Assembly (NCBI RefSeq): GCF_921293095.1
Contig: NC_060253.1
Span: 73,507,992-73,571,991 of the forward strand
Reading direction: 5' to 3'
DNA length: 64,000 bases
Source: Ischnura elegans
Lineage: Eukaryota; Arthropoda; Insecta; Odonata; Coenagrionidae
Positions within the stretch are counted from its first letter, which is position 1, and every line of letters starts with the position of its first letter. Position numbers and translations under genes: made by a program. The notes beneath the pieces were generated by a model. It did no database searches. It had not been told where the DNA came from and saw only the letters and a list, made by a program, of their open reading frames with translations. Of the stretch, positions 1 to 64,000 are shown piece by piece.

Positions 1-1204
1 TATAAATAAACAAGGGACGACACAAAATGAGCCGACGAAAAATACGACCAAAAAGAACAAGGTGCCAGGACACAGATTTGGGGACAATTTTTCCCTATAT
101 TTCCCTAAAACAAAAACGAGCACTGTTGATTAATTCAAAATTGTCTTCTTGAATGTACACTTAGCACTAAGAAACTTCTTAATCGGCAATTAAGCACAGT
201 TAACTCCTCAAAAATGATGTCTGAACTCATTTCACTCCGTTCTTAAGGAGAGTCTTGCGTTACTATAAGGATTAAGGAAGACTCAAGGGAGATAGAAGTC
301 GTGGTCCACAAATGATGATTCAGCTGAGGGACGAATTTAAGGTCAGCAAAGGCACTCAAGCAAACAAAAGACGTCACGCACCATCTCCTTGAGTCTAAGA
401 TTCATATGTGGCAAACACACGAAACGACAACGGGTCGCACTTGGAATAACCATGTCTTCGAAATCATTGCCATGATATAATAGAAAATAAATTCTAGATC
501 GTAAAAGAAGACGGCTCTGAACCACAAATAGGAGCTGTAAGGATCTCCGCACTGATATGAACTCTTCGAAGCCACTTAAATCAGACCCAAGTGGACATTT
601 TCCGTCAGACAGCTACCGCTCTGCCACTGAGGAATTAGGTGAACATGAACTAATACAACAAGGACGGCTAGAAAAATGATGAACCTACACACAAAAGGTG
701 CATTGTACGCGAAACTTCTTGACATTCATTGAATAACTCTATTTAAAGTCACGTTTTACGGGTTAAATCATGTTTAATCCTTCACCCTATCACGCACGCA
801 CCTATTTCTTAAATTATAAATCAGTGGGGAATGTTAACTGATTTTTCCTAATACTGCAGGTCTTTTGATAAATTTATCTGAAAAGTAGGTACCGCATTTC
901 TAATCATCGGGAAGATATGAATACATTGTTCAGGCCTAAACATTATAACATTAGTTTCCCCAAATTTCTTGAAATTCGTAATCATAACAGAACTGTGGCA
1001 AATACTCGAGAATAGTTTTCCTACGTCAATACGGCCTTTAACTGGTTGGATTTTATGTGTTCCGGAATTCAAACACCCAAAAACGCAAGCATAATGAGAT
1101 AATTCTGTAGCAATACTTACCAGTAATTAAAAATTAAAATCGTATAACTACACCCAATACAGTGACCATTCTGATTCCGTACGTCCCTTTTCTGTGGCAG
1201 CACC
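1..1204. other. No gene recognised
   Basis: AT-rich sequence with no reading frame that looks like a known protein and no repeat shared with the rest of the window that I could see. The short open frames here have no domain motif or convincing splice context. Confidence 0.5.
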
Positions 1205-1440
1205 AAGTAGACGCCAGTTTATACGCCCGCCGGCCTGCGCAGCGATGTCAACTCACACGTCGCTCTGCGCATTCTCGGACGACGTCCCAAGACCTCCATA
1301 AGACACAACGTTAGACGCGTCATAGCACCAGCGGCCCCCACCACTACCACTCTCCATATAACTGCATGGGGATGGATTGGGACGTTCTGGCCAGCGCCCC
1401 ACGGCTACAAATACGAACTTCTCGCGCCATTTCTTTTCGT
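1205..1440 (+). repeat. GC-rich interspersed repeat, copy 1 (family F)
   Basis: A GC-rich block much richer than its flanks. A diverged copy lies in inverted orientation at about 18965-19190. Shared landmarks include the segments around GCGCAGCGATGTCAACTCA, the CGTCGCTCTGCGCAT stretch, GACGCGTCATAGCACCAGC and the CTGGCCAGCGCC segment, in the same order. No coding frame is conserved. The family is unclassified; the high CpG content could equally be an old promoter-like sequence that was copied. Confidence 0.7.
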
Positions 1441-1589
1441 GTTCTCCAATACTTTCGATGTATGGGACTGAAAAAACACTTTGATTAATTAGATGTTTAA
1501 TTATAAATTAATGGATATTTATTTTTTTACTTTTTCAAATATTTGGGAGGGGCGGCGTCCGAGAGTCCTTATGGGCAAGCCGCCACTGT

Positions 1590-1795
1590 CAGTAAGTAAT
1601 TAACCCACATCTTCATGTTCATCAAAAGTTCGAATGTCTTAATAGTGACCATAAATATAGTGCAAAAAAATGCCCAGACAAAATCATTCGGCTTGACCGA
1701 GATTTGAACCCAGATCCCCCTATTTCTGCTCGAGTGCTTTAGCCAGTTAAACCCACCAGGAAATTTGGGGACTATGCCAGACAAGGTGGTAATAG
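1590..1795 (-). repeat. tRNA-derived SINE-like element
   Basis: Read on the minus strand this carries a box B-like sequence, GGGTTCAAATCT, preceded by a degenerate box A region in TGGTGGGTTTAACTGGCTAAAGCAC. A body about 100 bases long follows. The pol III promoter layout suggests a tRNA-derived SINE. The same layout, with box B GGTTCGAATCC, occurs at about 31430-31610. Ends are approximate. Confidence 0.55.
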
Positions 1796-1832
1796 ATGAG
1801 ACAAGCAGTCCAAAAAGTTCACCCCGTGGCTA

Positions 1833-2136
1833 CAGGGGTGCAGCCAGGAATTAAGGCTGGGAAGGGGGGGGGTTTAGGTGCTACTAATACCGGGGTGTGT
1901 GGTGGTATGGAATTCCCTCTAGGATAAGCGGTAGGTGCGAGATTAATAAATTGCGGAATTTTAAGATAAACGGTTCAAAATGGTGAGTTTTACGGATTTG
2001 TGAGGGATAATTTATTAATGCTTACACTATTCTATCAGTAATATCAATCCAATTAAGTAAAATGGATTAAAATTAAATATTTCTCTCAGCTTTGGGGGGG
2101 TTTTAACCCCCAAAACCTCCCCTCGCTGCACCACTG
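1833..2136 (+). mobile_element. hAT-type MITE, family A copy 1
   Basis: Non-coding element with terminal inverted repeats: the left end starts CAGGGGTGCAGCCAGG and the right end, inverted, starts CAGTGGTGCAGCGAGG. G/C runs lie just inside each end and the centre is AT-rich. Other copies are at 2865, 6911 (inverted) and 26044. The flanking 8-mers CGTGGCTA and CGTGGAAT match at five of eight bases, an eroded target duplication. Family assignment rests on the perfect 8-bp duplications of copies 3 and 4. Confidence 0.85.
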
Positions 2137-2144
2137 CGTGGAAT

Positions 2145-2540
2145 TCACTTAAATCATAAATATATCTTCGATAATTAAAAAACCATCGGAAGCAATACTT
2201 ACATGACTCATTTGCCCATTTCTTACCATTTTAAGGCACATTTTGTTTGTCTTTTATCTTTACCTCTTTCATGAAGAATTCAATCTAAGTCTTTCCCCTT
2301 TTTTCTTCTAGAATCAGTCGTAAATGGTGCCTTGTGATATCATACATGCCTATGTCCTCCACTTTATTATATACATGAGTGGTTTCACAGCAATAATAGA
2401 ACTTACCCTCACGTAATGAATACCTGGAGTCGGTCTGACAGGTGAAAAAATACTGATCATAGTCCTACTAACACAAAACTATGCTTGCATAATTTTCATC
2501 TGATAAAAATATACTGTGATGGGTACCTGATGACTATTTC
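2145..2540. other. No gene recognised
   Basis: AT-rich spacer between a MITE and a LINE fragment. I see no coding, RNA or repeat signal here. Confidence 0.4.
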
Positions 2541-2740
2541 TTAACAATTAATACAAACTATATTTATTAGCTACCAAATATACTGCTTGGGAGTGCTTCA
2601 CAGTGCGGAAACTTAGACGACGACGAAAGAGGGACAAGAGAAGAATGAAGGTGTGAATATAAAAAGGAACAGAAAAGGTGAGATGGATGGAGAGGAAAAG
2701 AAATGAAGAAGTGCTATCCATGATAGAATGAAATGGCATA
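2541..2740 (+). pseudogene. RTE-like LINE reverse transcriptase C-terminal relic
   Basis: In one plus-strand frame this reads KRDKRRMKV, two stops, then EKVRWMERKRNEEVLSMIE. That is the C-terminal tail of RTE-type endonuclease/reverse transcriptases, where a conserved EAFEMW motif precedes an R-M-x-x-v-x-W-x-x-R-x-x-N-E-E-V-L segment. A better copy of the same region is at about 29690-29900. It carries in-frame stops and no domain upstream, so it is a dead fragment. Confidence 0.7.
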
Positions 2741-2864
2741 ATACGAATGGGCTTTACTGTTAATTAAAGTGGTTAGTTCAGGCTGGGAGGGGCACAGGAG
2801 GGGTGCTTTGTAAAATCTTCCTTGTAATCAAACACTATCAGCATACCTTTAATATAATCCCTTT

Positions 2865-3175
2865 CTGGGGCGCTGCCAGGAATAAAGGGTGGGGGAGGTT
2901 TAAGTGCTACTAATACGTGTGTGTTTGGGGGTATGGCATACCCACCAGGATAAGCTGTAGGTGCGAGATTAGCAGTTTGCGGAATTTTAAGATAAAATGG
3001 TTCGAAATTATGAGTTTTACGGCTTTCTAAGGCATATTTTATTATTCATTACACTAGTCTATTAATAATATAAATCCAATTAAGTAAAATGAATTAAACT
3101 TAAAAATTTCTCGGAGCTCTGGGGGGGGGGGGGGGGGGGGTTTATCCCCAAAAACTCCCCCTCGCTGCACTACTG
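2865..3175 (+). mobile_element. hAT-type MITE, family A copy 2
   Basis: Same element as at 1833 and 26044: mutated left terminus CTGGGGCGCTGCCAGG, shared interior (GTGCTACTAATAC, GGTGCGAGATTA, TTGCGGAATTTTAAGATAAA) and right terminus CTCGCTGCACTACTG. It contains an uninterrupted run of about 22 G just before the right end. Flanking 8-mers ATCCCTTT and CTCTCTTT agree at six of eight positions. Confidence 0.88.
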
Positions 3176-3412
3176 CTCTCTTTTCCATTTCAGAAGGGCA
3201 GGTAAATTATATTTTTCCATGACCACCGTAAAAGGTTGACTCGCAATCATAATGCCATGCTAATGTTGATCGCACCATTTTTCTTAAAAAAAAACAGAAT
3301 AATACTAATGTACGCGTATTCCCCAGAAAGAAAAGGATAGAACTTTCTATGATGCGTTTTGGTTCAAAAGTATGCCATTTTACTCAATTCCCATAAATAT
3401 CTCTCTACAAGG

Positions 3413-3697
3413 GTATACCCAAGGTCATAACTGGGGGGGTTGGGGGCAAGCCATGGTCTAGGTGGGGGCAAGCCAAGTTGTGACATTAATATTTGAGATT
3501 ATTACCTTGAAAAAACAGTTTTATTATTACTAATTATACTAATACATATCATTTTTCATTGGTTTAAAGAAAATTTGTTGAATACTTTCGTTTCCATTCA
3601 GTGCTGATTTTTCTTAAAGACTTTTGCAATTTTGGCTTCTAGAGGGGAGGGGGGGGGGGTGCTGCCCCCCAGGAAAATTGCTCCTCGGTTGCTTTCA
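3413..3697. repeat. G-rich-ended repeat, MITE-like
   Basis: An AT-rich core is flanked by G-runs on the left (GGGGGGGTTGGGGG, then GGTGGGGGCAAGCC) and by G and C runs on the right (GAGGGGAGGGGGGGGGGTGC). The layout is that of the other MITEs in this window, but I could not define terminal repeats or a target duplication, so the class is open. Confidence 0.4.
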
Positions 3698-4130
3698 GTG
3701 AAAAATTAGATTTATCTTGAAAGCAATTCAAGGCGATCCGATTGCACATTTTTTTAATGAAAAATATAGTGATAAAATTATTTTCTCTCATGAATCAATT
3801 GCCTTACCGGTAGTTTTCTCCACCTAAAAAATTAAAATACTGTAATTAGAAAATTCTTATTTTCACTTTGACTCGACTCAGATATTCCTCTCTCCTCACG
3901 CGATGGAAAAACCGCTTTCTTCTATGGTAGAATTGTTTGGCTGTGGGGGGAGGGTACACGGGGCCTTCCTATCTGTGAAATCGTGCTTGAGGCTCTTGGC
4001 GAGGGTTAAAGTAGTGAAGTTGCGCCATTTTCCTTACCCGATCAAATCAAATCGATCCCCAGTGGAGAAGGAACGCGTGAGAAATACTCGGAGGTCGACT
4101 CCAGAGAATAACGGACACGGTTGCGTCGGG

Positions 4131-4296
4131 CAGTGGCGCCGACTCCACGGGGCCTGAGGGGGCCCGAGCCCCCTCAAAAATTCGTTATGGATGAGAGGAA
4201 AAAATGTGTCAGGCTTGTCGATTTTCCCCGGAGTGTCCAGATCATATGGTCCTTAAGGGCCATGGTCCAGATATCGAGATTCTAGTTATCAGGGTT
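4131..4296 (+). mobile_element. hAT-type MITE, family D, truncated copy
   Basis: Begins CAGTGGCGCCGACTCC and runs through GGGGCCTGAGGGGGC and CCCCCTCAAAAATTCG, colinear with the inverted full copy at 47875-48143. It stops near 4296 and lacks the other terminus. Relative to the full copy it has about 30 extra bases (about 4240-4269) that contain a near-palindrome and are flanked by a repeated GTCCAG. Confidence 0.8.
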
Positions 4297-4390
4297 CTAA
4301 TTTTTTCGTCGAAATAATACATGATTCTTATAGCAATTTTCACCAGGAATCCATTTTCACCAATCAAACTTCTCGTAAACCATTGATTTT

Positions 4391-4639
4391 ATCATTAAAA
4401 TGCATTTAAAACAGTGAAATCCGTCTGCAAACGCGAAGTTAGCTTTGATTGTTGGTGACGTCATTTCTCCCTACGTCGTTATCGTTTTGCATGCACGGCC
4501 GCAGAAGCTACAATGAAGCACTCGTTGAGTAAGTGAATATCTCGGTATTTTTTTAATTTGTGTTTTCTCTGAGACATGTTATGATGTTATTTAGTCTCGT
4601 AAAATAGTTTTCATCCATTTTCTATTATCGTAGAAAAGG
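4391..4639 (+). repeat. Local segmental duplication, unit 1
   Basis: About 249 bases repeated at 5099-5372 with only a few substitutions and one 25-base insertion in the second copy. The unit contains a perfect cAMP-response-element-like octamer (TGACGTCA), CpG-rich sequence, then ATGAAGCACTCGTTGA followed at once by GTAAGTGA, a good splice-donor sequence. It could be a copied promoter and first exon, but no downstream exon was identified. Confidence 0.85.
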
Positions 4640-5098
4640 CTTTGACTTTGTTGATAAAGTTGCCTCCTAATTTTTCAATGAATTTTCAATTAATGGTACC
4701 AATTAATTCTCACTCACTTGGGCTAAAATTTATTCAGTGGCTTTTGCATGTAGAGGTCCGGTTTTAGCTAGTAAAATCGTGTCATCAAATGTGTTTACAG
4801 CAAGTAGAGTTTGTTTATGTTTGCTTTACGATCTAGGAGTTTTGCGCAGTGAATGGAAGAGTATATTATCAATTTCAGATTATCACCATTCGTGAGACAT
4901 AACTTTTGGAATATTTTCGTGATTTTAATGGACTTTTTTCGATCAAGAGGTATCCCAGTATCTCCACCATGATATCTTGCCCAGAGGAATTTTTCTAAAA
5001 ACACATTTTCACTTTTACCCATGCTTCTCGCCGTCTAAAGCACAAAAACAATATTTCTGCTGGGAATTCGTAATCGGAGTTCAAACCTGTTAGCTACC
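4640..5098. other. Spacer between the duplicated units
   Basis: AT-rich sequence with no recognisable gene. It separates the two copies of the duplication, so the repeat has a centre-to-centre distance of about 708 bases. Confidence 0.4.
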
Positions 5099-5372
5099 AT
5101 CATTAAAATGCATTTAAAACAGTGAAATCCGTCTGCAAACGCGAAGTTAGCTTTGATTGTTGGTGACGTCATTTCTCCCTACGTCGTTATCGTTTTGCAT
5201 GCACGGCCGCAGAGGCTACAATGAAGCACTCGTTGAGTAAGTGAATTTATAAAATTATATTTATAAAAAAAATCTCGGTATTTTTTTAATTTGTGTTTTC
5301 TCTGAGACATGTTATGATGTTATTTAGTCACGTAAAATAGTTTTCATCCATTTTCTATTATCGTAGAAAAGG
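5099..5372 (+). repeat. Local segmental duplication, unit 2
   Basis: Near-identical to 4391-4639, including the TGACGTCA octamer, the ATG-containing stretch and the GTAAGTGA donor-like site. A 25-base AT insertion follows the donor-like site. The low divergence implies a recent duplication or an assembly artefact. Confidence 0.85.
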
Positions 5373-6902
5373 AATATATATCGAATATTTGCGAAATGGG
5401 AGACGGTTTCGTGTAAGCTGTTGCGATAATCTCCCAAAGGTGGATTCCATAATGATGGCTTTATATTTTAAAAGTAACCAGGACTTTTTGGCGGCATAAT
5501 TTAGAGAAGTGAATGCTTCGCGCTAAGTTTTTCTAGTTTTTTTATCATTAATGGGCCAGCTTTTACGAATACAGAAGTAACTACTTGGCCTCTATTCAAA
5601 ATTTCTGCATGAAATATTGCTGCATCTAGTTACTGCTAATGTAGTTGATATGATATGAGTTATGATTTTTTGCTTTCAGTATATCAGCTTTTTAATTCAG
5701 TATGTTGTCAAATGCTTTCTGTGCACAGATTTAAGGTAATTTCGCTGTTTTTGAAATGAAAAATACAACTTTATTTTGAAAAAATGGTTTTAAATGAATC
5801 GTTCAAAGTATTTTCCGACGCTACCTTCAAATTTTCCCCATCATTGTGGCAGAACCCGAATATCGTTACGGAAGAATTGTTTGTCTTTTAAAGCTATCCT
5901 GTAATCCTGTTTTTGCACCAAATGGTTATCAATGCAGGAATGAAGGACAAGCTATTCTCACAATATTCTCTGACCTTTCTTATTACTCTCTCAACGTGTA
6001 TCCTAAAACTTTCTATTTGCTTAGTTACCTTAACTTCATCTTTAGAGATCTTTGCATTCTTGGAAACACTTGATGGTCTAATTAACTCTCAAATTTTACC
6101 ACTAAATGAGTGAGCAGGTTGTTTGAAGCCGCGATCTGCCACTACCCCACAGCCTTTTGGAATTTGCTCAAGAAATTCAGTCGAAGAGAAAACTATCTAT
6201 TGCCCAGCCACCATAACCCCTCGAAATGAAATTTTCTAAAGAAGAATCATATGATTTTTTTGATTGAGTTTCGATAGAAATATCTAAGCTGTAAACATTC
6301 CATTAATTTTACAATAATGTTAAAAGCTGATTCCTTTGAAAAACATTATTTCTATTTTTCTGTACTATCAGCAGTATACTGCACTGATTGCTGTAATAAA
6401 CCGTTTTAGAGTTACCTTAGCAATTCACTTTTTTTCGGCTAGTTTTAGCATTATACCTTTCATACTATAGCAGCGTAATAAACTAAGCGCAGTTTGATAT
6501 ACTTAGGAATTAGCCGCCAAATTAGGAATCACTTATCATACTCTTCTTCAGTAGTTGAATTGCTAATTTCACTAGCTGCAATACCATCTAGCTTTTACAG
6601 GCGGAAGAACCTCATAGGAGAATTAGCAGCATTGGCAGAAACAGGTTTTTTTCTGAATACCAAGAGTTTTTGTTTTTGGCTTCAATTGGCAGTACTTTTC
6701 CTGACCTCGACTTTCCACCACTTCTTCAGGTTGTCTTTCCTCCTGTGGCACAAAGTCAGTTGATTGGAGGAAGTAGTATTTATATATCAGTGAGTTTCTT
6801 ACACATTTTACGCTTAGCGTAGCGTAGCAGTAATGGTTTTGTGGGAGTTCAGATAGGAATACTACGAATGTTAATCAATTGGTTTCGGAGAGGGGCAAGG
6901 TA
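5373..6902. other. No gene recognised
   Basis: About 1.5 kb of AT-rich sequence. Short open frames on the plus strand (for example 6494-6763) are hydrophobic chance translations of T-rich DNA. I see no repeat family or RNA gene. Confidence 0.4.
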
Positions 6903-6910
6903 GCCTACTG

Positions 6911-7203
6911 CAGTGGCGCAGCGAGGGGGGTTTGGGGGATAACGCCCCCCCAGAGCTCAGAGATATTTTCAGTTTAATCTATTTTGCATAATTGGATTAA
7001 TATTACTTGTGGAATAGTGTAAGGATTAATAAAATATCCCTCAGAAGGCCGTAAAAACTCACAATTTTAAACCATTTATCTGAAATATTTTCTGGCGGAG
7101 GGCCCCCGCATCTCCCGCTCCCACCCTGGCGGGTAAGCCATACCCCCAGGCTTCCCAGTATTAAATGCGCCTGAAACGGCCTTAATTACTAGCTGGGCCC
7201 TTG
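6911..7203 (-). mobile_element. hAT-type MITE, family A copy 3, perfect 8-bp target duplication
   Basis: Inverted copy of family A: it begins CAGTGGCGCAGCGAGG and ends in the reverse complement of the CAGGGGCGCAG terminus. The octamer GCCTACTG lies directly on both sides (6903-6910 and 7204-7211), a perfect 8-bp target-site duplication, the hallmark of hAT transposition. A segment near 7085-7130 is GC-rich and differs from other copies. Confidence 0.93.
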
Positions 7204-7211
7204 GCCTACTG

Positions 7212-8210
7212 TACGTATTCTTATCATGATTAATCATTGATAAATTCCAAAAATACAATAATTTTAAGCCATCGGATACTACGACGGCCGTTGTTTTCAA
7301 CCTTTGATAGCTCAGCAAAAACACCATGCAAGCGACCGGAGGGTACTGCGCAAACAGGGCAGCTGCACGTCCTCCGCACCATACGCTCAAGTCATTTTTC
7401 AACATAATTCTGTTGTAATTACTTAAAGTGATCTTTACGAACAAATTCCGTCGTTTTCGCCGACAGATCGTTCTTCCTCTTCATCGCCTTAAACCACTAC
7501 ACTCCTCTCGCTTCATTATTCATGACGACGAATATAATCTAATATAACGACGAATATATCTAATAAATAATTTCGTGATGTATTTGAACAAATAGGCACT
7601 ACGTAATATTTATAATTGTACATAAAAGCACTTCACGTAGGTAAAAACCAAGGTTCTTAGAGTAAAGGTTGCCTCATTCGCGACTCGGGCTCCCATTGGC
7701 TTGACGTCACTGTAGACCCAACTTCCAGAGCCATTTCAAATTCTAGCCTTTCCGCGGGCCTAACTGCTTACCGCAGCGAGTTCTTGAATTTACCCTCTAT
7801 CAAACACTATAAGCCGAATTTGAAATTGAAGGCCGATTTATGAAAATAATGATGATAAGATTTAAAAAAAAGATAAATTCGTGTATTCAGACGCCATAAT
7901 TTCCTGATGAAGTGATGAAATGGGAAGGTGTGCGAGTTGATTCCGTGTCCACACTTCCTTCCTGTAACTCTCAAAACACTGTTTTCCTTGCTACTTCCGC
8001 AATATAATTTAAACTTAGATTAATATGGCTGGGAGGAAAATACGCAAAAACCAAATTAGTTGCTTCAAAAAATTACAGTTCTGCAACTTTTTAAATAGAA
8101 ATTATGCTCGTTTTCATTCTTCGCCGGGCTTTGAAAATACAGACTGTCCCAAGGGTCGTGTGTCATTTTTGACCTGTAAATTTAGTAACTTTGCATCGAG
8201 CAATGTTCAT
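7212..8210. other. No gene recognised
   Basis: Mostly unremarkable sequence. Around 7645-7665 there is ACCAAGGTTCTTAGAG, which matches one arm of the small inverted repeat at 13268-13311. No coding signal. Confidence 0.4.
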
Positions 8211-8864
8211 GAAAATTAGCATATGTACTTATGGGAAAAGGTCCTAAGTTTTGTAGAGTGCAAGAAAAATTTTACAATTTTGACCTTTTGACCTCACAAT
8301 GTGGGTCCAAACCAAAAATTTCAATTTGCCTCGGAGGTCTAAAAATCAACACTACGGATCTATGAACTGCTTAACCGACTTTGGCACCCTTCAAAACCTA
8401 TGGTTTGACACGTTGGTTGTCATGATGGCCCGACGTTTAACTCTATGACCTTTGACCCCCATTGTGACCCTCGGAGGTCAATTAGTGAATAATAAGGGTT
8501 TTTAGACTTTACCAATGACTTGGGCACCCTATAAAACCCATGGATCGACACCTTTGTTGGTATACTATTCTTTTTGCCACCTTTATGACCTTGACGGTGA
8601 CCTTACTGGGTCAACAGTTGAATTTTCGTGAATAAAAGTATTATTTTCGAGTTTCTCGTGTCCGAAAACCCTAGAATAGTCATCTTGGTCAATGAAATTC
8701 AGACTTTTTTCTATCTCGATTTTTTAAACATTGAAACCCCATACGGCAAATTGAAATTTTTGGTTTGGACCCACATAGTGAGGTCAAAAGGTCAAAATTG
8801 TAAAATTTTTCTTACACTCAACGAAACTTAGGACCTTTTCCCATAAGTACATATGCCAATTTCG
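8211..8864. mobile_element. Foldback element with 120-bp inverted arms
   Basis: The left arm (about 8211-8330) and right arm (about 8745-8864) are near-perfect reverse complements, sharing CATATGTACTTATGGG, AAAAGGTCCTAAG and AATTTTACAATTTTGACC. The spacer is about 410 bases. Arms and spacer are unusually rich in TGACC(T) and GGTCA hexamers. No coding capacity; a non-autonomous foldback or long-TIR element is the simplest reading. Class unknown. Confidence 0.85.
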
Positions 8865-9450
8865 AAAATTTCTCAATAGCTCTCAAAGGCATACGAAAGG
8901 ACTCAAATTTATAAACTTAGTACTAGAAATTTGTTTACCTGATATCTTACCATTGGTACACGATGTTACTCATAGCATACGAGTTAAACAATGAATTTAC
9001 AAAATAGTCCCTGCATGAATGAGTGCGCAAAATATTAAGTTAAATTTGCCTTAAAAGGGAAGAATTCCAGATTTTCCAATGCAATAGGGGCATCTAAGTT
9101 CTTGATTACGAAATCTTTAGCATATCCACTTAGTTTGTCTGACCGATTCACTTTCACCACTTTCTTCACATGTGTGGGGGACGAGACACGGTCAATGATT
9201 CGATTAGTTAATATACACAATAAAAAAATTTTTCAATTTAAGCATCCGCCTGTGATATGAGACATTCCGTCTAGCTTTCTTCGTTTTCGACAAGCTGTTG
9301 GAGCACGTTGCCACAGTACAACGGCAGCCTGGCATATCCGACGATTAATGGCGCTCTTCACCCACAAAAAGTTCGTCTTATGAGTAGTGGATTACAAAGA
9401 CGATTTCCAGTGAAATTGCAGGAAATGTGTTCAGATTCGCGTTAAACGCC
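8865..9450. other. No gene recognised
   Basis: AT-rich sequence between two mobile elements. No domain-like frame, RNA gene or repeat seen. Confidence 0.4.
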
Positions 9451-9453
9451 TTA

Positions 9454-11365
9454 AGGCCTGGTTACACGGTACATGAGAATGTACAAGAAAATGTGAGAAT
9501 GTCTGAATCTCACAATGAAAACGAAAATGCACCGTGTAACCACGCAAAATGTAAGAATGTATGAATTTCTGAACGCCTGCTCTAATTTCATTCAGACAAT
9601 CATACAATTTGAACTCGGAGTCACCTGGTGGCAGAATACGAAAACGACACATTCATTTCATCTGGCTTGTATAGGCGACTTCTTTGTTTACGTACGGCCC
9701 CGATAGTTATTTCGATTTGATATGATCTTGCTTGACTTGGATATCTCACTGATTGGATATGGGTAGCGAAAGAATGGAACACAAGAAAAGGGGATGGGTA
9801 AAATGAAGGATCAGATGGAAAGGCGCTGAATGTATGAACCGCGAGAATTGTCCAAGATTGAGATCCAAATGATCGTTAAAAGGTCATAAAAAGCATGTGA
9901 TAGGCAAAGAAATAAGATTCAAGTACTATTTACGCTGTATTTACTCAAGTTCCTGTTTTTGAATCGAGACCGACTGCAAAGCGAGTCGAAATTTTAGGTG
10001 TTGCGTTGACATGCAGCGAACGTTATGGGCATCGCAGTAATAAATATTGAATTTACCTTGCCAAAAGCCTCATATTTCTCGTATATTCCTGTAGCGTGCG
10101 CCGATTCACAGGAGAAGGATGGAGAGAAATCACGACACACTCGCTTTCAAATCTAAAATTCAACTGCCTTTATTATGTCCTGTTTATTATATCACAAGGC
10201 TTAAGGGCACGAGAAATTTTGAAAATGTGCTTTTATTATGGAACACTACTATCCAACAAAATTTTAACAATATCGGCGGAAGACACTTTGAGAATATTCC
10301 TTGTTAGGGGCTCCTTGTGACGAGAGGCCGGCTGCCCATTACATTCCTTATTTTTCACCGTGGTTTAATCGTAATCAGTATTTATTCTCGTAAACAGCCA
10401 CTTTCCTTATAATTTGATCCTACAATGGGTAGAATGATAGGTACATTTATAGAGTTGTTTACAAAGTGAAATAAGTAACTTGATAAAATCCTGCGGTAAC
10501 CCTGATTTAATAGTGTACTTACGTTGAGGATATCCCGTTGACAATATAGATAATGTATTTGACTCCATTCTGTGGATCATCAACCACTCATTACTCTTAT
10601 TTTTGTCCCTTCGAACACAAGCAAAAAACTTCTCCGGCGAGTAAATAGAGGTTCTAGACGTCGGGGCACTTTATATGGTTTTATGGGATACACTATTTAT
10701 ATGGTTTTCACACGTTTTTCTGTTGAAGGTCCATGCTACAATATACTTACTGCATTAAGCAAATGATGTAGGTGTGTAACGTAGATCACAATCTGCAATC
10801 AACTTATTTTAATGTAATCTTTCCAAAGCCCCCAAACAATCGCCTTTATTTATTTCAACAACGCCTTGGCAACCCAATATATTCACAATCCGAAGTTTGA
10901 CGTTAAAGCAGCAATTATATTCGCCAAAGTTGCGTTTGAGTCCCTAAATAGACAGTTTTTCTATCCACTTCCTCAGTCTGTCATCAGTGGATTCCAGGCC
11001 GTGATGTAACGCGCGCACGCTCCGTCACGTGTTTTCAAACAGTCGATGAAGATTATTTTTAAAGACTCATATCTCAGCTATAAAACATTATTCATCCGCG
11101 AAATTTTCGGCAAGTACATTTGAGGTAAGGATCTTATTATTCTAGTACTTTAAAAAAAGTTTGCATGTTCCCCATTGGTTTATATTTGAAGTTGAAATAA
11201 TTTGTTGCGCATTAAAAAATGTACGAAAAAATGTCCGAAAAAATGTACCGTGTAACCACCTACTCGTGGATCTTGTCCATGAGAATGTACAAGAATCTGT
11301 TCAGAAAACCATTCAGACAAATGTACAGATTCTTGTACATTCTAATGTACCGTGTAACCAGGCCT
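9454..11365. mobile_element. PIF/Harbinger-like element, 1.9 kb, TTA target duplication
   Basis: The left end starts AGGCCTGGTTACACGGTACA and the right end is its reverse complement, closing CCGTGTAACCAGGCCT. TTA flanks both ends (9451-9453 and 11366-11368). A 3-bp TTA duplication with an AGGCC-type TIR points to the PIF/Harbinger superfamily. The subterminal 100-200 bases on both sides carry repeated ACCGTGTAACCA and AATGTACAAGAA-like words. No transposase is visible inside, so this is a non-autonomous element or a composite of two. Confidence 0.7.
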
Positions 11366-11368
11366 TTA

Positions 11369-11972
11369 AGAACCTTGGGTAAAAACTACTTCTTCCTGGC
11401 ATAGGCATACCGCAACAATCTCCTAACTCCACGCCTCGGACGTTAGCAACTCTGTTTGGGGAGAAATGACGTCACTCCTCTTGGACACACTACTTTCGCT
11501 CGCACCCCCCACTCCTCCATTTTGACCTTTAATATCTCGAAAACTACTGCTAGTAATGAAATTTCCCCCGGTAGATATTATTTCCTAGAGGTTTACGACA
11601 TTTTGACAGAGTTTTTAAAAAATGTGAAAATTCCCCATTGGATTTTCCAAGCGATAGAGAGCGGATGCGATAGCATATTGTGGTGTTATAAACGAAGTTT
11701 AAACGCACTGGTTACAGTATAAAACAGTTACAGTGAATAATACATCAATCACTTGAGTAGCAGAGGAAGAAAATAGTCATCTCGCACGGATTTGCAGTGA
11801 GCTACAGCCGGCGGAGTTCCGACTTCGACCAGCAGAGTTGGAAAATAACTCCTGCAAATAAAATATTGCATTTATTTCCTGCAATTGAATCTCATAATCG
11901 GTTCCATTCAGTGGATTTGGAGTTGATACCAAAGAGGAGATCTCGCCATCTATATTTTCCGCCACGTACATC
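11369..11972. other. Sequence upstream of the broken DUF4485-YqaJ gene
   Basis: Contains a TGACGTCA octamer near 11469 and GTATAAAACAG near 11717, about 255 bases before the ATG at 11973. These could be old promoter elements, but neither is diagnostic. The stretch around 11520-11660 weakly resembles 11040-11190, including the CCCCATTGG word. Confidence 0.35.
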
Positions 11973-14014
11973 ATGGAACGGATTTCAAAGAGAGTTGCCT
12001 CGAGCAACTCCGGAAGTGTGCTGGGCAACAGCCTGGAGGAGAGGCTGGATTATGAGTATATTGCCCACCTGGAGCACATTCAACCGAACTTGAATGGAAT
12101 GCCCAACGAGCTTCTCAATCAGGCAGAAAAATGGTTGATTTACCTGGTCGGAGTGACTACCAAAAGCCTGGAAGAGAGGCGAAACATCCACCTGTTCGTT
12201 CTCCTCAATGACATGGCATCCGGAACTCTCACGGGTATACACAAGAACACGAATCCCCAAAAGCCAGGGGAACCAATGCCTCCGCGTCCGAGAGCGTACT
12301 TCGACGACACTGCGGAGGAATCCCCGGTCGCGGAGGTCATTGGAGAAGACCTGAGCGACGCTTTGTGCTCAGAACTCAACGGAGAGGAAGGTGATGGTGC
12401 AAATTCGGCCAAAAGAGGGCGTGTTCAAGAGCATCCAGTGACACAAACTCCTGTCATCGCTAGTGACATCTCGCCCGGAGACACAAACCGTCCTTCCATG
12501 CCGGCTGAAAAGAAAAGAGAAGGACACGACCATGGAAGGGGTAACACCGACGTTCGTCCAGATGCCGAAGGTGAGGTAATAAATTCAATCCATTCCAAAC
12601 CTGTTAACCGTGGCACATTTAATCATTCTGCCGTGCCAACTGAACAGAATAAGGAAGGCAGAAACGAGGGAATTGGTCGCAAAAGTGCGAACCTCAAAGC
12701 AAAAGGTTATTTGATTAAGGCAAAAGGCAGACGCGAGGAAACAGATTACACTAATACTCGTGCCAGTGTTGAATTTGTGGTGTTAAATTCTCAGCTTTCC
12801 TCACCAAAAAATCCTGGAGCTTCATATCGTTCTTGCGTGCCAGCTAAACGGAAGGCAGAAAGCAGGGATGAAGAAAAGGGTTACAAAAATGGAAACCTCA
12901 ACGCCAAACGTTTCGCAATAAATGCACGCCATATTGAATCAAAGCAAGCTGGTGGCTTTAAAAGGTCAGATGGGAAGAGAATAGCTGGAGAGAATGTCAC
13001 AATGGGATGCACGGATACACACTTCCATGGCGAAGGAAATGTCGTATATCCTATCGACGTCGACATAACAAACGAACGCATTTATTCCGGCAACTTTAGA
13101 CTTCTTCCATCCAAGAGTAAGGAATTAAAAGGAAAAATGCTATTGGTGGCGAGAGTCCTCTCTTTCATGGGAACGGTAACGTTATTAATGCACGCCACTT
13201 CTCACCAGAGCAAGTTTATGATTTGGAGAATTCTGATACGCCGCCTAAGAAGAAAACATTGTGCCATACCAAGGTTCTTAGAGTTAAGAACCTTCTAAGA
13301 ACCTTGGTGTCATACCACACAAATGGGATCCAATGACACTTTCGGCCGTGGTGAAGGTGATCTATCAGAGCCCATGTATATCCCAATAGAACGTGCTGAT
13401 TCCCAAAGGGGACTGGATACCACGCCAGAAAAGTGCCGTTGCAGCAAGCTACCATTTAGGTCGCTTGGGGGCCATTTTTGCATATAACGAGGAACTGTTT
13501 TCTTCAGAGGAAACAAGGCTACAGATTGGGGAAATGCTAACGAAAAATCTGCCATCAGGGAATATGAGTCTTCAATCAAATATAAAGTTTTACCCGCAGG
13601 TCTCTTTTTTGATGACAAATTACCTTCTTTGGCTGCTAGTCCTGATGGGGTAATATCTGATGGTGAAGGCTTGGTTGAAATCAAGTGCCCCTATAATTGT
13701 AGGGATATTACTCCTGAGAAAGGAGTTAAAAATAAAAGAGCTACCTTCATGGAAGTGAAAGAAGGAAAATATAAGTTACGCAGGAGAAACAGATATTATT
13801 ATCAAGTACAGGGACAGCTGGAAATATGGGATAAAAAATATTGCGATTTTATTGTGTGGTCTCCTCATGGGATTATAATTGACAGAATTCAAAGGGAAAG
13901 CAGTTTTGGGCCACAGCAATGGTGGATAAATCAAAAGAGTTCTACCTGAAGTTTATGTTGCCTAAAATATGGCAGAATACACCTGGTTACAATAAATTAT
14001 TGTACCGGAGTTGA
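11973..14014 (+). pseudogene. Broken fusion gene: DUF4485-like, repeat linker, YqaJ-type nuclease
   Basis: From the ATG at 11973, residues 26-90 are helical and fit the DUF4485 pattern, with an EYIAHLEHIQP-like start, a central K-W-L-I-Y-L helix and RNIHLFVLLNDMASGTLTG near its end, then a proline run. A long charged disordered linker follows, with degenerate repeats (PSMPAEKKREG, SAVPTEQNKEG, GEGNVV, GNGNVIN, GEGDLSEPMYIP). The C-terminus is a YqaJ/lambda-exonuclease-type domain: a G-x-x-x-E-x-x-A motif (DWGNANEKSAIREYE, 13524-13568), catalytic D and E-x-K in SPDGVISDGEGLVEIKCPY (13638 on) and a YYYQVQGQLEIW motif near 13795. Such domains are metal-dependent 5'-3' exonucleases. The frame shifts near 13136 (A run), around the inverted repeat at 13268-13311, near 13420, near 13500 and near 13920, then ends at 14012-14014. 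I therefore read it as a decayed gene. A multi-exon gene is less likely because the junctions lack good splice sites, except a TTTTCTTCAG before 13507. Confidence 0.7.
13268..13311. repeat. Short inverted repeat inside the broken gene
   Basis: ACCAAGGTTCTTAGA and its reverse complement TCTAAGAACCTTGGT flank an 11-14 base loop. The insertion sits between two linker repeat units and interrupts the frame. Related words occur near 7645 and at 11366-11376, so it may be a tiny MITE. Confidence 0.75.
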
Positions 14015-14366
14015 TGTTTTTTAATCAATCCTTTCCCTCAACTTTTTACCCTTCATTTCTCTTTGCACACCGGCCTCCTGGAGACTAAATATGGTAATAT
14101 TTTATCCCTGTATATCGCGGTGCGGCCAACAGCAGCCTTCTGCCCCGGCCATTGGTTTTTCCTGGATTATCGCATATATATTATGGCATGGCTGAGTAAG
14201 ACGCATTTTTCTTTTCTCGACCAATTTTATAAATTAATTAATATTGTAACGAATTTAAGTGTGCTTACAATATGCTATACATCGAAATAATTAATAGCTT
14301 TCAGCCGCGCGAACCACATTGTTTATCGAGTCACGCGCGCGTCAAAAGTTTCCGGCTTTAGCCTTA

Positions 14367-14600
14367 AGGCCGTTTTACACGAGGCACGGAATTGCGCAGG
14401 TTAGAGCTGCATTAATTTCTAAAATGGCGCGGAATTGCGCGAATGCATGAACGAAATTAGAACAGTGGCTGTTTTGCCGTCTCGCATCCACGCATTCTCG
14501 CATGTATTCTAGCAATTCACCGCTAACCACGACGCAATTTTGATTGCGCCTTCGCACGTACGTCAGATTGCGCAATTCCGTGTACCGTGTGAAACGGCCT
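14367..14600. mobile_element. PIF/Harbinger-like MITE with TTA target duplication
   Basis: 234 bases starting AGGCCGTTTTACACGAGGCA and ending in GTGTGAAACGGCCT. TTA lies on each side (14364-14366 and 14601-14603). The interior repeats GGAATTGCGC(A) words in both orientations. TIR and duplication match the type of the 1.9 kb element at 9454, but interiors differ. No coding capacity; likely mobilised by a PIF/Harbinger transposase elsewhere. Confidence 0.85.
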
Positions 14601-14603
14601 TTA

Positions 14604-15586
14604 GAGATGGGATTCTTACAGGGTAATGAGATCGCAATAGATGAAGTTACTAATTCCACCTCTGAATACCCTTCACCAATTGTGAACCGAGTCGAAATTT
14701 TTCTGTGCTGCGGCGCGACATTAATTTTCTCCGGGCATTTTCAAACGAGTAAGATAAAAAAAATGAGGATATCATGACTCCTCAGCTTCAGTGCCGATTA
14801 CAGCGCTACAGACTTCAAAGTTAATAAAAAATTAATTTTGCATGATCCCAGGGGAGTTGAGATTTAATAACTGCGTATGAATTTTTATAAATGTAATCAT
14901 AAACACGTATATGTATCATATGAAATAGACCACTTGTAAAAATTTTCGAATTTTAAGACATACTTTCACCTTTCACACTTGGAGTTGAAGCTTTCGAAAT
15001 AGAGGTAATTTAGGATTCCTCCCAGCTGTACTAAAAATTATGCTGTCGTTGCCATAATAGGAAAAAAATATAATTGAAGTGCGCAATAAAACGGAGCATT
15101 GAAGTAATATAAACGTGGATTTTGTGAAGGATTGCAACAACAAACGGTAGAGAGAAAAATGAAACTGCAATTTACGAAAGTGATACACGATTTCTCGCGT
15201 TCTCGTTTCGATCAATTATATTGTGCAATATTGGTTACCGGCGTGGAATAAGTCAAGTCATACGGTCTATTTTATTTTTATATCATAAATTATAAACTGC
15301 AATCTTATTTACGATGCATTCATTGGGGTACAGGATGAATAGAAATGGGACACCGTGAAGAAAGCGAGCGGAATTCAAAGCGGGAACTATCCAGAGAAAA
15401 AGAGACCGACCGAAGGGCTGATCAACTGAAGTAACAAAAAAAACACAAAGTGAGTTTTTTGGGCCTCAAGAGTTTTTTTGCAACACAAACAACTCCTTGA
15501 GGTCTGCCTAGGTCACCCGAGATCCCGACCGCCAGCGGACCGAAATCTGACACCGCATAAGGAGAGCTCAGTCCCTCTCCCCAACC
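14604..15586. other. Intergenic; possible 5' leader of the next gene
   Basis: The first 800 bases are AT-rich without signals. From about 15440 the composition becomes pyrimidine- and GC-richer, ending in CTCCCCAACC just before the ATG at 15587, as expected of a 5' leader. No firm promoter element. Confidence 0.35.
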
Positions 15587-16308
15587 ATGAATTCTTCTTC
15601 GCTCTCGAGTCCCCCTTCCACCCAGTCAACTTCCCCTCCAATTCAAACTTCAGCGGTCGCTTTCGGAATTAAATGCCAGCGACCGTTGTCGCGGAGTTCT
15701 CCCGAAGTATCCTATCCCCTTAAGGGGAATTGGATAGTACAATGGACTGCGATAGCCCTCATCTTGATACCGAAGGTGACGCTATGAACCCAAGCAACAT
15801 ACCATCTCGGCATTCGCAAGAGGAGAAAATAGTTGGCCGTAACAAACTAATTGGATGCAATCATGTTCACTGCCCTGATGAAGGGGATTTTTCAAATCCA
15901 ATTTATATCCCATCAGAACGTGTTGACGCCATCAACTATCCTTATATGCTGGCTGAAGACGATAGACAGGAATGGGACCATAGAGTAGACCGCGAGAACC
16001 CATACCAGCATACCGAAGGTGCTGCTGAAAACGAAAAATACATTCCATCACAACAACCTAGTGCCTTCCACCATCCTCACGAGCCGGCTGACCAGATGGA
16101 ATTCTGTACCCATGGAAGGGACGCGATGAATCCTCGCTTCCAAGCTGAATATGACTTTGGGTATCCATGCCAGCTTGAGCCCACAGAAGATTGGGAAGAA
16201 CGGGAAGGTGCGATGCCTGGTGACAGGTTTGCAGCTGATCCTCCAGCACCGATCTATCCATCATCCGCTATCTACCAAAGACATTCATCCGAAAATGTAA
16301 ATACATAA
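15587..16308 (+). pseudogene. Repeat-linker protein, paralogue of the 12-14 kb gene, with one frameshift
   Basis: The ATG at 15587 opens a Ser/Pro/Thr-rich leader (MNSSSLSSPPSTQS). The frame must shift by one base at the G run near 15724 to enter the long frame from about 15727 to the stop at 16306-16308. That frame is acidic, Pro/His/Asn-rich and built from repeats: TEGDAMNPSNIPS, DEGDFSNPIYIPSER and TEGAAENEKYIPS, spaced 36 and 45 residues, each followed by an N/H-x-P-x-x-x-A-E/D stretch. The same module occurs in the linker at 12.4-13.4 kb (for example GEGDLSEPMYIPIER). No DUF4485 or nuclease domain is seen nearby. It may be a partial tandem duplicate, an exon group of the same ancient gene, or a gene spoilt by a one-base sequence error. 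Function unknown; low complexity suggests disorder. Confidence 0.6.
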
Positions 16309-17115
16309 TCCAAATTGAATTAGAATACTTTTGCCGAGTGTTGAGGGTTTCCTTTCTCTGAGGAACATACGAAATATATAGCGAGCATCGATTTCTGTGC
16401 GTGAGACCAGCTATGAAAAGGCGAAAACCTAGATTCCGCGGTGTATCTGATAGGGTGTTTAATACGATGGCGTTTTTTCGTGTCGTTTCTTTCGATTGGA
16501 ATTAGCATTTAAGTGAGTAATCACGAAGGAGGAGTAATGTTAATATTTCAACCAATACCGTAGATGAAGTAAGATACAGATGGGAATGTATGAGAATAAT
16601 TCATAGACAAGTGCACAAAAATTGCAAAAAGAGATGAACTGCTAAAATCCTTGACGGTGAAATAATTCAAACAAGTTCACATGCTCACTTGAACGACTTA
16701 ATCGCACAACAAATTATTTGTCTTAACACTCTCTCTTCTTCCGGCGAGTCAAAGACCATTGCTAATGATATTTGAATCCTAATAAATGGTAATATACTTT
16801 ATCGTTACTGATTCTTACGGTATATTTTTTCAAGACGATTAAAGTTACAAAAATAATGAAAATTTGAAATTTTCACAAAGAGCTCGTTTACCGTTATTTT
16901 TACATTTATTGAGATAACTTTTTAAATACGGAAGGATCTAATTTTTTCCGTTTTTAATTGCGTCACCCACTTCCCGAGTTCTTCGCGACGAAAATTTTAT
17001 GGTCATCGCCCTCTCGCACAAAAGTTGATGAGGTAAACAGCACAATCCAATCTCGTCACCGCTTCTCAGATAATCCTTGATCTTGTGCATTTGTCTCGGT
17101 TGGTTTGCATTCTCG
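16309..17115. other. No gene recognised
   Basis: AT-rich sequence after the repeat-protein frame. No domain, RNA gene or repeat seen. Confidence 0.4.
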
Positions 17116-17123
17116 CTAGCAAT

Positions 17124-17413
17124 CAGTGGCAGATCCAGAGAGGGAGTATAAAATATGCACTTAATTCAACTTAATATTGTCGAATATATACATGAGAGAA
17201 TAGCCACTAAAACACAAATTACTAAAAATTCACATAAATGTTTGTTTAAAAAAGTTAATTCTTTGAAAAATTAGTAATTGGACAACGCTAATATGTTGTT
17301 ACAAGCTTCGAAATCCTCTAAATTTTCGTTACCTCTCCGACCCCCCCTAGTGCTGGGAAGTGACCCCCAGGACCGCACCTAGCCCCCTTGTCCCTATCCT
17401 GGATCCGCCACTA
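17124..17413. mobile_element. hAT-type MITE, GGATCCAG-ended
   Basis: The left end starts CAGTGGCAGATCCAG; the right end inverted starts TAGTGGCGGATCCAGG. Flanking octamers CTAGCAAT (17116-17123) and CTAGCGAT (17414-17421) differ at one base, an 8-bp target duplication typical of hAT. C-rich runs lie inside the right end and the core is AT-rich. The termini resemble those at 43750 and 46033 but the interior differs. Confidence 0.88.
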
Positions 17414-17715
17414 CTAGCGATAACTCCCTCAATATATGATCTCCTAAAAACGAAAACTTGAACCATAAAATACAATGAAGTTACCAACTCGTGGAAACTG
17501 GGTGACAAATTTCGTGTTTTCTTACATTGAACTTAAAGGAGAAAAAATACATGGAAAGGATGTTTTTGGTCGAAGCTTATCGTAATTATCTATAAAAAAT
17601 TCTTTCAAATAGTTGCGACTTTCTGTGTGAACGACACCATTCAAAATTTAATTCTCTTAATACATTGGAGATCAGCTAAACATGATCCATAACAATATGT
17701 TTTCTTTTTTCACAG

Positions 17716-18169
17716 ACGAATCGCATGGATTACGGCAATGCATGGGAAGGTGGAAAAAGAAGACATTACCACATCATTGCCGTTCATCCATGGAGGAAAG
17801 AAACCAGTACCAAGACAGAACTGGATTTCTGGGAAGAATGGTAGCTGGTGAAACCTGCGAGGAAGACGGTGGAGAGGTACATCAGATGTGGCTTCCGATA
17901 TCCAAGAGTACGAAGAAATGGTACACGAATTGAAAATACTTGAGAAGAAGAGGAACTCCTTTATAACGGCATACAACGAAGGGCTGGAGAGACTGTCGAA
18001 GCTGAATGTACAACCCCAGGTTGTAAGAATACTACATGGCACAGTGCTGGATAACGTCACATGCAAGATAAATATGATAAAATTACAACTATCACAAATG
18101 GATCAATATTATGGAATTGATATCCAAAACATTATTCACTCTCATCAACCTATGAGGCAATATTATTAG
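17716..18169 (+). pseudogene. Unassigned coding segment with coiled-coil-like C-terminus and one in-frame stop
   Basis: A pyrimidine tract and CACAG (to 17715) precede a frame running from 17717 to the TAG/TAA region at 18166-18169, broken only by a TGA at 17849. Before the stop it contains FIHGGKKPVPRQNW. After it comes an Arg/Gly/Trp-rich patch, then a heptad-like helical region (EYEEMVHELKILEKKRNSF), then LNVQPQVVRILHG and a second amphipathic helix. The length of coherent amino-acid composition across the stop suggests real coding ancestry. I do not recognise the family. It lies 1.4 kb downstream of the repeat-protein frame and could be its 3' exon, or an unrelated relic. Confidence 0.45.
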
Positions 18170-18960
18170 TTTCACTGTTCTTATGTCACAATAGGTGATC
18201 ATGTTCCAAATTATATTTATTTGCTCTTTGTAAAATCAAAATTGTTAGTTGTCACGCATCCTGTTCATACAATGGCATGAAAAATTGTGTTAGAGCAGTA
18301 GGTCATTCACGATGAGCTATACTAGCTTAAATGATATTAATCGAACGCTTTCATTTTGGTGATTTTTCAATTCGGTGTGTTAATGTGATTTTTCCCTGCA
18401 TGGCCAAATTGTCCTACATATCATGATCCATGTCACCAAAGGCATCGTCACAATATCACCATGGCATGGAAAGTACCAAATTGCATTTCATTGAATGTAC
18501 CTAGGAAAGCATTAAAATTTGATGACGTGGTTGGCTATCTAATTGCTTTGCATTATAATTTTTTACCCTTACTCACCCATTGATCTCCATAGGTTATATA
18601 TTCCACCGAATTTCATTATTTGAATAGCATCCAGTACGTGTTTATTTTTGATCAACGACCCAGAGCTGTTTGCTAATTATATGTCCAGTTTTTTTGTTTT
18701 TAATTATTGCCACTATAAATCTTTATTTATGCCAAATTAAGTTAGAATGACGCGACCACTATCCACGTACTAGTTCAGGGATGGCGAAAATGACGGCTTA
18801 TATTTAGACTCTCCCACGTAATAATTTTCAGAGATGGCAGGGATGATCTCAGTCCCTATTTCCATAATTTTTTTCATTGAGTTTTCCGTCACTGAACACT
18901 TACGTGGAATCAACCTAAGTATTTTTTTCAATCGAATATATCGAAAATGTAGGAAAAAGA
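18170..18960. other. No gene recognised
   Basis: AT-rich flank of the preceding coding-like segment. No motif or repeat noted. Confidence 0.4.
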
Positions 18961-18964
18961 CGAA

Positions 18965-19190
18965 AAAATAGCGCGAGAATTTCGTATTTGTATCCGTATG
19001 GCGCTGGCCAGAACGCGCCAATCCATTACCATACAGTTACATGAAGAGTGGTAGTGGTGGGGGCTGCTGGTGCTATGACGCGTCTAAGCTCGTGCCTTAT
19101 GGAAGTCTTGGGACGCCGACGAGCATGCGCAGAGCGACGTATCTATTGAGTTGACATCGCCGCACCGGCCGGCGGCCGTATAATCTTCAT
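18965..19190 (-). repeat. GC-rich interspersed repeat, copy 2 (family F)
   Basis: Diverged inverted copy of the block at 1205-1440; ordered landmarks include GCGCTGGCCAGAACG, GTGGTAGTGGTGGGGGC, GCTATGACGCGTCTAA and GAGTTGACATCGCCG. Unclassified. Confidence 0.7.
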
Positions 19191-19659
19191 GTTGCAGAAT
19201 ACCTTATTTTGGTGGCCAGTTGACTTATTATGTGTAAATTGTTTTATTGAATGAGTGATTGGTATGTAAATAGGCCTAGTTGTAGTTGAGTTAATCGAGT
19301 TAGCGATTGCTAGTGTTTCAGTGTTAGCGAATAGAGTAATAGAAATAAAAAAACAACGTTTAAGAATCAGCATTACCAATTTACAATTACACAGGTAGTA
19401 ACTTTAAGCATGAGAAACGTCAGTTGAGTCGTAATTTCAAAGGCGGTCAAGATTCAAGCCATTTTGGTGAGACATTTGAATCTGCAGTTCCATATATCAG
19501 GGGTATTCAGCCTTAAAATATCTTAATCGACAAGAGCGAATCAGAAATAGGCCCGAAACGCAAAAATTCTAGTTCCGGAGTAATAACCGTGGCTGTGGTT
19601 AATTGCGGTTGTTTTAGAAATAGGATTCCCGATTTTCATCATTTAATTCATTGTACGAA
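19191..19659. other. No gene recognised
   Basis: Sequence between the family F repeat and the LINE endonuclease relic. It may belong to the 5' part of the degraded LINE but carries no readable motif. Confidence 0.35.
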
Positions 19660-20275
19660 GTGTAACGTGTAATTATTGGAACTGAAAGTTGGCTAACAGA
19701 TTCAGACAATGAGATCTTCCCAAAATCGTTCACCTTTTATCGAAAAGATAAAATTAATCGAGCTGGAGGCTGAGTTTTTATAGCTGTAAAGAATTCAATC
19801 GTCAGCCAAGCGGTAACCGTAACTGAGACCAGCGTTGAATCTGTGTGGTGCTCAATTAAATGCCCAAAATACAAAACAATATTAGTATGCTCGTATTATA
19901 GACCTCCCAACTCAGATATAACATTAAAGCTGGATTTTGAAACCCAAATAAACAGCATAGCATCCAAGTATCCTGAAATAAACTTGATTGTAGGTGGAAA
20001 TTTCAACGTGCCTACTATAGATTGGCAGACGTATAGCTTCATTCCTGGTGGGAGGGATAAAGTGATTTTCTAGGCGTTACTACACACCTTAATATCAAAT
20101 CATTGTTTCAAAGAGCATCCGTACCTAACAGAGGAGAAATTATTCTTGATTTATTAGCGATAAATATACCTCATCAGGTAATAAACGTGAAAACCGCCGA
20201 AGGAATAAGTGACCATAGCGTGGCAACTGCAAAGTTTTTTCTAAATACCGCTGTGAACCTGAGAGACTTCTGAGA
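19660..20275 (+). pseudogene. LINE apurinic-type endonuclease domain, CR1/Jockey-like, fragment
   Basis: Translating the plus strand with frame repairs gives successive endonuclease landmarks: GTESWLTDSDNEIFP, a FYRKDK...AGG stretch, VCSYYRPPNSD, IVGGNFNVPTIDW (the GGDFNxP motif with the catalytic D replaced by N) and a terminal GISDHS motif where family members have SDH. These are the hallmark blocks of the APE-type endonuclease of non-LTR retrotransposons. A stop at 20071 and other lesions show it is dead. No reverse transcriptase follows; family E starts 370 bases downstream. Confidence 0.85.
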
Positions 20276-20640
20276 ACTCATCCGAGATAGTTGACAATCT
20301 CTGCACATGTTCGCGGATTAAGTCTGTCTGCAACAGATACCATGCTCACTGTACATTCAAGGAGTTTCCGGACGAGTGCAAAAAAGCACCTCTTTTTTAC
20401 TTATTCATCCGATAATCTCCCCAAAATATGCTTTTGAAATCCTAGCTGGTTCAGTATTCCGCCACAAATATTTCTTATATGTGTTCCCTACAATAGGTTC
20501 GAAGTTATTGCAACTCACTTCATCTGTCACCTTCTAGAGTTAACACCATCCACAAATTATACATTGGGGAAATGTAGCTTTTTAAGGTGGACCATAAAAC
20601 TTGTTAAGTACTGGAAAGTGGCAAGGTGTATATATAATAT
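20276..20640. other. No gene recognised
   Basis: Spacer downstream of the endonuclease relic; possibly degraded LINE sequence, but no motif is readable. Confidence 0.3.
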
Positions 20641-20645
20641 TGAAC

Positions 20646-21272
20646 AGGGTAGTTTCCTTCATCAAAGAAAACGAAAGGCATTGATTGCGATTCGTTACCC
20701 ACCATTAGTGTAATCATAATATACAAATTATTTGGTTTTAGAAATACCAGTTTAGACGAATGTTAATGGGCAATTTTAACTTCAATTGAAAAAGGCCAGG
20801 TTGGCGCCCATGCGATGCCACTCCACGCGACGTCAGAGGGACCTAGATTCTATACGAGTGGTCAGGAGTTTTACATAGTGTGATATTATCAATGCATGCA
20901 TGTAGCACAGAGCTCAGGGAAATATCTCTTAATAATCACCTGTTAAAATTGCCTAAGGTCGGAATGTTTCCTTCGTTTGATAGGGTATTAATAATTCTAA
21001 AGCCAAGCGCTACCTGCTAGCAGCCTGCATCTTATCGGCCGAAGGTCACCTCACACGGCGGCAGCTGGAACCAGAATGACGCCACACGGGCTATTCCCAG
21101 CATTCATACTTAGCCGTCGCGTTTCCGCGTGCTTGGAAATGTTCACCTTTCATTTAATCGCAGAAAACAGATATCGTCCTAAATATAAATCTAAAAGCCT
21201 TAAATGCATACTCGAGAAGTAAATATCTTTCGATGTAGGCAATAAAAAAATAATAGGAAACCGCCCTATCAC
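20646..21272 (+). repeat. 650-bp interspersed repeat, family E copy 1
   Basis: Begins GGTAGTTTCCTTCATCAAAG and ends near AATAATAGGAAACC. It is colinear with 28886-29555 (plus) and 51045-51650 (minus). Shared landmarks: TTATTTGGTTTTAGAAATAC, TTGGCGCCCATGCGAT, GACGTCA-like, GGGACCTAG, GCGCTACCTGCTAGCAG, TTTCATTTAATC. No coding frame is conserved. Clear TIRs were not found, so the class is open (SINE, LTR or MITE). Confidence 0.88.
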
Positions 21273-21795
21273 CCGAATGGATGACTTTTGGTTGGTTAGT
21301 TAAACTCGCAAGTGTGAACTGTTCTGTTTTCCTAAATATTAATTGTAGTCTACCACTCAATCACTTTATCTCTTAACCAATATTCCTTAGTCAAAGTAGT
21401 AAAGATCGTTAGGTTTGGATAAATTATCGCTGAGCATTTGCCTTACGAGTTTCTCCTTCCGGTGAAAAAACATTTTTAACATTAGGAACAGCAATGGAAA
21501 CTCCACCGCACCCAGCAAAAGCCTACATATTAATGAAAAGACGGGAGAATACAGAATGCCTCATAAGAAAGAAAACTGTGGATGAGATACATCAGGGGTG
21601 GATTGAGGTCGTTATTTAGGCTAAGGTTAAAATATTACTGCGGCACCTTAGTGGAATGCAATACGGCACATCGATATTCCGTCAGGGGTCTGATATGCGT
21701 AGAGAAGGGGCTTTTAGATATCAGTTAATACTTTTTAAACATTGTTCGCTTCATTTTCATCAACAGTCGTTAATTCTAAGATTGATTCGAATCAG
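21273..21795. other. No gene recognised
   Basis: Short spacer between a family E repeat and an RTE relic. No recognisable signal. Confidence 0.3.
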
Positions 21796-21799
21796 AGTC

Positions 21800-22275
21800 T
21801 CCTTATCGGCTAATATTTCAAATATTCATAGTTCTTCATCTGTACATACTTCATTACCTGATCTACGAATCTCACCCTACGTTTACCGTCTCTACCTGTC
21901 CTTCGATGATAATTTCCATAACTCCATATTGTCTCATGATGTTGCAGATTTAATTGTCTTTTATCCTACCGAAGGTTTTCAAAATACGTATATTCTCTCC
22001 TTCTCTTCCTGCATTATAAATACCGCGATATACTAATTCGATCACTATTATTATTCTATAATACCAATTTCGATATCTTCTAACTTTGATTTGATAACCT
22101 ATTCCATCATAGTCTGTGCCTCACTGCCATAGACTGCAGCCATGCTCCAAATGTACGTCATAATAAATTTCCTCCTAAATTCAACCCTTATATTTTCAGT
22201 TGCAACGCGACCTTTCTTTTTGACGAATGCCCTCTTCGCTTGGACTATTCTGACGATTCCTCGTTTAGGGGGTGA
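21800..22275 (-). pseudogene. RTE-like LINE reverse transcriptase relic
   Basis: On the minus strand from about 22265 the frame reads RAFVKKKGRVATENIRVEFR, then KFIMTYIWSMAAVYGSEA. This matches the A-F-x-x-K-K...L-R-K-x-L-V-K-x-x-V-W-S-V-x-L-Y-G-x-E block of RTE-type reverse transcriptases. Further along (near 21890) an IIEGQVE and a FVDQVM-like element correspond to the conserved I-x-E-G-x-x-x-G-x-R-G-R-x-R tail. Stops and frameshifts abound. Confidence 0.7.
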
Positions 22276-23599
22276 AATAAAAAGAATTAAATTTGAGAGA
22301 TTACGATGTTTTCCGTCTATACACGTATTACGGGGAACAAGACCGTATCTACTCCTTTATCGCGATCACCATTGGATCCATGGAAAGGAGAAACTAGACA
22401 AATTCTACAGTTATTTGAACGGTATAAATCCCCAGATCAAGTTAACGAAATGGCAACCGTCGTGAAAGTAAAAGTTTTTTATACATAAACTTATCATAAT
22501 AGCAATAAATATGCAAGAGGAAAACAATAACAATATTGACAGCGATACCGGCCTCAGCGTAGGTCACGCATGGCAATACTTCTTACTCACCAAAAGACCT
22601 CCCTTTACCACGTGACGAACAAAAAATATGAGCATGAATGAAAAAGTCCTGCCTTGCTAGATTCTCTTCAAATGAAAGCGACCACTATCTGTCGGGAAAC
22701 GATGGAGCCATCAAATCAGTGACACAGGGACACAAGCAAATAGTTTAAATATAATGGCGCAAACAACCTTGAAATTTTTAACGAAGATGCAAGTGATGTT
22801 TTGATATAAGATAGCCTGACAAATCTTCTGGGGTAATGCAAATCTTATATAACAGTATCTTATAAAGTATATAATCTTAAACAGTAGACAACGATACTGA
22901 AGATGTGTTAAACCTTCACGGTGAATGTGAGGAAAAATGTTCCTGTTAAATCAAACAAATTGTTAGCACTCGCCTCAGCTTCGTCGACAGAAACTCAAGG
23001 ACACTAATTTCCAGGTTTCTATCACTGAGGAGTGTATGTAGGTACAATGAAATTATATAAGAGAGAAGAATTTTGTATCCCGATGAGACTGCTCTCAGTA
23101 CTGAATCATCTCCCATCTGAAAGTGACTGGCGAAACCTCAAAAACCCCGCTACTGCGATCCTCATGCCTCGTCCTCATCTTCGGAAGCAAAAATTTTTTT
23201 TTACGACTTGCTAATTATTTCATTCGGTAAGTATGCGATTATAATGGCTGCTTCTCAACAGTTCGTTATTTCGGGAATGAGTTTATCATTTCGTGAAAAT
23301 AAATTACATTATTTCCGGAAACATTTCAAAATACTTCTTCCTCATTGAACTGTGCCGACTGCTTTCTAAATAAAGAGCTCTACATATAATACCAACTTCC
23401 ATGACTTAGCATTTTAAATTCCGGTGGTTATAAGAACCCATAGAAACGATTTGCTACACACACTAAAAATTCATAAAATCTCCATTTTTTAAATTGGTAA
23501 AATATGCGTGAATACAGGGGAATTTCATGATTGCGTGTATGGATTAATTTAAATTTCAGACAAATCAATGTGCTTTTCAGTAAGGTTAATATACCTACA
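22276..23599. other. No gene recognised
   Basis: About 1.3 kb of AT-rich sequence. The longest frame continues out of the LINE relic and has no domain. No repeat shared with the window was seen. Confidence 0.4.
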
Positions 23600-23800
23600 A
23601 GAATTTCCATAATAAAAAACTCCCCTGGACCGGGAATGGAACCACGGACCCTTGGCTTGCCGGGCCACTGCGCAGACCACTACGCTATCCACGTTCTTTA
23701 ATTCCCACAGCAATTACATTCACGGCAATTACACGGCAATTTTTCTCATGGCAATTTTTGTATGTTTCACCGCCGCACAGTGGGGCCAAATCTATAAAAG
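23600..23800 (-). repeat. tRNA-derived SINE
   Basis: The minus strand carries box A-like TAGCGTAGTGGTCTGCGC and box B-like GGTTCCATTCCC with pol III spacing (about 23620-23690). A body with repeated AATTGCC words follows. The same ATTGCCATGAGAAA and CATGGCAATTT words flank the MITE at 39897-40162, showing another copy of this SINE there. It is not a functional tRNA: the stems do not pair well. Confidence 0.65.
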
Positions 23801-24530
23801 TTGGTCATAATTATAAAAATAAAAGTTTGGGGTTTTGATTTTTCATATCATGATTCGGAAGACACTTATTTGAGCCGCTGAGAAATTAAATTGAAAAGCA
23901 AGTAAGCATGCACCTCTTCGTATAAATCACTGGCAAAGTGACAGGTGCTCTGCGGAGATGCATAGACTCCCTCTCGCTTTGAAATATTTCGATCTTCAAG
24001 ACTACTCTACAGCTACCCAATTGACTCAATTTTAAATTTAAAAAGTAGAATCGATAATACAATGTCAATATATTTGAAATTTTTTTTTCAATAACATTGA
24101 AACAGCATCAAAAATTACTGTTGACATAAATATTAACCAGTAAGTTACACATTTTTTTAAAATCAAAAATACGAACATCATTAAGTTATATAGCAATGCC
24201 CAGCAGCGCTTTTGTATGCAAATATTATTATAGCCACAATTCTCGGCTATGAAAACAAAAAAAAATTGACCGCCCCAACCGCCCTTCGTGAATTATTGAA
24301 GAAATACGTAAGTAACCTCCAACCGTATGGACGCCGAAGCGCGCAGCTCGTTGACACCTTGCATGCAGGAGGGAGCACTTACTTTATAATCAGCGTAACA
24401 AAATGAGTTCTTTCGCAATAAATTGGCGCAAAAAAGACTTAGGACAAAGTATATACAAAGTTGATGCTATAATATCTCGTCCAGTAAAGGACTATATCCC
24501 TAGTGTGGTTTAAGCACGTTACATGCATGG
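23801..24530. other. No gene recognised
   Basis: AT-rich. A short frame near 24212-24406 has an unremarkable composition and I cannot assign it. Confidence 0.35.
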
Positions 24531-25240
24531 ACAGGAATTTTCGAATGCTGTTTGCGAGTGGCTTTCAGAATGGAAGTTAAAACCTGGCAGATCTGCAATA
24601 CAAAATCTAAAGAATTGGTGGAGGAGCCTAAGAAGAGGATACGGGAAGGACTTAAATGGGAGCTTAATTTAATGCTTTACTAGCCAAAGAAGGTGTATGG
24701 TTGTAGTAATGACGGCAACACAGCTCGAGAACTCTGAAATTTCTGCCAATATAACCGGCCTCAATTCAAAGAATTCATACTGCTTTACAAGTTCAGTCTT
24801 CTGGCTTTAGAATAAATATATATATCTGCGAATAATATTCCATCAGAACAGCACGGCTGTTGTTGAGTTATATCCCTGGTTCTGTATGCCAACAATTTTT
24901 ACCCTAAATACTATTGCACGAAAGGGATGACATACAAAATTCATTATTACCAATGGGACAAATGTCAGAGGAAGCACAGGAAGCGTACAACAAATTGTTG
25001 AGGAAATTCAAGCAAGATTTTACCATTAAGTGCTCGAGGAAAAAAACTGTAGTGGACTTGTTCGTGAGAATGATCTTACATTTCAACTTGTTTATTGTAA
25101 GTCAGATTGTGATGCGGTCCAAGTCATCGAAAGTTTTATGTTCCGAGGCCATGAATATTTTGTATTAATCTTATCTGACAGAATCAGTATCTTCATCGGA
25201 ATCGGAAGATGATTCTTTCGATGGAACGGAGTCTGATTGA
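24531..25240 (+). pseudogene. Remnant of a mobile-element-type protein seen in many arthropod genomes
   Basis: Near 24850 the plus strand reads VELYPWFCMPT. A short gap later (24920 on) it reads IQNSLLPMGQMSEEAQEA, then a K-x-x-x-K-x-C-S-R-K segment and a D-L-F-V-R-M-I-L stretch. The C-terminus is an acidic serine-rich tail (SVSSSESEDDSFDGTESD, about 25187-25240) in another frame. From memory, proteins with an LPIG-x-x-SEEAQEA-R-N core and such a tail are common, multi-copy and unclassified in arthropods. An upstream stretch near 24525-24670 (FSNAVCEWLSEWKL) may be part of it. Frameshifts between the blocks show it is decayed. Confidence 0.55.
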
Positions 25241-26035
25241 AATTAGTGTTTACGTTTCTAAGTCTGTGTGCGCGGGTCTGTTCATATTTAACGTAGAAAA
25301 ACTACTATATAATAATGTGATACATAAATGTATTTGTTAACTTTTTATATTTTCATACAAAGATTTTTAAGTTAATTTTTTAGTTTTCATGTAAGATTTA
25401 AAAAAAAGTGGGTTCAGTCATATAATGCAGTTGTGCTTATATAATTCATGGGACGAATCAGAGACGGATTAGGTACACGCGAAGGAGATTTTGAAAATGT
25501 CCTTCTTTTCAAAAAGATGACAACGAGGTAGCACATTGTGTAAAATAATTAATGGCAGGAAAGATAAAACAAAGATGCCTTCTAGCTGAATACAATGCCC
25601 ATACAAAGCAAAAAACTCGAGTTTCAAAAAATGACCCCTCCTTGTTAATAATGTGTGTTTCCAACTACGCAGTTGATTGTCGCCACCGACAGTGATTCCG
25701 TTCAAACCCGGGAAAGAAAAACGTGGCGTTTGAAATAGCTTAACGTAGCTAAATGTCGACGACATTGAGATTTTCTTTCCTGGTATCGCATTCAACAAAC
25801 GTAACATAGCTAATTTATAAAAAAAACAAAATAATCGCGTATAAAATTTTTTATCGTGCACATGACAAATATTACTTGAAATTATGTCCTGTGGGAAGGA
25901 GATGACAGCCGAAGGAAACAAAATTTGAGTGATGAAAAAAGTCCACCCAAGTCTCTCCCGAGATTAAAGGGGACAGATGCGATGTCTGACATGGGTCAGT
26001 GGCGAGAGTATGATCTAAGTTGTTGGAAACCGACA
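25241..26035. other. No gene recognised
   Basis: Contains a 150-residue open frame on the minus strand (25469-25921) with no domain, no acceptor-donor context and a composition expected of read-through AT-rich DNA. I do not call it a gene. Confidence 0.35.
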
Positions 26036-26043
26036 TCGCTTAC

Positions 26044-26338
26044 CAGGGGCGCAGATAGGAATTAAGGCCGGTGGGGGGGATTTAGGCACAACTAATACCG
26101 GGGTGTGTGTGGGTATGGCCACCAGGATAAGCGGTAGGTGCGAGATTAATAAATTGCGGAATTTTAAGATAAATGGTTAAAATGGCGAATTTTATGGCTT
26201 TCTAAGGGATATTTTATTAATCCTTACACTATTGTATTATTAACATCAATCAAATTCAGTAAAATGGATTAAAATAAAAATTTCTTGGAGCTCTGGGGGG
26301 GTTTATCCCCCAAACCCCCCCCCCTCGCTGCGCCGCTG
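26044..26338 (+). mobile_element. hAT-type MITE, family A copy 4, perfect 8-bp target duplication
   Basis: Left terminus CAGGGGCGCAGATAGG; right terminus inverted CAGCGGCGCAGCGAGG. Octamer TCGCTTAC lies immediately on both sides (26036-26043 and 26339-26346). This is the cleanest copy and defines the family as hAT-like: 295 bases, TIRs of about 16 bases with G/C runs inside, AT-rich core, no open frame. Confidence 0.95.
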
Positions 26339-26346
26339 TCGCTTAC

Positions 26347-28885
26347 AGACATTTGGGAAGTGAAAGGAGGGGGGCGGGTGGAGAAGGGGGAAGTGAGCCC
26401 ATGGCAAGCAGAATGACATACTTAAGCCCTAGGAGTAGTACCTAAAGGAGGAATTTGTAGCCGAAATGGGCCATTCGATTCGTAAAGGAGCTGAAGTATC
26501 CTACACTATCCCGCCTTCCGTGGATCAGCTCCGCCAAAGAAAGGACCAAGATGACTACATGCAGGACGCCCCAGTCCTTCCCGTGGAAGCTTGATTTTTG
26601 TTACCATTTTGGGCGCATTTTAATTGGTTTTTCTCAAATTTCCGTTCCGTGGCGCTGAGTGCAGAGCGATTCATGGAATCCCAATATTCACAACATAGCA
26701 GTGCTGTTGTTGGGAAAAAAATTTAGCGGTACTCACCAAAAATTGCCAACGGCTGAACATGTATTATACATCCGGCCGCGATTGAAATCTCAGACTCCAA
26801 CTCTTACATTAGTTCCAAGTTGTGCCACGAGATAAATCTGAGCAAGTAAATAATCATTTCCGAGTTTTCTTTCTGAAATCCATTGGACAATTTACAGAAG
26901 GCCTATTTTATTACAGATTTAAAAAGGTAGTTTAACCGGTACGCTTATAACGAGTTTGGATTTTAGGGGGTACGCCGTACCGGCCCATACCGACCCAACT
27001 ACAGCACTCCAACATAGTACTGGTAATCGCGGAGAATAGAATTCGATAAGAAATTAATTCTATATATAACACCATAAGGAAGAAAAATTTCTGCAACCTG
27101 CCTTAATTTTTTCTCAATTCTACGTGATATTCGGATCGTTCTTCACGTGAGAGGCGCTGGTGGCAACTTCATTAAACCCATTTGAATGCGCAATGGGCGA
27201 CAACGCCAATAGAGGCCAACTACAGAATCGTCTAATGCAATATTCGTGGAAGGGACAACTCCCCCTTCATAACACACTGCTGCGAATGCACTGAAGCATT
27301 CTAATTAATGGAAAGCATATGACTATAATTAATTTCAAATTTGGCAACAAAAAACTTGATCAAGAGCCAATATACACCAGTTTTTATGAAGTAGGCTCAT
27401 CTAGTCCAGATATCAGCTGCGCTGTGCCGTAAGCTTTTGATTGGGCTGTAATGAGACTAATCTGCCCGTGACCCCTGAAAGCCTGCTGCCACTACTCTGC
27501 TATCACATATCTTACCTTTGCACTCTGGTACACGACGTTCTTCACGTTTCCGGTGTTCTCGTGTTCCAGACCATTGCCGTGTCCATTTCAGGTCACCTAG
27601 ATAGTCCGCCTTTAGCCGATGACTGGCATTTCAATTCGTTTTGCTCTAGCACACCTCACTGATTGAAGTCTCCTGTCTTCCTCTTCCATTGCGCTTGAAC
27701 AACAGAAGAAGAATATGGTCAGCTGCAAGCTTTTTATACCTCGCGGAGGATCGAGTATCCCCTCCTTTTTCTGGATTGAGACGCCCACCTGACTTACCAA
27801 AAAATTGCAAAGTCAACTAGGGCGTTGAGAAAGGATGATATTGTCCTCCACTTATTCGTGAATTAGGGAACCCGGCATTGAAAAGTCAGACAGCTTGTCA
27901 TTTTGACGTACGAAATAAAAGCTAATGACGTCAAAATACTCATTTTATACATGAAGGGAAGTAATTGTATTCACACATCAAAAGACTCAATTTTTGGCCG
28001 GCCAAAAGTTTTAAAGGCAGAGGGTGGGATTCCATCTCAAAAGCATTGAGCGAATGACGCATTGCTATCAGTTGTTGCTGCGTGTTGAATTAAAGTGGAG
28101 AATGGGGCAGAGGATAAAAGGGATGCTGAAATGGGCTGGATTTAAGAACAGTAGCAGCGATTCAGAATCAAATTGGGGGAGGGGTCATGACCTGGGTCCA
28201 GAGAGTATGGAATACCCCACGGGAGAGAGGGGGCTTCTACCGAGTAGAATATTTTGAAATACCCATTTTTCATGCATTTTGGAGCCTAAAATTAAATTTT
28301 TATTCTTAATATCACATGAAGTTGAATATTTTTTTAGCCATTTAAGGCTATAAAAACTATTAAAATATTAGATATTTAAATTTTTGATAAAATTTGTGTG
28401 GGGGGGGTCATGACCCTTGTGAGCGTCTCCTTGAATCCACCTCCGCGCTTTAGGAATACAGGAGGGAACGCTAGCCCAAGTGGCATTGACGGATTAAAAG
28501 GACTTAATTTCAGGAAAAGTAGAAATAAAGGTGGCTCTCGGATGAAAGTTTTTTTTATTTACCAGCTTTACAACGCTCAAGATAAGTGATGTATATATAT
28601 AAACCCGGAATAGAATTCCAACCTTTTACGCATTAGCGTTGCGAGTAATTGCATACCAATAAAGGCGCCGTGCTTTTCCCTTGGGCAACAACCTTGTCGC
28701 GGTGGAAAGGCTTGCGAGTTCCTATGACCCCTACAGCTGCACTGGCGGGATAAATTATAAATTATTCCCGGTAGGGCCACCCATACCAGATAGGTCAAAG
28801 GTGTAAAGCAACGCGAGCGAGTAATGTGAGACTAAAGATAAAGGTGGGTGGGGAAAAACTTAGTCCGGCAGTTAGAGCAATACGG
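26347..28885. other. No gene recognised; minor repeats
   Basis: About 2.5 kb without a gene. The stretch near 26640-26690 (AAATTTCCGTTCCGTGGCG) recurs in diverged form near 32105-32150. Around 28180 and 28408 the words GGGGTCATGACC flank an AT-rich core, a MITE-like arrangement. A GC-richer stretch at 27440-27670 has an open frame with no recognisable domain. Confidence 0.35.
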
Positions 28886-29555
28886 TAGTTTCTTTCATCA
28901 AAGAAAACGAAAGGCATTGATTGGGATTCGTTACCCACCAGTAGTGTATTCATAATAAACAAATTATTTGGTTTTAGAAATACCACTTTAGATTGATGTT
29001 AATGGTCAATTTTAACCTCATTTGGAGAAGGCCAGATTGGCGCCCATGCGATTGCGCTCCACGTGATGTCACAGGGACCTAGATGACGATGGACGACACG
29101 ACCATCGAAACGTCGGCAGAGATGGAGAACCTCATACGGTGGGAAACCCGAAACAACTTCAACATCATCATAGGCCGGGATAACCTCAGATCTACCTTTC
29201 CTTCGTTTGATTGGGAATTAATAATCCTTATTTAAGCAAAGCGCTACCTGCTAGCAGGGTAATCTACGCTACCGCCATGCTCGGCAGCAAGCAGCCTGCA
29301 TCGTAAGCGCGTTTATAGCCTCGCACCCAGGTGTCCTCACACAGCAGCAGCAAAACGTCACACGGGCTTTTCCCAGCATTCATACCTAGCCGTCACGTTT
29401 TCGCGTGTTTGTAAACGTTCACTTTTCATTTAATCATGAAAAATAGATATCGTCATTAAAAAATCTAAAAGCGTGAAATATGTACTCTAGGAGTAATAAT
29501 CTTTCGATTCAGGCAATAAAAAACATAATAGGAAACCATCCTATTCAACTCTTTA
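28886..29555 (+). repeat. 650-bp interspersed repeat, family E copy 2, with replaced middle
   Basis: Colinear with 20646-21272 at both ends, but the middle 120 bases after GGGACCTAG are replaced by a different 110-base sequence (29085-29197). An additional 35-40 bases follow GCTAGCAG. Confidence 0.88.
29085..29197 (+). mobile_element. Penelope-like or related terminal segment with hammerhead-like core
   Basis: Contains GATGACGATGG, nine bases, then CCATCGAAACGTCGGC. The two arms GATGG and CCATC can pair, leaving GATGA on one side and GAAAC-GTC on the other, the layout of a hammerhead ribozyme core as reported for Penelope-like elements. The CUGAUGA box is degenerate (UAGAUGA), so it is probably inactive. 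The following CATACGGTGGGAAACCCG also looks repeat-derived. Confidence 0.4.
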
Positions 29556-29559
29556 GGCA

Positions 29560-29965
29560 GCACCTTAGAGGCAAACGGATACAATAGTGAGGACATCAGG
29601 AAGAGAATTGCCTCAGAAAAGGAGGTTTTCATGAACAGGAGGTAGCTTATGATAGGATCATTCTGAAAGAGTTTAAAGTAGAGGTTAGAGAAAAGTCTGA
29701 TCTGAAGTGCAGCGCTTTACGGTGCGGAAACGTGGACACGAAGGAAGGAGGACAAGAGACGACTGGAGGCATTTGATATGTAGGAGTGGCGAAGAATAGA
29801 GAAGGTGATATGGACGGAGAGGAGGAGGTACGACGAAGTTCTGGACATGGTGGGTGAGGAGAGGCAGCTTTTAGATGAGGTACGGAGGATACAGAAGGTA
29901 TGGATAGAGGGAGTACTTGGAGAGGGAGGCTGCCAGAATTCTTCCTAAGTACTCCATGGAAACCT
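29560..29965 (+). pseudogene. RTE-like LINE reverse transcriptase C-terminal relic
   Basis: Plus-strand blocks, with stops and frameshifts: EDIRKRIASEKEVF; a SAALYGAETWTRRKEDKRR segment; LEAFDM, then WRRIEKVIWTERRRYDEVL; and MVGEERQLLDEVRRIQK. These are in the order of the C-terminal part of RTE-type endonuclease/reverse transcriptases. It begins directly after family E copy 2. Confidence 0.8.
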
Positions 29966-30475
29966 ACCTTAATCTTTATCTTCCTTGCGGTACCAAAAGA
30001 GACCACCTAATGTTTTCGTTTATGGCCTTGCGGTCCCTTTCGTGACCACTGAGACACACTTCGTTTAAAATCGACTGAAAATGAGTTTCGTCGATCGAGA
30101 GTTAACTGGAGAGCTGTTTATATTTTAAACCTAGGCCATTTAAATGCTCGGCCATGCTGTGATACATCTGGGATTTAAAGCCGCCCTTGAAATGTTAATT
30201 GGTAGAATATTTTAATAAAGGCGTCGAGGAAAGTATGAATCACCCCAAAAAAATGTTGTCCTCATGATGAAATGTACTTGTATTTTTATGTTCTTTGGAA
30301 GTTTGTCCCAGAAGAAAAAAAAGCTTTTCTTCCTTGTTTTTCAAGAAACATATCAAGCTGGGAGTGAGCGCGGTGCACAGTGATCCCATTTTTTAAAAAA
30401 AGCTGGCCAACATTACTTACATATTTATTTATTTCCACACCACTTAAATCATCACCATTTGGCCTTTATAACTGC
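29966..30475. other. No gene recognised
   Basis: No domain, RNA gene or window-shared repeat seen. Confidence 0.35.
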
Positions 30476-30602
30476 ACTTTCACAACATTAAACAATAAAA
30501 CGTACACGAACGTTCATGCCCTGGATAGGGACAACCTAACCAGGCGGGACTCAAACTTGCCACCTTCGATTTAGCAGGCGAAGACGTTACCCCACCGCTG
30601 GA
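30476..30602 (-). repeat. tRNA-derived SINE, same family as 31075
   Basis: Minus-strand reading shows a box A-like GTGGGGTAACGTC segment and box B-like GTTTGAGTCCCGCC. The body GGTTGTCCCTATCCAGGGCAT, GTTCGTGTACGTT parallels the plus-strand copy at 31139-31250. Confidence 0.7.
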
Positions 30603-31074
30603 AAACAATATGAATAATATTTAGATATTTTTATATTTTTGATTCTGCAATTTTTTAGTATTTAAAGAATGTATTTTCAATATTATTATTGACATTTCAG
30701 TTTCCACAGCGACACTATTCCTGACGGGCCTTTCAATAGTTTTCCAAAATAGACACATGGCAAAGCTGATAACGCTTTCGATTTCCGCTCGTTTCAACAC
30801 GGATGTTTAGGTTGGTTGAAGAAAATTCAGTGGAATTACAGAATTTTTTCCTGCCCCTCTATTTTGACTGTCTAAAAATTCTTCTTTGGTGTCCAGCAGG
30901 TATAATACGAGCATCGAGACGTTGTGAGTTGGATTCCGTCATGTTTTTCCTCGAAGCAACACGTTTCTATTACTTGCACGGTTATCTTAATAAGGTTTGA
31001 TTTCCACCCCTACCTGCGTTTCAGTGTAATAGAGGCTACCCAAATGAGTTCCTTGTGGCTTTATGATGTTGTTA
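30603..31074. other. No gene recognised
   Basis: AT-rich spacer between two SINE copies. No signal noted. Confidence 0.3.
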
Positions 31075-31360
31075 ACTTAGGGGCGGTCTGGCCACGTAGG
31101 CTGGTCGGCAATCGCCGATGGCCCTGAGCTTAGCGGCCTCGGTGGCGGCGGGGTTAAGTCCTCGCCTGCCAAACAAGAGGTCGCGGGTTCCAGTCCCGCC
31201 TGGGTAGGTTTCCCCTTTCCAGGGCATGGTTGTTCGTGTACGTTAATTGTTAAAATTGTTGAAAACCCCGATGTAAAATGGCCAATATGAGCTGTATTCG
31301 GTGGCTTGAGAATAAAATTAACTTGGGGGCGGTCTGGCCAGGTCAGCTGGTCAGTACGTC
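31075..31360 (+). repeat. tRNA-derived SINE with repeated head segment
   Basis: A pol III-type head at 31139-31202 contains box A-like GTGGCGGCGGGGTTAAGTCC and a perfectly pairing T-arm, GCGGG-TTCCAGT-CCCGC. The body reads TTTCCAGGGCATGGTTG then GTTCGTGTACGTT. The GGGGCGGTCTGGCCA segment at 31079 is repeated at 31325, and the longer head (GGCTGGTCGGCAATCGCCGA) recurs at 31850. The head resembles a class II (Leu/Ser-type) tRNA but lacks a matching acceptor stem, so it is a SINE and not a tRNA gene. Confidence 0.72.
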
Positions 31361-31429
31361 AAAAGTAGACATTGATTTAAGTATGCCGGAACTGGCCACG
31401 GTGATAACTTTTACGGGAGTCACCAGCAA

Positions 31430-31610
31430 TGCACAAATTGTGCGAAAAATCCACAGAGAAAAAAATCAGTCGCCTTGATAAGGATTCGAACCAGGTTCCC
31501 CGATTTCCGGTAGTGTAGTAAAGTGTAATGTAGTAAAAAAGTAGACATTCCCGAAAAGTGAAATTCTTGATTTACTTCGGAATACTTCCTTTTGAAAATC
31601 CCAGAAAACA
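31430..31610 (-). repeat. tRNA-derived SINE-like fragment
   Basis: The minus strand has box B-like GGTTCGAATCCT near 31485, preceded by an unusual TACATTACACTTTACTACAC stretch. The layout after box B resembles the element at 1590-1795 (a Phe/Leu-rich stretch then a GGTGACTCCCGT body). Confidence 0.5.
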
Positions 31611-31837
31611 TTTATTTTAACTTTAAAAGGTAATGAGGTTTATTTATTTTGCTGTTATCACTCATTTTCTGCAGAGAAATTCGGCAAGAGAGAAATCATG
31701 AGAGAGTACGATAGATTAATCAGACTAATTCAAAAGCGGCTCCTTATCGTTAAGTCTTGCCTTCTACCAAATATCCGATGCTTTGATAGGGTATGCTGGT
31801 ATTGAAGGCGTTTCGGGGTACTAGTCGTTCTCAAGGG

Positions 31838-31895
31838 CAGTATGGCCATGTCGGCTGGTCGGCAATCGCCGATGGCCCTGAGCTTAGGGCCCTCC
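31838..31895 (+). repeat. SINE head fragment
   Basis: Repeats the segment GGCTGGTCGGCAATCGCCGA and GGCCCTGAGCTTAG of the SINE at 31075, without the box B part. Confidence 0.65.
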
Positions 31896-33687
31896 ACAAC
31901 GCTCGCGTCTATCGTGAAGCGTGTATGAAAGGTGTAATGAATAAAAAGACTCAGCTTACTTGAACCAAAGTTTTATCGCAATTGTATAATTCTAAGTTTT
32001 CATTAGCTGCTTTTCTCTGTATGAATACTTAGAGTAAAAAGATTATGCAAAAAATTAAAATGCCAGAAGATATTATTATATCTTCTGAAGTTCGGTCGCT
32101 TTTAAATGTTTCCTAAAATTTCCGCTGCGTGGCAATGAGTGTAAAGCGATCCATTTGTTTGAAATATTTTGCAATAATACTTGCAATTTCGTGGGATAGC
32201 TTTGGAAAGATATGACTTTGATAGATGACATCATCACTTAAACAAACTTCGGGTAACAGGTCTGATTATGGCTAATCCCTGAAATTCGGGTCGCTTTGCC
32301 CATCGGCAGCGCGAAATGCGAGTTTTGTTATCCGATTTAAATTCGCGGTGGGTGATGAAACATCCAGAGGAAAACTTGAGAATCCTCAATTGTAATATTC
32401 GTGGTTGCGTACTTGGCCACATTTTCCCGCTCACTTGTAACACATTCTCTTGCGGAGAAACGACCAATTTTTTCTCTTTACTCTTGAAATAATGCCTTTG
32501 AATATTTTTGGCGGCAGGTATGATGAGGCTTAGTGGTGATATATGCCCAAATTAATTTACATGCATGGGATTAGAGATGCAATGTCCTGAAGAAAAAGTA
32601 TTTTCAGCGGGTGATAAGGTGTTTTGTGAACATACTTGACGCGATCGTACAAGCTTAACAGCAGTGATCCATTCAAACTTTAAATTCATCGTAACTTTGC
32701 GAATCCCACTGATCATAAGATGGTTTCGATAAATTGCTAAACACAATCCTCTCTTCTGCGAACGCGTGAACCTATCATCACTCAACTCACTGAAGACACT
32801 AGCGCGGTAATGTTGACAACATCTTCAGATAAAATATTTTTTATTTAATAAATATATTTTCTTAATATTATTAACATCATTCCAAATAACCTTAAAACAG
32901 CACTGTGTACGAATTGATCAATTTTACCAATATTAATCCATCCCCCCCTGGTTGTTTGTGGAATTATTGAAATCTGTTTATATTAACGTGGTTCTTCAAT
33001 TTAAATATTTCGCCAGCTTAGCAAGGTTTAAAAATTATTTCAGAACACCTATGAACTACTTGATAAAAGCAAGATTGCATACTTTCAAGGGGCATCGGCA
33101 AGTATTGCTTTAAGACGTCGTACCACCCGCTCCGGTTCTACCCCCTAATTTTTACGTCAATATTGACAGGAACATTACAGGAAAATGTAAAATACTTCAC
33201 ATTTTCGCAAAAATCTATTATACATGCCCATTTTTCCTCTTTGGTTCTAAGCGTAGACTTCTTTGCACGTAGCTTCCGTAATTATAGAGATATGAACTCG
33301 AAATAGGGAGGTTTCCCTAAAATTTCGTTGCATAGGTGTTCGTTGCAAAGAGGTTTTACAAATTGCTGAATCACCAATAGAACTTTGATTGATGTTTGAG
33401 GAGCGGATGAAAAGGAGTAGACATTTACCGTCTAAGTGAAGGCAGGGCTCTGAAGAAGAAACATTTTTAATTATTGGAATGATTAAAAATTAACACATTA
33501 GGAACACCTTGCCTAGTGTCAATTTTTCCATGAGGTCGCTCACTCAGACCCGAATTAGCAATTCATTACCAGAATGGAGCGAATGGAAGGGAAGGATAAT
33601 TACAATGAAATGAAAATCTTCTCGATTCAGACACTTTCATAAATTATAAGAAAAAAAGGGCAAAGTTGACGCCACTTTTCATGAGTA
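31896..33687. other. No gene recognised
   Basis: About 1.8 kb with no readable gene. Near 32105-32150 a diverged copy of a short repeat also seen near 26640. The rest is AT-rich. Confidence 0.4.
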
Positions 33688-33695
33688 AGTGACTT

Positions 33696-34045
33696 CAGAC
33701 CCGGAACTAGGGGGTGCAGCAGGGGCACGCGAGTGCCCCGGGCTGCAGATATGAAGGGGGGGGGACAAAACTTGAAAAGTTTATAAAAAGTTATCTCATG
33801 TATTCAATTAAATCGACAATAATTATTAATTTTTAAATTATTGAACAATAATATTAATGAACTTCTTATTAGCAAAAATATCATGGTATGTAACTTCAAC
33901 TACCCCATCTAAAATAAAAAATGGCTTATGGACGTATTTTATTTTAATGGCGGGGAGAGTGTCAGGAGGGAGTGAGGGTGCATCAAGGGAGAGAGGCGGC
34001 AAACTGATCTTTGCCCCACTGACAAGACTCTTACTTCCGGCCCTG
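33696..34045. mobile_element. hAT-type MITE, CCGGAACTAG-ended
   Basis: Left end CAGACCCGGAACTAGGGGG; right end inverted CAGGGCCGGAAGTAAGAG. Flanking octamers AGTGACTT (33688-33695) and AGTGACAT (34046-34053) differ at one base. G-rich tracts lie just inside both ends and the core is AT-rich. Short open frames inside are chance. Confidence 0.87.
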
Positions 34046-34053
34046 AGTGACAT

Positions 34054-34871
34054 TGTACTTTTGCTTCAGTAATCCATGCAGTGAGAACCACTGATTGAGG
34101 GAATAAATCCCTCCCTTAAGTGTAAACAATAAAATCCAATGAGACCATAGCATGAGGCTGAGGAGTATCTGAGAAGCAGATGGCCACTCAGCAGGAGTTC
34201 ATGGCATAATCAAGTTATCCGTAAAAAGGCAAGGCTGTCACTTTTTCACCGCGAATAGCTGGAAGAGTAAGCGATGGATCGAGAAACTGAATAATTTTGG
34301 TCTCTTCATTTTATTAACTCCATCATAATCCAAAATTTAAAAACACAAGTGAAAAACCCCATTGCACAAAAAATCCTAGTAAAACCTTTGTCATGCGTGT
34401 GTAAAACCTTGGGGAATGAACCTACTTGGTGATGTGGGTAATTCCACTATTTCTCACCCTACCCTACTTCACATAAAAAATTTGTATAATAGCTGCCAAT
34501 ACTCACCTGCACTTTTAGGTATAGATTATATCCATTATGATGATGAAACTAGAGCATTAAAACCAGTTGGTTTTGCATTATTAATTTAGTGGAAATTACT
34601 TAAGCTTCATTCACCCAGCATAATAATAAGTATTTCACATGTATAATTATAAGAGCAACATCAAAATAACATAGTACCTTCAAGGGATATAAATGGGCAG
34701 GATTGAAACACTTTTTAAACAAAATTTGAATAAAAAATAAACAGAACAATAGAGAGACATGACAGCACCTACTTGAAAATTCAAGAAAATTTTTTTAACT
34801 ATAAAATAAATAATACTGCAAAACTGTCTCACATATACTATTGATGAAGTATGATGGCAAAAATGGAAATA
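34054..34871. other. No gene recognised
   Basis: AT-rich spacer between two hAT-like MITEs. No signal noted. Confidence 0.35.
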
Positions 34872-34879
34872 AATTCAAC

Positions 34880-35166
34880 CAATGGCGTAAATATGGGGGG
34901 GGATGAGGGGATATAGTGCCCCCCCAAAGCATCAGAGAAATAATAAAAAAAATTTAAATTGTCTAGTTTTCATATGCAATAACTTTTAACCTAACCTATT
35001 AATGAAACCCAAATTTTAAGCGTCAAAATGATGGAAAATGTATTTCCAGGTATGTCATTTTTAAAAAATTTTCCTGGACCACCGTTGTATTGGGGGGGGG
35101 GGGGGGGGTCCACCCAAGGCTCTCTTACCCCCCGACCCCTGAAGCATATTCCTAGTTACGCCACTG
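34880..35166. mobile_element. hAT-type MITE, GGCGTAACTAG-ended
   Basis: Left end CAATGGCGTAAATATGGGG; right end inverted CAGTGGCGTAACTAGG. Flanking octamers AATTCAAC and AATACTAC agree at six of eight bases. A run of about 18 G sits inside the right half near 35092-35108. Confidence 0.82.
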
Positions 35167-35174
35167 AATACTAC

Positions 35175-35549
35175 TAGGGCAAATATATTCATTATTCGAC
35201 TTAAGAACAATGCCAATGCTTCAACGTGACTATTGGTTTGGATAGATGATGTGTGAGCTTACCCTGGACAAAGCTGAAGGGATGTGACTATCACATTGGC
35301 ATTTGAGGGCCACATCTTTTCCCTTGGTTACCTCACACCTGGGTGATCTTTTATTGGGAATTCCCCAGGGTTATACCTGGGATATGAACCCAGTTGCCTC
35401 TCCTTGTCAGTTTCCAATGTTTCACCTTGGCCACCATATTCATTAGCATCACAAGTCCAAATTTTCTCACCAATGCAATATGATCATGTAATGACAAAAG
35501 GAGTAGGTATTTATCTCTACATTACTGACATGTAAAAGAAAATGTTCTA
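35175..35549. other. No gene recognised
   Basis: Spacer between a MITE and the palindrome. No coding or RNA signal. Confidence 0.3.
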
Positions 35550-35757
35550 GAAAATGAAAAGGAGACTTAGTTGATTTCCACTAATTTATTTAGTCCGTTC
35601 GACATGTTTCGAACCATAGAGGTACAAAAATTGAATGGTAAGCAAACATGATGCTTACCATTCAATTTTTGTACTTGATAATGACCTCTATGGTTCGAAA
35701 CATGTCGTATGGACAAAATAAATTAGTGGAAATCAACTAAGTCTCCTTTTCATTTTC
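35550..35757. mobile_element. Head-to-head palindrome of a Penelope-like terminal segment
   Basis: Two arms of about 100 bases are reverse complements around GAATGGTAAGCA / TGCTTACCATTC. Each arm carries CTCTATGGTTCGAAACATGT followed by an AATAAATTAGTGG stretch and GTCTCCTTTTCATTTTC. A partial single copy lies at 48360-48476. The right arm reads TTGATAATGACC, TCTAT, GGTTCGAAACATGTCG, which could fold as a minimal hammerhead-like core (GAAAC plus a downstream GTC). This is the kind of motif found in Penelope-like element ends. Confidence 0.65.
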
Positions 35758-38700
35758 GAGTATTAACTTCCACATAGTTGAACTTAATACCATTGAACGA
35801 AAATTGTCTGCGTAAAATATCACACAATTTGAGAAGAAATAAACGCTACCTTTTCACAGATACCTTTATTTGACATTTCTTGCAAATCACAGTTGTAGGC
35901 AAATGTTAGTTACACACTCCCAAATAAGAATGGCCTTATAGCACCAAGTTTTCATTTAATCATCCATAAAACGTCAATTCTCTTGCTACATCACCTGCAA
36001 GAAATAATCACAGTTTCTAAACTTGTCTCCCCACAGTTCATATAAAAAAACACCTAAAAAAACTCACACAGGGAAAGCCACCAAACACTTTCTTCTTCTA
36101 GTTCTTTTTGAAATCTCTCTGCTTCTCTCTACACATTCATGTTTTACCCTATATCTTAGGCCTAAATGTACTTCCTTGAAAAACCATCAACCTTTCCAAT
36201 AATCCAAGTTCACTTTGATGAACTCCTCTTTGGAGTGGAGATAGGTTCCTCTTTTTTTTTTAAATAGGAGCAGACAGCAAAAAGCAGCAAAACCATATGC
36301 ATACAATTAGTCGTTTCCGTTATGATTGAAATTCTTAATACATGAGCAGCTTTTAAGTATAACAAAGAGAACTCAAATCACACATGACAATATGGCACGT
36401 AAGTGGAAATGCTTTTACAAACTCAAAAGTGCATGATGGAAGTACAATAATATTCGGTATACTCCACCAGTAAACAATTTAACATAATTTTCTCGTGAGA
36501 AAACCAGTTAATATCCGTTACTTAACTTTTCTTCGGTGTTGATATGTCTTGTAACTGCATTATCCAATACTTTTGAAACTAAAAATAGAACTGCTTTCAC
36601 TGCATTCAGTCCGTAAGTTTCCCACAACTCATGCATATACAAATACTTCCATGGACATGGCTTCCATAAGAGTTTAGTAGGTAAGCATTTTTTTTGTAGG
36701 AATATTATTTGTCACTGTTCACTTTTTAAGTGCCTCACACAAAATCAGCACAATGTTTTCGTTAGGAGTCACTTAAAAACTATAACAAGCCTCTATTTAG
36801 AGAGATACAACTTCCACAATATTTTTATTTCTTTTAAGTCCAGCATTGATTCATGGATCATTCCACCTTCAATTTTACTTTTTCTCACAAAAGGCACAAT
36901 CTACTCATAAAACACTTGTCCATTAGTTCAGTACATAGCAGCAGAATGGATGAAAGCATTTTGTGAAAGACCAACATTGCAGAGTGCATTTGCATCACTC
37001 TGAATTTAAAACCATTATGTCCCTTTGGTACTCACAGCTGCACCAAACGTGTAAGTAATACACTTAAAAAATTTGCCTCTGATGTCGGATAATCTTCACA
37101 GGAGACTGAATTTTAAATTCCTGCCTTTATAATATTTAAAATGTAGTTCCAAATTCTTCAGTAAATTCAGTTCAACATCCGTTAGAAGAACCTATGTACA
37201 AACAAGAAAAGGATAACTTAGACGGTTTACTGTTAGTTACCTAGTGACAGCAAATTTCTACTCATTAAGAATTAAATTCATTTATAAAAATGATTAATGT
37301 GTAATTTTTCAAGATTGAAGAATGAAAAATACCATTTTAAAAGGCAATACACAAGAAATTATTCACAAATTAGGAATTGGAAACTATATCCAGTCGTGTT
37401 GAAAATCCTCTAATGCAAACCATATAATGAATAAACTTAAATGTTTGATCAAAAACTATGAGACGCAAAAATTGTTAAATATGTTATATACAGGATAAAC
37501 TATACAATGAGAATATTCAATCACTCGGGTTTAAGGAATATGAAAGAATCGTTGATAATTTGCATCTGAACTGCGCATCATTCAAAGTTCATTTTTTTGA
37601 AAGATATAACTGTCTTCTGAAAGGTTATGGCACCATTGTTCAAGAAGAGAAAACTACTTAATTTTCTCACATAAACACTTGCCCCTTCATTGTTCATTTA
37701 TGGAACTTGCATAATTATAGGAGGCATACATCATTGGAGTGAACCTTGCAAACAGTCATTTCCACATTAATATAACATTTTTTTCAACTTTCCAACAGCT
37801 CAAATGTGCACAATAAACCAATTCATCTGATCTAATTTTCCTATGGACAACAGGTAATTACGAAATAAACAAAAATTGACAATCTTTGGTAATTATAATT
37901 ATGAGAGTCAGCAGGCAACTGGCTGATTATCCTGAGTTCTGACCCTTTTCCACATTTTATGAAAGTATCAAAAATATTAAAGCCTACTCGTATTGTAAAA
38001 TGTATGACTCCCTTTCTTGTATCCTTATGCTTGCTTCCATTTGCCAGCAACAAGTATTACAATAAACTAGATCAAGGAAAACAGTAATCATTGCAGTCAT
38101 CAGGGAGCCCAATCATGACATTTCAATAAGGTACATTTGAAGGATTACCCTACCATCAGTGCTTTTCATGAATTACATTTATTTAGTACTGTATATCCCA
38201 AATGTGACCAAGTCTAAAATGGGCTTAGAGATGGAACTGTCAATCACTCGTGACTTTGAGCATTCATTGTTGGTGAAACTGAAAACCAGTACATAGTTAA
38301 TGGCAGACATTCTGCATCCGCTTATGGATTTCAGCGATGGACAACAGGTTATCTCATCAAATACAACTTCTTATTCTTTCTCCTGTCATCTGATTCAACT
38401 TGAATTATCAACAAACCAGCAGCGAACAAATAGATGGCCACAAAGATGTCAGTCTAGTCCCTTTACATTAAGATGCTACTGGCGAATGAATGCAGTCATT
38501 TATTTAAAAAGGCTCACAAAAAAACTCCCGATCAATCCATTCCCGATAAACCTTTCATATCCATTTGATTATGAGGTATTGATTTCTTCAAACTTTCTTT
38601 TCCTTCGTGGACAGTGACTGAGAATTGTTCTGACTCTAGATCATTACACCCTGCTTTTCACTTCATAGCAGGGAACAAAGACACATTAGGGTGTAACTAA

Positions 38701-39739
38701 TCTCACTCTTTCTATTAACTTATGCACAGCTATTGGTCTTTCTTTGCCTGCAAAGGACCACAGTTGGCATGAGTACGCAAGCGGTAGATTTAGGATCAGG
38801 TTGACGAGTCTACCAAAAATGTAATTTGCTGTCAGTTCACATCAACATTAAGTCTCACAGGTTTGAACCTGGTATCGATAACTAAAAACAATTGCTGCTA
38901 AGTGCAACAAGAAATTGAAATATACAGCTACACTGCCAAACCGATTTCTCATAGGAAAAGCATCATGATGTTCTTCCAATGTGATATCACCAGAAATATC
39001 CTTCCTTCTCATAAAAAAAAAAAAAAAAACAACTGATTGCACACGCACCCATGCATCCAGACAAAACGCAACTATGCCCCTTACTTCCCCCCCCAAGCCC
39101 AAACCCATCATTTTAATCGAATTTGTACCCAGGTGCAATTGAGAGCAAGAAAACAGCTCTTTGAGAACATATGTTTCTTATTCATTGGGAAAAATGAGTT
39201 ATTTCCTACAGTGGGCTTGGATATGAGGAAGAGATTTGAGTGTAGGGGTGCAAGGATGTTAAAAAAGAAGAAAAGGAAAAAATGAGCCAGTTGAGGCATG
39301 ATTCTCATACTCTTGGATAATCACAACATACAGTAATATTTTCATCCGATGGCATAATTTTAGTCTCTATTTGCAAGATAGAACCCACGCCATGCCCTAC
39401 CAACTCTCTAGACTTGCACAGCTCGCTCTGGGGGTCTGGGAAAGCACAGTACTTTCAAGTGATAACGATAACCACGGCAAATCAACATTCACACCCTGAT
39501 GCACTCGAAGCACTATCATTCATTAAATGCAGCTGTTTTCCTGTAGCACTAAAAACCAGCCCGATAGTCATCCTTGTTTCCAAGAGGGAAGGGGCCGAAT
39601 TTTCCATGAACGTATCCACCTCCTGCGACTTAACTGATGCGTGGATACTCCCGCACTTGGTGAACCACCGTCTCCTACCCCATCATCTGCCCCCTCCTCC
39701 CTTCCTCTTCAACTCACCTCCCCTCATCCTTGAATCTAT
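35758..39739 (-). other. ZNRF1/2: Likely 3' UTR of the ZNRF-type gene
   Basis: From the stop codon at 39740 downstream on the minus strand there is almost 4 kb without any MITE, SINE or LINE that I recognise, in sharp contrast to the rest of the window. That is what a conserved long 3' UTR would look like. The candidate distal poly(A) signal at 35865-35870 would end it near 35845. Open frames inside it (for example plus 38300-38617) have no domain. An alternative is a shorter UTR with a nearer poly(A) signal. Confidence 0.5.
35865..35870 (-). terminator. Candidate AATAAA poly(A) signal
   Basis: Minus-strand AATAAA about 100 bases before the palindromic repeat and at the end of the repeat-free block downstream of the ZNRF stop. 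Other AATAAA words occur inside the block, so this is only the most distal plausible choice. Confidence 0.3.
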
Positions 39740-39797
39740 TTAATCCCCTGGGTGCTCTGGACAGGATCGATTTACCTCAAACCATCGGTCTATGCAC
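39740..39797 (-). CDS. ZNRF1/2: ZNRF1/2-type E3 ubiquitin ligase, last coding exon
   Basis: The minus strand has acceptor TTATTCCAG (AG at 39799-39798), then an exon starting with the G that completes the split Gly codon. It encodes CIDRWFEVNRSCPEHPGD and a TAA at 39742-39740. This is the C-terminal half of the ZNRF RING-H2 finger: the Cys of H-x-x-C, Trp-Phe, and the final C-P-E-H zinc ligands, followed by the usual two-to-three residue tail. ZNRF1/2 proteins are small, N-myristoylated, membrane-associated ubiquitin ligases. The exon joins in frame to 45276-45381, and the -PGD ending suits an invertebrate member. Confidence 0.95.
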
Positions 39798-39896
39798 CTG
39801 GAATAAATAGAAGAATGACAACAGTTAAAATCCACAAATTCAATACCACCTCATGCCTATAAATGAATTGCCATGAGAAATAAATTCCCCTGGATC

Positions 39897-40162
39897 CAGT
39901 GGTGGATACATATTGGGAGTGCAGGGGGCACACGCCACCCTTTTGCAGGGCCACACGCATTGCCTAAGATTGCAGAACCACAAATTTAACTTTTTTATAT
40001 CATAAGATGGCATTGTCTTCTATGTATGTAAATTCATTTTAAATAAAAGTTTATTAAAATTTGCCATGCGATTTCTTTTTCATTGCAATGAAAGTAAAGG
40101 TAGCTCAAGAAATATTTGTTGCCCCCCTAAACCCCCTTGAGATTTTTCTGTGTGCGCTACTG
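39897..40162. mobile_element. hAT-like MITE inserted in a SINE
   Basis: Left end CAGTGGTGGATACATATTGG; right end inverted CAGTAGCGCACACAG. G and C runs lie inside both ends. The flanks on both sides (ATTGCCATGAGAAA to the left; CATGGCAATTT to the right) match the SINE at 23600-23800, so the MITE sits in a SINE copy. The string CTGGATC abuts both ends, an approximate target duplication. It lies in the ZNRF intron about 100 bases from the last exon. Confidence 0.7.
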
Positions 40163-41599
40163 GATCTTAACGGGCCATAATGCAGGCAACTATTCTATCC
40201 AGGCAACTGATTTCCCATAGCAATTATCCCAACGCTCATGGCACTAGATGTTGGTCCAGTGCAATTTCTCTCTCATGGCAATTTATGTATACTTCACTGA
40301 TGTTCATGCGGCAGACTGAAATATAACACACAACTTGTGACTGATTGACACATTCTACATCTGCATACTACTCAGGATCAGATTTAGATGAAAAGTGGCA
40401 CTAGGCTATTTAGGCATATATGTTACTTTCCTGTAGAACACTTCACACTCTTGTAATACTGATCACCATTCTATATTTCAGCAATAGATATGTGACACCA
40501 GAAACATTGGGAGGGGTAAGTTATAACCCACACATGCCAGATAACTGGCCACTTTAAGGATTTCACTTTGCTGCAGCTTGGGCACATGGGGAATCACAGG
40601 ATATACACTTCGGCAAGATGCCATGGTCAATTGGACCGTACCATAACTTGTATCAATAGACACACCAAGATACTCCAAGAAATCAAAAATCTTCAACAAC
40701 TTTTCTTTAGCATAAAAAAAACCAGTCATCCAAGTCACAAATTACATTAATTTTAAATTTTTGTACCAGAAGGGATTTTACATCTTCAGCCCATCATTGC
40801 AAAATTGTCGGGCTTAACTGTCCCAACTGCTTAAACTAGCCCATCGGGAGGCGAGTGAAGGCATACTTCTTATCACCTATTTTTATGCCATAGAACTCCT
40901 AGTGCCTATGATTGATTTGCAACTGGTAAAAGGCACTCTATAAGTCTAGTTTGCTTAACCAAGATTTCAAGGGGATTTTTGAGAGGGCTTGCCAGGGGCC
41001 TAATTACCTACACAATGTTTTGGAGGTGGAGAAAAAATTTTAACAGGTCAGCTTGCATTGTGTTTTTCTCTCTTGAAATGATGAAGAGCCTTGTTCCAGA
41101 ACATTGATGAATCTGAATGTGTACTGTCATTACTCGAGTAAGCACTCATAACCATGTTGAGTTTAAGTCGTATTCTATAAACAAACACCAACTCAACTTG
41201 GTACAATGCCTATACGTACCAAAACAGGTAACGAAAATAATTGATGGTTATCCATTAATATGACATATTTACAGGGAAAAAATTATGATTATGACCAAAA
41301 ATCCACCAGTCAACTGCAAAAAAAACCTTCACCAATGGAAGAGCAATAGCATAGCGATAATATGTTTGCAGAATTATCACATGATAAATTTTAAAATCAC
41401 TTACAAGATGGAAAATAATGCATCAGCAACGTAAATCATAAACAATCTTTTTCTGGTTAGGTCATCAGGGAATAGAAAAGAGAAAAACTTGGCTTGAAAT
41501 CTTCAAATAATGCCAGTATAATCAAGTAAATGAAGGCTATTACCTTCAACTGGGTGAACTTGAATAACTGACTTACGTTCACTCAGTTAAATACACGTT
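40163..41599. other. ZNRF intron sequence, no gene seen
   Basis: Apart from SINE-like words near 40190-40310, this is unassigned AT-rich intronic sequence. Small open frames at 40478-40750 on both strands have no domain. Confidence 0.45.
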
Positions 41600-42037
41600 T
41601 ATTGATCATCACTGATCAACAATGCTAAAATTTTGCAATGTCAAAGATAATCTGGGCTCCTTAGAAAAAATGTCTAATTTTCATAATCATTACACCAGGA
41701 ATAGTGACACCCTAGACGTCCCTTATTGCAGGTTGAGCAAAAATAGCAATTCATTTGACGTATTAAAAATTCGTTTTTTTAACAGATTGCCCCCAGAAGC
41801 TAAAGTTGTGAGTGTGTCGAACTTTAAAAAAGTTATACATGACTGACTATTAAGAGAAGCCTTTAGCTCCATAAACGAGTTTTTCGAATCTGAAATTGTG
41901 TTGTCCTTTATAGATGCATAATCCTATTAATTTTGCCATATGTATTTTGTGTATTTGTTAATTCCTATGTGTATGACGAAGACTATTGCAAATTCAAATT
42001 TGTTTAATGTCCAATAAAATTATTATTATTATTATTA
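41600..42037 (+). pseudogene. 3' end of a non-LTR retrotransposon with ATT-repeat tail
   Basis: The open frame at 41622-41846 has the typical C-terminus of CR1/Jockey/I-type reverse transcriptases: HNHYTRNSDTLDVPYCRL, then a K-I-R-F-F-N-R-L-P segment and an S-x-x-x-F-K-K-x-I-H-D ending. An AT-rich 3' UTR follows, with a TGTATGACGAAGAC word and a TCCAATAAAATT, then a pure (ATT)n tail at about 42017-42037. It is a 5'-truncated copy in the ZNRF intron, opposite to the gene. The preserved frame suggests fairly recent insertion. Confidence 0.8.
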
Positions 42038-42269
42038 TTGGTTCCACACAGCTCCCCACTCAATTCTCGTATCAGCTAATCTTTTCACACCTTCGTATTT
42101 CTTCTCTTACACATCCTTCTTTATCTGTTTCATACATTTCATTAGAGGTCATCCTTTTCCATTCTTCCCAACAAATTGCCCCTCGTGGATTGTCTTAATG
42201 TCTCACGATATGGCCTGAAGGTTGTTCCATCTTCTCATCAAGGTTTTCATGAGGACTCATCAAGATTTT

Positions 42270-42545
42270 CATTTTTCATTCTCTTCTCTCCTACTTTTCT
42301 TAGGACTTCCTCATTTCTTACTCAGTCGATCCATTTGATCCCCATCATTCTTCTGTAGCACCACATTTCGAAGGCCTCTATCCTTGATTTCTCTGCAGCT
42401 GTCATTGTCATGCCTCTCTTCTGTAGAGAAGCATACTCCAAATGTAAGTTCCAATAAACTGTTTCCCTACTTCTATGCTTAAATTTCCCGATGTAAGTAG
42501 ATATGTCATTCAGTGGAATGCTCTCTTTAATAGAACTCATTCACC
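42270..42545 (-). pseudogene. RTE-like LINE reverse transcriptase relic
   Basis: The minus strand reads W-S-M-L-L-Y-R-R-E-A (near 42435), then TMTAAEKSRIEAFEMWCYRR and MMGIKWID, a stop, and VRNEEVLRKVGEKRM. These are the conserved LYG-x-E-x-W, EAFEMWCxRR and W-x-D-x-V-x-N-E-E-V-L blocks of RTE elements. A frameshift lies between the first two blocks. Confidence 0.82.
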
Positions 42546-43749
42546 TCCTCCAGTTTTTATTTCCCTTTTAATGTCAGCCTTGACTTTTTCTTTTCTGTTT
42601 ATCTATTGTTAACGTACAGATAAAAATGTGTATTCTGAGGAAATTGTAAAATATTTCGTGATTTTAAATATTTTTTGCTTTTCCTGTTTCTCATAAGAAC
42701 ATCATCTTTCTCCTCCTTGTTTTGTAATCAATTAAAAGTACTTAGAGTTAAATAAATATAGCTTTTGATTTCCCATATTTTCACTGTGTAGATTACATTA
42801 TCGTCAATATGTAGGTATTATCTTAGTTATTTTAACCAAAATATTAAATTGCAACTTGCAACCAAATAAAAAGCTCTACTTCGGGACTAAACTTTGACCC
42901 AATTATGCTTATTACCTAAATGCTTAAAAATCCTCATCAAAAATAGACACCTAAACTATGTACCATTGCATTGCAGTCAGTATGGTTATACAAAAACATT
43001 CAGCAAAATAGGTTAACTCAATAACAAACATGATGATCATGTGAAATGTAATAATTATTTAAAGTTCTACTGACACATTAACTATAAGACAGGTTGATAT
43101 GCTGCCACAAAAACATCAAGTCAGTATCCTAAAGTAATTAATTCTCACTTAAAGAATATCTACCCTACAATTACCATACAGAATTCAACAAATGCCTTAA
43201 AATTTGTATCTCAAGATGCTAGTAACAAAGTTCGGCAATATTTTTAAGACTAAACTTGACCAACTCTTTTTCTAGCAGCTATTTGAAGAAACTCTTAAAA
43301 ACAAAGCATCAGAGTATATAAAATAATCTGAAACTGTTATGATTGGTATATTAGATTTAAATGCTGATGCTGTGAGTTATTGAAAGGGCAAAAGTGAAAA
43401 TTGATAAACAATTGAAAGTAATAAAAAAGGATTGGACATTAAAAGCTATGAAACACTTAACATACACTTTCATGGCTTCTATTCCAAAGGAAGCCCACTC
43501 ACGAGCCATATTTCAGCTGAAATTATGCATCAGTCACACATCTCCAGTAAGACTGTGTGAGTATTAAAAATGTATATATCATATATGTATACACCAAAAA
43601 AATGAAGAAAAATTGTATGCAAAACTTACATTAGTATGGCAAGATTATACTATGTACGTATATGCTTACACAGTTTTCCTCTCATAAAATAAGTTAACTC
43701 AAAAAGACAATCGATGGGTAAATATTTTAATTAAATTAGAGGGACCAAT
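42546..43749. other. ZNRF intron sequence, no gene seen
   Basis: AT-rich, without recognisable repeats or frames. Confidence 0.45.
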
Positions 43750-43900
43750 CATAGGCGGATCTAGGGGGGGTACGTGCCCCCCCCCCCCAGACCTTTAAAA
43801 AATACGCAAGATTTTTAATACGGTCCCATTATCATTGCGTCCGTTTTGTATTACAAGGCATCCTTGAGCCCCACCCTTCCTTGACGACATATCACTACTG
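43750..43900 (-). mobile_element. hAT-type MITE, GGCGGATC family, copy in ZNRF intron
   Basis: Begins CATAGGCGGATCTAGGGGGG and is colinear, in inverted orientation, with 46033-46192: shared ATTTTTAATACGGTCCCATTA, GTTTTGTATTAC and a C-rich right side. The far terminus is eroded to ATCACTACTG and no target duplication is left. Confidence 0.78.
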
Positions 43901-44147
43901 GTTAATTTATTTCAATTATGCTTAAGGAACTGTTTAAGAGACATTAATTTTCATTCATCTCCTAATTCTGACATGATTTACATCAGCATTCATCATAATA
44001 TTTTCCTCTTTACATCAAGCTAAACATTTAGCATAGAAAATTGGGGATGGAAAAAATGAGAATAAGTTGGAGCAAGAATTGCTGTATTGCCTGGTTCACA
44101 ATGCCATACTCAACTCGATACTCGTGAGTAGTTTTCAACTTGACTCA
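43901..44147. other. ZNRF intron spacer
   Basis: No repeat or coding signal between the MITE and the palindrome. Confidence 0.3.
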
Positions 44148-44313
44148 ATAATGAAACACTGACTTGCAATTTTCCACAAAAATAAAATTTAATTCGACTC
44201 GAGTTTCAATGTTACTACATCATGTTGTACCTTGAAAATGATGTAGTAACATCGAAACTCGAGTCGAATTAAATTTTATTTTTGTGGAAAATTGTAAGTC
44301 AGTGTTTCATTAT
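44148..44313. mobile_element. Second head-to-head palindrome with GAAAC/GTC motif
   Basis: Arms of about 76 bases are reverse complements around a short loop (GTTGTACCTTGAAA). Each arm, read outward, has ATGATGTAGTAACAT, then C/TGAAACTCGAGTCG, then TTTTATTTTTGTGGAAAATTG and CAGTGTTTCATTAT. GATGT...ACATC can pair before GAAAC, a hammerhead-like layout. Architecture matches the palindrome at 35550-35757 though the sequence differs. Both are in or next to the ZNRF locus. Confidence 0.6.
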
Positions 44314-45275
44314 GAATCAATTCCACTCCACCTCACTTGATTCCTCGAATTTTATATCGACTCAATACTCGACTTGAGATCAAGGATTGCTACTCGCATA
44401 TCCCTATTGGTTTGTATTCAGCATTTCACTTCATAGCATGTGTGAGGTGGTAAAGGCATCTTGAACATTGAGCTCTCAATTTGAGTGAGCACTGAAGTAT
44501 CTGATACACTCACTCTTCTTTTGAGAGGAGTCTGAGGGATCAGCTTCACTCAGTGAGTTTTTGGCCAACTAATATAACAACTGAGTATAGTTTTGATTGA
44601 TGAGTGAGGAAAATCTCCACTCAAGTGACACTCAGAACTGTGGCCCATAGTTTTTTGAAACCTTGTTTAGAAAATAAAAATCTGTTGATCACACAATTGT
44701 TTGTCTGTGATTACATTACTTGTATCACAGTTCCACAAAATACCGCTATATATTTGTTAGCTGGAGTTTCGTTAGCATCATTAACAGCATTCCTCTTCCT
44801 AATTTATAACTTGCTCCAGAGGGGGAAGAGAGGTTAGGAAAACAGGGGAGAAAGATAAAGGTGAAAACTATATTTTCTGATCGGGAGCAAGAGATGAGTT
44901 ATGAAAACATCGAAAAGGAGGGAGGGGTATTCTTCCATATATGTAGTAGTGTTATAATTCATCGTAACCACTTATTACCTAGACTAAGAAATCTTAGTTA
45001 ACCAGATAAATAAGACTGTTTTTCTAAAAATTTAATGGATTATAATGCATCAAATTTTAATCTTTCCAGTTCACAAACCAGGGACAAAGATAAAAGTAAG
45101 TTGAGAAAGATGAGACAAGTTCGCCATTAAAAAAAATTATGACACACTATGGAAACTTTTTGAGGAACACTTGAGGAAAACATGAAAAGAAAAATGAAAG
45201 CTCCACCAAATCAACCCATATAAAAATAAATTCTATAAAATTTGATGACTCATAATGGAAGAAGAAAATACCTAC
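44314..45275. other. ZNRF intron sequence, no gene seen
   Basis: AT-rich intronic sequence up to the splice donor at 45275-45274 (minus). Nothing else recognised. Confidence 0.4.
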
Positions 45276-45381
45276 CCTTTGTGGTATATGCAAAGGCAAG
45301 GAAGTCTGGCAATAGTATCACCCTGCATGAGGTCTTCCAGGCAAATCACACACTCTCCCTTGTTCTCTCCTAAAACATCCT
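45276..45381 (-). CDS. ZNRF1/2: ZNRF1/2-type E3 ubiquitin ligase, penultimate exon
   Basis: The minus strand has a pyrimidine tract and GGCAG acceptor (AG at 45383-45382). A 106-base exon follows, then donor GG|GTAGGTATT at 45275. It encodes, after a split codon, DVLGENKGECVICLEDL and MQGDTIARLPCLCIYHK, ending two bases into a Gly codon. This is the first half of the ZNRF RING-H2: C-V-I-C, then C-I-Y-H. D-V-L-x-x-x-x-G-E-C-V-I-C-L-E and Q-G-D-T-I-A-R-L-P-C-L-C-I-Y-H-K are nearly invariant in this family. Phase is consistent at both ends: 2 bases, 34 codons, 2 bases. The exon with the N-terminal zinc finger and myristoylation site is not visible, so the gene probably extends beyond 64000 on the minus strand or lies in sequence I could not read. 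Confidence 0.95.
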
Positions 45382-45505
45382 CTGCCATGGCCGAGCACAT
45401 GTAAAGAAAAAAATAAGAATCATGAGAATTGTATAAGATCATCAGAAACTTATTCTGGATATAGAGTACATAACATCGGCTATTAGCAAATAGGCCATTA
45501 AAACA
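45382..45505 (-). other. ZNRF intron next to the acceptor
   Basis: Contains the polypyrimidine tract TTATTTTTTTCTTTAC upstream of the acceptor. The open frame continues through the acceptor into this sequence by chance; it is not conserved ZNRF protein. Confidence 0.6.
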
Positions 45506-46590
45506 TCCCAGTAAACACAATGTGTAGCGGAAACGTTGCACGAGTGTTGCAAGAGGTTGCAGGAAGCAGCTAGGCTTTTGGCAACATTTCTGCAACGTCT
45601 TAATTACGTCGCTGATACACTCATTTGGTCTGAAAAATTATATAGCGTAATATTTTAGCCAGAGGATATACATATTTAAATCAGATTCTATTCGTGAGAG
45701 ATTGATTGTATGTGAAGGTGGAATGTTCATTAGGTTGCAGAAAGGTTGCAACATGTTGTCGGTCTCTTATTTGGACATTGTTTTCCCCAAACATATATTC
45801 ACATATGAGGTTTTTAAAGTGTATTTTCATCTTCTGAAGCAAAGTGCCTCTCACAATAAAAAAAAATATTCGGCTCTAAGACAATTTTGTCGCACTTAGA
45901 AAATTTTGAAGCATACGAGCAGGGGTGAAGAGTATATGGAAACCCTGTATTGAGATAAAGAAAGGAAAGACGGCACGATACCGATATGTATATTTGGTGC
46001 ATCGAAAATATCGATATTTGCATATTCAAAACCAGGGGCGGATCCAGGATTTCTTTCTGGAGGGGCACAAGGCGTAATACAAAACGAGCACAATGATAAT
46101 GGGACCGTATTAAAAATCTTGTATTGCAAATTTTTAAGGGTCTGGGGGGGGGGGCACATGCTCCCGTGACCCTCCCCCTAGATCCGCCTATGTTCGAAAC
46201 ATCGAACACGTTGCTACTCTGTCTCTATCCCTCCAACGCTTGCATTTTTCAGTGAGGTTTTGTGCTCTGCGAATTTTGAAGAATGTCTATAATTAAAATC
46301 TGTCATGTCATGAATAAATATTTTTTTTTTCTTTAAAGGCATATTGTGAGTATTATTTTGAAGGGTTGCATAAATGTTGCAAGTGCGTTGCAGGAGTTGC
46401 ATAAATGTTGCAGAACTGTTGTAAATATGTCTCACCAGAGGTTGCGAATACATTGCCATTACGTTGCAAAAATGTGGTAGAGAGGACTTTTGGCTGGTTT
46501 TGCGATGCTGTGATTACGTTGCAGCAGCTCCATGTTGGTTGCAGCGCAATGTTTTTGCAACATTTTCACAACACTATTGGTTTACAGGGA
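45506..46590. mobile_element. GTTGCA-rich element with TCCC(A/T)GTAAAC ends
   Basis: Starts TCCCAGTAAACAC and ends GGTTTACAGGGA, short inverted termini. Both sides carry many spaced copies of GTTGCA and TTGCAAC words: 45535-45600 on the left, 46365-46570 on the right, for example ATAAATGTTGCAAGTGCG and GTTGCAGGAGTTGCATAAA. The middle holds the hAT MITE at 46033-46192. About 925 bases without that insert. No transposase seen; class unknown. It sits in the ZNRF intron about 125 bases upstream of the penultimate exon's acceptor. Confidence 0.6.
46033..46192 (+). mobile_element. hAT-type MITE, GGCGGATC family, nested
   Basis: Left end CAGGGGCGGATCCAGG; right end inverted CATAGGCGGATCTAGG. Flanking octamers TTCAAAAC (46025-46032) and TTCGAAAC (46193-46200) differ at one base. 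Inserted inside the GTTGCA element; related copy at 43750-43900. Confidence 0.9.
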
Positions 46591-47866
46591 TTTGACAAAA
46601 ATTATTAAATAGTATAGTAGGTTGATTTCAGACACATTGCATCGGGAAATATTGGAGAAAAGCATTGTTGCATTTCTCTTTAGCTTAAATTACGTTATTT
46701 TGTGAAATCAATGCAGAGAACATGTAATTATCTAAAATCGATAAAATTACGACATTGGAGATTTTCATTCTAAAACTTTCCAAGTTGAATAATTAAAAAA
46801 AGATAGCATTCAGTTGATGACATCCTCATTAGAAATGAGACGACAACCTTGGAATCATTATGGTTCCACAAAAAAGTGTCCATTTCATGAGGGGTACTTT
46901 TTTTTAACCTATGCTTAAGCTGCTTTTAACTGACATGTTGAGGTGCACAACAAAGATTGGCTACGTCATATTGAACAAAAACAGCACATGCAAATAACAA
47001 CTGACCATCCATACTGACAACCATTCAACCAAAATCGAGCTTGTATTAGTTCATCTACGGCTCCCTCACACTGAAAAGTTGCTGGTGCATGTAGTGTTGC
47101 ATGAATTCAGGGGGAAATATTTCACATCCTTAACTTGAATTTCAACCAAATCCAGTTACACTTAAGTTACCGGGTATTCCAATGGAAAGTAAGTTCCTAG
47201 TACACCATTGATTTCACATCAATGCATTTGACTGGGACCGTTTTGACAAGAAGATTACAGAAGCGCCCAAGGGAAACCGCTAGCGGTTATTAGGGTAGAA
47301 ATTAGTTAAAATGGACAGGGTATATTCACAAACTGACCGTTTGTGTTCCTCAGGTAACACATACTTATTAAATCGCTACCGGGTTTTCGAGTGATGGGCC
47401 GTAATAAAGTTTCGGTAAATACGAAGCATAATTCCTCTCCATGAAATACGTGCATACTAGGGCTGTATATAGAATTTTAGATTGTAATGCTAACTATTAT
47501 TAGGAAATTATCGTTGAAAAGGAAATATCAAATCAGTTTTGCCTATTTTCGAAAATAAATACCGTTAAGGATAAGGGAAAATGCAATCATATACTACGGT
47601 CATGATTAAAATTTATCACTGCATTAGGATTCCTTGTTAAAACATAAGGTATTCAGTAAATACTAATAACTCTGCCACCTAGATTGGCCGACCGACAGGA
47701 GGAGGAGGAGGAAAATAAACAATTCGATTGCTGTAAAGACGATAAATTTAACGAATAATTCATCATAAAACGACATACATTGCACTAGAACACGGAGCAG
47801 TCTTCATACCTTCAGTGGTTAACCACAAACCTTACTGTTCAAGTCCTTTCTAGCCTTATCACATCA
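46591..47866. other. No gene recognised
   Basis: About 1.3 kb of unassigned AT-rich sequence, probably ZNRF intron. Confidence 0.4.
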
Positions 47867-47874
47867 TAGCAGAA

Positions 47875-48143
47875 CAGGGGTGCCGACTTACAAAAAATAT
47901 TGGGGGGCCCAAACCGGGGATCCTGCCCCGTGACATTTTATAAGTAATGAGTTCTAAGTTTTTTTAAGCATTTTCGAAGAGTCATATGATGTACATTAGA
48001 ACCCTGATAACTCGCATCTCGATATCTGGACACTCGGGTGAAAGCACACACACAAACAAGCCTGACACATTTCTTCCTAACACACATAACGAATTTTTGA
48101 GGGGGCTCGGGCCCCCTCAGGCCCCACCGAGTCGGCGCCACTG
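47875..48143 (-). mobile_element. hAT-type MITE, family D, complete copy
   Basis: Left end CAGGGGTGCCGACTTAC; right end inverted CAGTGGCGCCGACTCGG. Octamers TAGCAGAA (47867-47874) and TAGCAGAG (48144-48151) flank it, one mismatch. The truncated copy at 4131-4296 is colinear with its right half. No coding capacity. Confidence 0.9.
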
Positions 48144-48215
48144 TAGCAGAGACGGGAGAAGTACCTTACGCATGATTCGTTCAATGGTATTAGGCTCAAC
48201 TATGTGGAAGTTAAT

Positions 48216-48476
48216 ACACGAAAATTAAAAGGAGACTTCGATGATTCGTTGACTCAATTCTCAATACAACCTCCACTTGGGGTTTCCAACACAACACCTT
48301 CCCCTTCCCCTCCTGACACCCACTCCTTCCACCCTCTCCCCATCCCCTTCAAGGAGTACATATGTTTGCTTACCATTCAAATTTGTTGTACTTGATAATG
48401 AACTCTATGGTTCGAAACATGTCGTACGGACGAAATAAATCAGTGGAAATCAACGAAGTCTCCTTTTCATTTTCGT
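48216..48476. mobile_element. Penelope-like terminal segment, third copy
   Basis: The right part (48360-48476) matches the arm of the palindrome at 35550-35757: GCTTACCATTCAAATTTG, TTGATAATGAACTCTATGG, TTCGAAACATGTCGTACGG, GTCTCCTTTTCATTTTCG. At the left, ACGAAAATTAAAAGGAGACT is the inverted terminal part. Between them a C/T-rich stretch replaces the left arm's interior, so this is a rearranged palindrome. Confidence 0.65.
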
Positions 48477-49098
48477 CCTTACGTATGGTTTTTAAAAGCA
48501 CATTCACAATCCATTATCGTTTCCCTAGAAATTGACATTTGCAATCACTAATACCTCGCACTCATTACAAAATCACAGCATTGACGATTATTCCTTCCTT
48601 AATATCCACGACAATCCGGGATGTTTTTTTTATACGCCAAACATCTTAATACGCCTGTGCGTACCGGCGTAGCCCACATCAAACCCAGGGACACGATGCT
48701 TAGGTCGCATTATCACTTTAACTATCTAACCGTGATCACAATCTTTTCAATTTCACAGACAAAACTGGAGTTTTCAGATTGAATTCCCGATACATTCCAA
48801 GACATTTACAAGAACAAAACTTTCATCTAAATTAAAATAAACGAGCACTTCTCCTCATCGACTTTTTAAAATGAAAGCATAACGCACGATCAAATTTCGC
48901 ATGAATCATATCTCAGTACAAAGTTCTGAGTTACAAAATGACGATGAAAAGAAAGAAGGGAAAGAATGGTTCATCAAGATACCCTGTGTTTTTAGAATTT
49001 AACTGGAGCGAAAATGGAAGTCAATACACAATAATACCGCGTTCCAATTCACGTCGAAGATGAAACGATAACCACGCTGACAATAAATTTCTCCTACG
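48477..49098. other. No gene recognised
   Basis: Unassigned sequence; no repeat or domain noted. Confidence 0.35.
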
Positions 49099-49255
49099 TA
49101 CACAGAGAAAAAAATCCAGCGGTAGCAACTAATCGATACGTCGCATCTGTAGAGAATCGCAAAAGAAATGAGATCACCATGCAGAGAGGACAGAATTTCA
49201 CGATGCCGGTTTCATAAGAAGTCGCCGTGACTGACTCGCCGGCTACCTCGTCCAT
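49099..49255 (-). CDS. Possible small exon or ORF with CPLC motif (tentative)
   Basis: The minus strand has an ATG at 49255 opening MDEVAGESVTATSYETGIVK, followed by FCPLCM and a hydrophobic stretch before a stop at about 49099. The first 26 residues have a coding-like composition and the codons are GC-richer than the flanks. After FCPLCM the sequence looks non-coding, and a GTGATC could be a weak donor. On the plus strand the same place has a perfect donor, CCAG|GTAAGTGTG (about 49270), so a plus-strand exon is an equal alternative. Not recognised; it is not the ZNRF N-terminal zinc finger. Confidence 0.2.
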
Positions 49256-51039
49256 CTCGAAGCAATCCAGGTAAGTGTGCGCACCGGCAGTTAAAACATT
49301 GATCGCATGGGCTTCAAGGTTGGAAAAATGATCTCGGAAAGCACCCGAGAAAGGCTTTTTTATAAATTAAAATCGCCGTATAATATCTACCACCTCGAGT
49401 CGCATTTTTCACTTCTATTTTCTTAAATGACACTGCTTTATTTTAGCTATCAACAGTTTTCAACCATCCACGGTTACAATCATATTATTAATAATACTTA
49501 TTGTGATTTTAATCCACTGCCACGTTACTACATTAAAAAACTTCAAATCAGTAAGATAAAAAGAGGACTTATGACATAAAAATGGCATACATACGCATTT
49601 GTACAATGAAAAAAAGGCAGATATCAGTATTTGTGCCATACAAATGACAAAATTCAGCAAGCGCACTAGTTCACGAATCAGTTCAGAATCAGAAAACAGT
49701 TTCTGTGCTACGAAAACGACTCAAACCAGCATTTTTGCCTTGAACATGGTACAAACCATTCCCAAGCGCTATGGTAATCACCGAAGTCAGTAGAAGTGGA
49801 ATCATCTATTCACCGAGCGAGAAACAACGTTGTAGACGGTAATATAGAGGTTACCCAGGCAGTTTTATTTAATGTTCCGTTCACATCGAAAGGAAAAAAG
49901 GGTTATTCTGACATGCGATGGCAGGGAAGATAATTTGCATCGAGACTATCACTGAAATTAGGAAAACAAGAGGCGTTGGATGTGGCCACAGGGAAACTGG
50001 AGCCAGCCTAATTAAAAGAAGGGAAGCCGTCTACTTACTGCCTCGATATCATCGCTTTCCAATCACTTCTCGGGAGGCCAAAATGATAAATTTATCCCGG
50101 ACGAAATTAACAGCAGGGGAGAAATCGCAGAGAAAATTTTCACCTTGAAGCCTTTCAAATTGGAAATCAAAAGGATCACATTTCAAATGGAAAAGTAATG
50201 GGATCACTTCGTAACTTTTTCGAAACTACACGCAGTGGAGCCATAAAACCATCCAAATGGATGCTTCGATATGCTCAGAAGGGCTCGTTTCCGAAAGCGA
50301 CGGAAACTAGATAGGAGTTTGCTCAGGTGTAAGGGGGAAGATGAATGAAGAAAACTGAGCGGTGGGAAAGATAAATGAATTCTCAGAGGAAGAGGGGGAA
50401 CGTGGGTGACTTGGAGGTGGGGGGATGCAAACACGACAGATAGGAGAGAACGGAAATCTCAACTTGGCTACATCTTTGGCACGACCGTGGTTTCGATAAA
50501 GAAGTTTCTGCTAGAAAAAAGTAAATATTTCAGTAGAATCTCAATATTTATTTCCTAATTCACCTACCTAGCTTTTTGTTTTACAAATTTACCTCTTTCC
50601 TCAATTTCTTTGCATTTTATTTCATTGAATTTGAAAATTTTAAGAGTAAGCATCACTGCCGCTCAAGTGATCTTCGTTCAGAATGTGCTGCTTTAGGTGT
50701 TAAATCAATATTACTGAGCAATGGATGTGAAATGCATTTTTTGCCGCTGAGGATTAATTACACAGGTGAAATTCCGTAGGATGTTTTGTTTTCCCAAATG
50801 TAGGAGTCTAATAATAAAGGAATAAACTAAAAGGAAATCAACAGTCGATTAAAAATTATGAAAAATAGATAAATCTTCACGAAAAACAAAAAGAATGACG
50901 CTCGTATATTATGAACCAAGATTTTAAATGACCAGAGTTATTAGAAACAGATTGAATTTTTATGCCAAATTACCAATTTAAAACATATTTTCGGTTTAAA
51001 AGCTATTTAATAAAAGGCTACCTTTTTCAAGCATATACA
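49256..51039. other. No gene recognised
   Basis: Unassigned sequence. Open frames near 49600-49790, 49918-50148 and 50204-50434 have no domain or convincing splice context. Near 50380 there is a purine-rich stretch. Confidence 0.4.
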
Positions 51040-51044
51040 GCTCA

Positions 51045-51650
51045 ATAGGAAGGTTTACTATATTTTTTTAATTTCCTAAATCGAAAGATTATTACTCTTG
51101 GAGTACGTATTTCACGCTTTTCGATTTTTAAATGACGATATCTATTTTTCGCGATTAAATGGAAAGTGAAAAATTTCAAGCACGCGACCCGACCATAGGC
51201 AATTTTAATATGGCTATGAGCGCCGATACGATGCAGGCTGCTAGCAGGTAGTAGAGTACCCTGATAGCAGGTAGCGCTTGGCTTAAATAAAGATTATTAA
51301 TACCCAATCAAACGAGGGAAACTTTCCAACCTTAGGCAATTTTAATAGGTGAATATTACGAGATGTTTCCCTGAGCTCTGTGCCTCATGGATACATTGGA
51401 AGTCTCAGACGATGTAAAGCGCCTATCTACTCGTATAGAAACTAGGTCCCTGTGACGTCACGTGTAGTGGCATCGCATGGGCGCCAATCTGGCCTTTTTC
51501 AAATGAAGCTAATATTGACCATTAACATTCGTCTAAACTGGGATTTCTAAAACCAAATAATTTGTATATTATGAATACATTAATGTTGGGTAACTAATCA
51601 CAATCAATGCCTTTCGTTTTCTTTGATGAAGGAAACTACCCTATTATTTA
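51045..51650 (-). repeat. 650-bp interspersed repeat, family E copy 3
   Basis: Inverted copy of 20646-21272 with the complete middle section (GGGACCTAGTTTCTATACGA, then CACAGAGCTCAGGGAAACAT). It ends in GAAACTACCCTATT at 51632-51645. Confidence 0.88.
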
Positions 51651-53391
51651 AACAAAATAGAAGTTCTATCACTCATTTTGAGTGCCGTAGACGCAGAAGT
51701 AGGTATCTCATAAAAAGTCACTAATGGGGGTTTATATCGGCGCGGAAAAATTGAGCAAAGTCGTCGCAATGAGACCCCATGAAGTTGGACAAGAGGATGG
51801 GGTAATGGGGAGGGAAACTAAACAAACAGCCCGAGGGACGGAAGCCGACGGAGGCTGGGAGAGGGAAGGGGTGAAGATGGCCCAAAATAGCCCAGGCGGA
51901 GGCAGCTGGGGGCAGATGTCACACCGGAAGGAGAAGGGCAGCCCGGACAACACAACTTGCATGTAATTGTAGGCTGGCTGCCAAGCACCACCTTCATCAT
52001 AGTATGTACTGGGAAAACAATGATTGAAGAAATATATGATTTATCCCTCAAACTCCATAATGACCATATTTGGTCCGGAAATTAAAAGCTTACTAATGCC
52101 ATTCCAGCGATCGCCACGGATTTGCCTCGTTTTTTGTTTTTGTGTTTATTTATTGATATTTTATTTACATTCAGCACTCATTTTTCCAAACTACGTAATT
52201 TTTCTGGTTTTTGAACTCATCTGATTATCATGACACAAACATGAATACCGTCTTATGCATTTTGAAGTAATAACTCAGTTTCAGTTGAGCCCTGAGGTGA
52301 CTTACGAAGGGACCACCTGGTCTCAGCCACAGTAAAAATAAAACAACATATTTTTCTCTTTATCGCATGTAAGATAATATAACCACGCACAAAGAAAAAA
52401 AAAGTCCAATAAACACTTGAAAATCTCTAAAAAGAGAGCCGAACCAAAAATTTAGATGGAGGGGATAGCCTCCATGCTTAAACATACACTGTTTGAGTAA
52501 AAGGGTATTAATTTGTTTCCATTAAATCGTCCAAATTTTATCTTTGAATTTAAAAAAGTGGATTTCAAGTTCCCGTAGTTCTTAAATTAACGAGCTGGTT
52601 CTGTATGATCTGAATTATTTCTGACAGTAAACTTCTTACATCATTGTAGTTCACAATTACTGAAGCTGTTTTACTTATCCTGTTTTGGAAATGTTCGACG
52701 ATATTTGTACAAATTTTTTCCCCGAAAACAAATTAAGTAGAATCATTTCTTAAGCCATTTTGATCATTCTCTTTTCGTCAATACCAGTTTTATTTTAATT
52801 CTTGGCGTGAGTTAACACCCCTAACAATGCCAATAGGTTTGCTAAAACGTAAGCGGTGAAATGATAAACAATCAACAGACCAAAGCTCAATTTAATAATA
52901 AGTTTTTTCACTATTCCAATACTGCTACGCTAATGACCGTAAGTTTAACTACGTACTACTTTAAGCACGTCGTTCACCTCCATTTATTCTCCACGAAAGA
53001 CTTCCATGACTGGTCTCTGCCTTGCTAACGAAAGCGTAACAGGCTGGTAATTAACTCCGTATAAAAAGGTTGGTCAAAGTTCCCATCGGAATTTCAGAAC
53101 GAAATAACGGGCAACAAACCATCAGCTGGCGAAAATCGTCAATTAACCTCCAGGCTACCGAGGCATAGCTCGCTGACTTTCCCCGGATGCGGATGTTAAT
53201 TGCGAATGTCAAAGAGGTGTGAAAAGGTACCTACGCACGCGATTCCACGTGCACTCTTGATAGAATACGCAATTATCCCTTTAAAAGGCACTCGCAACCT
53301 CGCATAATTTCATTCCACAATAGCGAGTGTGGCGACATGCAACGAAGCTATGGGGTAAAATATAACATTAACAATACCTAGCAGTCCTAAC
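51651..53391. other. No gene recognised
   Basis: The stretch 51724-51966 is purine-rich and open on both strands but has no domain. The rest is AT-rich. Confidence 0.4.
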
Positions 53392-53393
53392 TA

Positions 53394-53778
53394 CAGTAGA
53401 ACCTCGGATAACGACCACAATCCGTTCCAGAAAGCTGGTCGTCATCCGAAATGTTCGCTATCCGAAACAATTTTCCCCATAAGAAATAAAGGAAATAGGA
53501 ATAATTGGTTCCTAGCTCCTATTGACTCGCTATCATGCGAAAGTTACAGGCAATATAGGTATTGTATTAAATTGTATTACTTGTAGACTTACTATAGTAG
53601 ACATTGTATTACTTTGTATCCATTTGGGATCGCACAGCACCGAATACAAACACGGCCGATACACATTCGTTCACTAACATAAATTTTTTTCGCTTTCCGA
53701 GGCAAATTTTTATCAACATTTTTGGTCGTTATCCGAATTGTTCGCTATCAGAGGCGTTCGCTAACCGAGGTTTCACTG
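53394..53778. mobile_element. pogo/Tigger-like MITE with TA target duplication
   Basis: Left end CAGTAGAACCTCGGATAACG; right end inverted CAGTGAAACCTCGGTTAGCG; TA on each side (53392-53393, 53779-53780). The CCTCGG(T/A)(T/A)A-type end, subterminal CATCCGAAATGTTCGCTATC words and CCCCATAAGAAATA are typical of Tc1/mariner, pogo/Tigger group elements. No transposase. Confidence 0.9.
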
Positions 53779-53780
53779 TA

Positions 53781-56700
53781 GCTCTCATTACGAATACCAA
53801 GCTCATGGTCATTGTATGACCACGTCTTGGCAACAGCGATATCAAGTATCGATTTTAATAGAAACTCAACTAGCTATTGGCATAAATTCAAAAGTATCAT
53901 TTTTTTTTAATTATTCCAAATGAAATGAGAGTCGAGATAAGGTTTTTTTACGCACACTACATCAAAAACGACCCCAATTTTATTATAAACATCTGTTCAA
54001 TCATTTGGGTAGTGTCATCCTTTGGTTACATCTTGGTTGAAGTAGCTGCTGAAACACTGGTAAGATATTTCAATATATGGAGTGGATAAAAGTCAAATAT
54101 TTTTCACGAAAAAATTCTATACGTCAAAGAGAAAAACTGAAATAAAAACTGAAAAACTGAAAAGGATAGAAACTGAAATGAAAAAGGCGATCCGTACGCC
54201 CGAAATATTTTGAGATATTGGCCAATTTACCACAATTACAGAGTCCAATTAAACGTTTCTACGCCGGAGAAAGGATGCCACAGTCGATTCATCAGGAGAC
54301 CGAATTAAAATATACTCGTTACTCGTAATGGCTTACATACCAGTAAGTTTGATTTTGATTTGGAGTAGCAACATTTGAAGATGGTCACTTACCGCAGTTG
54401 TTTTTAAAACGAAACAGGCAATTTCAGTATTTAGATTAATTTTTGATGTATTTGTAAAAATAACTGTCTATAGAGAAAAATTAGAACTTGCTTTCCGGGA
54501 AGTTTTCGTCATGAAATAGAAAAGACCGAAATTATCCAATGGGCTGAAATATGGAGAGTTAATGACCACTACTATAATTGAATAGTCGAACATGTAAATA
54601 ATCATTGACAAAATCAAATCATAAGACCATCAATGATTTTGGATCATCGGTGACAAACCAATTACCGAAAATCGAAGATACATCGAAAGTAGAACCATCA
54701 AATATCCTAATTCTAACAGATATCGAAAATCGTTTGGAAAATGAAGGAACGATCGAAAACCAATCATCGACATCTAAGGGGCAATAGAAAATAGGATGAC
54801 AATCAAAACTCGGGTGTCTTATTGTTAGATGAATATATTGTAGAAGACCGATAGAATTATTATAACTTGAATTTTACCAATTAAAACTCTACTTAAAGAA
54901 GTGACGGTGTATATCCTATTAAAAAAATATAACGAGTATTAGCAATCAAATCAATGCATGTCCATTAGACCAAATACATAAAATCCAACGACCATAATAG
55001 TACCTGCTATCAGCAGCGAGGGTTTCCATTGAATATTTGAAAGTTTCGACCGACGCGGATGATTTAGAGCAATCGAAGAAATCCCAAGAGTAATGAGCGA
55101 GAAGAAGGAAAGCCATGCAAAGATGCGCGAGCGAATATAATGGGCTCCGCAAGTTGTTTGAAAGGGAAAACGGGAGAGAGGAAATAATGGTATCGGATAT
55201 GCAGATAGCTGTGAGCTAACGGATACGGCAGGCAGCGTAATAAGCGCGAGCGAAATTACGCGCGAGACTGGTCTGGCTCCGCTCTCTTCACACGGAAGAA
55301 AGGGAAAGAAAAACACGATTAACATTGCCAGAGAGTAACAACGATGAGGCAAGACAACGGTTACTTCAGCCGCAAGTCGTTTAACCAAGTCGTAAAATTA
55401 ACTGCGCACTTAGAGACGGCCGTAAATCACTTACAGATGAAAGATTTATGATAAAAAATATTCCAATATGCATGGGAAAAGTACTCACCTAAAGGTTTCA
55501 TTTTCATTATCTGTGCATAAAAGAGAAGAAACTAACATTTGTTGTCGTTTTTCACGTGTTTCTAATCTTAACGCTCGCTGCGGTATGTATCATGGCGATC
55601 CACAAAACAGCCTCCTGCATACACTTCATCCGTATGGACCGTACTAATCTTAAGCCAAAGGCTAAAGGTAAGAACTCAAGCCAAACTGAACTCTAGTGAC
55701 ATTGGCACATCATTCATTAATACTAATGTACCCGCTAAGAAATTAGAATATATGCTAAAAGTTTCGTACTTACGGAATCGAGTTGAATTAAATTATATGG
55801 ATAAAATAGAAACGATTAATGATAAAAAACTTATCTAGAAATAATTTATAATCATCTCACAACTACCTTATCATTTACGATATGATTTCCATGTCAGTGT
55901 GAGAGAGAAAGCTTTATATTTCATTTTAAGATCACTGGATATGTTGAGCGTGAGAGGTATAAGTTGATTATTTTTATGAAAAGGAAATATTTCCTAAGTG
56001 ATACAGGATAAAAATGGAGTGCAAAAATAACAAATAAACAAAACCACGGAAAAATGAAATAGAGTTAAATTAAATGTTTTATCAGTGAAGAAATATCATC
56101 TCATTGCTGATTAGGCAGAATTTCTCTACAAATTTTAAGGAGTACATATTAATAAAAATCTAATTAGATGAATGAGAAGAAGGAATCCTTTAGATTGATA
56201 AGATGAATAATTAATAATAAAATTTTTGCTAAACATTTTTTTACCTTAAAAGTGTTACAGTAGTTTCCGACCAATTTCACCTCACATTGACGCAAAATAT
56301 TCACCTTTCCTCTCCCCATTTCTCGTATTACCCGAGAAAGTTTAGAAAGGTCAATCACTTGGAACCATAGATGATTTCGTCCAGAAATAGAACTCAAACC
56401 GAGAACTCGACCACGATTTGGTTTGAAAATGGCAAGGAGCCAGCTCCGTGGGCTGGAGCAGTTTGATTACCCATGCGTGGTCCAATGACCTGGGTCGATC
56501 CTTGAGCCTCCTATAGTTAACCAACACACTAGAACAGCACACCGGTAACCACGAATTAGCTATTCCTTATTCCTAGACCCTTGTACCCTAGAAAAACCTA
56601 AAAGACAGCCCTTCACATCAGTAACTCAGATCGTGGCGACAATGGAGAATTTTCTATATTATTTCTACTGTATAGATACCTTTTTCTCAACTTATGCGCA

Positions 56701-57048
56701 ACTAAACTCTACAAATGAGGTACCAAAATTCACAGAATTTATCAGAGAACATGCGACGGCATATCTAACTTCCTAAATATATAATTCCGTCTGATTCCAC
56801 ATTCAAGTCTCCTGTTTATCATGTGCGTTTAACAGAGGATAGTGTAATTACTTCCAATGTGTTTAAAGAGGTCCTCTGACCTCAATTTGTACATGAACAT
56901 TCCAATTAAATTTGTACATAAGACCCTGATTTTTTTCTACATTTTAAAATTAGAAACGCGCCTATCCCTCTGTGGACCTGCATCGAAAAGAGCGGGGGAA
57001 GCCCGCTGGGAGCGGGCGCAGCACGCTCGTAAGAACCAATTTGAATAG
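53781..57048. other. No gene recognised
   Basis: About 3.3 kb. The stretch 54605-54787 is open and rich in ATCGAAA/ATCAAA words, suggesting degenerate short repeats. The 145-residue minus frame at 54951-55388 is hydrophobic and unrecognised. The minus strand near 56400-56540 has a weak tRNA-like GACCTGGGTCGATCC word. None is callable. Confidence 0.35.
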
Positions 57049-57474
57049 CAACACATTCACGACAGCTTAAATTTAAAAATATTAGATTATAAAAGTGCAC
57101 AACAAAGATTCACTACTCAAAAGAATGCAGCAATTTTCCGTCCTCTTTACGCTGACCCAAAAGAACGTGATCATTTTGTCATGAGATTTACTTTAGTGCC
57201 CGACGGTTATCGCAAAACTAAAGACCATTGTCTGACATGCCATATGTCAAGGGAGCCAATGAAAGTTATTGATGGTACCATCGATAATTACCATACTACT
57301 ATCAAAACTGGATTCAAAACAATGGAATGCTGATCGCTAAACACCGCAAATGGGACCAGTGGAGGCCAGGTCAGCCTGAGGACCGTCCAGGGCCTCGAAC
57401 ATTGGGCTAATCCCAAGTATTTTAAATGGGAAAATTCACATTTGAATGCAAGGATAGAACATTTTGCGGAATAA
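57049..57474 (+). pseudogene. Coding-like stretch without start codon, one internal stop
   Basis: After a TAG at 57046 one frame stays open for 94 codons to a TGA at 57331, then continues in the same frame for 46 more codons to TAA at 57472. It has coding-like composition: FRPLYADPKERDHFVMRFTL, VPDGYRKTKDHCLTCHMSRE and, after the stop, HWANPKYFKWENSHLNARIE. A C-x-x-C-H motif is present. There is no in-frame ATG near the start, but CACGACAG and similar AG words could be an acceptor. I do not recognise the family. A fragment of a degraded gene or mobile element is the best reading. Confidence 0.4.
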
Positions 57475-57553
57475 AAACTGTCGTATGTGATCATAGTATT
57501 TTTACCTTTTAAGTCTAAACTAAGTGAATCGAATGAAGAAAAAAATCAAAGTT

Positions 57554-57800
57554 AAACAATAGTGTCATCGACGATAAACGATTGTGCCATCGAAGGTAAA
57601 CGATGGTGCCATCGAAGGTAAACAATAGTGCCATCGACGGTAAACGATGTTGCTATCGAAAGTAAACGATAGTGTCATCGACGGTAAACGATGGTGCTAT
57701 CGAAAGTAAACGATGGTGCCATCGACGGTAAACGATGGTGCCATCGACGGTAAACGATGGTGCCATCGACAGTAAACGATAGTCCCATCGACAGCTACCG
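57554..57800. repeat. 22-bp minisatellite, 11 units
   Basis: ATCG of the unit recurs exactly every 22 bases from 57567 to 57787. Unit: ATCGACGGTAAACGATGGTGCC with variants GAAGG, GAAAG, GTGTC and TGCTA. Each unit boundary forms the near-palindrome CGATGG-TG-CCATCG, so single strands could fold into a ladder of hairpins. No coding role inferred, although 22 x 3 keeps a frame open across it. Confidence 0.95.
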
Positions 57801-57889
57801 ACAGTATCAACGACAGCTGAGAACCTCCGGATTCCCACCCTTAACGACACTCCAGGAATTTCCTCAGCCTCCCACTTCTCGCCCTCTCC

Positions 57890-58145
57890 TCATTAAATCA
57901 CTTACTCAGAGATTCAATCCGAAGGCTTTGTTTAGCCTAGTGAGGCTAGAGCTCACCTTGAACTAAGCCACAGGCATGCGTCTTTCGCACGTTCAGGATA
58001 TGGGGGACAGTTCCTTTCCCTGAGCCACCTCGCACTTCGAAGATTTTTATTAAGGTGCGTCTGGAGGCTTCAACCGGGGTTCGAACTCTGGATCACTCTA
58101 TCAGTAGCCAAGTGCTCTACCCACTACGCTACCGCGCACCCTCCA
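57890..58145 (-). repeat. tRNA-derived SINE
   Basis: Minus strand from 58145: GGTGCGCGGTAGCGTAGTGG (box A region) and GAGTTCGAACCCC (box B), 3' CGCACC pairing with the 5' GGTGCG as in an acceptor stem. A body follows (AAGTGCGAGGTGGCTCAGGG and GGCTAAACAAAGCC). The T-stem pairs poorly and the anticodon arm is irregular, so this is a SINE rather than a functional tRNA. Confidence 0.72.
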
Positions 58146-61100
58146 TCCTCATTAAAAGAGTCCCGAAATCATCTCCGCACCCACGCCCCTGCCTCCGCCG
58201 TCTCCCGCGGCGCGCGTTTCCGGCCCTCCCACGCACAACCCCCTCCCTTTCCGCAGCCATCTCGGATCACGCTGTCCGTATTAATACATCTCGCCGTCTC
58301 AAGCAGCCGCCTTCACTTGTTTTTTTTTTTAATCCCACAGGGGTTTTTTCACCCGCGTCGGGCAGCCCCCAAACGTCTCTTTCTAACGTCTGTCCACGCG
58401 TAAGCAGAAATAATCGAGCGAGGGAAGATATACGTACCTCGCAAACCACTCCTTTTTATCTACTATAAGAAATTAGGGCGTTGGGACATAAATTACAAAA
58501 CGAAAATATGTCAAGCAAAAATCAGTTGCAATATGATTTTCTGAATACAACTCTACGGAAAAATTGGACGAAATTTCAATTTTGGAAACCTATTTTCACA
58601 CGTTTTACTTCGCCAGCAATCGTCTGAATAATACTTATTAAGAAAGAGATAACAAGTAATAAATCACTTTTGAATCAAAAAAATTTAACACTTTATGCAA
58701 GTTCTAGCGGACACGACCACACCGACAACGAATCTATGCAAAATAAGAAATCAATTTACCAGACTCATCAACCGTATTTGATACCTATTCGTATATTTAC
58801 GCTGATCGTATAAACACGCAAGGGATTGAGTCTTGCTAGCCAGTTTTCTATTCTTGAACGAAAGGGGTTAGCTAATAGTTTATTGAAATAGACACCGAGT
58901 CCCAGGAACAACAATTTTAATTAATTTTTTACGAAATTTATGCATCGTAGAGTTCAACAAAGGTATTGTCTTGGAGCTACACACGAAAAGTAATTTTCAC
59001 TCCAGAATACCTAGCTCAATGATACGGACTCTAAAAGTTACTTCCATGCATTAATAATCTTGAAAGAGAAAATTCTTCGAATGTATTGCAACTGTATTTT
59101 CTTTTACCACACTAAAAGAAAATACAGTTGCGAATCGAAGTAATTCCATCTGGAAATTAAATTTAATTTACACACAAACTTTGTCCTTGCGCTTAAATTT
59201 TCCAACAAAATTTGCATTGCGTATAAACTACTTAAATATCTAATAAAAAATAGACTTATCTAACTTCGACGTCTTACAGTTAGAAATACGTCGAAGTTTT
59301 GTGCCCGTTAATAAGCCCCGGCGCACAAATTGAATAAAACTGAATTATTTACGCGAGGAAGTTTTGCGTCAAAATATACGTTATAACAAAATTATGTTCA
59401 TTTGCATGAACTTTCATTACATCGTCTTACATACATTTTTCTTAGCCTTAAGTTCAAAATACTAAGAAATACATGCATGTTTACTGAACTCAAATGAGCG
59501 TTACTTCGCAACCGAGGAATTCCCTCCGTATAGATGCCAAATAGCCTTAAGCTATTTCATGATATAGTCTAAAGTTGAAGATAGCTAAGACGGAAAATAC
59601 GGGGAGAAAACTGAACGAAAAGGGACTCCTGGACGCTTTCGTATTCTATAAGCCTTCATGAAACGAAAATCTAAACGCAACGACTTATTAATGACATGCA
59701 TCCTTACTGAACTCCGTTCGTTTCGAAGCCTTGAGGGAGAACGCTAAAAGATGAAAGGCATGCAAATGCGTGAAAGAGACGGTTCACAAACACGACGACT
59801 CTTGAAAGAGGAAATTAACAGGTGGAAACAAGATGGGGCTGGAAATCGCAGAGGAAATAAATGTTCAAGACGTGAATATTTATGCTCGGTGCTTCAGTAC
59901 GCACACCAAGCTTCATTAAATAATCCCGTATGAATAGTTGACAGCAACAGATTGTGACTACATCCTCCGCCTTCTTATAATACGAAGATGAGCGAGAATA
60001 AACACCTCTAATCTTCTCAGCTAAGGCTTACTCGATCACTTATTAGTTTTCATTCGCGGGTCTCTATGGAAAAATCTAAAATGGATTCTAATAATGATAT
60101 ACTAAACCCCTTCAATCTCCTCTTTTCCACGCTTAACTATTTATTCATACATATCCGTATTCATATGCTTGACTTCTAAATAAGTAACAAAGGAATAATT
60201 ATGTCCAAATCTGACGTTCCTTTCCTGTTTCCAAATCTGGGATTCCATTTCTTTGAAATGTGGGATTTTATACTTCAGTTAGTCACTTTTTTTCATCAAT
60301 TTTTTTTATTCTGATGGAGTTCCACATTCGTTTTTCCTGAGGTATTCTTTCAAGCCAAATAAATTATTTATAATTCTGACATCATCACATTTTGTCAACA
60401 AAAATTGGATGACATAAAACCTTGGTTACAAAGACATGAATGATTTCAGAGGTTACAAAAATTAAATAAATTATAGATAAAAGCACGACATTTTCATTTT
60501 ACAAACATTTTACAATACTGAATAAGTTAAATCATTTTCACCCTCTTAATGCATGGAATGCCTCTACAATATATAATGGAGCTCCTAAGAAAAAAATAAC
60601 CAATAGATTGCCTTTACAGTATCAAATTACGCATTTTATTAGAATAACCAAAATATTCCAGGAACATATTTTTTATGAAAAAAAAAGATAGCACGGTGGT
60701 TTCATACTAATTTCCTTCGAGTTCACGTTTTTCATTTCTTACTCCCGAGAGGTAGAAACGATCAGAAGGAAGCGATTGAATGACTTTCAGACTTGAAAAA
60801 ATGTGGTATATTGTTATCCGGCTATATTAAAAAAAGGTGTGCACCAATCAAAGACAAGAGTAGATGGCCAGGGGTAAGTGGAGAATGGGATAGTAGAATG
60901 CGCGTATTAATAATGCCATATGTACTGCGAAGCGCTGGGATAACAGAAGAGGAAGTTGGCTGAGAGAAATCGAGGAACCTAGAAACGAAGATGGCTAAAG
61001 GTTAAAGATGCCACCACAAGGTGGGGCAAAATAAAAATACCCGAGCCATTTTATAAAATTCGAAAATGGGATTATATCGAAGCTGCTGAAATGGGAGTCC

Positions 61101-62573
61101 ATCAGTATCAAATACTAAACGGCTTATCAACCATGGGATAAAACACGTGAAGTTATGAATTCGAAAGTAGCACAATTCCACTGTAGGCATTTGAAAAGAG
61201 CAGCTTTCATTTATATTTTTTTTTGGCGACAGGGGCTATTGCTTTAAATTTTTTCTCTTTTCTCAAAATATATTATCAAGTAACACAATCTATGGGAAAA
61301 ATATTAGCAAGCTACGATTTGCTGATAACAACAATGTCATAGCAAACAAAGACAGAGGGATTCAAGGAAGATTCCAATAAATAAGAGAAGGAAAATGGGC
61401 AGCTATCAGATGACAGTGAGAGAAAAAACTGAGAATCTCGCAGCAGAAGGGACGAAGTCAAGACTAAAATAAAGATATGGAATTGAAAAACTGATAGAGA
61501 GAAGAATGAATAATGTTATTTGGGATGCAGAATAAATAGCGATGGTAGAAGCAAGACATAAATTAGCAGTAGAATATAATGGGTCAAGGGCTCGTAAAAA
61601 TTGAGTCGGATGTGGACACAATCACTATTATTGTACAAAAAAAGCTCCGCTTTATTTTACACAACATTCATATCCCCGTATATATCTCACGAAAATATTG
61701 AACCAATTGAAGCCGCGATTTCGAAAGAGCACAAGTCCATTCACCTAATTTTTGAGATAATACACAATATACATCTACAATGGTATCAAAGGCATCACTT
61801 TGAATTTTTCGAATCTTCGAAATCTCCCATGAATCCTTCTGTCTCTGCTATGACAGTGTTGTCATTAGCCAAACGTACCTTGCTAAAGTTTTTCCCATGG
61901 ACTGTGTTACTTGATAACAATTCTCAATACATGCGCTACTTGTAGTAATACTTGTTCATATAAAATAAATCGATCCAAGAGTTAACAGTATCTTCCACCT
62001 AACCCCTAAGAGTTCTGGTGGCTCTAAACATATCCATTAAACCAGTCCATCCAAATTCCTACCAAGTAGACTAGTACCATCATAGAATCCATGGCTTAAA
62101 ATCCTACCTAAGCACCGCGCGAACTAACTCGATAAACATTACGCCATCCTGAAGAGGTAATAAATAGAAAAGGTGGGGGAACAACCGTGGCAAAACTATA
62201 CGGAACAGACGAGTTGAATCAAGAAATAACTGGAGAAATAAAATGGAGTGGAAATGAAGAAGACTGTTCCAGACGAGGAATTTGTGGGGAAGATATCGAG
62301 AGATGCCAGAGCTCTGTGGGACGTTGGAGAGGCCAAATGAGAGTGGGGGGAAAGGCCTAGGTTGACATTTGAGTGACGCTAGAGGAGCGATAGAGCTTCT
62401 CTCATCCACCACCAGAGAGCAGTCTCGACAGGTCAGCCGGTGGGCAAACAATCTTTTTTACGAGCGTTCACACCCGTCCCAACACATGATAGACGTCGAC
62501 TTCGACGCGGGATTGTGTCCAGGCTTAAGGTTATCATCCCTCTCACGGCTACGAGACGCGAGTGCGAGGGCAC
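58146..62573. other. No gene recognised
   Basis: About 4.4 kb of unassigned, mostly AT-rich sequence. A C-rich stretch near 58180-58400 is open on the plus strand without a domain. Near 61480-61590 the plus strand has VEARHKLAVEYNG-like coding composition with a stop, perhaps a mobile-element relic. The frame at 61601-61945 is unrecognised. Confidence 0.4.
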
Positions 62574-62945
62574 AACGTGCTAAAAAAAGAGTAAGGAATA
62601 ATCTACGCATCCCTCGTAGAAGGTTTCATCACTCATAAAAACTAGTACCGTATTATTCCTTCCAAACAAGAGGGGATCATTTATTTCGTGGAATTTTCAA
62701 TAGGAAAATGATGGGAAGAAACTAAAAAATTGAAGTAACTCATTTGAAATATGAATACTAAACAAATACACGCTAAAAGAAGAGCAAGGAGTAATCTAAG
62801 CATCCATCGTGGAATGTTTCATCACTCATAATAAAGAGTACCTTAATGTTCCTTCGAAACAAGAATGGATTATTTGCTTCGCAGAAATAGTAATAGGGAA
62901 ATGATATTCAGCAACAAAAAACGAAGTCATTCTCATTTGAATTCT
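62574..62945. repeat. Diverged tandem duplication, period about 193 bases
   Basis: 62574-62755 and 62767-62945 align with many substitutions: shared GCTAAAA(A/G)(A/G)AGAG, AA(T)CTA(C/A)GCATCC, GTTTCATCACTCATAA, GAGTACC/TAGTACC, TTCC(T/G)TCCAAAC-like and AATAGG(A/G)AAATGAT. The first unit overlaps the end of an Arg-rich open frame (62369-62638), which the second unit does not keep open. Confidence 0.7.
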
Positions 62946-63560
62946 ACAATTAATTTTTAATGAGATATTTTTAAGGTCAATTTCTGGAAATAACCATTTT
63001 CTTAATTGACCACTAAAGAAATTAATTATCCTGGCATTAAAATATGTAGTTGAAATATGTGTATGTCCCAAGTCGTTCAATATGCATAAGTACGAAAGAA
63101 AAACTTTTCAATTCCTCTCGTTAAGTATATACCTACTCGTATTAATCTGGCAAGGTGATTCAACCAGTCAATTTAACTGGTTCCGTACTTGGGTAATATT
63201 GCCTCAAAAATAAGAACTCGGAGTGTTAATGCGTAATGCCACTACGGTAAAAATATAGTCTCTAAATACGGAAGACGGTTTCGTACTTAATTCTACGCCT
63301 ACATTCTTAATGAAAAGAGAGTCCAAAGCGGAAATAAAATAATCAAATATGAACTATAAGTTTAACACAAAAAATGAGTTAAAAAGGAGGAAGAAATAAA
63401 AATAAATAGATGAAATAATATGTAGGGGTAGTTTATCGATTTCCATTGCTTAAAAATAGTCATATACTTGGCATAAAATAAGAAAAACACTAGCATTGAT
63501 AAAATACTAAGCTAAGCAGATAGCTCATTAAATTTGAGCAAAAAGCCTATGGATTGATGT
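62946..63560. other. No gene recognised
   Basis: AT-rich, no signal noted. Confidence 0.35.
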
Positions 63561-63590
63561 TTGAATATTTACTCACAAATATTGGCAGTT

Positions 63591-63758
63591 ATGACGGCCG
63601 AAGAAGAGAGCCAGATGTTCAAGGTGGATTTTCAGGACGTCATAGCAGCACATTACGGAGAAGTAATATTAAAGACTGAAGCAAATGTAATTGAACTAGT
63701 CACGCCATTTTTTGGCAAGAAGCGTTCTTACCAAACTATGATAAAACAATTAAAATAA
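63591..63758 (+). CDS. Possible small exon or ORF, unrecognised (tentative)
   Basis: ATATTGGCAG precedes TT and an ATG at 63591, opening MTAEEESQMFKVDFQDVIAA, then HYGEVILKTEANVIELVTPF, ending in KQLK and TAA at 63758. The first 25 residues are acidic and coding-like, and the flanks are strongly AT-rich. An AAATAAAAT lies over and after the stop. It may be a 3' terminal exon or a chance frame. I do not recognise the family. Confidence 0.25.
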   Translation: MTAEEESQMFKVDFQDVIAAHYGEVILKTEANVIELVTPFFGKKRSYQTMIKQLK

Positions 63759-64000
63759 AATTGATGATAAGTCGAATATTTAACAATTTATCAAAAATCA
63801 ATTTGATTTTACGCACCTTCACTCTTTATTCTCCGAGTGATAAAAATTATTTTTTTTCTTTTTAATGCATTCCAAACCTCTTTTAATAAAATGCGTATTT
63901 TTTACCATTTTTTCATTTTAATTTCATTTTTAATTTTTAAAATGGTGAATCATGCTATCGATTAGAGTTGTGAGACATTTTCTGTCGAAAAATTTATAAT
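63759..64000. other. AT-rich window end, no gene seen
   Basis: T-rich runs and no features. Confidence 0.4.

Follow-up and report, generated by a model that had tools for sequence, protein, structure and literature searches.

On the plus strand of the window (the whole 64-kb stretch of DNA analyzed), we read positions 11973-14014, with a probability of about one half, as a decayed chimeric gene composed of a DUF4485-like head, a repeat linker, and a YqaJ nuclease. When intact, the gene probably specified a protein with a DUF4485-like head, a long and rapidly evolving linker of repeats, and, at the C-terminus, a YqaJ domain of the phage-exonuclease type; the present copy is likely dead. The parts, order, and damage proposed in the initial annotation are borne out, i.e., the reading frame changes, an in-frame stop codon precedes YqaJ, and the N-terminus of YqaJ is absent. 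The extent proposed there holds these parts, but linker-type sequence also occurs outside it, at 15724-16308. The features are as follows.

11973-12299, plus strand: N-terminal region with a DUF4485-like match over residues 25-95 (PF14846, E 1e-4, 22.6 bits, cut-off 24; GC3 0.62).
12300-13130, plus strand: repeat linker in the frame of 11973; an open frame with internal repeats and without a Pfam or NCBIfam match.
13121-13270, plus strand: probable continuation of the linker in another frame (change at approximately 13128-13142), with weak shuffle support.
13268-13308, no strand: imperfect palindrome inside the linker (self-inverted match, 84% over 43 columns).
13320-13403, plus strand: linker unit, again in the frame of 11973, with a DNA and protein match to the second ORF.
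13404-13502, plus strand: junction matching neither linker nor YqaJ in shuffle and HMM tests, with an in-frame stop at 13485-13487.
13503-13946, plus strand: YqaJ nuclease fragment, profile positions of approximately 48-146 of 150, five active-site positions retained (PF09588, E 9.6e-13).
13991-13996, plus strand: AATAAA sequence motif, a candidate polyadenylation signal (11.9-18.4 kb contains seven such motifs).
15724-16308, plus strand: second ORF of 194 codons with the same linker repeats and without YqaJ (tblastn and shuffle tests).
17716-18169, plus strand: candidate exon by which the second linker gene would continue downstream (preceded by an acceptor-like site that ends at 17715; no family above cut-off).

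The window has a GC content of 38% and contains MITE-type inverted repeats and 16 stop-to-stop frames of at least 120 codons. Its character is eukaryotic, and an arthropod source is plausible. The unit is opened by a stop-to-stop frame of 466 codons at 11898-13298 (441 codons from the ATG at 11973), which is the longest of the 7288 stop-to-stop pieces in the window; no frame as long arose in 2000 simulations of 2.1 kb with matched dinucleotide composition. The 153-codon frame of YqaJ is unremarkable in length, which was reached in 243 of the 2000 simulations. G is enriched at codon position 1 (0.35 in the head and linker, 0.30 in YqaJ, and 0.35 in the second ORF), whereas its frequency is 0.16-0.22 at positions 2 and 3. 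GC3 declines along the unit from 0.62 in the head to 0.37-0.44 in the linker and 0.32 in YqaJ, which could be a sign of different origins.

The DUF4485 match of the head was obtained in a Pfam search of the first 109 residues (E 1e-4, 22.6 bits, residues 25-95). The match became weaker with longer queries, i.e., 21.7 bits with 142 residues and 18.9 bits (E 0.0015) with all 441, and the score was below the curated cut-off of 24 bits at all three lengths. None of five shuffled heads gave any match in the same kind of search. The DUF4485 N-terminus of the initial annotation, placed at residues 26-90, is therefore covered by a match, but by one under the cut-off; the head resembles DUF4485 proteins in that the profile matches the N-terminal part of the frame, and it differs from them in this score. 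The AF2 model of the head, with single-sequence input, consists mostly of strands with a pLDDT of 54, and the only matches to DUF4485 among solved structures are two variants of a designed knot protein (E 2.5e-4 and 1.7e-3). Five comparisons of the head with linker pieces revealed no similarity (245-486 of 500 shuffles were as good), and a close-relative scan of viral contigs found no close relative of the head. Within the literature collection searched, DUF4485 occurs in two papers, none combines it with YqaJ, and the accession PF14846 is absent.

The degenerate repeat linker that had been described from the translations is confirmed. Residues encoded at 12546-12725 and 12750-12929 are identical at 24 of 60 positions with a score of 101, which none of 500 shuffles reached (best, 51). 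Five linker pieces, with the second ORF among them, form ten pairs. Four of these pairs scored higher than every one of 500 shuffles; 2 of 500 shuffles equaled another three, and the last three were equaled by 22, 27, and 46 of 500 shuffles. The piece at 13121-13270 was equaled by 2 of 500 shuffles in the comparison with 12750-13130 and by 27 and 22 of 500 with two other linker pieces; these values weakly suggest that the linker probably continues there in the other frame. The linker has no family match in Pfam or NCBIfam and would be disordered. The differences between linker copies are distributed over the three codon positions as 8/7/8 in 27 codons and 21/23/27 in 60 codons, and therefore there is no clear third-position excess. 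The 191 codons tested in the second ORF remain open, which was the case in 8% and 3% of runs simulating drift at 10 and 15% per site, respectively; this openness despite divergence faintly hints at a fast-evolving coding linker. Part of one arm of the palindrome at 13268-13308 (AGAACCTTGG) recurs at approximately 11369, after the right end of the element at 9453-11366.

The DNA of 13299-13403 matches 15825-15930 (0 of 1000 shuffles as good), with 48% protein identity over 27 amino acids (tblastn E 1e-4). The matching segment sits in the 194-codon ORF at 15724-16308, approximately 2.4 kb downstream, near which no YqaJ was found. Because this second ORF has the linker without YqaJ, linker and nuclease need not belong together, and the one-gene reading is weakened. 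The second ORF may continue via a moderate donor at 16297 to the acceptor at 17715; the frames at these sites do not agree simply, so the second linker gene may also be damaged. The candidate exon at 17716-18169 contains a 95-amino-acid open frame (17882-18166) in a different frame, which belongs to no known family, and 17700-18200 had no DNA similarity to the linkers beyond that of shuffled sequences. Close-relative scans of viral contigs found no close relative of the second ORF or of the downstream exon. A GATA-N match of the second ORF (E 0.027, under the cut-off) was disregarded.

The YqaJ profile (PF09588) matches 13488-13949 at profile positions 48-146 of 150 with an E value of 9.6e-13 and 49.1 bits against a curated cut-off of 22. 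All four motifs listed in the initial annotation (G-x-x-x-E, PDG, E-I-K, and Q-V-Q-G-Q) are present in one frame; the core of the domain and its motifs are thus upheld, but the first 47 or so profile positions were not found upstream. The NCBIfam lambda-exonuclease model TIGR03033 gave an E value of 3.6e-12, but its 46.7 bits are below the cut-off of 68. Profile matches to PHROG exonucleases agree with the YqaJ assignment, and the lambda exonuclease sequence matches at E 1.5e-7. The fragment matched 199 phage records at an E value of 1 or better, the best being the exonuclease of Pseudoalteromonas phage H103 with 34.7% identity; the identity to viral-contig loci was 32-37% for the ten best of 80 listed and 28-39% across the list. 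Close-relative scans of viral contigs and prokaryotic genomes found no close relative of the fragment, and the 64-kb window contains no second YqaJ (best other match, E 0.73).

In an alignment with one one-residue gap before E129, and with the 226-residue chain of 6m9k taken as native numbering, lambda positions 85, 109, 119, 129, and 131 correspond to E19, D43, D53, E64, and K66 of the 13488 frame, respectively. We take E85, D109, D119, E129, and K131 to be the catalytic residues of lambda exonuclease. The AF2 model of the fragment, built from the window sequence and 28 viral-contig relatives, has a pLDDT of 86 and a pTM of 0.83, and the solved structures that it matches best are LHK-Exo (3syy, E 2e-8) and lambda exonuclease (1avq). 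The alignment behind this model was chosen by YqaJ similarity, and the fold result is therefore not independent of the sequence match. The fragment resembles the YqaJ/lambda-exonuclease family (PF09588; 1avq, 3syy) in its predicted PD-(D/E)XK core fold and the five active-site positions, whereas it is without approximately the first 47 of 150 profile positions and follows a repeat linker at a locus of eukaryotic appearance.

The missing part amounts to approximately the first third of YqaJ, with its near-invariant W, R, and S columns, and the profile match starts at 44-50. Homology begins eight residues ahead of the WG motif (FRGNKATDWG); in 35 of the 80 viral-contig relatives fetched, some of which are cut, mis-started, or mis-matched by the [WYF]G pattern, a median of 59 residues (range, 3-125) precedes this motif. 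No YqaJ N-terminus was found upstream in the frame-0 read-through, the frame-1 composite, or the frame-1 peptide, and a six-frame scan of pieces of at least 15 residues with an N-terminal HMM of the 28 viral-contig relatives placed no upstream piece among its eight best rows. The frame-1 peptide at 13390-13502 (W...VAAS) was dropped as a candidate N-terminus because it had no score in the 28-protein viral-contig HMM, in which 815 of 1000 shuffles scored, and because a composite search extended the profile match by only four positions at its start (48 to 44), with a gain of 1.9 bits. At the other end of the fragment, a frame change near 13930 (frame of 13931-14014) was suspected solely from animal YqaJ proteins and is not claimed here.

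YqaJ begins 99 bases after the linker similarity stops, on the same strand. The in-frame stop at 13485-13487 lies in this junction, and TTTTCTTCAG ends just past it, at 13507. No match to the linker was found for 13406-13505 (409 of 1000 shuffles as good). An initial alignment in which the linker reached 13499 was ruled out by a split test, in which 13299-13403 was significant and 13406-13505 was not.

The possible mobility raised in the initial annotation, with flanking TIRs to be looked for, is not supported by the sequence; no inverted pair of at least 20 bases brackets 11973-14014 in the searched region of 8000-18000, and the window lacks a second YqaJ. Inverted matches between 11367-11973 and 13950-15750 are 9-12-mers only, a count made with no chance control. 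Two direct pairs straddle the unit, at 9969/14675 (27 nt, 81%) and 9448/14361 (21 nt, 86%). The latter pair is formed by similar ends of two small elements; both of these ends have an inverted partner of their own and TTA flanks. The inverted pairs at 9453-9508/11311-11366 and 14363-14398/14569-14604 are both flanked by TTA and both begin with AGGCC, and for these reasons each looks like a separate small element, of a type resembling PIF/Harbinger MITEs. One of these MITE-like elements (14361-14604) lies just downstream of the YqaJ piece, and the other occupies 9453-11366.

Elsewhere in the window, a dispersed repeat is present in three copies in both orientations (20643-20995, 28879-29084, and 51293-51645; approximately 89% alike), and a minisatellite at 57553-57792 has a 22-base unit in 10.9 copies with 85% matches. 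A tRNA match on the minus strand at 23622-23694 scores 36.8 bits in Rfam (cut-off, 29) and is absent from the ARAGORN output. On the minus strand, 45272-45637 holds a RING-finger exon (zf-RING_11, E 3.2e-5, 24 bits against a Pfam cut-off of 27) that looks to us like ZNRF1/2.

The chimeric gene is supported by the common strand and order of the parts, the 99-base gap, and the G bias by codon position that the named frames have in common; head, linker, and YqaJ would then once have formed one protein. Counting against it are the sub-cut-off DUF4485 score, which is lower still in the full frame, the low-pLDDT and strand-rich model of the head, the linker without YqaJ at 15724-16308, the unmatched bases at 13404-13502, the drop in GC3, and the three of ten linker pairs that are not significant. 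Of the combined three-part protein originally proposed, the parts in their order remain, but the single unit does not stand equally well, as the linker array without YqaJ and the 99-base junction also fit a secondary join. In such a join, a deletion or insertion would have placed a damaged DUF4485-linker gene next to a fragment of an unrelated YqaJ gene, and the parts would never have been one protein. We regard this as somewhat unlikely and yet as a serious rival: YqaJ starts abruptly without its N-terminal third, 13404-13502 matches neither part, a linker array without YqaJ lies approximately 2.4 kb downstream, and the base composition drops at the junction. On the other hand, the parts are tightly spaced on the same strand, and repeat searches at 20 or 40 bases revealed no insertion signature, although a short target-site duplication would escape searches that require these lengths. 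A slightly more doubtful proposal is that the locus is what remains of an undescribed animal gene family that fused a DUF4485 head and a rapidly diverging repeat linker to a phage-type YqaJ nuclease, with a neighboring sister at 15724-18169 that has the linker but another C-terminus, i.e., a small tandem family of linker proteins that swaps its ends.

It is improbable that the locus is a live spliced gene in which the donor AAG|GTGAGG at 12571 is joined to an acceptor at 13507 or 13509, thereby removing the damaged linker. The donor has the top score in 11960-18300 (in a hand-made matrix), TTTTCTTCAG precedes YqaJ, and the 12571/13509 pair would drop most of the damage and join head and YqaJ in frame, as calculated by hand; however, approximately one in three site pairs is in frame by chance. 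Furthermore, 13507 is absent from the three sites that passed the acceptor filter, the donor lies within an AAGGTG motif that recurs in other linker units, the F of the F-x-G-N common to relatives is at 13503, upstream of the acceptor, and splicing would not restore the N-terminal third of the nuclease. Some of the frame changes could conceivably be intronic. The least probable of these readings is an autonomous mobile element to which the present gene belonged and of which this is a dead copy. This reading would accord with the two short direct pairs that straddle the unit and, in the available parts of the sources, with the filtering of YqaJ as TE-related in weevils (PMC13289751) and its appearance in a clam as one of the endogenous viral elements that have expanded (PMC7826175). 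However, the 9448/14361 pair belongs to the ends of the two small elements, the 9969/14675 pair is a short two-copy match of a kind often due to chance, and neither a bracketing inverted pair of at least 20 bases nor a second YqaJ was found in the regions searched.

If the chimeric gene is the correct reading, the head and linker of the intact protein would, judging from the families, bring it to a partner or place it, and the YqaJ part would use the two-metal PD-(D/E)XK chemistry known from lambda exonuclease to degrade or trim the ends of DNA, an activity expected from homology. A working enzyme is unlikely from the present copy because of the frame changes, the upstream in-frame stop, and the loss of the first third of the nuclease.

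Besides the weevil and clam cases, the available parts of further reports record YqaJ (PF09588) with +6 among the tabulated gene families of the ladybird Novius pumilus (PMC8805230), expression of YqaJ in phylloxera larvae (PMC7601026), and YqaJ among the contracted families of a scallop (PMC10225492). The locus has its Pfam domain in common with these genes from insect and mollusc genomes, where it forms, in several cases, a multi-copy family of varying size. Since YqaJ has already been reported in insects and molluscs, the nuclease part is, as far as these sources extend, ordinary, and any novelty would lie in the DUF4485 link only. HGT-chimeric genes, for which the available part of one study gives 104 independent origins in 319 arthropod genomes (PMC13389597), would be alike in joining an animal-type part to a phage- or virus-like part, whereas the copy described here is damaged; the available portion of the main text of that study does not name nuclease, exonuclease, recombinase, or YqaJ.

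The locus is real, damaged, and modest in interest. If the parts were not joined, nothing more unusual is present than a cluster of broken genes that includes one YqaJ fragment. If intact relatives join all three parts, they would represent a new animal reuse of a phage-type recombination nuclease and would provide a functional context for DUF4485, a domain of unknown role.
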